Part shown: positions 1 to 64,000 of the stretch, in pieces
Layout of the letters: each line of letters starts with the position of its first letter
How positions within the stretch are numbered: the stretch's first letter is position 1
DNA from: Lichenostomus cassidix
Taxonomy: Eukaryota > Chordata > Aves > Passeriformes > Meliphagidae
Assembly: GCA_008360975.2 (NCBI GenBank)
Contig: CM039179.1
Span: 57,450,666-57,514,665 of the forward strand
Length of the DNA stretch: 64,000 bases
Reading direction: 5' to 3'
Program-made: the position numbers and the translations under genes
Notes under the pieces: generated by a model
Databases searched by the model: none
What the model was told of the DNA's origin: nothing
The model's input: only the letters and a program-made list of their open reading frames with translations

Positions 1-3000
1 GGGTAGTAGCTTCCTTCACAAAATAAAGTCTAATTTTACAGCAAATTTAAGCAGCAAGTTTTTAAAGTCAAATATAAACCAGTGCAGAGTATTTATACAT
101 ATGTGCATAAGTACATTAAGCATATGTACACATATGTTTATATATATATCTGTATGTTTTTTGGTCTGTTTATATATATACATATACATGCTTTTGTATG
201 TGTTAACATATATGTGATAGCTAAGACATAAACACCAAAATCAACACAGTATTCCACATGCTGTCGTATTTCTGTGAAGTTAAGCTTAGTTTATGCCATT
301 GCCAGAGTGTCTGAAGTTAGTTATTTGTACTGACAGCACATCACTGCATTGTGAAGCTGTTAGAGACAAGCCAGGACTTTTGGCTTCTGGGTTTCATCCA
401 GGTTTTGGAAAGAAAGGTTTGGCCACTTGTTATAAAATTCAGCTGCTGTATTTGCAAATGTGGAGCTGGAATTGTAATAGTTCTATTTTTATGCATAAAA
501 ATATGAGTAAAAGGCTAAATTCTTAGGATTATCAATCAGAGGGATATTCTTTATCAGAGGATTATCAGTGAAGGAGTTTCATATGTTCCTACTTTATCAC
601 CCTAACTATCAAAGTTCTCAGGAATCAAAAAAACATATTGTTCTGTGCTCTGTGCAAGCAGAATAAAAAGTCTGGCACATTTATAATCCAGACAAGGCAG
701 CTAAAAAGAAAAAAAGCAGGGAAAGAGGGAAGCACAAAACCAGCAAGATCAGCTCTACTGTTTTCTTGTGAGAGTTTGGAGCTTTTTTGTCTTGCTTGTT
801 TTGTTCTATGTCTGGTGTTTTTCTTTTCTGTTTGTTATTTTCAATTTCTTAGTGGGGATCATGTTAGTAGGAAGATAATGGGATAAAAAATAATGAAGAC
901 AGAGAGGTTTGAGATTTGGGGTCATGTCCGAACACTCTGGGCTTCAGGGAATGAACCACACAGCCAGTAACTTCAGGGACAGGATATTCTCTATATAATC
1001 TGCAAGAAATAAAATAGAACTGAGATAAACCCCCACAAAAAAAAAATCTGTTGAGAAACAAACTCTGTTCTTTGCCCCTTAAAATCTTTTTACAACAGCT
1101 GTCCTGGTTTAAGTTTTTTCCTGGCTTATCCCTGTAATTCTTTTCTTGAGCATTTCAGGGCTTAAGTAGAGCTGAAGTACAGGGAAGGAGGGATTGCCCC
1201 AGAGATCCAAGTTGTTCCTGGAGCTTCCTTAGTTAGTGAAATAATGTACACCACAGAAAAGAATGGTTTTTTTTCCACAAAAACAATTATTTGTGGGTGT
1301 ATTTCAGCATAATTATGCCTGTAACTGTTTCTGTTACTGTATAATGCATACGAAACTCCTTTGCCTATGCAAATGAGCTGGATGCATCCATTTAATACTG
1401 CAATCTAAATTATACTAAAAATATTGTCCTATGTTGTGGAAAGTTATTATAAACAGAGAAAAACTGTCTTATTGAAATTTAAACTTTAAACTCCACTGCT
1501 TTTGGGAACAAGGGACATCAGACAAGGTTAAGAGTCTGTCTCTGAGAAGTCCTACAGGTGCATTCTCTGCAGCCTTGTCATGGGATCATCAAAATCACAG
1601 TCCTTCTTGCAGCACACCACTGATCTCATCTGACTTGTACACCTGGGTCACAGTTTGTAGAGAGCAGGGCATTCAGAAGGTCACAGTTTGTAGAGAGCAG
1701 GGCATTCAGAAGGTAAGAGGGAAAGGACTTAGGCACATTTTGCAATGGGTTGAAAATATTTGGCAAGTCCATCCAGACCTGTTTGGAGGTGCCCTTGGAT
1801 CATTCAGCTTAGATGTAGCAGGAGTTAACAACCAGGCATTAAGGCAAATGGGTCAGATCATCTAGTGGACTAGGGGTTTTTTTGAAACTACTGTTTCAAG
1901 CTGTTTGCAATATATGAAAGTCATCACTGTCCTGTTTTATGCTCAGTTGATATTTTCATGGTCATCTTCATTGACATCTGTGCTAGAAATACTGTTTTTT
2001 AATACATTGGAAATATTAATATTCCCATCATCTAAATGGAAAGGAATAGAATTGATAAAAAATTTATAGAGGAAAAAAAAAGAAAAATTTAATTGAAAAT
2101 TGCCTCAGTCTTGGAATAATCTAACGTGTGATTCTTAGACATATTTTTTCCTCTGTTTTTTTTCTACCTCCTTCCATCTTTGATAAAGTAACCAATATAG
2201 TGATGCTCCTACTACTTTAAGTTTGTGGGTTTTTCCCTCTGGATATTTTTTTACTGTTTGACTGTAAGGATTTCTGGCACACTGTGTTGCTCGTATCGTA
2301 TGGTTTGCTTTAACTAATAGAGACATTTTGTGTGCTAAACCTCTGCTGCTGCACTTCTGTCTGCTAGTCTAAAACTCAAAGAAACATACCACAGGAGGAG
2401 GAAATATGTTATAATTGTATAACTTTCTGGGTTTTGCTTCTTTTTGTTATATATATTTTGTTGTCCTGAGGGCTGGGGAGGAGGGAAAGGGCACAGAAAT
2501 AGGAATACTGGCATGGTTCCTGATTTGTTTGTATTCAGGTCAGTAGACAGCGGCAGGACTACTTCTGAGTGTTCCTCTCCTACTGTTGTACCCTATCCAG
2601 CCCTGTGACAGGAACATCAAAAAAATTTGGTTCTTATTTCTGTTTTATAATATCTGCCAGAGTGTTGCTCTATTTTCATCCTGAAGCATTGAGAAGCTAG
2701 AAAAAGAACCAGATTATATAAGAAACCTTTTCCAAAACAAAGATTCTGCACTATTTGAAGAATAATTGCCAGCAGCCATTTAGTTACCAATGTATGCAGA
2801 GAAAGGTAACATTCAAATTCCATTAAATATTGCATATCAGACTATGGTGTATCTGGATACACAAGCACACAGAGAACAATCATTTTGTTGTTCTGTGCTT
2901 CATATGGCCTTGGGCTTACTACAAAATATCTGATCCTAGTTCTGTGTCAGAAATGCAAAACTAACTCAGCTGCCTTTCCTTCTATTCCAGAAAAAAATAA

Positions 3001-6000
3001 GCACACAAACTGGAAGAAGTTAAGATCTGCTTGTACAACTGGGAGTTTCTCAGTAAAATATTTTGGCACATACTAAACCTCTGAGAGATACGTGGCACGG
3101 TCTATATATTTTACTTGCCGTTTATTTTTGTTGCTTGTTTTTCTTCATTTGAGAGACACCATTGTAAAAGCAGTGTATCAACAGGTTGTTAAGATTAAAA
3201 GCCCTAGTCTTGGGAACAGTCCATTTTCATAATATCTGACATGTCATGCTGTCTCATACATTACTCAGCTGAAGTAAAGAGACCAGAAACCAGGAAAACC
3301 TAAAAGCATAAAGCAGAAATTATCAGTAAGCAGATGACATACATTGCTTTAATAGAGTCTATGGGGTTACTCTGACAGCCTTTTCCTAAAATGTTATGAG
3401 CCACCTGGAAGTTGGGGGAATTCAGACAAAGGATAATAACAATACTTCGTAGTTTTTAGCACTTTTCAAATAACGGTCTCAAAACACTTCACAAACATTA
3501 ATCAAATGTCATAACAGTTCTGTGAGATAGTAATCTATTATTATTCACAAACAACAAAAGATCCTTTAAAATCAAAAGCAAGCTAATGTTTCAGTGTATT
3601 TGAGTGCAATCCAATTAAGCAGTCTCCTTTGGTGTAGTTTTAGCAGTAACTTTCCCTTATTGTGGTGAATAAGGGATTGGGTCAGCACTGTGCCAGGAAC
3701 CACTACCAGCCCCTACACGTTGTACATTTCCCTGGGGTGTAATCTAATACTTTCTTGTGATGCTTATAAGTCATCCATGACTCTAGATCCTAGGATTTTA
3801 TCCTGCTACCCTCATTTGAAAAACAGAGAATAGTACTTTTGCATTCAATAAAGTATTTGAAAATGTTTCTCAACTTCCCCAGTCAGGAACTGTATCAGAT
3901 ATCCACATGGAGAGACAGGAACAAGGACTAGTTATGTATGCAGAAAGGAAAGATCAGGAAAAAAAAAAAAAGACTGGGACAAGAAGATTTACTAAAAAGA
4001 GTATCTAATGTGATGGTTAAGCAGCTGTCTAGAGAGGGCTAATGACTATGTGGTGTTTTACTGTATGACTATCCATGTTTTATCACATAGCTGGTGAATC
4101 TAAAAATCTTTTTATGAGTAAGTATTCGTTAACCATCCAATGCTGATAATTACTCAGCTCTGGATGATGTATGCACTAGAGCTCCTGTAGTTAATATACG
4201 TTGATTTGATTACATATCAGAGGATGGACTCAAGTGAAAAATTAATCATAACGGTAAAGGTTGTATGAAATGCCTGACTGCTTAATTTGTACTTAATGTG
4301 AGGTTTAGGTTGTTTTTATTATTATATCTTGCTTCATCTTATAACTGAGTTACTGGGTTAAAACATTCATAAATATGTCTGGGAATGTTAGTTTATTACT
4401 AGAAGCAGTTTCAAGAAAGCTTAGTAGTCATATCATGTAAACATCTATCTTATAATTAAAACTCAATTAATATGTTTGCAACAAACATTTGCTGCTTAGG
4501 ATGTCTACAAAAATTGCTTAATGGAATCTAAATTTAATCCCTATTAGGAGCACTTTAAATTTGATCACAAATCTTTATCTCCACTTCACATTTTAAACAT
4601 AAAAAGGGGCTCAAGAAGCCACATCATTTTAATCACTAAAGATCTATATCTTGTCTAGATCAATCTTTAATAAATTATGTTATTCAGGCAGTCTGAACAC
4701 AAGGGCAAAAAGAGTTTTCGCAGAAAAAAATTAACCAAACAAATCCACATACCCAAAAAATGTGTAATTGCTGCGCTTTTAAAATGAAGTCTTTTGGTTC
4801 CCTCACTTGTATGGGGAAGCATCAAATTCAGCTAGATAGAAAGATTTCTTCATCCACTGAAAGCATCAGAAAATCCAGGCAGTCCTGCCTGTGAAGCCAG
4901 GATTTAACTGAGTAAAAGCAGCAGGATTTGGCCCAGGACTAATATGTCGTGCTGTCAGTCTGAACTGTGTCCCTGGTGGACTTATACATTTAGGAGTTGA
5001 TGGTGATGGTGACATTACTGAAAGGCAAAAGAAAGTATAAAACATCTGCTGGCTAAGAGAGCAAAACAAAACTGATATGTGCCCCAGATGGGTTGTAAAG
5101 AGAAATGGGGTTAACATCCATAGCAAATGCAAGAGGAAATAATTCTCTCAAAAACTAAACAAGGTGAAAGCCTGATTCCAGCACTCTACATTAACATTAG
5201 GGACAAGAAAACAGCAGAAAACAGGTTTTGGTGTCAAGACAGAGGGGAAAAGGAGGGTAGGAAATAAAACTACACAACCTCCAAACAAATCCCCAAATTG
5301 GAGAATGGTAGCAGACTTAAATGTCCAGAGCTGTTTTCAAGAGCTATATTCCTTCCAGACAGAAGGGGAGGCTGGATTCCATCACCTTCCCCCTTGCCCA
5401 CTCCTCACGCTGACACCGTTTGTATGGGCAGTAACCAAGTAATACTAGGTGCAGAGAGTAGCTCACCTGTTCTGCATAAGTCTGTACATGCATTGAAACA
5501 GTACCTCCATGTCTACATATGTTGTGTGAAGGATCTTGCAGGATCTGGCAGTCAGGACTGTCCAAACTTCTCCAGGCAAACTGAGCACACTCAGCATGTT
5601 CCTATGTCATGCTGTCAGAGAGTAAATCCAAGACTGAAGCTACCAAAAACTTTATTAAACTTGCTACACAGATGCATATTGTGTTGAATAGCTGTACCTG
5701 AGGGTAGTCACTTGGCTGAGTTTTTTTAAGGAAAATCTACAACATGACATTTGATTTGGTAATCAGGTGAGAGCACCTGAGCTATAGGCAGTGCCTGGAT
5801 ATCACAATTCTGGTTAATGGCCTTTTGGTACTCTTTCAAATGAAACCATGTTAAATGTCATGTCATGGGCCACTGACATGTCTTAACAAGTAGATGATGA
5901 AGGATGCTCCTGAACCATTGCCTTATTTTCCTACAGTCTCACTGGTCTGTGTGTATGACTCTCCTCTTTCTGTCTCCAGGCTCCCAAAACTGAAGAAACA

Positions 6001-6134
6001 CTGTTATAATTGTAAAGATGAAAGAACAGTAGATCTGAAACTACTAATGCAAGTCCTGCCCTTAGTTTAAAACTTATGTTTTCTCAGGTGTCTGAGAGGG
6101 GCTAGAAGCATCTGGCAAATAGAAAAAAAACAAA
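1..6134. other. AT-rich non-coding DNA, no gene recognised
   Basis: No coding region, RNA gene or full mobile element is recognisable here. The first 220 bases contain TATATA/CATATG-rich sequence. The open frames present are short, lack family motifs and have no coding-like context. The only clear structure is the tandem duplication at 1648-1713, listed separately. A short A-run lies near 3960. I see no promoter or splice architecture that would support an exon. Confidence 0.6.
1648..1713. repeat. Perfect 33-bp tandem duplication
   Basis: Two adjacent identical 33-base units, 1648-1680 and 1681-1713, each beginning TCACAGTTTG and ending TTCAGAAGG. No mismatch is visible between the copies, so the duplication is recent or is being homogenised. 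Because 33 is divisible by three, the plus-strand frame across it stays open and repeats an 11-residue unit, but nothing else suggests this is coding. Confidence 0.95.
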
Positions 6135-6560
6135 TGTTGTGGTTTAGAGCTCCTGGTAAAATTGTGACGCCTCCCCCTTCACCTCCCCCTCCAACTGAAA
6201 GCACAAAAAGCAAAGATCATGGCTTTAGATAAGAACAATTTACTGGAAACAGCATGAGACAAGAAAACAAACAGTAACAGCAACAATATTAATAACAAAG
6301 GTTAAAAGATAAAGAAAAGATTCATGCAGGGAGTCCATGACAATATCAAACGTTTTGCCTGCCACACCTTCTTGGCCCCAGAATGAATGTCCTTCGTCTT
6401 GAAAACCAGTGAGAGCATCCCTTTCCCCCACCTCTGACAATGACATGAGATAGTATTGAATAAACTACAGATCTTGGCCATGCCCACACACATCCAAACT
6501 CCACCCCCTCATACCTACTGAAAAAAATGTAACCCTGACCTTGGCTGAAACCAGGAGGAA
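6135..6560 (+). mobile_element. Probable solo LTR of an avian endogenous retrovirus
   Basis: The block starts TGTTGTGGTTTAG and ends near TGACCTTGGCTGAAACCAGGA, end sequences that resemble those of several avian retroviral LTR families. It is richer in C and G than its flanks. No primer binding site or internal coding sequence follows, so it would be a solo LTR. I could not find a clean target-site duplication, and the exact 3' end is uncertain by a few bases. Family assignment comes from remembered end sequences and is inference. Confidence 0.5.
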
Positions 6561-7852
6561 AACATGTCGGTCTTTACTCACATTACTGAGTGGCTTCAAG
6601 TGTAAAATGAGACTTCTGTCATGTTAAAGTATTTGAAAATTTGTGTCCTGACATGAATTGTGTATTTTTCAATGTTTAGGCTAGTTATTTGCCTTATTAG
6701 TATAATGCTGGAAAATATGTATATTACAGAAAATATGTATAAGAGCTATCCTTCATTTCTAGCAAAAATTCTAACAAAAAAGCTAAAAGAAGGATTTATC
6801 TGTCTTTAGATCAGGTATGCAATCTAAACCAGTTGTGTAGCTCCTTTTGTATTTGCTGAAGAGAGATAAGCACTGCCAGAGAGCGATATATCTCACCTGT
6901 CTTCAGACACCTATCTTAGGATACAGGAATTGCTCTCCAGAGGTTGTCTGCATGTCTCCTTCTTACAGAGGAAAATTTCATGTCTTATTTAAAAAAAAAA
7001 ATACCTACCATCTGAATGTCAGAAAGCCAAGGTGAATTTCTTCCTATGTGTTCCTATGTGTTAGTGAAGGTCTGTTCACCTCAGTGAAAGGACCTATCCA
7101 GAATCCTCATCCAAGTTATTTTTATTCCTTAATGCAATCAATAAGCATGTCCAAAATGCAGTGTGGGATTTTCCAATCTGTTCAGTGCTCAAGCATGAAA
7201 AAGTAAGTACCAAGCCAGTGAAACCTTCAAAACTTCTTCCTTCCTCCACACAAGCTGTTCAATTCATCATTTCTTTATTGAAGCTTGCTTTTTCCTAGAT
7301 GCTACTGAACAGATTACAGAGTACCCTATGGAGAATTAAGTTCTCATAATGGTATCCTCTGCTTGGGAGTGAATTTCTCTCTGCCTTTTTTACTGTACCA
7401 CATTTATCTGCAGTTACAGTCTCTTATCTGCTGTTCTTTGTCACTCACTGTGGTACAAATATTTGGGCAGTAGACAATAAGACCAATTTATATGAATGAT
7501 CTTCCTGGTTACTACATCCATTAATTACACAAGTTGCATAAACAAGTTGCTACAGAGCTCTGTGGTCTGCTACTTTCATATTTATACACTTGTTACAGTC
7601 CTTTGCCTCCCTTACTCTCTTAATGGAACAGCATAAAGGTGCTGTGGGTACAAACAGCAGCTGTAAGGAGGAAGAGGAGGCAGTGTCAGCAGCATTAGGT
7701 GCTTTATTTTTCCGCATATTCTTGCGCCTGGCCCTGAATGCATCATGTTGTTGATGAGTAATCACAAATGGCTGTGAAAATTGTTGACAGTCAGCACTGA
7801 AGGGAGACAGCACAGAAGCTGCAGAGCTGAATAAGTGACCTTGTCTGGACAC
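6561..7852. other. Non-coding spacer, nothing recognised
   Basis: No gene or mobile element can be supported. A minus-strand open frame of 100 codons (7550-7852) runs into the TG microsatellite and shows no recognisable motif, so I treat it as chance. A 10-base direct repeat (TTCCTATGTG) occurs twice in tandem near 7040. Confidence 0.55.
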
Positions 7853-8056
7853 TGTGTGTGTGTGTCTGTGTGTTTGTGTGTGTGTCTGTGTGTGTGTGTG
7901 TGTCTGTGTGTGTCTGTGTGTGTCTGTGTGTGTGTCTGTGTGTGTGTCTGTGTGTGTGTCTGTGTGTGTGTGTGTGTGTGTGTCTGTGTGTCTGTGTGTG
8001 TGTGTCTGTGTGTGTCTGTGTGTGTCTGTGTGTCTGTGTCTGTGTGTGCGTGTGTG
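7853..8056. repeat. Interrupted (TG)n microsatellite, about 204 bp
   Basis: Nearly pure TG dinucleotide interrupted at irregular spacing by TC steps (TGTCTGTGTG type), with one TT near the start and one CG near the end. All three plus frames and at least one minus frame are open through it, giving artefactual Cys/Val and Thr/His proteins. Long alternating purine-pyrimidine tracts like this can adopt Z-DNA. The TC interruptions cluster into short phrases (TGTCTG repeated), which suggests internal slippage after the first substitutions. Confidence 0.97.
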
Positions 8057-10864
8057 AAGGCTTTGTCCTTACTCCTTTTAGTAGACTTATGGATATCCTC
8101 CTTGCTGAGTTGAAAATCAGAGCAATGAGGTAAAATAGTTCTGCTTTTGAATACCCACGGTCAGAAGACCTTATGTCATAGTTCCTATTAGCTTTAAAAT
8201 TCAGGAAGCTGTGAGATAGAACATTGGAGCAACACACACCACATCCATGAGCAAAGTCAAGACCATCACAGGTGGAGTGATGCACTTCCCTTGAAAGAGA
8301 GAAGTAGCAGTTTATTGATACAGAACTATGATTTGACTAAGTTTGTAAGTAAATGCAACAGTGATTTAAGCAGGTTCAGCTGGAAGGCTGGTCTTCACTG
8401 CTTATTGCATAGAGGACAGGGCTGGACAAAACTGTCAGGGAAGCGTTCCTGTTGAGACATAAGGTTCAGAAAGGACCTCCTTTTGTTCTAAACTCCTTTT
8501 TTAGAGGAGCTTATGTGCAGCTGGATCTGTGTATAGTCCCAAACTTGTTCAATGGTTCATATCTAAGGGACTATATATGCACAATCAATCCTTTATGTCT
8601 GTTAGCTGAGATTTCAAAGTTTCAGTGTGTTTATTCCAATTTATTTACTGAGCCTTGGATGCAAAAAGGATTCTTCTCAACCTTGAGGAGTAACCTTGAA
8701 ACATGTCCCTAATCAAGGGGAGATCCTGGCATTCAGCCCACTGCCAGGCAGGATTGCACAATGGCCCTGGACTGTCCACTATTTATTGAGTAAGATGATT
8801 GACTTATATTTGCAAACCAGTCATATTTTGGGTTGGCTTGCGCTCAACGAGCCCTCAGCTGTTGAGCAAGATTTATGGCCCTTACCTATTGTGTTGCTCT
8901 GTGTCTCCCCAGAGTACAAGTTAAGCCAAACACAGCCACCAAAACCACCACTGGTCACAATTGCTCAAGCAGAAAAGAAGGAGGGGAGAGCACATCACCA
9001 CAGTCTGTGACTAACCAAATAAATGATAACGTTAAATAAATTATATAGAGATATATGTGAACATACAGACTTATACTGGTATGAACTCATGAATGTTAGC
9101 CAGGAAATTTTAACCTCCCTTGGATTATTAAATGGTTTTATCTTCATAATTTTCTTCTTTTATGTTTGATTTTCCCCTTAACACTTCATCAGCTTTCTGA
9201 CTGAAGCAGTTAATTTACACATTTTAAAAGATATTTGATGTGTATTTGCCTGGTATCCTTACATATGCCTCTTCTCAATGGGATCCCAAATTTTTGTAAT
9301 AAGTATGCCATGGAGACTGTTATATTTTATATATGTAATGTTTGGGTATTTTTCCCCAAGTAGAGAAATGAAAATGCAGTAGGTCTTGTAGGTGATCATT
9401 GCAAATAGACACCTCTGTATTTAATTTTATTTATATAATAAATGTAATAACAAATATACATGTACCATTCAATACTATTGGATCCTTTTCACTTTTAGGA
9501 GAAAATAGGACAGTATACGTCTAAAAATACAATCATTTTAACACAATCTTCCAACAGTATTTTGTGGCCAAGGGGGTATCTCCCTTATTATTGGGTCTGT
9601 AATGAAATTATGTGCATGCTTACAAAAGACATTGGAAGGATGTCATATCATACTAGCTGTAGGTGTCTATCCTTTCACTTCTGTTTCAATACAAATACAT
9701 GTCATCTTAAGTAGGATGAAATACTGTACACACCCCCCTAAAAACAAGCCAAATCATTCATTTCAAGAATTAAAACTAGTTCTGAAAAGAACAAGATAGT
9801 TACATGAAAAGCAAAAGATGCTTAATTTCCCATGGCTCTATTTCCCTTTGTGACACACCATAATGTGCACTCCTCACCTCTTTCATTGCTTTTGCCTTTT
9901 TTTTTTTACCAAGCATCAGATTCTGTAACTCAAGATGAATTACAGTTATGAATAAACAGTGTGCATGAACCTCTGACCTCTGCTTCCTGTGATGCTAAAA
10001 GGACAAGCTTCTCCATACTGTTGGTAGTGCAAACTATTTACAAAGCCTGTCTGTAGCCTGTACACTCTATTATACAGGGCTATTATAAAACTTTACACCT
10101 TTGAGAGCTCTGTCATCTTGTCAAAATTGAATTTGCACAGAGGGCTTAGAAGGACTAATATGCTTCTTTTGGTATTGTTTTTGGCTTTTTTAATAGTATG
10201 ATATCCAAATATGTACTTTTAATGCCTCCACATCCAGATTTTTCAACATCTGTGTGACTAAATTATATGCATTTATTTTATTGGTGTCTAACCAATTAAA
10301 TACTTCTCAGTCATTCTCTGATTTCAGTTGAAGGATGACTTAATATACACTTAAACAAAGATCTTTTCCAGTTCCTTATAAATATGGCTTCTCAGATACT
10401 GTGTTTTGCCATCAAAACTACTTGTGCATGATTCAGACATTTCACTATATTTTAGATCACAAGTAGAAATTCTCTTTACAGTTACCTTACAATACTAGAT
10501 TTTTGAAAAGAAGAAATGTTAAAAGTTCTCTAGCAGTGAAATAAGAAGTGGAAAAGTATGAAGAAATACATTTTTTAAAAAAATAAACATATTCTTGGCT
10601 TGACCTTAAAATTACATGAGTACTACATGTGAGGACAAAAGAAGATGAAATTTAATAATGGATAGGACAATTAATAAGCATTTCTGCAAAAGTTTAGACC
10701 TTCTCTGTTATTAAGAATAGTGTTATTAAGAATTATTAAGAAAGATGATATGTGTTAATTGGCTGCAAGATTATTATATTTCTCTAAAATAATGTCACTA
10801 TGAAAAAGAAAGTACAATCAGAAGATGTGCTTCTAACAAAGAATAAGAAATGTGGATATTGTTA
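8057..10864. other. Non-coding spacer, nothing recognised
   Basis: No supported gene. Two plus-strand frames overlap near 8452-9010 but have no recognisable domains. 8690-9010 is somewhat richer in G and C than its surroundings and may be an eroded repeat, but I cannot assign it. Confidence 0.5.
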
Positions 10865-11170
10865 TTCAGCACGCTGATATGACCTTATCTGAAATTCTGG
10901 ACACTGTGCTCTTCATCCGTATGCAAGATGACCAAACTAAGTCGGTGTAGAAAATAAGAATTAAAGTTACAGAGAAACAGATATTTAATCATAGCCAAGA
11001 AAATGTGTCAAGAAATATGAAGACTGACATAATTCCTTACAGAAATGAAAATGAAGTAAAGTGTCATAAAGCCACAAGAAGGAGATAAATAAAGCACTAT
11101 TGCTAAAAGAAACAAATGGGTATAAATTAGATCTGAATAAATTCAGTCTGAAATAGAAGGTTCATGAAAA
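10865..11170 (+). mobile_element. Old CR1-like LINE fragment (3' part), plus strand
   Basis: The order of short matches follows the 3' part of ancient amniote CR1 elements: a segment around 10875-10915 (GACCTTATCTGAAATTCTGG), then at about 11115-11160 an ACAAATGGGTATAAATTAG segment followed by AATTCAGTCTGAAATAGAAGG. The sequence between is heavily diverged and no reading frame survives. The assignment rests on remembered CR1 consensus text, so it is tentative. Confidence 0.45.
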
Positions 11171-14100
11171 AGAAAAAAGCAGAGGGAGTGAGAAGGAGTC
11201 ATCCTAGCAAGCATTAACAAGACTATTGATACTTATATTAACAAGTCATTTGCTAGGCAACTAGAGTGTATGTTCTAACATTCCTCTGCAATTGTGTTCT
11301 CCAGCTATATTTTGTGACTATGACATCGCTGTTTACATTTTTTCTCAATGTGAACTGTCAAAAAACACTTGGAAGAAAACTTAGATTCTTGTCATATTCT
11401 GTTTAAGAAGTAGTTGAAAACACAGTTCAGGTTTTTTTCATATTGTTTATGTTGTAAAAGGACTCAGCTCCAGAGGTACTAGAATGCTGAATGCTAGAAT
11501 ACCATGCCATACATAATTAACACCAGACTTAAGCATATCTGACAACGGAGCATAGAAATTATACTGAAAACTATATCTAGAAAAGTGCTTATGATTTTAC
11601 TTGCTTACTTTATTTTTTTCTTATTTTGTTCAAGAAAGAACACCTGGTGTACAGGGGTAATGCCTTCCTATGAATTTAATTTAAATTATTTTAAATTTGT
11701 TAAGCATGGGAAAATAAACAAAAACCAAAAAGTAAACCACCTCCTGTAACTCTCCCCTGCAAAAGTTAATGTTTTGTGGAAAAGTATTTTGCAACAGCAT
11801 TATACTGAAACAATTATTACAGAAAGATAAGCTGGATAACAGAAAAAAAGAGAAACATCAAATTCTCTGCTGGTGTGTCTGTGCTTGCCTTTTTCTTGGT
11901 CAGCAGAAATATGGCCCCCAGAACAAGCTAAAATTTTTAAGCTTCAGAAGCACCTTCACTTCTGTGAAAGCCTGAAAAAAGGAGAGTATTCATAAGAACA
12001 TTGATGATAAAAACTTTACTAAAGGGCAACTTGGGCCCCAGTTCTTCATGAAGGTTCACCTGGGTCTGTCACATTTGCATCCTTAGATTCTACCAAAATC
12101 AAAGGTGTATCAATCTCCTTTTAAAGCAGCTGCTTTACTTATTAATTCTTCTCTGTGAGAGGCATCGGTCAAGAGTGAGACTAACATTAATTCAATCAGT
12201 GGCTGCCTTATACTTCCCATCCCTTTTTAGAAATAAGAAAAATAATAAACTGTGCTTACCATTAAGCAATGTTTGTTCAACTGATTTTAAAATACAGACC
12301 AACAATTTACAATAAATAATGCATAACTTCTTGCCAGATATTCATCCAGTCCAGTAGGTATCAAATCTACTGGAAGATTCAAATGTTTGGCAGTTAGGGA
12401 AGTAAGACCACTGTGGAGGCAATTAAGGAATATTCACTTCTACTTTATTAGTAGTGGAACTATTCTAGGATTTCTCAGAATGTAAAGATGGAGGGATGAA
12501 GAAACACTACTTCACAGTTAGAATCGTTAGTGGAATTGTAGCAACTACTGTTGCTTTGAATATTTCAATAATCAAAATATTAGCTTCTCAGTATCTGTCA
12601 TGTAGACATTCTCTAAAATAAAATAAAAATAACCACTATTAGAGCAACCATGAAATAGCTATTTTATGTCAGCTGTTTCATGCTGTTTCTACATTGCTAA
12701 AAATTCTATAGGGTATTACATAGTGGGATACAGGACAAGACAGGAAGATTGTGAAAGAGATTTAAAACTTGTCTGACAAGTAAACACAGGTCTGCTTACA
12801 CATTGTCACATAATTTGCAGCTGATGTACTTAGAGACTGATTTTGTTGTCATTTATAGTTATTGCCATTATATCACGATAACTTAGCAGAAATCATTGGC
12901 ATTTTATCTCTTCTATATAGGAATAAATTCACTTAGAGTCTGGCCCTACATTTTGAGAATGACAATAACAAATGCAATTAGGTTACACAGTTATATATTT
13001 CAGCTTTTTTCTTCCTGTTTGCTAAGAAGTCTATCGGCTGTCTCATTCAACATGGAAGTCAATTCTTGACTAATTTTCTACAACAAATTAATTTTAAAAA
13101 GTAAATCCAGAGAATAGGTATTTTCTCACCTAGAAAGCTGAGACCAACAGCGTTTTATCTTTCTAGATTCTGAAGTTAATAAAAATTACATAGCAAAGAA
13201 CCTTGCTCAGAGGTTTTCCTGACAAGTTCTAACATGACATTTGGAGAGGTTTCACAGTGTGTGTAAAGGACAATATACCAAATTTAAACACCCAGAGCAT
13301 AATATCCAGGTGCACAGATGTAAATCTCTACAGAAAGATGACAAGTATGTTGCTTTTACCTTTCCCCTGTTCTTGAGGAAGGCTGAAGGTTGGACTAGTC
13401 CCTCAAACACTCTAGAGCTCATGTCTCAGACCTGTGCTAAATGGGTCCAAAAGATGGCAATATTTATGTATAAGCAGTGGATTTAGAGACATTATTCTAG
13501 TTAATCATCATATCCTATTAGACATGTCAGGGTACCTGGAATGAGTTCCCCTTTGTGGGCTGTTTTCCTCAACAGCAGGTAACTTTAGTCTAGGCCTTAC
13601 ATTTTGGAGATGAAAGAAACAAAACTGGCCTATAATGGCTGCTTAATGTTCCTTAATATCAGCATATGATGCCAACACAGTACTGCCCACCCTCAGCCCA
13701 GAAAGATCCCCCTCACCTTGACCACAGAGAGCACCTTCTGCATTTGTAGAATAAGGAGGGTGTGGCATAAATTATATTTAATGTTACTTTAAGGCACTCT
13801 ACTGAATCCTGAAGACACACTCTGCCTGTCTTGTGGGTGATTATCATGGGGTAGTACTGGATGGTGTGTTAGGAGCAGACAGGAGATCATTGTATCAAAA
13901 TCCCAGGGCACCTCTTTTTGAAATTTCAGTCAGTGCTGCACTGAGCCCAAGATAATGTGCTCTAATTTAGCCCAATGATATTGGGAATTGCTTACCTGCT
14001 AGATTTTCGGTCCTGCTGTTTTCCTGAGCTCTGGCCAAGCAAATTCAATTTACTGGTCAGACATCTCTGTTCCATATACTATTCAGTACTAACTTCTGTT

Positions 14101-17100
14101 CTGTTTCATTTTTCTTTTTAAACATGGATTTCTTTTCAAAGGATGGCACTCATCTCTGTCTTGTATAATCACCTGTGCACATTTATATCTTGGTTGTATA
14201 TTTCCTACAAATTACCTGTATAGCACTGTAAAACAGTGCAGTTTGAACATTTTCTGAGCACTTTTTTAATACACATGCTCCCTGTGAAGATGATGGTGGG
14301 TAAATTGCATAGTTATGCAATAGATCTGTATTTCTTCTTTACGCCTACGAATTAATGTAATTTAAGTGGATTCCAGTTACTTTCTGGATAGGGCTTAGTT
14401 TAATTTATGTCCGTGCAGTTCATTTTCCCATACAAATCTGAATTTTTGGCTACGAAATCAAATAATATAGCTCCCAGACAGTGATTTTAGACCTTCTCCT
14501 TTCAAAAATTAATTAAAATGAAGCATGTAGTTTTACATGTCAGTATTAGAAGGGAGGTCAGCAACTAACAAAAAAGTACCATACATATCATGTATCTGAT
14601 CCTGCCTCTCTTAATTATCTTTAGCATCAGATAAAGTTCAATGACACTCTTCAGTGCCCTGGATATTAACATCAGAATTAGAAACAGTGACACAATCTGG
14701 AGGAAAAACCTTGGTGATACACCCAGCAGCAGCAGCAATCACTGCTAAATACACTAGAAATATAGGTATTAGTGACCTTTTCTTTAATGTGAAAAAATGG
14801 TATCTACTGAGGTCAGGGCATGTTACTTCACCAAGTACACCAATGCCAAGATTTCAGCTTGTGTGTGCTTTGCCAGGATTGACCAACTACCATTAAGGAT
14901 AAGGAAGCATGGGAGGTAGGGAAGATTTTATTATTTATTCATTATACTTATTCTTTCCAACCACAATGGTCCATAAGTCCTGCTGTATGCTGAGAAATAA
15001 GCACTATCAGTTATGGATACACTGTTTTCAAAGGCAATTTTGTAATTTTCCATATTTTTCCACTCTTATAGGACTTTTCTTTAGTAGCTGCATGGGAGAG
15101 GAGATGAAATAAAATTTTGGAAGCATATTTTATTATTCCATGTCTACAAACATGCATCACAAAAGACACAAAAGATATTCTACTGGAGCATGTGGTTATT
15201 GTTTAACACAATCCACAAGTCATTAAGTACAGTAAATAATTTACACATCAGAAAATTGATTGTTACTCATAAATGATTTCAACTCCTCTTTATTAGATTT
15301 TCAAGTGTTTTTCACTTTCAATAGTCAAATATGCTCAGTTTGAAAAGCCTTGAAGGCATCTAGAAAAGAAACTTGGTATATTTCAATTGTTAGCACCCTT
15401 CTTTGTGCACTGAATTTATCCAATACAGTACCCAGGGTGATGGCAGAGACAGGGGTCTCTTCAGGTAACTGCTTTCAGTTTCATCTCAGTAGGAATTTTG
15501 TTTGTAAGAAATGTGAGGGGAATATGGATTAAAATGAGCGCAAATCTCCCCCCCACACCTCCTGCTTCCTTTTCTACCTAAAGGTCACAATGTTCTAGAT
15601 CGGACAACTAAGGTGAAACCAGACTTCAGTCTGAGAATAGCAAACAAGTTAAAATAAAAGGTATTATACCCCAGTATGAGCTGGATTAGTAGATAATCTT
15701 TCATATGGAATAGTAGATTGGGAATAAAAGGATGGATGAATAACATTGATGACTTTACTCTTTTTCTTAATTTACTGTCTCTAAAACCTACATAAGTTTT
15801 ATATGTTATTGGCTCTTTTGACCTAAATGCTTAGTTAAATTCAGGACATTGGGGCTGTTTCTGTTAGGAGGAGAAATTAATAATGAGGTCAAGTGGAGGT
15901 TTTTAGCCATAATTTAAAAATTTAATAAAAAACTTCTCAAATATCTTTTCTCGTTGGATTGTCACGGATTGTGTGGATTTCTGATATTTCTCAGCCACTT
16001 CTTTCAGATTGTCCTACTATTTTTCCCTGCTGAGTTCACCACCAAAACCAATATAATTTTTTTTCATGAAAATTGTCTGCCTACTTGTTGAACATGTATC
16101 TATATTTTGCCAGGTACTAGGTACAACTGTTCTGTGGTGTCAGCATTTAGGTTACTTAAGGAGTTTAAACTGGTTGAATTATACTAAAAGTAAGGCAAAA
16201 GCTATTATGTCTTCCCAGTATATTGAGAATTCTGACTGAGTATCAAAATTGTACCTTATTTTCTCTTTATTTGAATACAAGTAAAAATAAATATTGTCTA
16301 TTGAGAAATATTCTAAAGGTTTTATATTTCAGAATAAGCACGACAGTGGTCTCATTTGGGAAGTCACACCTTCAGGAATCAAGCAAGGTATTGATTGTTC
16401 CAACCAATTACATCACCATCTGAAAATGTAATTAAAAAGAGCTTTTGCACAGCTTACTGTGTGACTAACCATGAACAAAGAAGTGCACACAGGGGGACAT
16501 ATTTTGCAGTCCTTAATGAAACCAAATCCTGTTGTTTTCAGTGGTAGTTCCACTCAACTAAGAACCACAGATTTCAGCCTATATGCTATAACACACAAGG
16601 AAAGTAGTGGCATCAGAGATGATTTTAGATGAATATATGTGTGAAGGAAATAGAGGAAAAAAGGAGCACTTCATTCTACATGGAGTTTTACATATTCTTC
16701 TTCAGGTTAGAATATCGTTCTCTTGCTGTGAGGATTTATACAATACTGGAAAATAAGAGAATAAAAGTTTCCTGCCTTTTTGCTTACTTCAACAATTTGT
16801 AATATTTTCTTAGTTATTGCTCTGAATTGAGATTTTAATGTTGGATAACATGAAACATCTCCCCAAACCTATAAATTGGATGCCTGTATTTAGCTCTCTA
16901 AACTCCATTCATTACTTGAGGATGAACTGAATTGCTTGACTAAACACCTACTGCCATACTGTTCAAAATGAAATAATCTGCATAGACTGGTAGATATGAC
17001 AGCAGAATCTATGGGAGCACATTCTGGAGCAACAGACTATGAAGATTTTCCTAGAGTATGGAACCCCCTTTTTTTTTAATGCAACAGAGCTGAGCTCTAG

Positions 17101-17659
17101 GTACTCCACTTGTTATCACATTCCAGGAATCAATCTTTCTGCAGGCTCGATACCTTTGGAGATATAAGAGTACATCCAATTGGTTGTTTTATTTAGTCAA
17201 AATACCTGAGTACATTTCAAGGGTTCTTCTTTCTGAGGCCTCTATCAGCAGTAGCAGCATGTGTCAAGAAGCTGAAGCAGGGACCAGAGAATTCATCACA
17301 CATATCTCTACCAGCCAGCAGTGTTCTGGCTCCTCTCTGAATGGAGCAAACAGTAGAGTTTGAAAGTCCCTATCCTTCAAAAGTGTCTGTGACTTTTCCC
17401 ATTCCCTTGTACAGTTTGAATATTGTTGTGTCATGGCAACAGTGATGCTTTGATACAACAGTTAAGGCAGCTACTGAGTGAAAAAATGATGTAATTTTAC
17501 AGGGTCAGAGATATAAAAAAACCCCACACTGTATTAATGAATAAATAAATAAAATTTCTAAGAATTAATAAATCATTATATAGACACCATGTTTTATTCT
17601 CAGTACCTGAGCCTATACTACCTGTGAGTAGTAACAGAAGTTGAGTTGTATCACAAATA
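11171..17659. other. AT-rich non-coding DNA, no gene recognised
   Basis: No coding region, RNA gene or clear mobile element. The stretch 13680-13960 is locally richer in G and C and has the feel of an eroded LTR or repeat, but no ends or duplications could be defined. Short open frames (for example 14654-14896) lack motifs. Confidence 0.5.
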
Positions 17660-18212
17660 GTATGGGCAGCAGGCCTCTGGAAGAGATTTTCCTCTGTACT
17701 CAGCAGCACTGAGGCTGTAGTTCAGGTCCTGTGTTCAGTTTTGGGTCCCTCACAACAGGAAAGGCATTGAGGCGCTGGAGAATGTCCATAGAAGGGCAAT
17801 GGAACTGGTGAAGGTTCTGCAGCACAAGTCTGATGAGGAGCCACTGAGGGAGCTGGGATTGTTTAGCCTGAAGAAAAGGAGGCTCAGGGGAGACCTTGTA
17901 GCTGTCCATACCTACCTGAAAGGAGATTGTGGAGGTGGGAGTCTATCTCTTCTCCCAAGCAATAGGACAAACAGAAATGGTGTCAAGTTGTGCCAGGCAA
18001 GGTTTAGATTGGATATTAGGAAACATTTCTTACCTGCAAGGGTTATGAAGCACTGGAACAGGAAGTGCTTGAGTCACCATCCCCTGAGATATTTAAAATA
18101 TGTAAGGATATGGTGCTCAGAGATTTAGTGGTGGACTTGGCAGTGCTAGATTAATAGCTGGATTCAGTGATCTTAATGGTCTTTTTCTACCTAAATGGAT
18201 CTATGATTCTAC
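17660..18212 (+). mobile_element. CR1 LINE 3' end (end of ORF2 plus 3' UTR), plus strand
   Basis: CR1 is the dominant avian non-LTR retrotransposon, and most copies are 5'-truncated, as here. Recognisable landmarks in order are CTGAGGGAGCTGGGATTGTT (17843 onward), AAAAGGAGGCTCAGGGGAGA, the CTACCTGAAAGGAGATTGT segment, TTTAGATTGGATATTAGGAA, GAGTCACCATCCCCTGAGA, and the 3' tail GATCTATGATTCTA ending at about 18212. A 109-codon open frame remains (17799-18128) and reads the degraded C-terminal part of ORF2. It is a fragment of a dead LINE, not a host gene. Confidence 0.92.
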
Positions 18213-19938
18213 AAAAAAAGGGAGAATACTTAATTGCTGTTTGAAAAGGGCTTTCATTCAGAATCACATACACCTCACCAGAGTAAGAATCCTTTGTGGT
18301 GAGAGAGAAATGCTTTGAAGGAATCAGCTATAAAGAACAATTTCAATTCATGGTCCTAAACAATGTAAAAAAATGAGTCAAGCAAAACTTTCCCTAAATG
18401 TAAATCTCAATGTAAATCTCCTTTGTACTAGAAAATTTAAAAAAAACCCAAAAAAATTTTTAAAAAACACAAAAAAACCAAACCAGAAACAAATCCACAA
18501 CCAAAAAAAAGCTCCCTGCAAACAATCATTTCCAGAGTATAAGCAAATGAGTCTGCAGGATAATCATCTAAAATTATTCTCTTGTGTCTGAGACGATTTT
18601 ATCACTCCCCGAGCCACTTGTTCCCTACATTTCACTTGGGAAACAGAGTAGCATTACAGACATCTGCCACAGAGGAATAAGCCCATAGCACCAAATTTTG
18701 CATTAAAAAACTCCTGAAAATCTTGAAAGGTGTGTCATAATTAGTTTTGATATGTAATTAAGTTGTTTTCTTGGCAAGTGTCTTCCCCCTTCAGGTTTAC
18801 AGACTCTTGTACAATTTTCAGATGTATTAATTGTATTTCAGAAGAAAAAAAATCTATTTGGGGAGTTAAATAGTTCCTGACATGAACTTGCCTATATTCA
18901 TGTAAATACCATTAAAAAAGTATATGTCCCAGAAGCTGTAGAGGAATGAGATTTTGTCATCCCAGGAGTACATTTCATTTTCTATTCAAACCTATACTTG
19001 GTTAATATATTGTAACAAGATATTAGCCTTACATTTTAGAAATTAACCAAACACATAAACCAATTTGATCTCAGGACTCTCAAGACCAGTGGAACATGGG
19101 GATTGCACACAGCAAATCACAGAAATAGCACTGCATAGTGGAAGAATGCTTTCTAAGACACTATTTATGGGGAGAAGGGCCTGATTGCATTGATAGAATC
19201 TGATTAGTTAGCAAGAGAAGATGAGTTTTTATCTCTTGGGCCTCAGAGAGAGATTGTAGTGAAGGAAGACTTAATGTAAGGAAAAAAAGGGATTCTGGCC
19301 CCGTTGCAAAAGTATTAACCCCAGCAACAATCTGTGAAGCTACCTGATTCCATCTTCCTTCTAGGCATTGACCTGTGTGGCATCAATCTAACAATTTAGA
19401 TCAGGACTGACCTGATGAGGTTTTGTGAGAGAGAGAAATATTAATGATTAATGACTCAAAAAATAGGCCATTTGCTGACGATGTGTAAACAGCCCAGGTG
19501 CAGAGGGTGTGAGCACCAGAGGATGGTCATAACAAAACAGCCTTTGTTTAGTAACAAGCTGGGTTTTGAGCCACATAAGGAAAGAGACCAATAAGAAGCA
19601 GATCCTGTGAGGGAAGATAATGCTTTTTATCACACCTCAGGTGTGAAAATTCCCCTCTGGGGCAGTACAGGGGTGTTTACATATAGGCCTGAGGGTTTTC
19701 AGCCCTGCTGATGTGACACAACCAGCTCAACTACTCAGAGGCAGCTTTCATGTTTTAGAAAGTGTTATAAACCATCAGTGGTCCCAGAAATGCCCCCAGA
19801 CTAATTTCTGCGGACTTCCACTGATGGCTGGTCATGATCCACAGTGTTGCAACAGATCCACAGTGTTTCTTTAGACAGTGTAAAACTCTGCTCCCAGGGG
19901 AGGTAACCTGGGCATTCCCATGTAAACCTAAGTGTACA
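18213..19938. other. Non-coding spacer with an A/C-rich patch
   Basis: 18436-18515 is strongly A-rich with scattered C (AAAACCC and AAAACC phrases). 18398-18421 holds a 12-base tandem repeat (AATGTAAATCTC twice). No gene is recognised. The block 19480-19935 is somewhat GC-richer and abuts the solo LTR, but I could not assign it. Confidence 0.5.
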
Positions 19939-20421
19939 TGTATTACTTTGAAAACAAACCAGTGGAAGATCACAAGTCAGGATTAAAATTTAATAGGAAA
20001 AATTAAAAATAAGTGCAATAATACAAGGAAAAGCACTGACAAAGTCAGATACAACCTGACACCCTGGTAGGGTGGTGGTAGCAGTCCAAATGAAGTAGTT
20101 CAGTTGAAGCAGTGATCCTGTGAAGGTCTGGTCTCCAGCTGGAGATCCAGTAGTAGCTCTTGTCCTCTGGGAACCCAGCAGACAGCACTGCCTTGGGCAG
20201 TTCCAAGGCCAGGTTATATCCAGGTGGGAATGCTTGGCTCCTCCCTCCTGGGTGGAGCATCTCACAATAGGATGAGATAAGTCCATGAGTCATGGGGTGG
20301 ATCATTGATGGCCCATTGTCTGTTATCAGGGATGAGTCATAGCAGGAGATACCAGCTAATGGCCCACAGCTGGTGGTAATAGAATACTAAATACATCTAT
20401 ATTGTAACCTAGGACAGTATA
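19934..20421 (-). mobile_element. Solo LTR of the ERV-L-like family, minus strand, with 5-bp TSD
   Basis: The LTR itself is 19939-20416 (478 bp) and is the reverse complement of a relative of the provirus LTRs at 38470 and 43906. Shared landmarks include the TGTCCTAGGTT start (right end), the CTATTACCACCAGCTGTGGG segment, the GATATAACCTGG TATA region near 20215, and the AGTGCTTTTCCTTG segment near 20030. It is flanked by GTACA (19934-19938) and GTATA (20417-20421), a 5-bp target duplication with one mismatch. No internal viral sequence is attached, so LTR-LTR recombination has removed the body. It is clearly more diverged, and so older or from a different subfamily, than the provirus. It has only one copy of a U3 motif that the provirus LTR carries twice. 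Confidence 0.92.
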
Positions 20422-20566
20422 TTAACCCACTGAACTTTGTGTTTCATGGGCTTCCCCCACCCCTAATGGATTGAGACTACGACCATCATTTCAACCAATG
20501 GATATAGAAATTGCAACAATCAAATCTTGAAACTGCACCCACAGGTTGATCTTTCTACTCTTAGAA

Positions 20567-20754
20567 TTTCTTTTTCTTTGTCTTCTTTCTCTTCTTTGTC
20601 TTCTTTCTCTTCTTTCTTTCTTTCTTTCTCTTCTTTCTTTCTTTCTCTTCTTTCTTTCTTTCTCTTCTTTCTTTCTTTCTCTTCTTTCTTTCTTTCTCTT
20701 CTTTCTTTCTTTCTCTTCTTTCTTTCTTTCTCTTCTTTCTCTCTCTTCTTTCCT
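20567..20754. repeat. Higher-order TTTC/TTC array with a 17-bp unit
   Basis: Pyrimidine-only tract on the plus strand. From about 20630 it is a near-perfect tandem array of a 17-base unit (TTCTTTCTTTCTTTCTC), about six copies, rather than a plain tetranucleotide run. Flanking parts are more irregular CTTCTTTGT variants. Open frames here (repeating Phe/Ser/Leu) are artefacts. Long homopurine-homopyrimidine mirror-like tracts can form triplex DNA. Confidence 0.95.
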
Positions 20755-23700
20755 TATATATTTATTTTGGTGATATTTATATGCTTTTATATTTTTATAT
20801 TACTATAGATAATAATAACCAAAGTGGCTACATACCTTCTTTCTCTTGCAACCAAATTGTTCTAAAATAAACCCTGCACATATATATATATATTTATAAA
20901 CACCTATTATGCAGTGTCATTTCACTCTAATCCACCCTGAGGGATCTATTAACAAGAGTTTGAGCTATCCTCGCCTTCAGGGGCAGATCACAACCATTGT
21001 GTAGCTATTTGCAATGTTATGTATTCTATAAGGCTTTTTCATATCATCGTTAAAGGAGTAGAAAGACACTTGAGCAAAACTATTTTCTATTTTATGCTAT
21101 TTCATCTTCAAGATTCATTACTGAATAACTAAGCAGATAAAAACAATATGAATAATAAAATGAATATGCAACAATAACAAAATTTTCTTTTCTTACTACT
21201 CGTGTTTATTATTGATCCAAAATGGAATTATTAGCACATCTTTTACTAAGGACAGGGAAGAACAATTGGTAGATGTTCTTTGTGACAATAAATCTGGTAT
21301 AAGTTCAGTACCCATTTATTTTTCTAAATGCTGTATATAAGAAAAGAAAACAAAATAGAGTTATAATTTAATAGTTATAATTTGGCTTTACAACAGTTAG
21401 TGTCTAGATCATCAGCTGGCTGTAATAGTCAAAATAATTATGAAACTGTCATATATATTCTGCAGAGTTCTGTGTAGTTGATAAGTTATTGCTTTCCAAG
21501 AAAATGTGGACAATGTAAATATCTTACTTTTGAAATGAAATACCTATTACTGAATTGAAAAATAGTAATTTAAAAAGTTTTTTTGAGTTTTAATTCCAAG
21601 TTAACCACAAAATTGAGATTTCAAAGGTATACCTTGTGAACTTGACCACTTTTTTTGGAATGACTGACTATTTTTCTTCTTGTAATTAGAGAACACTAAT
21701 ACTTAAATTCAATAATAACCTGTCAGAGCTGGGTACCTGAAAGTCTCACTATTTAAGTACCAAGAGAAACCCTGACTACCATAATCACCAAAACTCTGCA
21801 AGTATTTTATAAATCTGTTCTTTCCCATTGTTTCTCTCCCGGTTGTTTCAAACTCTCACATACATTCTCCTTTTTCACTCATTTTTTTTACCTCTAAACC
21901 AGCGATTAATCCCAGTATTTTCACATGCACCATCCCCTTTAGTTGATGTTGCTGTTCAATATGCCACTTAACTGATATTCTGCCCAAACTTCTTTTTGCC
22001 TTAACTCTGATCCCTTTCTTATTTCCTTTGCTTTAGTTTTATTTCTTTCTGTTTCTCACATCTGTCTACCTGGCTGTCACCCAGCACTTAAACTATCTAT
22101 TTATTCCAGTATATTTTCCAATTTCTTGACCTTTAACCTGAGTCCTAAGCATAGTTATTGCCTAGATTTTTATTTTGTTACAATAGCCAGTATCTCCTGA
22201 GTTTTGGTTCTCTCTTTCTGACTGTGTTTGCCCTTCAACAGGAAAATAGTAAGAAATAAGAAGACTGTTGGGAGAAAATTATAATGGCACAATGGAATGA
22301 GGAAATCAAACCCATGCATCATGAAAATTCTCTTTCTTAGGGAAAACAAATATAATCTTCTAGTAATTTTTTCCAGTTACAGCGAAAAAAGGAGACACCA
22401 GCTCACAAGAGCATTTACTTATGAAATAATTATTAGAAACAGCTAGCTGTGTTTTACAAAAATGAAGATTTTTCACTCAGTACAACAACAACAGAGAAAT
22501 ATCATACAGGAAATCCTTTGCAGACCAAAATGTGAAATATAAAGATTCCAGTTAAGTTGATTATTAAAATGGAATTTGAATTTGGAATGTGTTTCAAAAG
22601 TTACTTTTTTTTAATGAAGGAAAAATTTCTGAGGGAAACACATTTTGAGTTGTTTCTTTTTCTAGAGCGATAGGGGCCATTGACACAACAAAGGTTGTAG
22701 AGTGCTAGGTGATGCAGACAGTACATGCATGACAAACACAAAAACTGTAAAGCTGCAACACATATAGGATGCAATTTAGCTCACCAAGCTTCAGCACAAA
22801 TTTATCTAGCCTGCCCTGTGTGTCAGCCATCTAAGTTTTGTGCTTACATTCCTCTTCAAATGAACAGACTTCTATTACTTACTTAAGCTGTTGATTCAGA
22901 CATACAAGACTTGTTTCAGAAACTGGAACATCTAATCCAAAATACCTAGATACATGTAGATACAACACAGGCTACATAAAATGCCTTCTAAAATAAAAGG
23001 CAGAGTTCCTCTGGAATCCCCTACTGAAGCACAAACCAGTCTCCTGCATGGTGTCTAGAACAGATTTCATTTCATCTCTCCAAAAGTGCAAGTTTGCTAC
23101 AACATAAACTGAATTGATCCTTTCACTGTATTACTGAAGCCTTGATTAAGTTGTTCACATATAAATATCTAATGCTCTTTTACATGACCTAGCATATCCT
23201 GTTACCTTAAAATTTCCTACATAGGAGATCATGGATCTCTTTTAGTCCCTATGCCATAAACACCAGCACATATGCCTTAGATGCTCTAGAGCAGTTCAAA
23301 AATCATCCACGTAGTCACTGACATCCAAATTTCTACTGACTAAAACATGCAATGAAGCATTGCAGAACATTTCTACAGAACAAAGTGAATGTAGTTACTG
23401 ATAATGCAAGAAATAATTTAAAGTTGAACTAAAAATAAGATTGGAGGACAGAACTTGTCCTGCAGAGACAAAGCAGACCATATGTAAATTTAGTTTCAAA
23501 TTAATTCCCTTCCCTTTCATTCCTTCCCTCCTTCCCTTTTTATTTTTTTAATTCCAATCTGCATTGACCAACAAATATTATTATCTCTATGTTCCAGGAA
23601 CTCAGAATATACCTTTTTGGTAATAACAAAAAGTATTAGAGAGTAAAGCCATTTTCACTTTCATGGAAAAGAAGACAATACTATCTTCAAGTTGTAGCTG

Positions 23701-26700
23701 TTTTTTTTTTGTTTTTTTTTTTTTTTTTAAGGAGGAAATCCTTTTAATGTAGCAGATTAGAACATGTCATTGCAAAAGTACTCAATATCCTATTTTTATG
23801 CATGTATGTTTTGTGCCAAAATAAAATGTTGCTTAGCTTGACATGATTTTGGAAAGCAGTTTGATTTTTGTTTGAAACATTTTCAAAGAGAAACGAGGTC
23901 TATATGAGCTTTTCTGATGAGATCTAATAATATCATTTAGAATTTGAAATTCCTAGATGGTAAAAACAGATTGACTAGACATTAATTCATAAATGAAAGG
24001 TCAAAAATATAATACCAATATGGTAGAACTTGTCAATTTAAACCTTTACAGAACATTTTTTTCTAAAAAATAATTATAATAATATAGCTAAAAACTTTTA
24101 TAAATTTCATAAATGGAATCTGAAGAAAAAGACCAAAGAAATTCAGCATGGCAGCCTCATCAAAAAGCATATGGATTCTATACAAGAGAATCTATACATG
24201 CCTTTTCCCTATTTCCATAGTTGTAGTGATTCTGACTTCTGGCAGGATCTTAGGAGACAAGAGATAACCTTCCTAAAAAAGAGAGAGAGAGATGCTTCTT
24301 GAAGTGGAATATGTGTGCCACAGATATGGAAAGGCTTAGTTTGGGCTTGTTAAAATTATTTCCTGTGTTATTATTTTCACATTGAAAATGCTTGTCCTTA
24401 GTGAAACCACAAGTGGTGCTGGTTCAGGTTCAATTTGCAGTTGAGGAGAGTTGATTTATCAGAGCTAAGCACTAATTGTTATGTGGGTGAAGAAGCCTTT
24501 GTCAGATTGGTAGAGGTATCCCTCCCAAATGAGACTCTCTCAGGGGTGCTCTGTCCTGCCTGTTGAAGTTGTCCTTTAGAGAAAGAGAGTAGTCAGAACT
24601 CACCACTATAAATCAATTTCAGCTAATTTTAAATCCAAATAAATAAAACTATGTAGGGGAAATTTCATTGAGAATTAGAGTCTTAAATTCATGTCTCAGT
24701 CAAGGCCTAATTTCCTAATTACAAAATTATGATTAAAGATTAAATCCTGCCTCAAATGTCATCAACATTAGAGGTATCTAAACTTATAAGGAAACATGAG
24801 TTTTCTTAGAGATCTCCACATGACCAGAAAAACAAGCTGGAGAACATATCTACCCAGCTCACTAAAATACGTACTTGAGTGTTCATTCGTACTGGGAGTG
24901 AACCAATAAGCATATTACAGACATTCTGGTTCCCATGGACCAAGTTTTCTGCAAAATCTATTCTGCTTCAAATATGCAGCAGATGCTGGCTTTCTGGTAA
25001 AAACCATGGTTGTGATGATTAGTGCATGAAATCAGCATGGGGTTGTACACACACTCTTGGCCAATAGCCTGGATAACACCACCTGTTAAGAAAGAATATG
25101 AGTGCACAAAATGTGTGTTTGGATTAAAAAGACAAAAATGAATGGTGTTTGTCCAATAAAATATCGTGTTAAAGAGGAAGAAGAATACTCATCCCCAACT
25201 GTCATCTTTAGGTAGGAAGACAGTGATCAGCTAGGTTAAACACTGCTCATGAATTTTCAGACACTTCTGCAGCAAAAAACCAGAAAGTTTAAAGAAAAAA
25301 ATATGTTAAAATTTTAAATTAAAAAAATCCATGGTGGAAATTCATTACAGGTGGAAAAGACTGAGATGAAGCAGCAAAAACTGCACTGGGTTTGAGCCTG
25401 CCATGGTGACCCTGCAGCACCCCATCCTCAGCCCAAGCCGCACAGCACAGTTGTCCAAAAGGGCCCCAGGAACAGCTTGCACCTGGCATGTGGGTGAGCA
25501 TGAGATCAGCACTGAGATCTCCCACTGCTGGGTGCAGGGACCTTGCAGGGACTTCCTCACACAGAGCTGGATGCGAAGCAAGTGGTAAATCTGCACTGCT
25601 GGAGAGGGGTACTAGTGACCTCCAGACCAGGAGCAGAGGAACTGCAGGGGGAGGATTAAATTGTAGAGGATTTTGGTTAAAGGAGGGTATTTAGAAATAT
25701 ATCTGTGCATATTAACAATTTGAAAGCATCTAGAGCTATGGTTTGTCAGTTGCATTACTGATACTGATCCTGAATATGCAGCTCACTAATTAATTATGTG
25801 ACACTGATAAAATTATAAACTATTTTTCTCCTTATTTTAGTTTGACTTTTCAAATGGAACAGGGCTTTTTTTTTTCCTTGAGACAGTCAGGAAGAACAAG
25901 TTTACATCCCAAAATGCCCTAATCAGTTCTGGTCTTGTAGTTTCCCTCCTTTGTTTTATGAGCAAGGGAGAAAAATACAAAGTTTGAGTCCATTTTTCAA
26001 ATAGCAGATATATCTAGAGACATATTGAGGTCTAAGGTATAAATTTCTGTTTGATATTATTTTCTATATGTCCAGGATATACTGTCCCCTACATCCAAGA
26101 AGTACATATTAACTCTATTTTAGATATTTTCAATATAAGCATTTTCGCCTGGCTATTTCTATAGTTAACACAGAGCAATGGGGTGCAATTAATTTGCCAT
26201 GTTTTATAATTTTATTTAGGGGTGAAATTAACTGCATCTTAAAATACTTAATGTTTCTGTGATTATAAGGGATTCGAATGAATTAAATTATATCTGGTCA
26301 GGTGAATACTATTTCTACTGATAACATTGTTTTTCCACAGTTCATATCATGAATAGAAGAAAATACCTGCTGGAAAAAAATGTATTAAAGGGCTAAACAT
26401 GGTGAAGTACTTTTGAACACCTTTCTGTTTAATGTTTGTTTTTTTCTGATTTCTGCAGATAGGTTATTTGGATTGCCATCCTCCAACAACCTGACTTTTC
26501 TTTCACTGTTAGAAATGTGTTGGTTTGTGATCTATCACATGGATAATAAAAAGGCAGACAATGTGATCTTTATATCCTTTTTAGGTCCAGTCCATGACTG
26601 TCACTTTAACTTGAAGGATACACGTTTGGGATGTACTGAAATATTTTCATTTTGATTTTCTGGCTATTCTAAACCAGAATATTTATTCTGGCATTCCACT

Positions 26701-27599
26701 TCATATTTGTCATGTAAAACTTTTGAATACTTAGCAATCAAGCCTAAAGATTCCTTAAAAAAATAGAGTAGAATAATGCAGTAGGATGTTTACAGTGAGA
26801 TGTGGAAATGCAGCTTTAAGCTTCTGCCCCAAATCATGCACAGAGCAACCTAAAAAAGCCTTCAGGTATTATAGGCCGTGTTAGCTCATCTGCTTAGCAG
26901 CAGAGGTCATGATGAGCACATCACCCTGGTGGTCCATTATCTCCTCATGAAATTCAGAGACCAAATCAAGGATTCTCCTCTAGTATTAAGACTCTCTACA
27001 GGATTGGCACTAACTGGCAGAAAAATTGTCTTTCCCTGCATGATCCTGACCTCCCAAGGCATTACATTTGAGAGAGGCTCTGAAACTCTTGACCAATGGA
27101 ATAAAGATCATGTGAAATATCTGACAGTATCTGGACATCTAACTGTGAAGAAGAGTTACTTTCATGCATGTATGTATTCGTGTAAGCAATGCAGGAGTAA
27201 TTGCTTCTCTTTAGCTTTCCTTAAGCTTCATATATATGTGTATAGCTTTCATATAGCCACAAAAAGGGAAGCAGCCTCCAGCCTCCTTCCCCAACACAAG
27301 AACACAAAATAAAGTAAAAAAAACCAAGCAAACTAAACCCAGAAAATCAATACAAACAACCTATAGGCTAGACAAAGAAGTAGAGGAAAAAAAGATTATT
27401 CTTCACATTTTTCTCTTTATACACATGGGGTGAGGATCAGGGAACTATTTGAGATAGAAAGGCTCAAATACTGGATTTTGAAAAAACTATTTTTACATTA
27501 CAGCTTTCTGGTTTTATTTTGAAAAATAAGTAAAAATCATGAAGTATGGAGATTGTGGATGCTGAAGAAGTCTGTTGATAGAGTCATGTTGATTCAGAT
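20755..27599. other. AT-rich non-coding DNA, no gene recognised
   Basis: Contains a short (TA)n run at 20880-20893, an interrupted poly-T at 23701-23729, and a GA-repeat patch near 24282. A GC-richer island of about 240 bp sits at 25395-25640 with short open frames on both strands, but no family is recognisable. The plus frame 26878-27312 (144 codons) shows no domain and overlaps AT-rich sequence, so I do not call it a gene. Confidence 0.5.
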
Positions 27600-28010
27600 T
27601 TGGTAGCAGAAGGGAAAGATGTGGATATTGTCTACCTTGACAGTTTGTAAAATTTCGTACACTGTGTCAAAAAATTTGTTAATAGACTGTTGATGTATGA
27701 GCTGGAGGAGAGGACACTAGGGTAGGTAGAAAACAGGCTGAATGACTCTGTCCAGTGGTCAGTGGTAGAAGGAGACCTGTCATTAACACTGTACCCCAGG
27801 ATGAGCATTGGGTCTGATGCTGCTTAACATCTTCATTAAGAGTCTGAATGATGGGGCAGAGCACACCTTAGCAATTTTCCTGAGCAAACAGTGCCCAGAG
27901 GAGTGGTTGATATGCCAGAAGGCTGTGCTGCCATCCAGAGGCATCTCAACAGGCTGGAGAAATGAGCTGAGACAAACCTCATGGACACAAGAAGCAAAAT
28001 GTTAAGTCCT
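27600..28010 (+). mobile_element. CR1 LINE fragment, reverse-transcriptase part of ORF2, plus strand
   Basis: This is an internal CR1 piece: GTGGATATTGTCTACCTTGA (27619 onward), the ACACTGTGTCAAAAAA segment, then a part corresponding to the stretch just after the reverse-transcriptase active site (CTGCTTAACATCTTCATTAA), the CTGCCATCCAGAGGCATCTC segment, and an end at AAGTCCTG near 28010. The reading frame is broken by several stops and indels. It is truncated at both ends and is dead. Confidence 0.8.
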
Positions 28011-30480
28011 GTCTTAGGTGACAGAAAATTTCATTTGCTGAAACACGTATTTTTCAAGGTGACTTTGCAGGTTTTCTAGTTTTGAATGTAGATTTTAAGA
28101 AATTAAGTCCAAGGAAAATCAATGTCCTTAGCATTCCTTTACGAAAGACACATTACCAGCTTTCAGCAAGCTGTAAAAAGATTTACATATTTGTGTACCT
28201 ATGGGTGTATAAATGCAGAAACATAAATGAATTTACCAATACATATAACCATGTACAAGTACACACAGACCTCAATACATACATACATACATACATACAT
28301 ACATGCCTACATATATTCAGAGACAGATTTTTTAGGAAGCTATTTGTGTGTACATGTGTATATATACAGAGGCTTATTGAAAGTTAGAAGATCAGGCACT
28401 ACAGTGACATAATTTAAATAAATAGGATTTGAATACAAATGAAAAAGTAAAACAACTGTTTTAACTTCTGTCTTACCTCTTGTGGGGTTTATGGATAAAA
28501 CATCTTTTCTATGGCTGAGAATTGAATTTCTGCTGAAGTAGGCTAGTTTAAGCTCCTTGTGTTTCTTGTGAATAGTCATTAAAAGAAAGGAAAATCAATA
28601 AAGATATTCCTTCTAGAACTCTGGAAATATTTGCAAAAGCAGTAGCAAATATTTTTTTGCTAGAACAGAGATAAATACATACATATAGCTTAGGAATAAT
28701 GGAATTCATTGCAGAGTTCTGGGATCAGAGCTTAGGACTGCATAGTAAACAGTTGCAAAAGCATTACCATAAGTCAGAGAATCTGAAGATTTCACAGCTT
28801 AATATTCACATGGGCAAGTTTTTTTAGGTACGGTGATGGAAAGGAACAGCAGATATGAAACACTAACAGAGCAATGGGAAGTATTTCAGTGTTCTTCTGG
28901 ACAGAGCTGAACAAATGCTTTTTTCCTGAACTTGGCACTCAAACGGTAATTTCTAAAATATACTTGACACCTTGTTTTGATTATTCTACCATAAGCTGCA
29001 GTATTCAATCTTAATAGAAAATTACAAGTGATGCAGGCATCAGTACAGACCTTTGGTGGTTCTGAAGGACACTTCACTTGCAAAATTACATAATGCACAA
29101 ACCCACTTTGCTGGACCACAGTACCCCTGATGTCAGATTGCCTTCTGTCTCCTCTACAGCAAACAGTTGCCTTTGAGAAGTGATTTATTCCAAGAAACTG
29201 ACAACCTCATATTCAGTTCCACTATGAAATTCATGTGAAAAGGTTTTGGTCAATGTTTTGCTTTCAGCATCCTGTGTGTTGAACAACCAAGGATGTCAGC
29301 CGGAAGAAGCAACCAATTAAAGGGACTCTGGAGATTCAAATAACTTGTGTTATCCTTTCACTGCTCATTGACTTTTAGAACACATTTGAAATCACAGACA
29401 AAATCAATGTAAGTTTTCCACAGAGAGTGTCAGAATACCTTACTAATTTGTGGATGTAATGTAATTTAATATATGTGTATGTAATGCATGCATTTTCATC
29501 TCCAACACAGACAGTATAAAATTTATCAATTTTAAATTATGCTGAAACAACATTATGGTGAGTGAATGGGCAAAAACTAGCACAAATGTTTCCTTTGTTA
29601 ATACAAGTAAAAATTGATTCTGTATAATATAATTGCAATATTATTGATAATATATAATCATCAAACAATAGCATTTGGCCAGAGTACTGAGAAATTCAGA
29701 CACATGTTATGATACATATCTTTAATATTCCGTAATGAGTAACTATAACTTTTAGTGTTTGGATTTTTTTCCTCCTGCATACTAACCAGAAGAAAAAAAA
29801 CTTGCTACATCAGAAGCACAATGAAATTTTTCTTTGGAGCTGGTCTAGGAAGAAATACCTTTTGAGACCTCAGAATAGTTTCTAATGTACTTGGTTTTCT
29901 TTTGGAATTTACTTTACAAGAGCTGCTCTGGTCGAGCCACCCTCAATGAGATGTAGGACTGACCAGAACACAGTCCAGAAAGTTACACCTTTACATTCTG
30001 TAAAGTCCTGGTTGCAGTATCAGCATTGCCGCTTTATTACGGTATGTACAGCAGTGGTAGCTGATCTAACTAACTGCCTTGTGACAACCTTCCACTCTTA
30101 TTTTTGAGGGGAAGTGGCTCATTTCACAGCAGCTACACAGCACTGGGAAATGAGGTTTTGTGGAGAAGTATCCTGCGTGATAATATTTGAAGTGACTAGG
30201 AAATGAGGCACAGGCAGATTGCTGTGCAATAGGATGGTTACTGTGAGTGCTTCAGATGTTTATCATTATACACTACTTTGACAAGCTTTTTACCCAGTTT
30301 CATGTCTTTTCACCTAACAAGCATATCTCTAGAAACACTGAATGAAAAAATCATTTTTATTACATCTAAGCTGAATAGACAATAAAATTCCAGGTAGAGC
30401 AATGGTTGTTTTCCTGTGCCTTGTTGGTTTGAAGATACTGCTTAGGACAAGGTTTTGGCAAGTTTTTATATGAAACAAAA
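28011..30480. other. Non-coding spacer with an (ATAC)n microsatellite
   Basis: A pure ATAC-type tetranucleotide run of about 30 bp lies at 28275-28304. Otherwise this is unassigned AT-rich sequence with no supported gene. Confidence 0.55.
28275..28304. repeat. (ATAC)n microsatellite
   Basis: About seven uninterrupted ATAC/CATA units, ending in a degenerate CATGCCTACATATA flank. Confidence 0.95.
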
Positions 30481-30895
30481 GTCATAGAATTGTTTAGTTT
30501 GGAGGGGACCTTGAAGATCGTGTATGTCTAACTCCCCTTCCTCGTGCAGGCACAACTTCCACTAGACCAGGTTACTCAAAGTTCCATCCAGTCTAGTCTT
30601 GAACACCTCCAGAAATGGGGAGGCCACAACCTGTCTTGGAAACATGTTCCAGTGGCTCACCACCCTTTTAGCCAAACATTTCTTCCTAATACCTAATTTA
30701 AGCCTACCCTGTTTAACTTAAGGGCATTCCCCTTGTCATTTCACTACACACTCTTGTCAAAAGTCTCTCTCCAGCCTTCTTATAGTCTCCTTTAGGTACT
30801 GCTAAAAGGTATCCCCAAAGCCTTTTTTTTTTGAACAGCCCCAACTCTCTCAGCCTGTCATCACAGGAGAGAAAAGTCCTTGTGAAAGTCTTTTG
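30481..30895 (-). mobile_element. CR1 LINE 3' end, minus strand
   Basis: Reverse complement of a CR1 3' terminus. The 3' tail (TCATAGAATTGTTTAG on the plus strand) is at the left edge. It is followed by GGAGGGGACCTTGAAGATC, GAACACCTCCAGAAATGGGG, CAACCTGTCTTGGAAACATG, TAATACCTAATTTAAGCCTA and AACTCTCTCAGCCTGTC. No open frame survives. The short T-run at 30823-30832 interrupts it. It is 5'-truncated as usual for CR1. Confidence 0.93.
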
Positions 30896-33800
30896 TTCAT
30901 CATACAGGGCTGGCTAGAGACTTCACAGAAGCTGTATTATCCTAATACAAGGAAAAATAGTCATTGTATTAACAAGCTAAATTATCTAATTTCCTTCATG
31001 ATATTCCACATTCCCGATTGAAGACATATAGAGCCATTGTTCCCACAGAATAAGATGCATCCATATACTAGCAGACAGCTGGGCAGGCATGTGGCAAATC
31101 ATGTGACAGCAAATCAGCAAGGCACAAAAATTGCACTTAGTTGCCTATTTATAAAAAATAAGTAAGACTTAGACACAGTCTTAGATCTGCATTACTTTTC
31201 TCAGAGCCGCAAGTCAAGAACAAATTTATTCACTATTATTAAGTTTATAAGGAATATAGTTCTCATGGAGATAATAAAATGTAATGTTTTAGACTACTAG
31301 GATGTTTGTAGAAGATTTTGTCTTTGAAATCCTGATAATGGCAAAACTCCCATTGGCATCAAGGAGAATTTTGCCTGCCAAAAGACTGCAAGATCAACCA
31401 GAAAGTATTTACAATAAATTTACATTACATTTAAGGGCTTTTATGACTTCAAAAATAATTTCGTGATTTTCCACATAATAGGTCTCTAGACTTCTGATGA
31501 ACTAATTTGCGGGTTCTTCTTCATGGATATTAGTTTACACATTTTAGATAAAGGTACAAATTAGAATATCTTAGAGTAATGAATTTTTCCCTATCTTAAA
31601 CTTCAGGGAGATAGGATAAAAATGAACCATCAGCATTTTGTTTGGTTTTGGTCCAGCCCTCTACATAACCAAAGAGACTCATGATTCATCAAGAAGATAT
31701 TTTGTGCTGGGGAGAGAGTGCTGAATTTTCTCTGATTATGTCATGGTAATCAGAGGTGCTTACCTCTTTAATTTGCATGAAGAATACATTTGTGTCTTGT
31801 GAAGTATTTTCCTCTAATTAATGCTATTAATCTAAACATATACTTTCTAATTTTGCATGAAAATGGGAATAGTAACAATATGCTACTCTAAGAGTAATCT
31901 AGAAATCCTCTTGATGCTTTATATTGCCCAGGGAGAACGTGGGAGAGTGGCAGAGGAAAAAAGAAAAAAATAAGGACAGAGAGAAAGCGATAAGGAGAAA
32001 TGGAAGGTTGTAAGAAGGGAGAAGTTATTTTGGAGGGTGATCCAGATCAGAAACCTTATAGAAGTTAAATGATTCTGATTGGAAATTGCCACGTCATTTG
32101 CCTATGTTTAAACACTATTATTAATCCTCAAAATTCCATAAAGAAAGAAAATAATAAAGTAATTTTTACTATATTTTACATACTGATATTTACTATATTT
32201 TATTCTAACTAAATGATAGAGATTCAGGCAATATGAAACATCTTTTCTGATACAATTACATGAGGTGGCTTCTAGTCACTTGTTAATTTTGTTCCTTTGC
32301 CCTCTCAGCAACATCCTAGAGAAGTCAAATCAGAAGACAAAAATATGAGCTTACAGTTATTATCACTGTGTCATTAAACTGTTACAACCCACTTTTCATA
32401 TATAAGAAGTCTAGAAATGGGTAATTGCAGCATGGTTGTGGTACTGATTTTCTCCTTTTGTCAATGACTTTGTACTACAGTTCTATTGCTCATAACCTTT
32501 GAATACCTGACATGTAATTTTGTTCTGATTTATTATAGTTCAAATAATATTTGATTGGTGTGAGCTACATGATGGTATCGCTTACTCTGGGCATTATAAA
32601 TGCATCTTAGTGTTTACCACACTAAGAAATTTATCACTGCAGTCTGAAAAAAGGCTTTGGACACTAAATAAAATTACTTATTTCATAAAGTGGCTTTTTT
32701 AATAGAGTTCAAAATTTTACATCACTAGAAAAGTCATGTTTAGAATATTCTTAAGACAAAAAATAAAGCCCAGTTATCTCTCTCTAAATCTATGCACATA
32801 TAGATTACAGATGAGCTATTAAATTGTCTGCTTCTGAAAATTACCTCCAGATCCATCAACAAAATGGTACAGTGCAGTTTTATACTTCCCCTATCCAGTG
32901 TGATCTCAGTATACTTTTTATGAGATTACATACAGAAAACTGACCCTGCCACACCCTTTTTTTTCTTTTTTTTTTTTTTTTTTTTTTCTTTTTAATGGGG
33001 ATTGGAAATGTGGACTGTTTGAAGGAAATTGTCCAAAGGCATACAGAAGCAGCTACCATTTTTTCCTCTTCCACTGACTTCCTCTGATTAGTTGATAGGA
33101 ATGTCAACCATGGGAAAATAGAGCAAATAGAGATAAGAAATTGTTAGACCTGTTCTCAGCACTGGGATATCAGTACTTTGTAAATACAAAAGATCCCTTG
33201 TTCACCTCTGGTTTTAGCTAAGATACAAGAGTCATCTGGTATTTGTATGAGACCAGCTCCTTTAGTTTTGATGTGATCTTCTGCCAGAGTAAAGTCATTG
33301 GGTAATAATATTTAAGTCCCAATACAGGGTTTTCACAAACTCTAAAGTTTTCACAAGGTTTTTGTGGGAGAACAATCTTTATTAGTTTTTTTTTTTAATG
33401 ATAAAAGGGATGAAAAAGAGAAAAAGAAAATTTCTTTGCTATATATTTTTAGAGCCTGATAGTCTCTATCCAAGTGGCCTACCAGTCCATAGGGAAAGGC
33501 ATTTTCACCAATTATCCATACACACAAAGACACCTGTGTCTATACATACAGAAACACTTACATGGAATTTTGTTTTTTCTTAGAAACATACTACTTCCCT
33601 GGCCACTTGTATAACACTTACACAATCTTTGAGTTTTACTTAAGTTTGAAAGGAAAGTATTATGCTGTAAAGCTTATAATTTTATCTTCAAATAGGAAAA
33701 GAATTGGTAAACAAAAGAGGTGTTTTAGTTCTGAATGGCTTTCCTGTCTTTTAAAATTTAACATACATATATAGTTAAAGCAGCAGGAGGATTTATTTAT

Positions 33801-36800
33801 GAAGTTAAAGGTATAAATTCCAAATATCTCATTTAAATTCAACCCTACAGACAGCTGAGAAAGGGAGGCAAACATCACAATTTAAACTTTAGGAAATTAA
33901 TCACGTCTTAGCATTGAGTACTCAAACTTACCAGAATGTATATTACACAGAAAGTGAAAAAGAACTTTTGGGAAAAGGAAAGAATTAAAAATAAATAATG
34001 TACAGCAGTATTTCTGTTCAATGACAGTGAATTGGCCTTTTAAATATCTCATATTTATTCTTCTTTAATTATCATTCTTCACAGATTTAGGGCTTAGGTT
34101 GAACTGAAGTGTGTGCTACAGAACTAGCACAGCTACTAGCAACTTGCATTATATTGACTGCCAGTCATTTTATTAAGCACCTACTACCTTGAGTTTTATC
34201 ACAGCAGACAGCAAATGAATAAGAGAATTTTAGGAAATTTGAAAACATTACTTTATTCACTTTTATACTACGGATTTCTGCAGCAGCTAAACAGTTTGCT
34301 TTTAAAAAAAAATTAAAAATGTATAAACTGCATATGCCACTCTCACTAGCAATAATAAATAAGAATAGTGTTCCTGTTACAATTGCAGGCATCATTAGAA
34401 AACTCAGTAGCAGTTATTTGAACAAAGTTTTGTCAACTACGAATCATTATCCATAAAAAATTAAAATAAATAATTGTTGCACCCTAGATGCGCATAGATT
34501 TCTCCAGCAGCTATCAGAGGAGCAAATTCTAAAGGCAACAGGGATTCACCATTTTGCTCAGCCCACCAAGATAATGTTCAGTGCATCACAGCAGTGTCTT
34601 AACAGCTGTACTAAGCCCTTTTCATAAGTGACAGGTTCTGTCCTCTACAGAACTTTGGAAATTACTTCCAATTTGAGCAGTTTATATATGAAAGAAAATA
34701 CTTTAAAAGCATGAGCAAAGGTGGAGGATGTGAGTTTGGAAGGTGTACCTACCTAAAAAGCACAGAAAAGTTCATGCTCTTTTCTGTTCACTGCTTTTCC
34801 CTCTGAGAAAATAATATGTTGAAATTATTTAGTCTTCAAGGACTGGACACACTTGATCAAATATAGACATCTTCAGCACTGAAATGATCAATTGAGTTCC
34901 TCAAAGTTCTCCAAAACAGTCTGAGCCAGATTAACTAATGAATGGCAATAAGCGCTTATTCAGAAGGAAAAAATAACCTCATCTAACATAAGTCTGTAGA
35001 ACAAGTCAAATTAATTGTGTCCTAAGAGTGTAATTTTTTTGTTTGAATATAAAGACTTGGATGATTAGTTCATCTGTGGTTTCCTGAACTGTATATGTTT
35101 AAGATAATTGCATCCAGGAGAATCAAACTATGCTTATCAGAAAACATGAGTGATGTAGAAATGGTTGTAGTATCCTATACAGAATGTACTGGAAAACTGC
35201 TGAAATCTGTAGTGACACCCACTCCCCAAAATTAAAAAAAAACCCAAAACCTCAAAACCAAACAAGAGAGCCAAAACCAAAAAGAAAAGAAAAACAAAAC
35301 AAAAAGCCCACCCCGCAAACAAATTAACCCTCCCCCAAAACAAACCAATAAACAAAAACCACAAAAAAACTCCCAACAAAACTAAAAATCAACCCAATGT
35401 GAAGTTTTTTCCATGATCTAATTTTCAGGGAAGGAACGTATATGAAAGATCTTCCATGAAGACACTAATTTTCATATAACACCCTATCCACACATCTAAA
35501 CAGGACTGATTCTAGTCACACATATTTTGAATCCTATGTTTTACGACACCTGGGCATCCTTAATACATATATATATTATATGTCTCAAATTTTTTAACTT
35601 ACAGTAATGACCTTCATGAAAAAGTTATGCTATAGGATTTCATTCTTTAAAAAAAATTGATGACATAATATTCCTCCAAGCTTGCTGTCTGATTGAATAT
35701 GCAATATAACTCAAAATGTGAGAATGTCATAGGGCATGAGAGGAAAGGAGATAGAAATGCACACAAGGACATATACCATTACAACTTTGAAAATAATAGA
35801 TGTTTTTATTTTATTTTTATACTCAATTCCATCGTCCTTTCCCTTTTCTAATTAGCTTTCCTCCATAACTTCTCTTATAGCTATTTAGCCTCAGGCTGGG
35901 ATGACACGTGGAAAAATTCCTCTGAGGCCAATGGTAATGTGGTTTTCTGGATTGCCCAGTAATAGTCACAAAGTATTGTTGATAAAATCTCTCAAGCACA
36001 ACACCTCCAGGATAACAGCTAGTGGCCAATAAAGTAGGAATGACCTGAAGTTCATTTCCCTTTTTCTGTGAAAAGAGAATGACCTTATCTCTCCTCTGCT
36101 GTTCTTCATTTCAAGGTCAACTCAACAAATCATGTTTAAACTTACAATATTTTATGATACACAATTACTCAGTAGATACAGGACACTCCTGTATTTTTCA
36201 TCCTTTATTGTCTATGGTTAAACATTGAAATGAAAAATAAATACCTTATGTGCAAGAAGAGAATTTGACCAATGACCAATGACTAATCAACCAGTTGTGG
36301 TTTATTGTGGAATCTGATGAATGTTTTAAAAATCAATACCTCTGCAGCTTCCTGTGTTCACAAACAGGCTTTATGAGAGACAAGAGCTAGATCTGTGATC
36401 CTAACCCTGAGAGTCTGGAATTCAGAATATTCAGTGCTGTGCAGCACAGAGTGTCAGTGATTAAAGCAATAATTAATGTAAAATTTTTTGTTTTATTTTC
36501 TGGGTGGCTGCTTCATTTTATATAGTCTCATTATAAAAAAACCACATGGAGATCCTGTTGTAAGATGCAGAACACAATCTCTTGTTAGAATTCTTTTGGT
36601 TCATCAATAATGATGTAGATTAATACGGGGATATAAAACATATAGAAGTGTGTTCCCTTGTTTCTCAATAGTCAGTTCTTTTAAAGCTTTGTTTTAAAAA
36701 TAACCCCAGACATGAAATTTCTTTTTTTATTTAAAGTTCTCTGCTGGATGGAGCTGGAATCAGAAATTAAGATGAAAGTTATTTTCAGATGAAAAAAAGG

Positions 36801-38445
36801 AATTGTTCATCTCAGAAATTCCTAATGAAATCTTAGTGAATACTGTATGCCTTCAGCACATAGGGCTAGTGAATAGCAGCATAAGAAAAAAATCAAGCGG
36901 CCATTATCGTTACTATCATCATCATCAGTCATCAGCTCCATCACACAGGTTTGTGCGTATGCTGTAATGAAAAAAAAGCAGGAAAAGAAAAAGGGAGCAT
37001 GAAAAAGAGAAAAGGCTCCTGCTAATTCTAAATTGCTGAATAATTTTAGCTAAGCAGTACACTACTCTCCAAATGACTTCCTAAAGGGGGTTGCAACCCA
37101 TCAGCTCTGTCATAAGCTTAATCAATATAGTCCCTTTTTTTTTTTTATTTTTTTTTTTTAAACAGAGACACTCCTAGGAAAGGTTATCAGCAACTCCTGT
37201 GTGAGAATTCTTCTGTCCCCATGGATGCACAATATGTCACCCACTGTCAGTCAGATCATCACTGACATGGACAAGAAGCAGTGGCTGTGTGATTGGCTTA
37301 TGCAACATACTAGATTCTTCCAGAAGGATGAACATGAGTCCAAAGGGACTGTCGTTGATGTTGTCAAGCATGGAGGTTTGGTGCAAATTCCCTGCTAAGT
37401 CAGTCAGACTAAATTATTTTTTATGATGTATTCCTAAGGAAGCTCTTGGTAAAGATAGTGGATTTGCTACTTTTGTTTTCTACTATTTCTGTTTCTACTT
37501 GTCAGGATGCTCAAAAGTACCTTTTTATAAATTTCCCCTAACCCTTACAGGAATATAAATGGGAGTTTTGAGTCACTAAAATTTTACTGGAAATATCTTG
37601 GGCTGAGCATTAGCAATGCAATTTTCAGCATAAAATGCAAACAAATACAGAACTTTGTTTTCCTGTTATGACGGTTCTTTAACCTTCCTGACAAACCACA
37701 GTTAACAGCAGGAGTAAAAATGTCATTGTAGATGGCCTAAAAATTTATTAGAGACCATATGATTTTTATACTAAACTATAGGTAAGAAAATTCACAACCA
37801 AGTTTTGGGAAAATGCTGTTTGAATGGAGAAGTTTGTGTGCTGTTGTTTTGCTTCTTTTTATTAGTATTATCAAAAATCACAATGTTTCTGTGTTTACTG
37901 AGAGGGAGAATAATTTTGCAGAATTAGGCTATTTCCAAGTTCCATGACCAGAACCATATGAAGTTTATAAGATATCCATATACAGAGATCCAAGAAAAAT
38001 AATTTAAAGCTTGGTGCAACCTTTAAGTTCCCTAGATAAGTTGGGAACAAAATTATAGTAATGATGTCTAAACTTTAAATCTTGTACCAAAATGAGATAG
38101 GAAGAAATTGCTTTCTTAATCTCTCAGAAAGAATCTAACATCTAAATACATTAAAAATCTTATCTATTATTGCCACTGCACTACAATCCATTATCTTAGA
38201 CATCTGCATGTACTTCAGAATTAGACACCAATATTTGTTAATGACTTTATGGTCATGTCATCAGTTAAAGGTGATCAATACTTTCTTCTGACTTGCCTGA
38301 AATATTGCAAAAATAATTCAATGCAAACTGCCCTAGTATGGAAATGAAAAGTGAAATGTAGCAGTTTATATTTTGCATTTTCTCAAGCCTCACCTGTCAA
38401 AACAGCTCCACAGGGTTTAGGGGTTTTTGCTTTTGTTTTATTTTC
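30896..38445. other. AT-rich non-coding DNA with low-complexity tracts
   Basis: Holds an interrupted poly-T (32957-32993), an A/C-rich block (35229-35395) and a poly-T tract at 37131-37160 that ends in AACAG and is followed by an open stretch (see findings). No known gene, RNA or mobile element is otherwise recognised over these 7.5 kb. Confidence 0.5.
35229..35395. repeat. Strand-asymmetric A/C-rich low-complexity block
   Basis: About 165 bases made almost only of A and C on the plus strand (AAAACCC, CCAAAACC, AACAAAAC phrases) with very few G or T. Smaller blocks of the same flavour occur at 18436-18515 and 46010-46065. The minus-strand frame through it gives a hydrophobic Phe/Leu/Gly protein that is an artefact of composition. 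Confidence 0.85.
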
Positions 38446-38469
38446 AACCTAGGTATGAACCTAGGTATG
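38446..38469. repeat. 12-bp tandem duplication abutting the provirus, including its left TSD
   Basis: AACCTAGGTATG occurs twice in tandem (38446-38457 and 38458-38469). The last five bases, GTATG, are the left target-site duplication of the provirus. The duplication may predate integration, since the integrase target lies at the end of the second unit. Confidence 0.9.
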
Positions 38470-38980
38470 TGTCCTAAGTTGCAATATTGATGTAGTTAAG
38501 TATTCTATTACCACCAGCTGTGGGCCATTAGCTGCTATCACCCACTCCGGATGACAGGCAATGGGCCATCCGTTAGCTATTATCACTTGCTAATGACCCA
38601 CCCCGCATGACAGGCAATGGGCCATCAGGGACCCACCGTGTGACTCATGGACTTATCTCATCCCATTGTGAGATGCTCTGCCGAGGAGGGAGGAGCCAGG
38701 TGTTCCCACCTGGATATAACCTGGCCCTGGAACTGCCTGAGCTAGCCCTGTCTACTGGGCTCCCAGAGGACCAGAGCTACCACTGGATCTTCAGCTGAAG
38801 ACTAGACCTTCACAAGATCACCACTTCAACTAGACTACTTCAGTTAGACTGCTACTACCACCCTAACAGGGTGTTAGGTTGTATCTGACTTTGTCAGTGC
38901 TTTTCCTTGTATTATTTCACTTATTTTTAATTTCAATCTTGACTTGTGATCTCCCACTAGTTTGTTTTCAAACCAACACA
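38470..38980 (+). repeat. 5' LTR of the provirus (511 bp)
   Basis: Starts TGTCCTAAG and ends CAACACA. A candidate TATA box (TATAA) is at 38715-38719 inside the context CACCTGGATATAACCTGG, placing U3 to its left. U3 carries a direct repeat, ATGACAGGCAATGGGCCATC at 38551-38570 and again at 38607-38626 (56-bp offset), with similar flanks. I see no canonical AATAAA. Compared with the 3' LTR there are 8 substitutions, 7 of them G/A, plus one 1-bp gap. Confidence 0.96.
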
Positions 38981-38985
38981 TTTTT

Positions 38986-39003
38986 TGGCGCCCAACGTGA
39001 GGC
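38986..39003 (+). other. Primer binding site, tRNA-Lys type
   Basis: TGGCGCCCAACGTGAGGC begins five bases after the 5' LTR end. It matches the complement of the 3' end of the lysine tRNA used by foamy viruses, visna and MPMV (Lys1,2 type) at 17 of 18 positions, as I remember that sequence. The single mismatch, at 39000, is an A where G is expected, the same direction as the changes in the coding region. Confidence 0.88.
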
Positions 39004-39060
39004 TCGACCTAAGGAAACTCAGAAAATCCTATCACCATGCTCAGCCTGTCTATGTGAGTA

Positions 39061-40752
39061 ATGTATCTTACCCTTTATATTTTCCCTCAAATGGGAAACT
39101 ATCTACCCGTTGCATTGCTCCTGTTGCGACCAGGGAATGGCATGAGAATTGCTGTATTGGTTTATTATGCCTATTGCATGGTAACCTGTGAGGCAATGAA
39201 CACCATTCGAAATATATACTCGACTTTGTCTGCCTGACCTAACCTGAGCTGCTTCGTCTGAGACCTCCTCAGCAATCGCACCCACCCTCTCCGGCTAGGA
39301 GGAGAGAGTGGTTTCTTCCAGCATTTCAGGTCAGGCACAGCCATCTTTGACAATATTGAGTTCTTTCTGGATGCTAAAAATGGCATAATCTTCCTGTTAG
39401 TTCTGTTTTCTTTCTTCTCTGCGACCAGCACAGTGTACCTCATGCTGAAGAACAGAAAAATACTTTGTCTTCTTGAGGAGGAGAAACGAAGCAAATCAGC
39501 AGGCAAGAAGAAAAGAACCAAAAGAGCAGTCGACGTCTCAACACAGACCATTACCAAATCAGAACAGCTGAAGCCCGTAGCAGTTGCCCCCGTCCAGAAA
39601 AAGAAATCCAAGAGCAAGTCAGTCCGCATAGCGACTGATGAGGATGCGGCAGGACCATCCCACCAAGCAGAAGAGACAGAACCAGAGATCATCACTCGCT
39701 CTCTATCCCTGGGGGAGCTGCGTGACCTACGGAGGGAATTCACCCGGCAGGCGAATGAGTCCATCTTGACCTGGCTGCTCCGTATCTGGGACGCCGCAGC
39801 TAATGACACTATTCTAGATAGAAATGAAGCCAGACAACTGGGATCCCTGTCTCAAGATGTGGTCATTGACCAGGGGATTGAGAAAACCCAAGAAACTCTC
39901 AGCCTCTGGCGGCGATTGCTGCTGAGTGTACGGGACAGATACCTGTGCAAAGAAAACCTCCAGATGCACCAAAAGAAATAGAACACAATAAAACAAGGTA
40001 TCCGATGCCTGAGGGAATTGGCCGTGCTAGAGATCATTTTCTCAGACAACGAGAGATTCCCCAAGAGCCCAGATAATGTCCAGTGCACTTCACAAATGTG
40101 GCTAAGATTCGCGCGGCTCGGACCAGAGATATACTCTCGTTACCTAGCAACATTACAGTGGAGGGAAGGCGAAAACCAGGTGGGCGTATTAGCAAACAAA
40201 CTGAAAATTTATGAGGACACTGTCACCGCCCCACTACGCACCCAGGTCTCATCGGTAGAAACAAACCTGGCCGAGCAAGTCCGGAGATTGATTGAAGAGA
40301 GCCATCAGAAACTAAGGAAAGAGCTCACAGAAAGATTTTTCCATGCCACACCAAAACCAACCAGAGTCTCTGCCATCAGGAGCAGACGTACTCCAGTCAG
40401 GGAAAGAAAACAAACTCCACGACGTGACCTCTGGTTTTTCCTTCAAGAGCATGGAGAAGACATGAGGAAGTGAGATAGAAAACCCACCTCCACCTTAGCA
40501 GCCCGGGTACGTGAATTGAAAACAGAAACATCCACCTCAGGAGGCTCATCTAGGTACAACACTGCCCCAGTCTCTTGTAGACAGAACCCCCGACAGAATA
40601 GAAAAAATAATATAACTAATCCTCTTGAAGGAACCTCAGGAACACATTTACGGGAGAAGAGCACCACGCACCAAAAACAAGATTAGAGGAACCCTGCCTC
40701 TAGCCAGGTAGAGGAAAGGGATAACCGGATCTATTGGACTGTGTGGATCCGA
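39061..40752 (+). pseudogene. gag: Degenerate gag of the ERV-L-like provirus
   Basis: Gag would form the virion core. The frame is open from an ATG at 39061. A second ATG at 39091 gives Met-Gly-Asn, a plausible myristoylation start, and I favour that one. Two hydrophobic segments follow (39142-39189 and 39382-39447), then a Lys/Arg-rich stretch (from about 39448), then from 39703 a capsid-like region with LSLWRRLL (from 39898) continuing past 40400. No Cys-Cys-His-Cys zinc knuckle is visible toward the C-terminus, which is instead polar and basic. In-frame stops are at 39235 (TGA), 39259 (TGA), 39979 (TAG), 40471 (TGA) and 40684 (TAG). The last could be the original gag end. No frameshift is seen. 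Two open pieces remain, 39433-39981 and 40018-40473. The capsid assignment rests on resemblance to avian ERV-L gag proteins. Confidence 0.85.
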
Positions 40753-41055
40753 TAGCCTGGCACGTCTGACCCACAAAGATACACGGCTTTGGTTGATACT
40801 GGCGCTCAGTGCACCCTGATGCCATCCAGGTATGTGGGGACCAAATCCATTTCTATTTCTGGGGTGACAGGAGGATCCCAGCAGCTGACTGTACTGGAAG
40901 CTAAAGTGAGTTTAACTGAGAATGAATGGCAGAAACACCCCATCGTGACTAGTCCAGACGCCCCATGCATCCTCAGCATAAATTATCTCAAGAGTGGATA
41001 TTTCAAAGACCCAAAGGGACATCGCTAACCTTTTGAGATAGCAGCCGTAGAGACA
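40753..41055 (+). pseudogene. pro: Degenerate retroviral aspartic protease (pro)
   Basis: The domain would cleave the Gag-Pol polyprotein as a dimer. The active-site loop reads Leu-Val-Asp-Thr-Gly-Ala with the catalytic Asp codon at 40795, so the D-T-G core is retained. A Gly/Ser-rich flap-like stretch (VTGGSQQL) follows at about 40864. Stops interrupt at its N-terminal edge (TAG 40753) and near its end (TAA 41026), the latter needing two G-to-A changes if it was tryptophan. It is in the same frame as gag and pol, without overlap or frameshift. The piece 40789-41028 remains open. Confidence 0.88.
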
Positions 41056-42480
41056 GAAGACATAAGACAACTGAATACCCTGCCTGGTCTCTCAGACAAC
41101 CCGTCTGCTGTAGAACTACTGAGAATTGAAGAACAGCGAGTACCAATCGCTACAGCAACAGTGCACCGCCGGCAATACCGCACTGACAGAGACTCTGTGG
41201 CCCCCATCCATAAGATGATTCGGGATCTGGAGAGCCAAGGGGTGGTCAGCAAGGCTCACTCACCCTTTAACAGCCCTATATAGCCAGTGCGTAAGTCCAG
41301 TGAAAAATAGAAACTGACAGTAGATTACTGTAGCCTGAATGAAGTCACACCACCACTGAGTGCTGCTGTACCGGACATGTTGAAACTTCAGTACGAGCTG
41401 GAATCCAAGGCAGCAAAGTGGTATGCGACCATTGATATTGCCAATGCCTTTTTCTCCATTCCTCTGGCAGCAGAGTGCAGGCCTCAGTTTGCTTTCACCT
41501 GGAGAGGTGTGCAGTACACATGAGACCAACTGCCCCAGGGGTGGAAGCACAGTCCCACCATCTGCCATGGACTGATCCAGGCTGCACTGAAAAAGGGTGA
41601 GGCTCCAGAACATCTGCAGTATATTAATGACATCATTATGTGGGGAGACACAGCAACGGAAGTATTTGGGAAAAGAGAGAAAATCATCAGAATTCTCCTG
41701 GAAGCCGGTTTCGCCATCAAGAAGAGCAAAGTCAAGAGACCTGCCCGAGAGATCCAGTTCCTGGGAGTAAAGTAGCAAAACGGACGGCGTCAAATTCCTT
41801 CTGAGGTCATCAATAAGATCATCGCGATGTCTCCACCAACCAACAAGAAGGAGACGCAAGCTTTCCTAAGCGCCATAGGTTTTTAGAGAATACACATCCC
41901 TGAGTACAGCCAAATTGTGAGTCCTCTCTACCTCATAACCCGCAAGAAGAATGATTTCCACTGGGGCCCTGAACAGCAGCAAGCCTTCACCCAGATCAAA
42001 CAAGAGATTGCTCATGCGGTAGCCCTTGGCCCAGTCAGGACAGGACCAGAGGTAAAGAATGTGCTTTACTCTGCAGCCGGGAGCCATGGTCTGTCCTGGA
42101 GCCTTTGGCAGAAGGTGCCTGGTGAGACCCGAAGTCGACCACTAAGATTCTAGAGTCAAAGTTACAGAGAGTCTAAAGTCAACTACACTCCCACCGAGAA
42201 AAAAATCTTGGCAGCTTACGAAGGAGTCCAAGCTGCCTCAGAGGTGATCAGCACAGAAACACAACTTCTCCTTGCACCCCGACTGCCAGTGCTGGGGTGG
42301 ATGTTCAAGGGAAGGGTTCCCTCTACTCACCATGCCACTGATGCCACGTGGAGCAAATGGATTGCCCTCATCACACAGCGCGCCCGTATTAGAAACCCAA
42401 ATCGCCCTAAAATTCTAAAAATTATAACAAACTAGCCTGAAGGTGAAACTTTTAAATTATCTTCAGAAAAAACAGAAGAA
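41056..42480 (+). pseudogene. pol: Degenerate reverse transcriptase (pol)
   Basis: This would copy viral RNA into DNA. Motifs in order are ATIDIANAFFSIP (first catalytic Asp, GAT at 41434, retained), LPQGWKHSP (41530 onward), and the active-site box at 41620, which reads YIND. The first Asp of the expected YxDD is now Asn (AAT at 41626), which by itself should abolish activity. The connection region runs to about 42480. In-frame stops are at 41281, 41308, 41521, 41773, 41884, 42151 and 42433. Several sit where reverse transcriptases carry conserved tryptophans. No frameshift is present. The 199-codon minus-strand frame over 41260-41859 is a shadow of this gene. Confidence 0.93.
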
Positions 42481-42990
42481 AAAATAGCACGTGCCGAAAA
42501 ACCACCCCCATATAATGAGCTGCCAGAGAGTGAAAAACGCTATACCCTCTTCACCAATAAGTCCTGCCGAATTATAGGCGCAGATCAGAAATAGAAAGCT
42601 GCAGTATAGAACCCCACACGACAAGCTGTACAAGCTACCGAGAGACAAGGTGGATCAAGCCAGGTCGCGGAGCTTAAAGCCATCCAACTGGCTTTAGATA
42701 TTGCCAAACGAGAGAAATAGCCAAGGCTTTATCTCTACACCGACTCTTAAATGATAGCCAACGCACTATGGAGATGGTTAGATCGCTGGAGAAAGGCTAA
42801 CTAGCAGCGCAGAGGAAAACCCATCTAGGCCGCTGAGATTTGGCAGGACATCGCCGCCCGGGCAGAAAAGCTGACTGTGAAAGTTCGACACGTGGATGCA
42901 CATATACCTAAGAGTCGAGCTAATGAAGAGCATCGTAACAACGAGCAAGTGGACCGAGCTGCCAAGGTGGAAGTGTCACAAGTAGATCTA
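42481..42990 (+). pseudogene. pol: Degenerate RNase H domain of pol
   Basis: It would remove the RNA strand of the RNA-DNA hybrid. The first active-site box (from 42541) reads YTLFTNKSC. The expected Asp is Asn (AAT, 42556) and the following Gly is Lys, again G-to-A type changes. The Glu in VAELKAIQLAL (42670), the Asp in LYLYTDS (42742) and the Asp in HVDAH (42895) are retained. Stops are at 42592, 42607, 42718, 42748, 42802 and 42826, the densest cluster in the element, and all are compatible with tryptophan codons. The frame continues directly from reverse transcriptase into integrase. Confidence 0.9.
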
Positions 42991-43926
42991 GACTGGCAGC
43001 ACAAAAGAGAATTATTTCTAGCTCGTTAAGCCCATGATGCCTCTGGTCATCAAGAGAGAGATGCGACATACAAGTGAGCTCGTGACCGAGGAGTAGACTT
43101 GACCATGGACAACATCTCACAGGTCATCCACAGCTGTGAAACTTGCGCTGCAATCAAACAGGCCAAGCGGGTGAAGCCTCTGTGGTATGGTGGACGATGG
43201 TCAAAGTACAGGTATGGGGAAGTATGGCAAGTTGACTACATCACCCTTCCCCAAACCCGCCAAGGAAAGCGCTACGTGTTGACCATGGTAGAAGCAACCA
43301 CGGAATAGTTAGAGACCTACCCTGTGCCTCATGCTACTACCCAAAACACCATCTTGAGTCTAAAAAAGCAAGTCCTGTGGAGACATAGTACCCCTGAGAA
43401 AATCGAGTCTGACAATGAAACCCATTTCAAGAATGACCTCATAAGCACCTGGGCTAGAAAACACAAAATTGAATAGATATACCACATCCCCTATCATGCA
43501 CCAGCTGCCGGGAAAGTTGAACGGTGCAACGGACTACTTAAGACAACTTTAAAAGCACTTGGCGAGGGAACCTTCAAAAATTGAGAACTAAACTTAACAA
43601 AAGCCACCTAGATAGTTAACACAAGGGGTTCTATCAATCGAGCCAGTCCTGCCGAGTCTGAACCTTTGCACACAGTAGATAAAGATAAAGTCCCTGTGGT
43701 ACACGTAAGAAGTTTCTTAAGAAAGACTGTTTAGATTAGTCCCACCTCAGAGAAAAGCAAACCCATCCGTGGAGTGGTTTTTGCCCAAAGACCTGGTTAT
43801 ACTTGATGGGTGATGCAGGCAGATGAAGAAACCCGTTGTGTCCCACAAAAAAACCTTATCTTAAGTGAGAACTGTGTAGATGGTAATAGAATAAGGGGTG
43901 GAAAATGTCCTAGGTTGCAATATTGA
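42991..43926 (+). pseudogene. pol: Degenerate integrase of pol, running into the 3' LTR
   Basis: It would insert viral DNA into the chromosome. An HHCC zinc-binding module is visible: His codons at 43033 and 43048, Cys codons at 43135 and 43144. The catalytic triad is retained: Asp 43234 (WQVDY), Asp 43411 (SDN) and Glu 43519 (GKVER), with 35 residues between the last two (DD35E). Stops are at 43027, 43075, 43306, 43474, 43582, 43609, 43732 and 43804. The frame ends at TGA 43924-43926, about 18 bases inside the 3' LTR. No env frame and no dUTPase follow. The C-terminal part contains RSFLRK and VVFAQ segments typical of the end of this type of integrase, which is inference. Confidence 0.93.
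43893..43905 (+). other. Polypurine tract
   Basis: AAGGGGTGGAAAA lies directly before the TGTCC start of the 3' LTR, with 12 of 13 bases purine. It would prime plus-strand DNA synthesis. It overlaps the last codons of the integrase frame. Confidence 0.85.
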
Positions 43927-44415
43927 TGTAGTTAAATATTCTATTACCACCAGCTGTGGGCCATTAGCTGCTATCACCCACTCCGGATGACAGGCAATGG
44001 GCCATCCGTTAGCTATTATCACTTGCTAATGACCCACCCCGCATGACAGGCAATGGGCCATCAGGGACCCACCGTGTGACTCATGAACTTATCTCATCCC
44101 ATTGTGAGATGCTCTGCCGAAGAGGGAAGAGCCAGGTGTTCCCACCTGGATATAACCTGGCCCTGGAACTGCCTGAGCTAGCCCTGTCTACTGGGTTCCC
44201 AGAGGACCAGAGCTACACTAGATCTTCAGCTGAAGACTAGACCTTCACAAGATCACCACTTCAACTGGACTACTTCAGTTAGACTGCTACTACCACCCTA
44301 ACAGGGTGTTAGGTTGTATCTGACTTTGTCAGTGCTTTTCCTTGTATTATTTCACTTATTTTTAATTTCAATCTTGACTTGTGATCTCCCACTAGTTTGT
44401 TTTCAAACCAACACA
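43906..44415 (+). repeat. 3' LTR of the provirus (510 bp)
   Basis: Starts TGTCCTAGG and ends CAACACA, with TATAA at 44151-44155. It differs from the 5' LTR by seven G/A differences (five with A here, two with A in the 5' LTR), one C/T difference and a 1-bp deletion near 44218. It carries the same U3 direct repeat. The first bases provide the stop codon of the pol frame. Confidence 0.96.
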
Positions 44416-44489
44416 GTATGATAAGCCATTCTGTGTAATTTTGCTCTAAAAACAATTCTGATATCTAAATACAACAGTTTTGGTTTTTT

Positions 44490-45029
44490 TGTGGGAGGTC
44501 AGCCTTGCTTGGACACGAGGTGTCCACAGGCACTCTCTATCCCTCCCTTCCTAAGCAGGACAAGGATGAGAGGGAGAAGAAAATAAGATGGAAAAATCCT
44601 CATGGATCAAGATAAAAGCCAAAGCAAAGGCAGCATGTGGAAGCAAAGTAAAACAAAGCAGGCAAGGTCCAGCCCAGGAGGTAGGTTTTCAGTGTTTGCA
44701 GTGATTGTCCTGTAAGACAAACACCATAATAACAAATGCCACAACTCCTTTCTCTTAGCTTTTGTTGAAGAGTAGACATCATATGGAATATCCCTCTGGT
44801 CAGTTTGGGTCAGCTGTCCTGGCTATGTCTCCTCCCAAGATTTTGCCCACCCCCAGCCTACTGGTGAGGGTGGAATGTTGGAGAGACAGCTCTGATGCTG
44901 TGCCAGCCCTGTTCAGCAGGAGCCAAACAGTGGAGTGTCATCAACACTTTCCCAGCTACCAATACAGAGCACAGAGCTCTAAGAACTTCTGTAAGGAAAA
45001 TTAACTCCTTTTCAGCCAGATCCAATACA
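44490..45029 (+). mobile_element. Probable second solo LTR, unrelated family, plus strand
   Basis: Begins around GTCAGCCTTGCTTGGACACG, about 70 bp right of the provirus, and ends near AGCCAGATCCAATACA. Its middle (44783-44837, TGGAATATCCCTCTGGTCAG onward) matches 48381-48434 in the separate LTR at 48.05 kb, which supports calling both retroviral LTRs. No TSD or internal sequence was found, and the left edge is approximate. Short open frames in it are artefacts. Confidence 0.55.
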
Positions 45030-48000
45030 CTTTTCTATTGTTGTGAAACAAAAACATTACAAGATTTGCAAAATACCAAATTACTTGAAATCTACCCTGA
45101 TATCTTTGACTTGTTACTTATTTTTTGTCAGTAAAGAACTGGGCACAAAGAGTTTTGTTTCTGCTTGTTCTCATTTCAGTGAGAGGAAATAATTGCTATA
45201 CTTATAGAACCAGGCTCTTCCTATGGATAAGACATATCTTAAATACTGAAAAAACAGAGATAGAAAACTGGATAACGACTGACTTCTCCAAGTCAGTCCA
45301 GAATATGTGTGATGAAGTACTCAGACGCAAGTTAAGCTTTGAAATGGTACCCAACTGCAATTTCCAGATCATGTTAGACAACAATATTCATACCTTGGAA
45401 AGATTTTCCTATGTATTCATCACTTCAATGTACCTAATAAGATGATTTATCATAAACTAATCTTAAAAGTATTTAATACAGAAAATGATTCCTTATTATG
45501 AGTTCAAAAATTTCTTGTGACAACTCTGAGTCAACTTCTCAGAGAAAGGAGAATAACCAGAGAAATTTAGAGCAAAATATGCTTTAAATGCCAATTACTT
45601 ATATACTTTCCTCAAAAAAGAATAAAAAACTCATTCAACCTTTATGAAAAGGAATAGATTTCTTTCCTATGTGCCAGTAAGAACTGAGTCTTAATGATTT
45701 TCCTCAGTGAATTGGGTCAATGATAGCAATGGGTCAAAACATAACTCTTTGTGAACATTCATCTATCCAACATTAGAGCAAAATTTCTGAATCAGTAGTA
45801 TTTTATCAATATTTATGTACTATTTGACAGTGATTTAGAAAGGTTCTTAGGCTTTACTTTTAGAAATATAACTTTTTTTCAATCTTGCAGACAAAATATA
45901 AATTTTATTTACACTTTTATGTTTTCAAAGAAAAACTTACACATTTATAATGAGCATCTAAAGCATTCTTAAAAGTTTTTCTCAAGTAGTAGATAACAAC
46001 ATAGCAGTTAAAAAAAACAAAACAAAACCAGAACACAAAAACCAAAACCAAACAAGAACAATATAAAACAGTTTAAGGTAATTTTTATTTTTCTTTAGAT
46101 TCCCTAAATTTCATCCCTATACCCTTTCCATTTTAATCAAATGAAGATTCACACATACCATTTGAGCCCTTTACTCCTCCTGTACAACCATGCAGAAACA
46201 CTCAAAGAGGCAAAGACAGTCTTATCCTGGCATCTCCTTGTACACAAATACTGGAAGCGATTTTCCGTATGAACCACATCCTTTGTCAATATAATAACAT
46301 GACGGACTTTGGTTTGACCCTTGCTGTATGTATTGTTTTATGACAACATGAAGTATCAAGACTCAGCACAATAAAGCCAGATAAAAACTGAGTAGAGAAT
46401 AGAGTTATTCTAATCTTTTCATATGTTTATATAGAAAACAGTTCTTCCTTCTCTTTCATTATATCAACTTAAAACACACTCCTGAGTATTTCCAAACAAA
46501 TTAGCAATACCATTGACCCATGGAAGATATTTATTTAATTTTCATTGGCATGGGAAAAGAACATAGGAAAATAAAACACAGAAAACATTATCTCTCTACA
46601 GATAAATTTCGCATATTTCTGACACCCATTTTCAGAAAAGTGAAATTTAGGCCTGTGTCTAAAATTGGAGCAATCTCTGAAAGTTTGCATGCATACACTG
46701 GGGACTGTGACATCAGCTGTTTCTAGTATATTCAGTTCATGTTCGATTTCATTACTCAGAAACTTTTCCTGGGCTTAAACAGTGTGTAAATTATTCATTA
46801 CTGGCAGAAGTGTGTGCTTAATAAGCCCAAATTACATTCACACCAACCTGCATTTTCCACCTGAGTTGGGCATTTTTTTCCCATATTGTATCTGTTCTGT
46901 AGCATATATTTTGCAAATTCAGAGGAGATAGTACTCATACTCAATATCATAGAGGAAACAAGATAAGTGTAAACACAAGTGAGAAAATTTTAGCAATCCA
47001 GTGTTTGAAAGGAATCTGTTACACAGTTTCAGAAAGATCACTTTGTCTAGACCTCAATAGTGCTGGTAGGCAATTTTTCCTGGGCCTAAATAATGCTCTT
47101 TGGAGCTTAATAGCTGCAAACATAATATTACCAGAATCATGTTGTTAGCCAAAATAAGGAATGCAATTAAAAACCTTTTAAAGTCCATTTAATGAATGCA
47201 GCAAAATACTCATTGGCAACCAAGAAATATGTTTCAGAGATGACCCTAGTTGTTTTTTGATGTTCATAAGTTATGTGTTTTTTAAATAAGGTTTGCAGTT
47301 CGTTGTCATCCATGCTTTTTCATTATAATGAAGATTGCAACAAATTGGCATGTACAATGGGTTCACAGGAGGAGCGACCTCCTGTAAATGTATTTGTAAA
47401 CATCACAGAGTGCTGCTATTGTTCAGTGCTATTTCATTTCCTCACTGATTGCCAGAGTTTAAATGAATTTAGTATATCTGAAAGTTGCCAAACTAACATT
47501 AAGGGGAGCTGCAGAATCTTTTATATAGAGGAGGAAAAAAGACAAAAAAGAAAGACAGGAGTGGGATATTAGCCACTCCAGTATCCTCTGATGTTTTTAT
47601 TGGATGATTTTCTGAAAGGTACATTCTAGATGGCATTAATTCCACTACTTAGTTTATTTATTACTTGTGCATAAATCAAAATTATTTAAAAAATTTGAAA
47701 AGGTTTGGGCACAAGATTCTTGTTATGCATAGAATCCATCCTATGATGAATATAATAACACAAGATGTTCATCTCTAGATATTCTGTCTATGAATGTTAT
47801 TTTTGACTAAGCACAACTGAATAATACGAGAACAAAACCAGACCCCTTTGTCATGCTTAATTTAATTGGAGTTTGTATTTGCCAACAGTTTCCACTCAGA
47901 TGACAGATTCTAATTAATTAAAATTAATCTTTTAGTATAAGAAAAAAGTATCTCTTTTAGAGATGATGGTCTTGTCTTCAAATTTTATTAACAATGGCTT

Positions 48001-48050
48001 TGAAAAATTGCAGTTTGGCAAAAAAATCATCCCAAAAACTGAGTCACACA
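45030..48050. other. AT-rich non-coding DNA
   Basis: A small A/C-rich low-complexity patch lies at 46010-46065. No gene or mobile element is recognised otherwise. The frames 45125-45445 and 47273-47572 are open but featureless. Confidence 0.55.
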
Positions 48051-48631
48051 TGTCGTGGCTTAACCCCAGCCAGAAACCAATCCTCACACAGCCCCTCACT
48101 CACTCCCCCATCAGTGGGATCAGGGAGAAAACTGAAGGGTAAAAGCTAGAAAAACCGCAAGTTGAGATAAAGACACTTTAATGGGGAAAGCAAAAGCCAC
48201 ACATACAAGCAGAGCAAAACAAGGAACTAATTCACTGCTTCCCTAGGCAGGCTGGTGTTCAGCCATCTCCAGGAGAGCAGGGCCCATAACATGTGATGAT
48301 TATTTGGGAAGACAAACACCATCACACTATATGTTCCCCACTTCATTCTTCACCCATTTTATATACTGAGCATGACAGTCTGGAATATTCCTTTGGTCAA
48401 TTTGTGTCACCTGTCCTGGCTGTGTCTTCTCCCAGCTTCCCATTCACCCCCAACATCCTCACCAGTGTGGCAGTATGAAAAGCAGAAAAGGCCTTGGTTC
48501 TGTGTAAGCCCTGCTCAACAATAACAAAAACATCTCTGTATTATCAACTCTGTGTTCAGCACAAATCCAAACCTAGTCCCATACCAGCCACTGGCAAGAA
48601 CACTAACTCTACCCCAACTGAATCCAGCACA
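48051..48631 (+). mobile_element. Solo LTR of a common avian ERV family, plus strand
   Basis: Starts TGTCGTGGCTTAACCCCAGC and ends AATCCAGCACA, both typical of an abundant bird LTR family. Internal landmarks include GTTGAGATAAAGACACTTTA (48161 onward), GTGTTCAGCCATCTCCAGGA, a TTTATATACTGAGCATGAC TATA region at about 48357, and AACATCTCTGTATTATCAAC. No internal viral genes are attached. I did not find a matching target duplication, so one or both ends may have mutated. Confidence 0.85.
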
Positions 48632-51299
48632 TATCTCAGAAACTAAGGTGGAGGAACTTGTAATACACTGACTACTGTTTGTCTTTGCAGTGGTCATCAT
48701 GCATTAAACAATGAAAAGGTATTTCCAGATAATGAAGTTATTTCTTCATTTATTTGTTTCCTATTCTTTATAGTATTTTTTTTTTAAACTCAAATTTTCC
48801 CTTCCTCTCACTTTTGTAATACTTAGTGCCTGGAGCCAAACTCAGTTGTATTACTGCAGTTACAGCCAAACTAGTTTCACCATATGCTGTCTGTACTATC
48901 TATGGTATGTAGAATGAATCCAACAGTTGTGACTGATGGTGGCTCCCGAGATGTCAAAAAGTTTCCCCTAGGAATTGAAAGCTACACTCCACCCAAGCAC
49001 AGGCATGGCACAACAACTTTTCCAAGAATAACCAGTTTTTCAGATTTAATGTAACACACACTGAGTCTGTGTATAGCCTGAATAGTGCTGTGAACTAAAT
49101 TAGGGTGTTCCACAGTGGTTTTTTTATTGTCTAGCTTATTTCTTATAATGTTATGCCTGCTTGTAATTTTGCTTCTGGGCTTAAGGTTGTTGCGATTTGG
49201 TTTAATACAGCTGAGGGTATTGTCTCTTCCATCTAATTTTCCATATAACTCATAGAACTCCAATCAGAAATTTTTGGTGATGACAATTTATTGACAGAAT
49301 AGCTCTTCCTTATTTCTCATTTGTAACTATAATGACCAGCAGAAAAATTGTCTCAGTTTTGATGTTTGATTTAATAATATGACTAAAAATATCATCAGTA
49401 TATAATTAGTTTGATATGCATGGGTAGTATGTAATTGATGGTACATGTACAGTTAATCACCAATTAACTGGATGACTTCTGTTGACTCAGTATAAGCAAA
49501 CTGTTCGCAGTAATCTTTCTTATAAGTTATAGATAATAGACAGTTTAACATCCTCTTAGAAAAAAAAAGCAAGAGGGAAATCAGGGAACTAAAGCAAAGA
49601 AGTTAATAAAGTATGGGTAAGTTACACTAACTTCAACTTTCTGAAAAATTGAGCAGCAATTTATGAAACAACTTATTTGCAAGTACATAGGAGACAAGAA
49701 TGGAGTAAACAGCACACAGAGTTCAGCTCTGTGAAGAACAGGCAAGGTAAAACCAGCCTAAACAATCTAATCTTTCTACACAATGGCAAATAGACCACAG
49801 TTATGTGTCATATAGTTTCATTTTTTGTAACTTATTTATTGTTCTTGCACGTGCCATTGTCTTAAGAAAATAAGGGAAATGCAGTTAAATTACATTGGGT
49901 GGAGTTAAACCAGACTGGATATCCATAGCCACAGCAAAGGATGTGAAATTGTCCTCTGTAATCTTGGTGTATCTGAAAAGAATTAATGGATTTCAAAATC
50001 AACACAGACTATTCAGTATAGACACTGGGGAAACACAAATAGGTAAGGTAGTGAATTACAGTCATAGGTTGCTTTGGGAATCTTTGTCATAGAGGTCTTT
50101 AAAAGAAGTGGAAAAATGTCTGTGCAGAAACATAGAGAGAACTGATTCCACCTTAGGGAAGGGAAAAGGACCAGATGACCTCTCAATGCCTTCTTACTCC
50201 TGTTTTTCTGAGATTCTACTATGTAGAGATCTAAATTTGAATACATTATTGAAAATGTTGTAATACTATAGTTAATATTTTATAATAATACTGAAATAAT
50301 TAATACTATACGATGAATGTTGATAATGACAATAGTATTATTTGCTTTTACATTAAATTATTATTGGTATTTGAATAAATATTACTGAGTAAAAGTGCTA
50401 TCCATTACCTAAGATTTAATTTGTGAATCAATATTTAAAGAAAATATTCAAGGTCACTACCTTTTATTATTATTTCATAACTATAAATTTTATTCCCCAA
50501 TAGGCCCATTTGGATTGATAGATACTAAGTTTTTATGAAAAAAAAAACAGTGGAATAGTTCCAAGGATTAAGAATTCATGTGCTCTGGTCTCTTTAATCT
50601 CAATGACATGAATTCTATTCATCCATTTAATTTTAGTGTGGCAGAACAGCAAGCTTGAGTTTCAGTAATGAAGATAAGAATATAATTTAGCTTTTTTTTT
50701 TGAGACTGATAGGCAGGATCCCATGGGAAACTTATCTGAAAAGTAAAGGGACTGGTGAGATACAGTTTTCTTCATGGAAAAACTCATTAGAACACAGGGA
50801 GGTCAATCCCAATATTAACAAGGATGTGTGACAGAGGGCCAGCTAACTCAGTGCAGAAATCCAAAATGAGCTCAAGCCTAAAAAGAAAGTACACAGGGTG
50901 GAGCTGGGAACACTCCACTAAGGAGTGCTCCCACCAGAATACAGAAACAGTGCCTACATCTCTAGCACAAGAATTAATACAACCAAAGTTCAGTTGGTGC
51001 TGAAAACGGCAGGAGGTGTGACAGGGAACAAGAAAAAATTCTATAGGTAATTGGAGAAATAGAAGGGACATAAATCAAACATGGGGCTGTTGCTGAATGA
51101 GATGGACATCCAGATATATAGGATATTAAAAAACTTTAAATACTCAGCATCTTATGTACTCAGCACTTTCTGTACCTCAAACTATCCATGTCCCTGTCCT
51201 TAGCAGCAGAGTACAGAAGTAAGGAAGTGAGGCAAATGGTACCAGAAGAAAATTAGATGGAGCATGTCTTAGTGATTGATACAGCAAATTTTACATATG
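48632..51299. other. AT-rich non-coding DNA, no gene recognised
   Basis: 50230-50420 is very AT-rich. 50770-51070 is moderately GC-richer, with no recognised identity. No coding or RNA gene can be supported. Confidence 0.5.
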
Positions 51300-51572
51300 C
51301 AAACCTGTCGCTGTTGAGCTGCTAGCAGAGAAAAAGACCCAAGTTCTCGGTGTGACAAGAAAGAAGAAGTTTATTATTTTGATTTCAATATATATAGACT
51401 TTTCAGAGGTCGCCCAGATTGGTCAGTCAGAAACCTCCCCCTAGGCCTGATTGGCCAAGCCTGAGCTGTCCAAATCTCGAGACACTGTAACAACAACATC
51501 CAAACTTTATCTTTGTTTATAAAACACAGGAGAATGTTCTCACGGGAAAGACCTGTGCTAGCCACACAAACC
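51300..51572 (-). mobile_element. Solo LTR with perfect 6-bp TSD, minus strand (ERVK/alpha-like)
   Basis: The LTR is 51306-51566 (261 bp), with CA...TG ends as read from the right (minus strand starts TGTGGCTAGC and ends GCGACA). It is flanked by CAAACC at 51300-51305 and 51567-51572, a perfect 6-bp target duplication. On the minus strand two CCAAT boxes (51450-51454 and 51418-51422 as ATTGG on plus) precede a TATATA box (about 51389-51396) and an AATAAA signal (TTTATT at 51370-51375). This compact U3 order and 6-bp TSD fit class II / alpharetrovirus-like avian ERVs. The family name is inference. Confidence 0.93.
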
Positions 51573-51679
51573 CATGGGACCAGACCACGTGGGACCAAAA
51601 TGCATTAACAATGAATATGAGAGAAGAGCAGTATGTACTGAAGGGTAGGACTGGCATTTTGTAAAGCTTGAGAAACCCA

Positions 51680-52112
51680 GTGAAACTCAGTGAAAACAAA
51701 TGCAAAGTCCTGCACCTGGAATGGAGTCAACCCATGTGACAGGACAGGCTAGAAATCTGTTGTGCAAAGGAGCCCTGATGAGCAGATTGAACACGAAACA
51801 AAACACTACCCGTGATGGCTGGAGAGAAAACATTCAGATTCTCCTAGATACGCTCAGTCACAGCTTATTATAGAATAGACAGACAAAAGCTATGGCAAAT
51901 AAACTGATTAAATATAGAGAAAAAAAGATTCTTCATGGTGATGGTGGTCAAGCACTAGAAACATGGAATACATGAAATATCCATGCCTGCTAGAAATCTC
52001 AAATCTAACATATCCAGCAGAGCAGTCTAAATTCAAATCTAGCCCTGCTTTAAGCAGGAGCTTGGGTAGATGACCTACTGGGTCTCTTCCATCCTAATAA
52101 TTTTTTATTGTA
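51680..52112 (+). mobile_element. CR1 LINE fragment, degenerate, plus strand
   Basis: Starts with AAATGCAAAGTCCTGCACCT, a well-known CR1 ORF2 segment. It later shows ATTCTTCATGGTGATGGTGG and GACCTACTGGGTCTCTTCCA near the 3' end, and stops at about 52112 without the ATTCTATG tail. Many indels have destroyed the frame. It lies 110 bp right of the minus-strand solo LTR. Confidence 0.75.
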
Positions 52113-52339
52113 TCTTTCTTAACTTTTTTCAAAATTATAAGAAATATAGCTGTAATACTATATTTGTTGATTTAACCGTAGCTTCTTCCAGGAGTACCTG
52201 TTATTTCCTCAAGCTTTATTCTAGCTCACATAATTTTTAAAAGCTGCTGTTGAGAATTATTTCCTTAACATGTTATACTCATTTTCTTATGAGCCACTAC
52301 TTGGCCATGTTGTGATTATTTTTTTACATTTCATTCCTT

Positions 52340-52510
52340 TTGAACACTTAATAATCTCTTTGTTGCACTTCCCTGAACTCCCTGTGATTTGTTAATATAT
52401 GTGTGATATTGAGGTTCCCAGAACTGATTTACTCTTGCAGGTGTGATCACACTGGGGTCATATGGAAAGGAACTATTGTCTGCCTGCTGTGTGACATCAA
52501 TGGGACAGAT
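52340..52510 (-). mobile_element. Probable old CR1 fragment, minus strand
   Basis: TTTGTTGCACTTCCCTGAAC followed by GGTTCCCAGAACTGATTTAC and a GTGTGATCACAC segment parallels the antisense of the CR1 region upstream of its 3' UTR. It is short and heavily diverged. Confidence 0.5.
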
Positions 52511-55500
52511 TCTTTGGTCTCTAATGATAATTCTTATTTTGTTTTAAATAGGAAGAGGAATGATCATTTCTGTACCTTTGCAAGGCTGTAGCACAAATAC
52601 CGACATGCATGAACATGCACAAATGCTCAGACATGCACAGGCACAGACAGACATTCAGAGTAGAGACTGATTGAACTAATTTCTATCTAACATCTCCTGT
52701 GCAAAATGATTGCTGTAGGAGGGGGAAAAAAACCCCAAACAACAGAAAAGGAAAAATAATATTCTTTCAGGCTTTTTACAATAGGAAAAATGGGGAAAAT
52801 GCCTGGAAATAACAGTAATTAAGAAAACCCATCAGAAGAGATGGAGGAGTATATTTGTCATTGGTTTGTTTCCCTTGAATGGCGCACCTGGTCATATAGT
52901 GATATGGTGAAATGCTTTCAGAAAATCTTTCAATATGACAGTAAATTATAACACTTTTTGATTAAATAAATCACAAGTATAACTGAGCATGACCTGGAGG
53001 AAAATATCTTGGGATACAGAGAGTAAAAATGTTCTCAAAATCTGTCTGAACTTAAAGCTCAACTCTGCCTCACTGGCAGACTATCATCTGGTTTCAAAAT
53101 AGGGTTGTCAGATAAGCTATTCCTTCTGTTTTTAGCACAATTTTCTTTCTTTGGTCCTGATAGTTTGAGAATCTCTCCCAGACTGCCCCAAGAGAATCAT
53201 CTTCACAGGAAAAGCTTCTGACTCCACTTCACACCTGACTCTCAGTGAGATGAAGCGTAGACTAAAGGATCTTGCTCCTGCTCGATTATATTCCTAGATG
53301 AAATATATTTCAGACAGGTTCACAGGAGAAGGTTATGAACTACAAGCAAGAAATGAGTTCAGAGGGTAAAAGCAACAATTATTTTTCTACATGAACAAAA
53401 ATGAGAAAAGGATTGGCCTTTTCCTTAAAAGTGTATCACACTGAAAGCCCAGTTCTGATGTTTTTGTGGTCTTTCTTCACATAAGTATCCCAAACAAATG
53501 ATCTAAAAAAAATCTGACAAGCACCAATTTTTATTTGATCACCTGATTGCAGTTTTTTTAAAAAGAAATGTCTAGAAAGTGCTGCAACATTTAATGACAA
53601 ATAATTCTTTATAGATGAAACAAAAACTTAATAATTATGTGGTGGTATTTACCTTTATCCTTTTATTTACTCATTTAAAAATCATACTTTGTGTCTTCAG
53701 GAAATTCAACTGGAACATAATCTGCTTAAAAACAGGTCTGGACTGCATTCCATATCATAAACATACAACCTTTGAAACCAAAAGGAACATAAAAAAGGTG
53801 ATTTTGAACGGTTTTTTTGCATGCATTTTGTTTGCTGATATGTTTGAATTGTCAGCTGTTTCTAAAGGGGTACACAGTGACATAAATTTTCAGAGGTAGC
53901 TAGTATGGCTTAGAGCCTTATCAAGGAGCTGACTTGGAGAAGTGAGGGACCAGTGCGTCTCTTTCCAAGAGTCTCTACCAATGAAAGACAATTTCTGAGC
54001 TAAGCTCTCCTCTTGCCTTGCTGAAGAGAGACTTTAATTCAAAAGAAATTATGCAGATGTAACTGAGGGTCTTCAGATAGGATCTAGTAGAGATCTGATA
54101 AATGTCCATTTGACCCATTCTGCTCACATTCTGGGCTCTTTGTCTTCCTGTGCATTTTCCTTCCCTCAAGTTACTAGATTCATTGCTTTGGGTGTATATC
54201 ATCACCATGCTTGTAATTTTACCTGCTTGCTTAGACATATGAGCTTTTTGTTAACTTGGGCTAAAGCTCTTCTAGATGTTTGCTGAAGAAGGGCACCATG
54301 TTAAAAAAAAGCGTATAGAAGAGCAATACCTCCTCTAATACCTTGTGTCACAACGGTCTAGTGTATGTTTCACTTATTCCAAAAGGAATTTCAGCCACAG
54401 AAATGTATCTGCAGCTTAGCTTACCTGCATAACCTTTTGATTTTACGCCTTTGCATAGTCAACTTCAGTTTTCTGTTCAGTGAAATCACTAAACTGATTT
54501 TTAAAAAGCAATCTCCACTTTCTTTACATTTTTTTTGGTTGTTGTTGTTGTGGTTGTTGTTGTTTGGGGTTTTTTTGCTTTGGTTTTTCTTTTTTTTTTG
54601 TTTGTTTGTTTTTCTGGATACATCAGTTCTGTAGAGAAACCCCAAGTGATTAAAAGTCCCCTTACTTGAAACACACATTTTGCTCTCTGGTTTCACCTGT
54701 TTTCTATTCAGAAAGCGAAGAAAATTCCATCAAATCTTCCACCCACTTGCATTACATGACACCAGACAGAAAATTTTTGTCTTGTTTTGGAGTATGTGTA
54801 TGCCATTTCTTACAATTATATCACTGATATTTCCATAAATACACTTTTTCAAAATGCGTTTATGTTCTCAAATTGTAAACTAATCCAAAGGCATGTTGAG
54901 TGTTCACAACATGTATGACAATATTCTCAAAAATGCTGGTGGAATAAGACAAAAGAAACTACCGTATTTTACTCATTAAAATGCTGGTGTTAGTGAGATT
55001 ATAAATGTATGAGCATCAGTTTCTTAATATTGAGTGTCATGATTGTGTATTTTCCAAAAAAGCTTTATTTGCCCTATTTTCCTGCTGAAAACACAGAGGT
55101 TCTAGTGGATGTTATTTATGGTTTGTGACAAAGGATAGGCCTCTCTTTGAACTCGAGTTCTCTTCACATGTAGAGACAGACAATAATATATAGGGCAAAT
55201 AGAATTAATTATAATGCCAGATATGAATATTAGTGCATGAACATAATCTTGCATTTTTTGATAAGTATTCTTATTCAATGCTAATAATTGGTATCTTCTT
55301 TTTTTTTTGTAATGATCAGGCTCCCTAATCTCTTTTCAACAGCACTGCTGCTAATCAACATGAAGCAAACCTCCAGCTTATTCAGAGAACAACCGTGTTT
55401 CTGTGGTCTGAACGGTAATGGAGTCTGACAACAGGTTATAAACCAAACTTTATTGAGGTACTAAGAAAGATGAGCAGCAATGCAGCTGAATGATGATTCA

Positions 55501-56389
55501 CCTGATCCCCAAGAGCAAGCACAGGAACAGCAACGATGCCATGGCTCTGGTGGACTATCAGGGACTCAATGTCAAGTCAGTCATGCAAATGACTTCTGAA
55601 TGCGGATGAGAGTTGTGTCACTCCTTGGCTCCACCAACATGAGTGTGAGTTGAGAGAATCACACCTTACATGGCAGTAGCACAGACTACATGTCATCTCA
55701 GATGATGTGGGTGACATCCTGCCTGCATGACAATGGGGGCAGGCTGTCAGACTGCAAGAAAAGAGAGACATGCACAAATAGAATAAGCTTGTAATGAAGA
55801 CACTCCTATAAAATTTCCAACAGTTCTCTTCTTCTGCTGTATTGTCAAGATTAGATCTGAAGGTATATTGTCTACAGAACCAATAGATATCCATCTAGAA
55901 ACTTTAGATGAGTTCTGCTCATTGTTTCAAATAATATCTCCTGGTTGATTTATTGTTCCTTAATAAGAACTCTTTGTGAAATGAAGACTGCCACTTGCCA
56001 AGTGTTGGACTTCTAGACAAAATTTCCATGGAGAAAAAAATCAGGTATCAGTATAAAATTTATGGAATAGCATTTACTGAACACCATATTTTTGAGAATT
56101 AAGTAATAATATTTTGCTCCATTTAATTACAAACTAAGATTTGTGTGTAGAAAAGGTAGTTTAATTATCTACCAGTACACTTTCATCTTGTTGATGGTGG
56201 GAATATGATTCTTCAATAAAAGCAAATAAAGCTGTGGTTTTTGATTATGCCTTCTCAAAGAGTCATAATCTGTTTTTCTGTTTGTTGCTCACTGCATGAC
56301 AGAACAATACACAGCAGTATTTATGCTTTTATTTATGCTTTAAAAGCCCATTCTCATTACACTGTGATGGACTTGAGGCTCTCTGTCCA
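52511..56389. other. Non-coding DNA with a GTT/T-rich tract
   Basis: 54527-54612 is a GTTGTT/TTTTTG low-complexity tract. 55420-55760 is GC-richer and carries an antisense AATAAA (TTTATT near 55452), suggestive of an eroded minus-strand LTR, but ends could not be set. No gene is supported. Confidence 0.5.
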
Positions 56390-56760
56390 TCTGATATACC
56401 TTTACCTTCAGTCAGGGTGCAGAATTGGACCAGTACTCTAGCTGCAGTGTTATTAGAGCCAAACAGTGCAGAAAGATTAGTTTGCATACCTTATGCACAA
56501 GACTTCTCTTTCTATAAGTCAAGATAGTGGAACATCAAGATATGCTCAGTATGCAACTTACAGCAGGTTTCAGAGGATTGCATCCAGGTGGGTTTTGAGT
56601 ATCTCCTGGGATGGAGAATTCACAGCCTTTTTGGGCAGCCTTTTTCAGTGCTCTGTCACCTTTCCAGTAATTAAATTTTCCCTCACATTCAGAGGTACAA
56701 ATGGAAACGCATTCAAGTGTTTCCATTTGTTCCCATTGCACCTTGTCCTAAAATTCTAAA
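56390..56760 (-). mobile_element. CR1 LINE 3' region pieces, minus strand
   Basis: 56570-56760 is a good match in order to antisense CR1 3' sequence: CATCCAGGTGGGTTTTGAG, GGGCAGCCTTTTTCAGTGCT, TTTTCCCTCACATTCAGAGG and TTCCCATTGCACCTTGTCCT. 56415-56460 (TGCAGAATTGGACCAGTACT) looks like antisense CR1 from further upstream in the element and is out of order, so two insertions or a rearrangement are involved. Confidence 0.75.
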
Positions 56761-57079
56761 ATTTCTGTGTTAAATATTATCAGTTTATCTGTTTATCTGT
56801 TTTCTTAATACTTCCCAGCTGAGGCTTTGTAAATAGTTTATTTTGTATTTTAGCATTTAAATCATTCATGAAAAGCCAGAACTGTACAAGAGATGAGAAA
56901 ACTTCTGCAGAACCTGCCTAAATACTACCTTCTGATTTGATAGCAAATCACTGTTTAAGACTTCTTGGGCATATCTGATAATTTTTCCTATCTATAATAC
57001 TAATCATCTTAATCTTACCTTTTGCTTATAAGTGTCACATAAAGCAGCTTCAAAAGATTTTGTAAATTCAAAATATCTA

Positions 57080-58420
57080 ACATATACGTTTCTCTCCTTT
57101 ATCTGTAGGACTGTTATCCTATCACAAGAAAGAAATTAGATTATTCTGACAAGCTTTGTTGCCAATAAATCTGTGCTTGAAGTTACTCTACTCTTACGTT
57201 ATCTCTGGGTTCATATAAATTGTTTGAATATTTGTTCCAGCTTTTTACAAAAGGAACTAAATCTAACTCACACGTAATTCTCAATTCCTACTTTTTCACC
57301 TTTTTGAAGATGAGAACTGTGATTTTCCTTTTTTTTCCCAGTTCTCCCAAACTTCATAACCTTTCACGAATTCTAAGAAGTTCCAGCAAGTCTTTAAAGT
57401 TTTCTGAGTAAAATTCAATTGGACTATCCAAAATAAATCTTCTAACTTACATTAGAGCTCTTTAATGTACTTTTCCTTTCTCCAGAGTGAGTCTTTACCC
57501 CCTTCTTGTTGATTTTGTGTCCGCTGCCTGATTTCAGACAATCTTTTCAACAATATCTGAAACTAAAAAGAACATTAAACACTTCAGCATTCTTGGTATC
57601 GTAATCAGTTCTTCCTTCTCCCATTCAGCATTTCCCTTTATCTGCATCTTGATCCTAACATGCTTACTGAATGTCTTCCTGTTACTCTTTATAACTCTGG
57701 CCAGTTGCATCTTTTTTTACACCTTGGTCTTTTACAAATGTTTTCCACACATTTGTCCTTAACAATTTGACCTCTTTTTCTGCATTCCACGTACTCTCTT
57801 CATGCAATTAAAATAATTAAAGAGTCAGTGCTTTACCCAAGCTGTGGGTTTTTTCCATACTTCCTATCCTTTCAGTATTTGTGACTATACTTTTAATACA
57901 GTTTCTTCATTAAGCTGCTAAATTTCTTATTCTTTAGACTTGTTTCCCACAGAATATAAGTTCTCAAAACTCTTAATTATTGCTCTAATAAATTTGCATG
58001 TTCAAGGTTTATTTAATCTAATGTCTGAGAGTCAGGAGTTTTCCCCAAGGGAAAACTGTAAAGGCAGTTGAAAGTATTTTAGCTTTCCCTGTTCTGTGGG
58101 CTTTGACCTATTTCCCACAACTACCCAGGCATATTCAAATAAGAAATCCCCTGCTATCGAACGACATACCCTGGATCTCTCCCACTCTCTTGCTGTGACA
58201 CACTGTAATTTGTTATTACCTTTGTTACTGGTCTTTTTTTTCCTAAGGGACCAAAGATAATCTTGGGGTTTGGAGTTATGAAGAAATGAAGTAAATGCTT
58301 TGAGAAGCTTACCTATTTTGTACTTAGTCATAAATCTCCAGGGATATTGACATTAGGGCCAATAGATCTTCATTAGTTGGTGTATCTTCAACATTAAGTA
58401 AACGTGCAGTTGTTAATTTT
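57080..58420 (-). mobile_element. Long ancient CR1-like ORF2 remnant, minus strand
   Basis: Scattered but collinear similarity, as I recall it, to the antisense of deep-branching amniote CR1/L3-type elements: TTTTTCACCTTTTTGAAGAT, the CCAGTTCTCCCAAACTTCAT and CGAATTCTAAGAAGTTCCAG segments, CACTTCAGCATTCTTGG (about 57580), TGATCCTAACATGCTTACTG, CTGTTACTCTTTATAACTCT and GGCCAGTTGCATC (about 57700). No frame survives. Boundaries are approximate, and the call needs a repeat-library comparison. Confidence 0.45.
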
Positions 58421-61400
58421 CTTTTTACTTTTCATTAAAATTACCATTCAAATTTTTACCTTAGTATCAAGTACTTGTACAAAGTGCTCTGATATCTAAT
58501 GAGTTCTTCACCATTTGTTAACCAATTCTTTGTGTTAAACCAGAGAACCATAATTTGTTCCTTTTGTAAGTTACTTTTATATTCTCTCTCTGAAGATAAC
58601 TAGAAGATAAAAAGAAGCTCAGGAAAGCAAAAATATCTGATGAAATGTAAAAAATATAAATTATGGGTAGCTGATATGGGCATCTGATATCTGTACTTTT
58701 GCTGCAGTTGGATTTATACTATGTCTTTCTTGACTGGGGCTGAGAGACTGAGAGGAAAGAAAAAAAACAAATATGTGAAATATAATTTGAATAAAATGAA
58801 ATAACAGTTGAAGGTCTTCTTATCTAATTCAGAAATATCCAACCCAAAATGCAACATATACTTGATGGAGAAATTGCACTCATTAGCAGATAACCATATG
58901 GCTTATTTCATATCTATTTGTAAAGAAGGAATACTGCCACAGAGAGTTAATCGCATATGATGCTCATAATGTAATATGAATCACAATAACAATCCTAAAT
59001 AGCTATTATGGTAAGAGCAGTGAAATGGAACTTGAAATAAACAGTGCAATGAGTGCATATCAGTTAGCTTGAAAGGATAGGAGCTTTCCGGTGGAGGAAG
59101 ACCAACTGAATATGATACCTATTAAAGGACTATTAAATGTAAATATAAAGTGTCTCCCTAAAGCCAAGTGCAACTATTTGCCATATGAGTGGGGAAAAAA
59201 ATACATAGCTTTGTTGCCACAGGCTGGGTTTCTATTAATTTCCTAAGTCTCTTTCCTATAGGATTTTTAGGCATCAAATAACATGGTTAAACTCAAATTG
59301 CAACCCTACTTCAACACAGGCACTACTCTGTCTCTATTCTGTTCATATTGTCAGTAAAATTGTTCATCATGTCTTTCCATTGTGAGATCTGTTCACATTT
59401 TGGAAGTGGCCAAAGGATTCAACGGTTACTGGAGAAGAGGGATAGTCTGTCAGAAAGAAATACAGACAAGACAGTGAGAATCCATCATCAATACTTGAAA
59501 AACTTGTTTTGTTTCTTTTTTAAAGTATATCTTTCTGTCAGGGGATGTAGGGTTGATATGGAATGGCTTTCTTCTTGCTGTCAACAGAATAGGTACAAGC
59601 ACAAAACCTTGGGGATACTTGTGACCTCAAATTCATGCTTTCCATTTAAATGGTTGTCTGATATTTTCAACTGGTTCTCCACCCAGGCAAATGAATTTTG
59701 CATTGCAGCACAAGGACACATCCACAGAGCCATCTTTGAGTAAGAAAGGGAATCAAGGAAACATGGTTGTGAAGAATAATGTGGTCTTGAACATGGATTA
59801 GTAACTAGAGGAATACTCTCTCTCTGCTGACCAGCTGCATTCATGCTTCAGTGTCTTCACAGATATTTTATACAAGTAACTTGATTAAAACTGTTGCACA
59901 GTAAATGGATTCATATTAGTCATGGTAGATAATAAAGGCAAGCAAATTTATTTTCTTAATATTGTTCATTCTTATGGAGGACATAAGAGAGTCATCAGTC
60001 TGCAACCAACACCACTTTGTTCCATTGCATTTTGACCCTGTATCTTCTTTCGGGGAATTTTCACAGGGCTTTATGGTACAAAATAGGAACAAATTGCTTA
60101 CATACAAAGCTGTACTTAAGTGAAACATTTTAAGTATGATTTATTTGAATAATTAAATACTTGTCATAATAAAGGCAGTTTCTTTAAAAAAATTGATTTC
60201 TCATTAAAATATCAGTTTCACCAAGGTTTTTAACTTGAAGAATAAAATAAAAGATAAACACTTATTTTCTGACTCTCACTTGATGACTGCAATGCATATT
60301 ATGGAGATAAGATATGCCTCGTTGCCTGATGACTAAATTATACAAGATTTTACAGGGATATCTAAAAACTAAATTTATCCAAATTTTCACTTAGCCTCTG
60401 AAAATACTCAAAGCAGATTTCAGGTAAAATATTGAAATATGTAAGGTCTTCACAGGTGCAGATATATGGAACAGGAGAATAAATAACACACAAAATTATG
60501 ACTATATATATGCTATACTTTGACTCAGGAAAATAGACCTGCCTAAAATATACAGCTCAATTTTGAGATCCAGGTGTGGAAATATTTCACTCATGTCCAA
60601 CACCAGTTTGGTTTCCAAGGTTCTCTCTCTCTCTCTCTCTCATCAGACAGATGTGTATAGGTAGCCTGCAATATGTAAGTATGGGAGAAAGAAAAGGAAA
60701 ATTATTGTAATTTGTATTTAAGTTTGAAGTAAACTATGGGATGAAAATTCACTTCTTTAGTGAGGAATTTATCTTTAAAAGGGGTTGTAGTTTCATTCAG
60801 AATGGAGTCAAAATTCTGACTTTCACCACATGTTATCCAAATCATTGTTGTCTGGATGCAAGATCAGATCTCATGAAAACTAGGCTTATTACAAATTGTC
60901 ACACCTAAAACCCCCATAAATATTGCCAATACATGGAAACACTTTCAGACAGGCTTATCTGACTTATTAGATATGTCTACATTGGGAAAATATAATTCAC
61001 TTGCTGTAAGTGTCTATCTCTTTCCATTGACTATAAAGGTGGCTGATGACTAAACATTTATGTTGTCCAAATCTAGATTAAATGCATTTGGTTTAGACTA
61101 CAAATGGGTTATTCAGAATTAATATCAGTTAACCACCTATGTAAACACAAGATAACTGCTGATGTGTATAAGTGTTGTTAACAGTGAGAATAAATTAAAA
61201 AATTATATGTGTGCTTTAAGTAAGATTTAAGATCCAAGGCCCTTCCCAAGATCACATATTCAGGCAATGAAGATAAACTATAGCCTAAGAAGAAACTAAG
61301 AGAACAATCCATAGGATTTGTACCAAAACTAACTTGTGGAATGATGGAGACATTTTTTATAACACATTTACACCCCAGGTATATAACTAGCCAAGTTGTC

Positions 61401-64000
61401 CACAATAATTTCTTCTGGCCAGCCTCTTGGGGTTTGGGACTTAACTGGATTATGAAATTTCTAGTGTTTTGTTGCGTTTGGGGACTGTATTTTGAGATAC
61501 TTAATTCCTAATTCCATCAAACATTAAAATCGTTGTTATACCAGTATCTCCAGCAAAGTATGCTAAAAGTTCAGCTTCATTCACATAACTCTGTGGTAAC
61601 TCCACTGTTCTTCACTGCTTTATGTACCTACTTAAATATCTATGAACTAAATGAAACTAAACATTCAGTGCAAATCTCCTCTGTATTCCCTGTGCTGCTG
61701 TGTGACTGTAATACATAGTAATTGTTATTATATTTGATGAAATAGCCTAAAATGATTCATATAGTATATCATTGCTGAAACCAAAGCACTTTACAGCTTA
61801 GCGCCAAAAGGTAAGGTAGAGCTGCCCTGGCAAGCTGTCCAACAGGGAAGTGTTTGAGAGTGAAAGGTTTGCACAGGGTGGAAGGAGCTTAAGCTTTTCC
61901 ATATATCCTTTAAGGAACACCTCCCAGAACCTCTGCAGCTGGACCTTATTTTCATCTCAGAAAATCTGTGTGCTTCCCTACAAAATAGAACCCATGCACT
62001 TCATCCCCTGCATGGAATGGGAGCATGGGCTTGGAAATAAACTGAGTCACAAAATTATATGGCGCAGAAAATTAATCTTATGTTACTGATACCTAAATAT
62101 TATGTAGTCATTTCACATCACTTAAATGCTAAACATGCCATTTAAGATTCTCATCTTGCTTGTTGACAAAACCAGTCAACAAAGACACATGAGTACCCCT
62201 AGAATGCAGTAGAAAGAAATTTATCCTATCTGGCCTAGGCACCTGTGTTCAAAACAGAGGTACTGGAATGAATGAAGCTCTTAATCTTGGTTGCCAATTA
62301 AATTAGCTTAGATGAATACATAGTTTCCTTATTGTTTTAGGTGAACTAAAGATAAATGAATCCCAGCATACAATTGAAGTGTAATGGGAACTGGAACATC
62401 TTTTTCTTTTCAAACATTTTAATTTCTATCCTTACACCATGATACTCCTTAAAAGTTACATTATGCTAGGGAAGTTTGATTCTCCATTTTTTCTAAGCTA
62501 ATAACCTTCTCAAAATACAAGAAATGCCCCCCCCGCCCCCATCTTTTCTGTAGTCCAGGGGTTCAGTAAAAGGAAGGTTCTAGACCACAGCAAAACTGGT
62601 CATCTTTCAGATTTTCAACACAGGTTACTGTGTTGGGCACAGAAGGAGGCAATTCCAAAATGTCCAAAGCAGACAAGGCAGAAGGCCAGCTTGGATGGAT
62701 AGGGATCTTCTTTTGAAGCTAAGGCAAAAAAAAGAAGGTATATGGCCAGTGAAGCAGGGTCAGGTGACATGGGTGGAATACAAAGATGCTGCTCACCACT
62801 GCAGGAAGAAGATTTGTGTGGTCAAAGCTCAATTGAAGTTGAAGCTGGCTAGAAATGTGTGGGACAATAAAAAGATTTACGATAAAATCTCGTGGATGAT
62901 CTGATATATTCTTGAATGTGCTACAAGTTTATTACAGAGGAAGGAATAATAGAAAATAATGTTTTAGGTCATATAGTCCACACCCTTGCTAGTACAGTGT
63001 TTCAGTTTTACAGGATTGGGGTGGTTTTTTTCTGTCAGTTTTGCTAACTACAAATCCCTGGTGTTGATTTAATGTTGCTTGTTTAATATGTTTAAATATA
63101 CAGTGTATATGCAAACACATTTAAACAAACATATGGGGGATTTCAGCACCATGAGTTCCTGCTAGTGTATTTGGCAGATCTCTTCTCCTCCTACATTCAG
63201 GCTGTTCTATATAAGGGGCTTAAATCTCTTCCCAGTACAGTAAATTACACCAACATCATCTTGCATTACTGAAATTTAAAGTTCCTCGTTTGGTTTCTCT
63301 TTCAGGTGCAGATGATTTCTCCCTCTAATGTACACATAAAGTGTCTCAGCTCCTCTCCCATGCTTTGTCTCACCTCTTGCCCAACACACAGAGAAATACT
63401 GACTCACCTAACAGATTTTTCAGTTGCCAGAGATTTTTCAAAGCTCTGTTGCCACAGAAATACTCCTTCATTCACCCTGAGTTTTGTGGGTTAATTTAGT
63501 ACCAGCTAAACCTACTTTTCATCTACAGAAATGGTCAGAAACTGAGGTGCCTAGAGAATAAGTGGGTAGCCAGGGAAACCTCTGAGAGGAAGGAGGAGAA
63601 ATGGAGTGAACTCTCTGGAGCAACGCTTTGAAGAGCCAGAAAAACGGTTTTGGATATTGACTGTGAGTTTTCCTCACAGTCATTAGTTCCAAAATGAGGA
63701 GTAGCATCAAGGTATTGCTTCCCTCACAGAAAATTGCCAGGAGTCTCCAGATGTTGTATTAAATGAACATTTCCAAGTTCTCTTTAAAGTGGAGTGTTGA
63801 GATTCAGACACAAAATCTGAAAAGAGCAGATACTGGAGTCAGCTGACCATCTTGAATGACAACTCATGAGCAAAGAGAGCAAGTACTGTGAGACATCTTC
63901 CATTCATACTTATATCAATACACAGAAAAAAAATGTGACAGTCACTCTACAGCCTACTAATTAAGAAAAAACAAAACAACAGAAAAAAACCAGCACGTTC
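58421..64000. other. AT-rich non-coding DNA, no gene recognised
   Basis: Contains a (CT)n run at 60622-60641 and a C-rich run at 62527-62540. Open frames such as 59348-59743 and 62695-62904 lack domains or supporting signals. No mobile element is clearly recognised. Confidence 0.5.
60622..60641. repeat. (CT)n microsatellite
   Basis: About ten uninterrupted CT units, ending in CATCAGACAG. Confidence 0.95.

What the first reader, a model, noticed from the sequence alone, without database searches (positions are those of the whole stretch)
39061..43926. Provirus carries the signature of G-to-A hypermutation, in a bird
Seen: one reading frame runs 39061-43926 (about 1620 codons) with no frameshift, yet has 28 in-frame stops (18 TAG, 7 TGA, 3 TAA). 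All are forms that a TGG tryptophan codon gives by G-to-A change, and about 30 TGG codons remain in the frame. For TAG stops the changed G would be followed by G; of the seven TGA stops five are followed by G. Many flanking motifs are where retroviral proteins have conserved tryptophans. LTR divergence (8 of about 510) would predict only about 40 substitutions in the whole body since insertion, so 28 nonsense changes cannot be ordinary decay. Known: APOBEC3 enzymes hypermutate retroviral minus-strand DNA in mammals; birds lack APOBEC3, but surveys have reported G-to-A editing of LTR elements in birds, songbirds especially (Knisbacher and Levanon 2016, as I recall). Inference: an AID/APOBEC1-like deaminase or unknown editor acted on this copy.
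Basis: partly seen in the sequence, partly recalled or inferred. Interest (0 to 1): 0.88.

Follow-up and report, generated by a model that had tools for sequence, protein, structure and literature searches.

The report
Bird provirus riddled with G-to-A edits
A dead retrovirus copy in a bird genome, and at least ten of fourteen sister copies looked at, carry the one-way G-to-A damage left when a host DNA-editing enzyme attacks a virus while it copies itself, although birds are thought to lack the APOBEC3 enzymes that do this in mammals.

Summary
Confirmed. Frame 39061-43926 holds 28 internal stops and 30 TGG. In bird relatives 26 of the 28 sit at tryptophan columns; 0 of 57 Gln/Arg-CGA columns became stops. 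Gag, RT and IN pieces were compared with 14 sister proviruses of the same genome, four of them serving as reference panel. The window copy shows G>A at 96 of 819 G sites, C>T at 5 of 751 C sites; all 10 non-panel sisters show the same excess, up to 236 of 819. Context is GGA 47%, GAA 29%, GC/GT 0.7-10%, unlike AID. Shared edits are near chance given context (2365 seen, 2204 expected), so the stops are not one inherited set. IN is more edited than gag in 10 of 11 edited copies. Between paired LTRs the A lies in the 3' LTR 138 times, the 5' LTR 29 times: a sign of minus-strand editing during reverse transcription, reported so far in mouse proviruses (PMC12548423). The genome holds AID and two APOBEC1-like loci beside it. 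Ultra-edited zebra finch ERVs are already known: a new member, unusually well resolved.

The parts
38465..38469 (.). 5' target-site duplication (gtatg)
   Evidence: gtatg directly before the 5' LTR and directly after the 3' LTR
38470..38980 (+). 5' LTR (511 bp, TG...CA)
   Evidence: 39 further places in the genome match its first bases (query ended 31 bases into the LTR), 14 of them with gag at the expected offset
39061..43926 (+). gag-pro-pol frame with 28 internal stops and 30 TGG left; runs into the 3' LTR, no room for env
   Evidence: protease and reverse transcriptase above curated cut-offs on stop-free pieces, RNase H and integrase below them
39575..40685 (+). gag piece compared with sister copies
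   Evidence: G>A at 27 of 270 panel-agreed G sites
41200..42300 (+). reverse transcriptase / RNase H piece compared with sister copies
   Evidence: G>A at 32 of 287
42760..43860 (+). RNase H end / integrase piece compared with sister copies
   Evidence: G>A at 37 of 262
43906..44415 (+). 3' LTR (510 bp); of the 7 G/A differences from the 5' LTR, 5 carry the A here
44416..44420 (.). 3' target-site duplication (gtatg)

Best explanation
This is an env-less endogenous retrovirus copy that was hypermutated at birth. While its minus-strand cDNA was single-stranded during reverse transcription, a host cytosine deaminase turned C to U, preferring 5'-T(C/T)C on the minus strand; plus-strand synthesis fixed these as G to A, which broke 26 of 56 conserved tryptophan codons, and the dead copy then integrated. 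Shown: direction, context, near-independence between copies, more editing toward the 3' end and, over the family, the 3'-LTR bias. Inferred: the timing (before integration) and the enzyme, most likely one of two APOBEC1-like deaminases encoded beside AICDA in this genome.
For: 26 of 56 conserved Trp columns are stops and 30 are TGG, against 0 stops at 57 Gln/Arg-CGA columns, p 2.5e-10. Conserved-column changes explained by one base change: 97 G>A, 4 C>T, 7 A>G, 2 T>C. DNA test at sites agreed by four sister copies: window 96/819 G>A, 5/751 C>T, 2/872 A>G, 4/607 T>C, 2 transversions; all 10 non-panel sisters show the same excess. Context in the window copy GG 51/212, GA 29/258, GC 6/163, GT 5/143; pooled over 11 edited copies GGA 367/780, GAA 223/772, GGG 67/487, GCG 1/148. 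Pooled rate gag 383/2858, RT 508/3157, IN 645/2882; IN above gag in 10 of 11 (per-copy counts; sums and test, RT summed by hand). LTR pairs of 15 copies: 138 with G in the 5' and A in the 3' LTR, 29 the reverse, 20 C/T, 12 transversions (summed by hand; 138 and 29 tested). AID, APOBEC2-like, APOBEC4-like and two APOBEC1-like loci in the genome; both APOBEC1-like frames hold H-A-E ... P-C-x-x-C.
Against: The four-copy panel was chosen because it has few A's, and two of its members carry some stops themselves (5 and 3 in the pieces); the protein and LTR-pair tests do not use it. In the window copy alone the LTR bias is 5 v 2 and the gag-RT-IN rates 10, 11, 14%: weak. Of 14 LTR pairs with G/A differences, 2 have the A mainly in the 5' LTR, 13 times each, which the simple model does not explain. 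Shared edits exceed chance slightly (1.07x; 2 of 55 pairs above z 3, the window's highest z 3.0), so limited inheritance is not excluded. Four sisters show no matching target duplication. The farther of the two deaminase loci is not clearly APOBEC1. No expression or activity data.
Confidence: 0.93

Rival explanations
1. Ordinary decay after insertion (random and CpG deamination) made the stops.
For: The copy is dead, and stops accumulate in any old copy.
Against: C>T 5/751 against G>A 96/819; CpG decay should hit both strands, yet G preceded by C is not favoured (C[G]G 44/182 v A[G]G 220/588); outside G/A the LTRs differ by 1 C/T and 1 indel.
Confidence: 0.01
2. The stops were inherited: an already edited master copy was re-mobilised in trans and the window copy is its descendant.
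For: At the 18 window stops inside the pieces 111 of 252 sister cells also read a stop. A re-copied edited provirus is inferred in mice (Mtv17/Mtv23, PMC12548423, passage read). The window copy and one sister share 50 edits against 39.8 expected, z 3.0.
Against: Over 55 pairs shared edits are 2365 against 2204 expected from context and piece; median z 0.95. The largest overlap of any edited sister with the window is 50 of 91 context-scored edits; 11 of the 91 occur in none of the other 10 edited copies.
Confidence: 0.04
3. AID, not an APOBEC1-like enzyme, was the editor.
For: AID is present in the genome (C1:85782417-85783566; best solved-structure match of one exon is AID).
Against: AID prefers WRC (recalled), which is GYW on the plus strand; G followed by C or T is the least edited class (GC 6/163, GT 5/143 in the window copy).
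Confidence: 0.08
4. An unknown, non-AID/APOBEC editor made the changes.
For: No enzyme has been tested; the answered genome search sees only relatives of one model, PF08210.
Against: Direction, dinucleotide context, rise toward the 3' end and 3'-LTR bias match what is described for APOBEC3 in mice (PMC12548423, passages), and APOBEC1-like loci are present.
Confidence: 0.06

Closest known systems
Ultra-edited zebra finch LTR elements (Knisbacher and Levanon 2016; not held, seen only as quoted in passages of PMC12548423 and PMC6523648)
   Same: G>A excess in bird ERVs; the quoted maximum for zebra finch is 71.5 G>A per kb (TguERVl1_I-int, 392 of 475 mismatches). Here 96 edits in about 3.3 kb for the window copy (about 29 per kb) and 236 (about 71 per kb) for the most edited sister, counted at panel-agreed sites only.
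   Different: The quoted passages say nothing of 3'-LTR bias, gradient or context in birds. Whether this family is one of theirs was not tested.
Hypermutated endogenous mouse mammary tumour viruses, Mtvs (PMC12548423, abstract and passages read)
   Same: G>A confined almost wholly to the 3' LTR of a pair; context G(G/A)A among those given for mouse APOBEC3; explained there by the minus strand of the 3' LTR becoming single-stranded a second time.
   Different: Mouse APOBEC3 against an unidentified avian enzyme; MMTV LTRs exceed 1,300 bp, against about 510 bp here; 4 of 21 two-LTR Mtvs there, 12 of 15 copies here with the A mainly in the 3' LTR (2 the reverse, 1 without difference).
APOBEC3G hypermutation of HIV-1 (general knowledge)
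   Same: GG-favoured G>A of the plus strand, stops at Trp codons.
   Different: The second context here is GA, and GGG is poorly edited (67/487); no locus in this genome scores best as APOBEC3 in Pfam.

Membership tests
APOBEC-type hypermutated (ultra-edited) ERV | G>A on the plus strand far above C>T | tested here: met
   96/819 v 5/751, p 1.3e-22; 97 v 4 at conserved protein columns
APOBEC-type hypermutated (ultra-edited) ERV | Dinucleotide context preference | tested here: met
   GG 51/212 v GC+GT 11/306, p 2.1e-12 in the window copy; GpG 26/68 v GpH 3/44 at Trp columns, p 1.4e-4 (table counted by hand)
APOBEC-type hypermutated (ultra-edited) ERV | Edits specific to the copy, not inherited | tested here: met
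   shared edits 1.07x chance over 55 pairs; 2 of 55 pairs above z 3
APOBEC-type hypermutated (ultra-edited) ERV | Sign of editing during reverse transcription (gradient, 3'-LTR bias) | tested here: met
   met for the family: IN above gag in 10 of 11 edited copies; A mainly in the 3' LTR in 12 of 14 pairs with G/A differences, p 0.013. For the window copy alone weak: 10/11/14% and 5 v 2
APOBEC3 as the editor | An APOBEC3 gene in the host | tested here: inconclusive
   PF08210 gave 7 matches at 5 loci, none scoring best as APOBEC3 in Pfam; but the locus at C1:85803017 ranks APOBEC3G chains (two domains, 82.9 bits) above APOBEC1 (69.8) in solved structures. Searches with PF18769 and PF18750 did not complete
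APOBEC1-like enzyme as the editor | An APOBEC1-like gene with an intact zinc motif in the host | tested here: met
   C1:85792406: PF18769 153 bits (PF18774 160), best solved match APOBEC1 117 bits. C1:85803017: PF18769 91 bits, cut-off 27, but PF18750 132, PF18778 112, PF18774 112 and PF18772 100 score higher. Zinc motif in both. Whole gene structures not worked out
APOBEC1-like enzyme as the editor | Deaminase activity on single-stranded DNA at TCC/TTC | not testable with these tools
   needs purified protein or a knock-out
AID as the editor | WRC preference (plus strand GYW; recalled) | tested here: not met
   GC and GT are the least edited classes
Class III (ERV-L / spuma-like) retrovirus | Reverse transcriptase closest to foamy viruses / ERV-L | tested here: inconclusive
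   one RT piece (83 aa) matches 5 distinct solved sequences: 7ksf, 7kse, 7o0h, 7o0g, 7o24 at E 5e-5 to 2e-4, spumavirus entries as I recall; no tree was made

The most novel reading that the evidence does not exclude
In a lineage without APOBEC3, duplicated APOBEC1-like genes beside AICDA have taken over APOBEC3's job: the enzyme enters the particle, edits minus-strand cDNA at T(C/T)C (a preference also given for mouse APOBEC3) and hits the displaced 3' LTR strand last. If so, 3'-LTR-biased G>A is a general mark of deaminase attack in vertebrates, and LTR dating of bird ERVs is distorted wherever it occurs.
Probability: 0.55. Interest if true: 0.72.

Novelty: new member of a known kind. Interest (0 to 1): 0.55.

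Why it matters
It shows, copy by copy in one genome, that a bird in which no clear APOBEC3 gene was found has inactivated copies of a young retrovirus family by strand-specific DNA editing; it gives the trinucleotide preference of the unknown editor; and it extends the 3'-LTR-biased G>A mark, which PMC12548423 says had not been reported for proviruses other than the mouse ones it describes, to a bird family with LTRs of about 510 bp. It names two candidate genes that can be tested, and it warns that LTR divergence overestimates ERV age in such families (7 of 8 LTR substitutions here are of the edit type).

Tried and rejected
Viral contigs: one pattern match, no relative. Papers: ten searches (one search found none). 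Read by passages only: PMC6523648, PMC6497032, PMC12548423, PMC5391955, PMC3880073, PMC11855278; other papers were seen as listings with the start of the abstract. Knisbacher and Levanon 2016 is not held, so its contents are known here only as quoted. I did not name the ERV family, date copies in years, or build a tree. A lysine-tRNA-like primer site just after the 5' LTR is recalled and untested. Decay or CpG loss was rejected on the spectrum, inheritance of one set of stops on the overlap test. A private-substitution count (gag only) was weaker because many sites are edited in several copies at once: window copy 8 G>A, 0 C>T, 2 A>G, 3 T>C, and none of its 8 private G>A is followed by G.
Full report
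What is there. An LTR element lies at 38470-44415 on the + strand: 5' LTR 38470-38980, 3' LTR 43906-44415, flanked by the 5-bp duplication gtatg. One frame, 39061-43926, fills the body and runs into the 3' LTR, so there is no room for env. Of ten stop-free pieces scanned, one matches retroviral protease (23.1 bits, cut-off 20.7) and one reverse transcriptase (36.3, cut-off 29.6) above the curated cut-offs; a second RT piece, one RNase H-like and two integrase pieces match below them. The frame holds 28 internal stops (18 TAG, 7 TGA, 3 TAA) and 30 TGG.

Who the host is. The window lies in an assembly of 1.10 Gb in 514 contigs. Every named species in the rows shown by three protein searches is a bird (Hirundo, Zosterops, Cyanocitta, Corvus, Grus and others; 120 rows shown of 138, 1177 and 338). 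No tool named the host species; 'songbird' is an inference from the closest relatives.

Stops sit at tryptophans. 358 proteins gave 427 in-frame alignments to the window. At 26 of the 28 internal stops the relatives' commonest residue is Trp; one stop aligns to Cys in 4 of 4, one meets only gaps in 2 of 2. Of 56 columns where at least 80% of at least 4 relatives have Trp, 30 are TGG in the window and 26 are stops; of 48 Gln and 39 Arg columns none is a stop, which gives 0 of 57 CAG/CAA/CGA columns hit by C>T, p 2.5e-10. Of 136 differing columns among 1043 conserved ones, 97 need a single G>A, 4 a single C>T, 7 A>G, 2 T>C; 14 need two or more changes, of which 9 (Gly>Lys, Trp>TAA) fit double G>A; the rest are transversions or ambiguous.

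DNA test in the same genome. One search (132 first candidates, 40 scored) gave 39 matches to the first bases of the LTR besides the window. Stretches at the gag offset of all 39 showed gag in 14. For these 14 sisters and the window I aligned gag, RT and IN pieces of about 1.1 kb apart. Against 3049 sites on which four low-A copies agree, the window has G>A 96/819, C>T 5/751, A>G 2/872, T>C 4/607 and 2 transversions. All 10 sisters outside the panel show the same excess (54 to 236 G>A; C>T 0 to 7). The panel was picked for having few A's, which leans the count toward G>A; the protein test above and the LTR test below use no panel. In-frame stops in the pieces range from 0 to 30 per copy over 964-1102 codons, so the window (18) is a middling case.

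Context. Window: GG 51/212, GA 29/258, GC 6/163, GT 5/143. Pooled over the 11 edited copies: GGA 367/780 (47%), GGT 129/362, GGC 156/455, GAA 223/772 (29%), GGG 67/487 (14%), GAG 52/676 (8%), GTA 18/175 (10%), GTG 10/480, GCG 1/148. On the minus strand the favoured site is T(C/T)C. AID's WRC preference (recalled) would make GC and GT the favoured classes; they are the least edited. A preceding C is not favoured, so this is not CpG decay. PMC12548423 (passages read) gives mouse APOBEC3 contexts as GAX or G(G/A)A.

Inherited or fresh. At the 18 window stops inside the pieces, 139 of 252 sister cells read Trp, 111 a stop, 1 other, 1 gap. Repeated hits at favoured sites predict much of that: with sites grouped by piece, one base before and two after, edits shared by pairs of the 11 edited copies number 2365 against 2204 expected; median z 0.95, range -1.3 to 3.5, 2 of 55 above 3. 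With a coarser grouping the median z was 1.8 and the highest 3.9. The window's largest overlap is 50 of 91 context-scored edits (39.8 expected). So the copies were edited mostly independently; slight inheritance is not excluded.

When it happened. In 10 of 11 edited copies IN is more edited than gag (pooled 645/2882 v 383/2858), though the rise through RT is not steady in every copy. The two LTRs of one provirus come from one template, so their differences need no outside reference. Over 15 copies they are 138 G(5')/A(3'), 29 A(5')/G(3'), 20 C/T and 12 transversions; of the 138, 78 are followed by G, 42 by A, 13 by C, 5 by T. By copy, 12 have more A in the 3' LTR, 2 in the 5' LTR, 1 has no difference (p 0.013). 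The window alone is 5 v 2. [quoted passage not shown] The present family fits that account with LTRs of about 510 bp. Two copies with the A mainly in the 5' LTR (13 each) do not fit and are unexplained.

Age. Outside G/A, the window's LTRs differ by 1 C/T and 1 indel in 510 bases: the insertion is young, and an estimate from all 8 differences overstates its age. Six of the 15 LTR pairs differ by G/A alone, one shows no difference, eight have other differences too.

Who did it. The APOBEC_N model gives 7 matches at 5 loci: an APOBEC2-like frame on C28; AID on C1:85782417-85783566 (best solved match AID, 182.6 bits); two loci on the other strand about 9 and 20 kb away at C1:85792406 and C1:85803017; and an APOBEC4-like frame on C11 (NAD1 64.7, APOBEC4 61 bits). 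The nearer C1 locus matches APOBEC1 best among solved structures (117 bits) and PF18769 at 153 bits, with PF18774 at 160; the farther matches PF18769 at 91 bits but four other AID/APOBEC models higher (PF18750 132), and APOBEC3G, a two-domain chain, ahead of APOBEC1 in the solved list (82.9 v 69.8 bits). Both keep H-A-E and P-C-x-x-C. PMC3880073 (passages read) notes APOBEC1 homologues in zebra finch and green anole and reports the anole protein as a DNA mutator. The abstract of PMC5399452 (listing) says APOBEC3s are specific to eutherian mammals. That one of these two loci made the edits is inference.

Verdict. Ultra-edited LTR elements in zebra finch are known (Knisbacher and Levanon 2016, as quoted in PMC12548423 and PMC6523648), so the kind is not new; the resolved context, the near-independence of copies, the gradient and the 3'-LTR bias in a bird are what this adds. 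In the ten paper searches listed I saw no report of 3'-LTR-biased G>A in birds; most hits were seen as listings only, and the library lacks most subscription papers.

Noticed in passing
window 19938-20416 (-): A diverged LTR, about 78-83% like the element's own; no internal piece of the element matched elsewhere in the window, so probably an older solo LTR of the same or a related family.
   Followed up: no
sister copies labelled C9 and C33a: The A of the LTR pair lies mainly in the 5' LTR (13 sites each), opposite to the other copies; pooled context of such sites is again mostly GG and GA (26 of 29).
   Followed up: partly
sister copies labelled C8, C18, C2b and C1: No matching 5-bp target duplication, although their LTR pairs differ almost only by G/A; perhaps recombination between copies.
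   Followed up: no
G000:C1 85782417-85803382: AID with two APOBEC1-like loci on the opposite strand within about 20 kb: a small deaminase cluster.
   Followed up: partly
window 7791-8285 (-): Open frame made largely of a simple His-Thr-rich repeat, probably not a gene.
   Followed up: no
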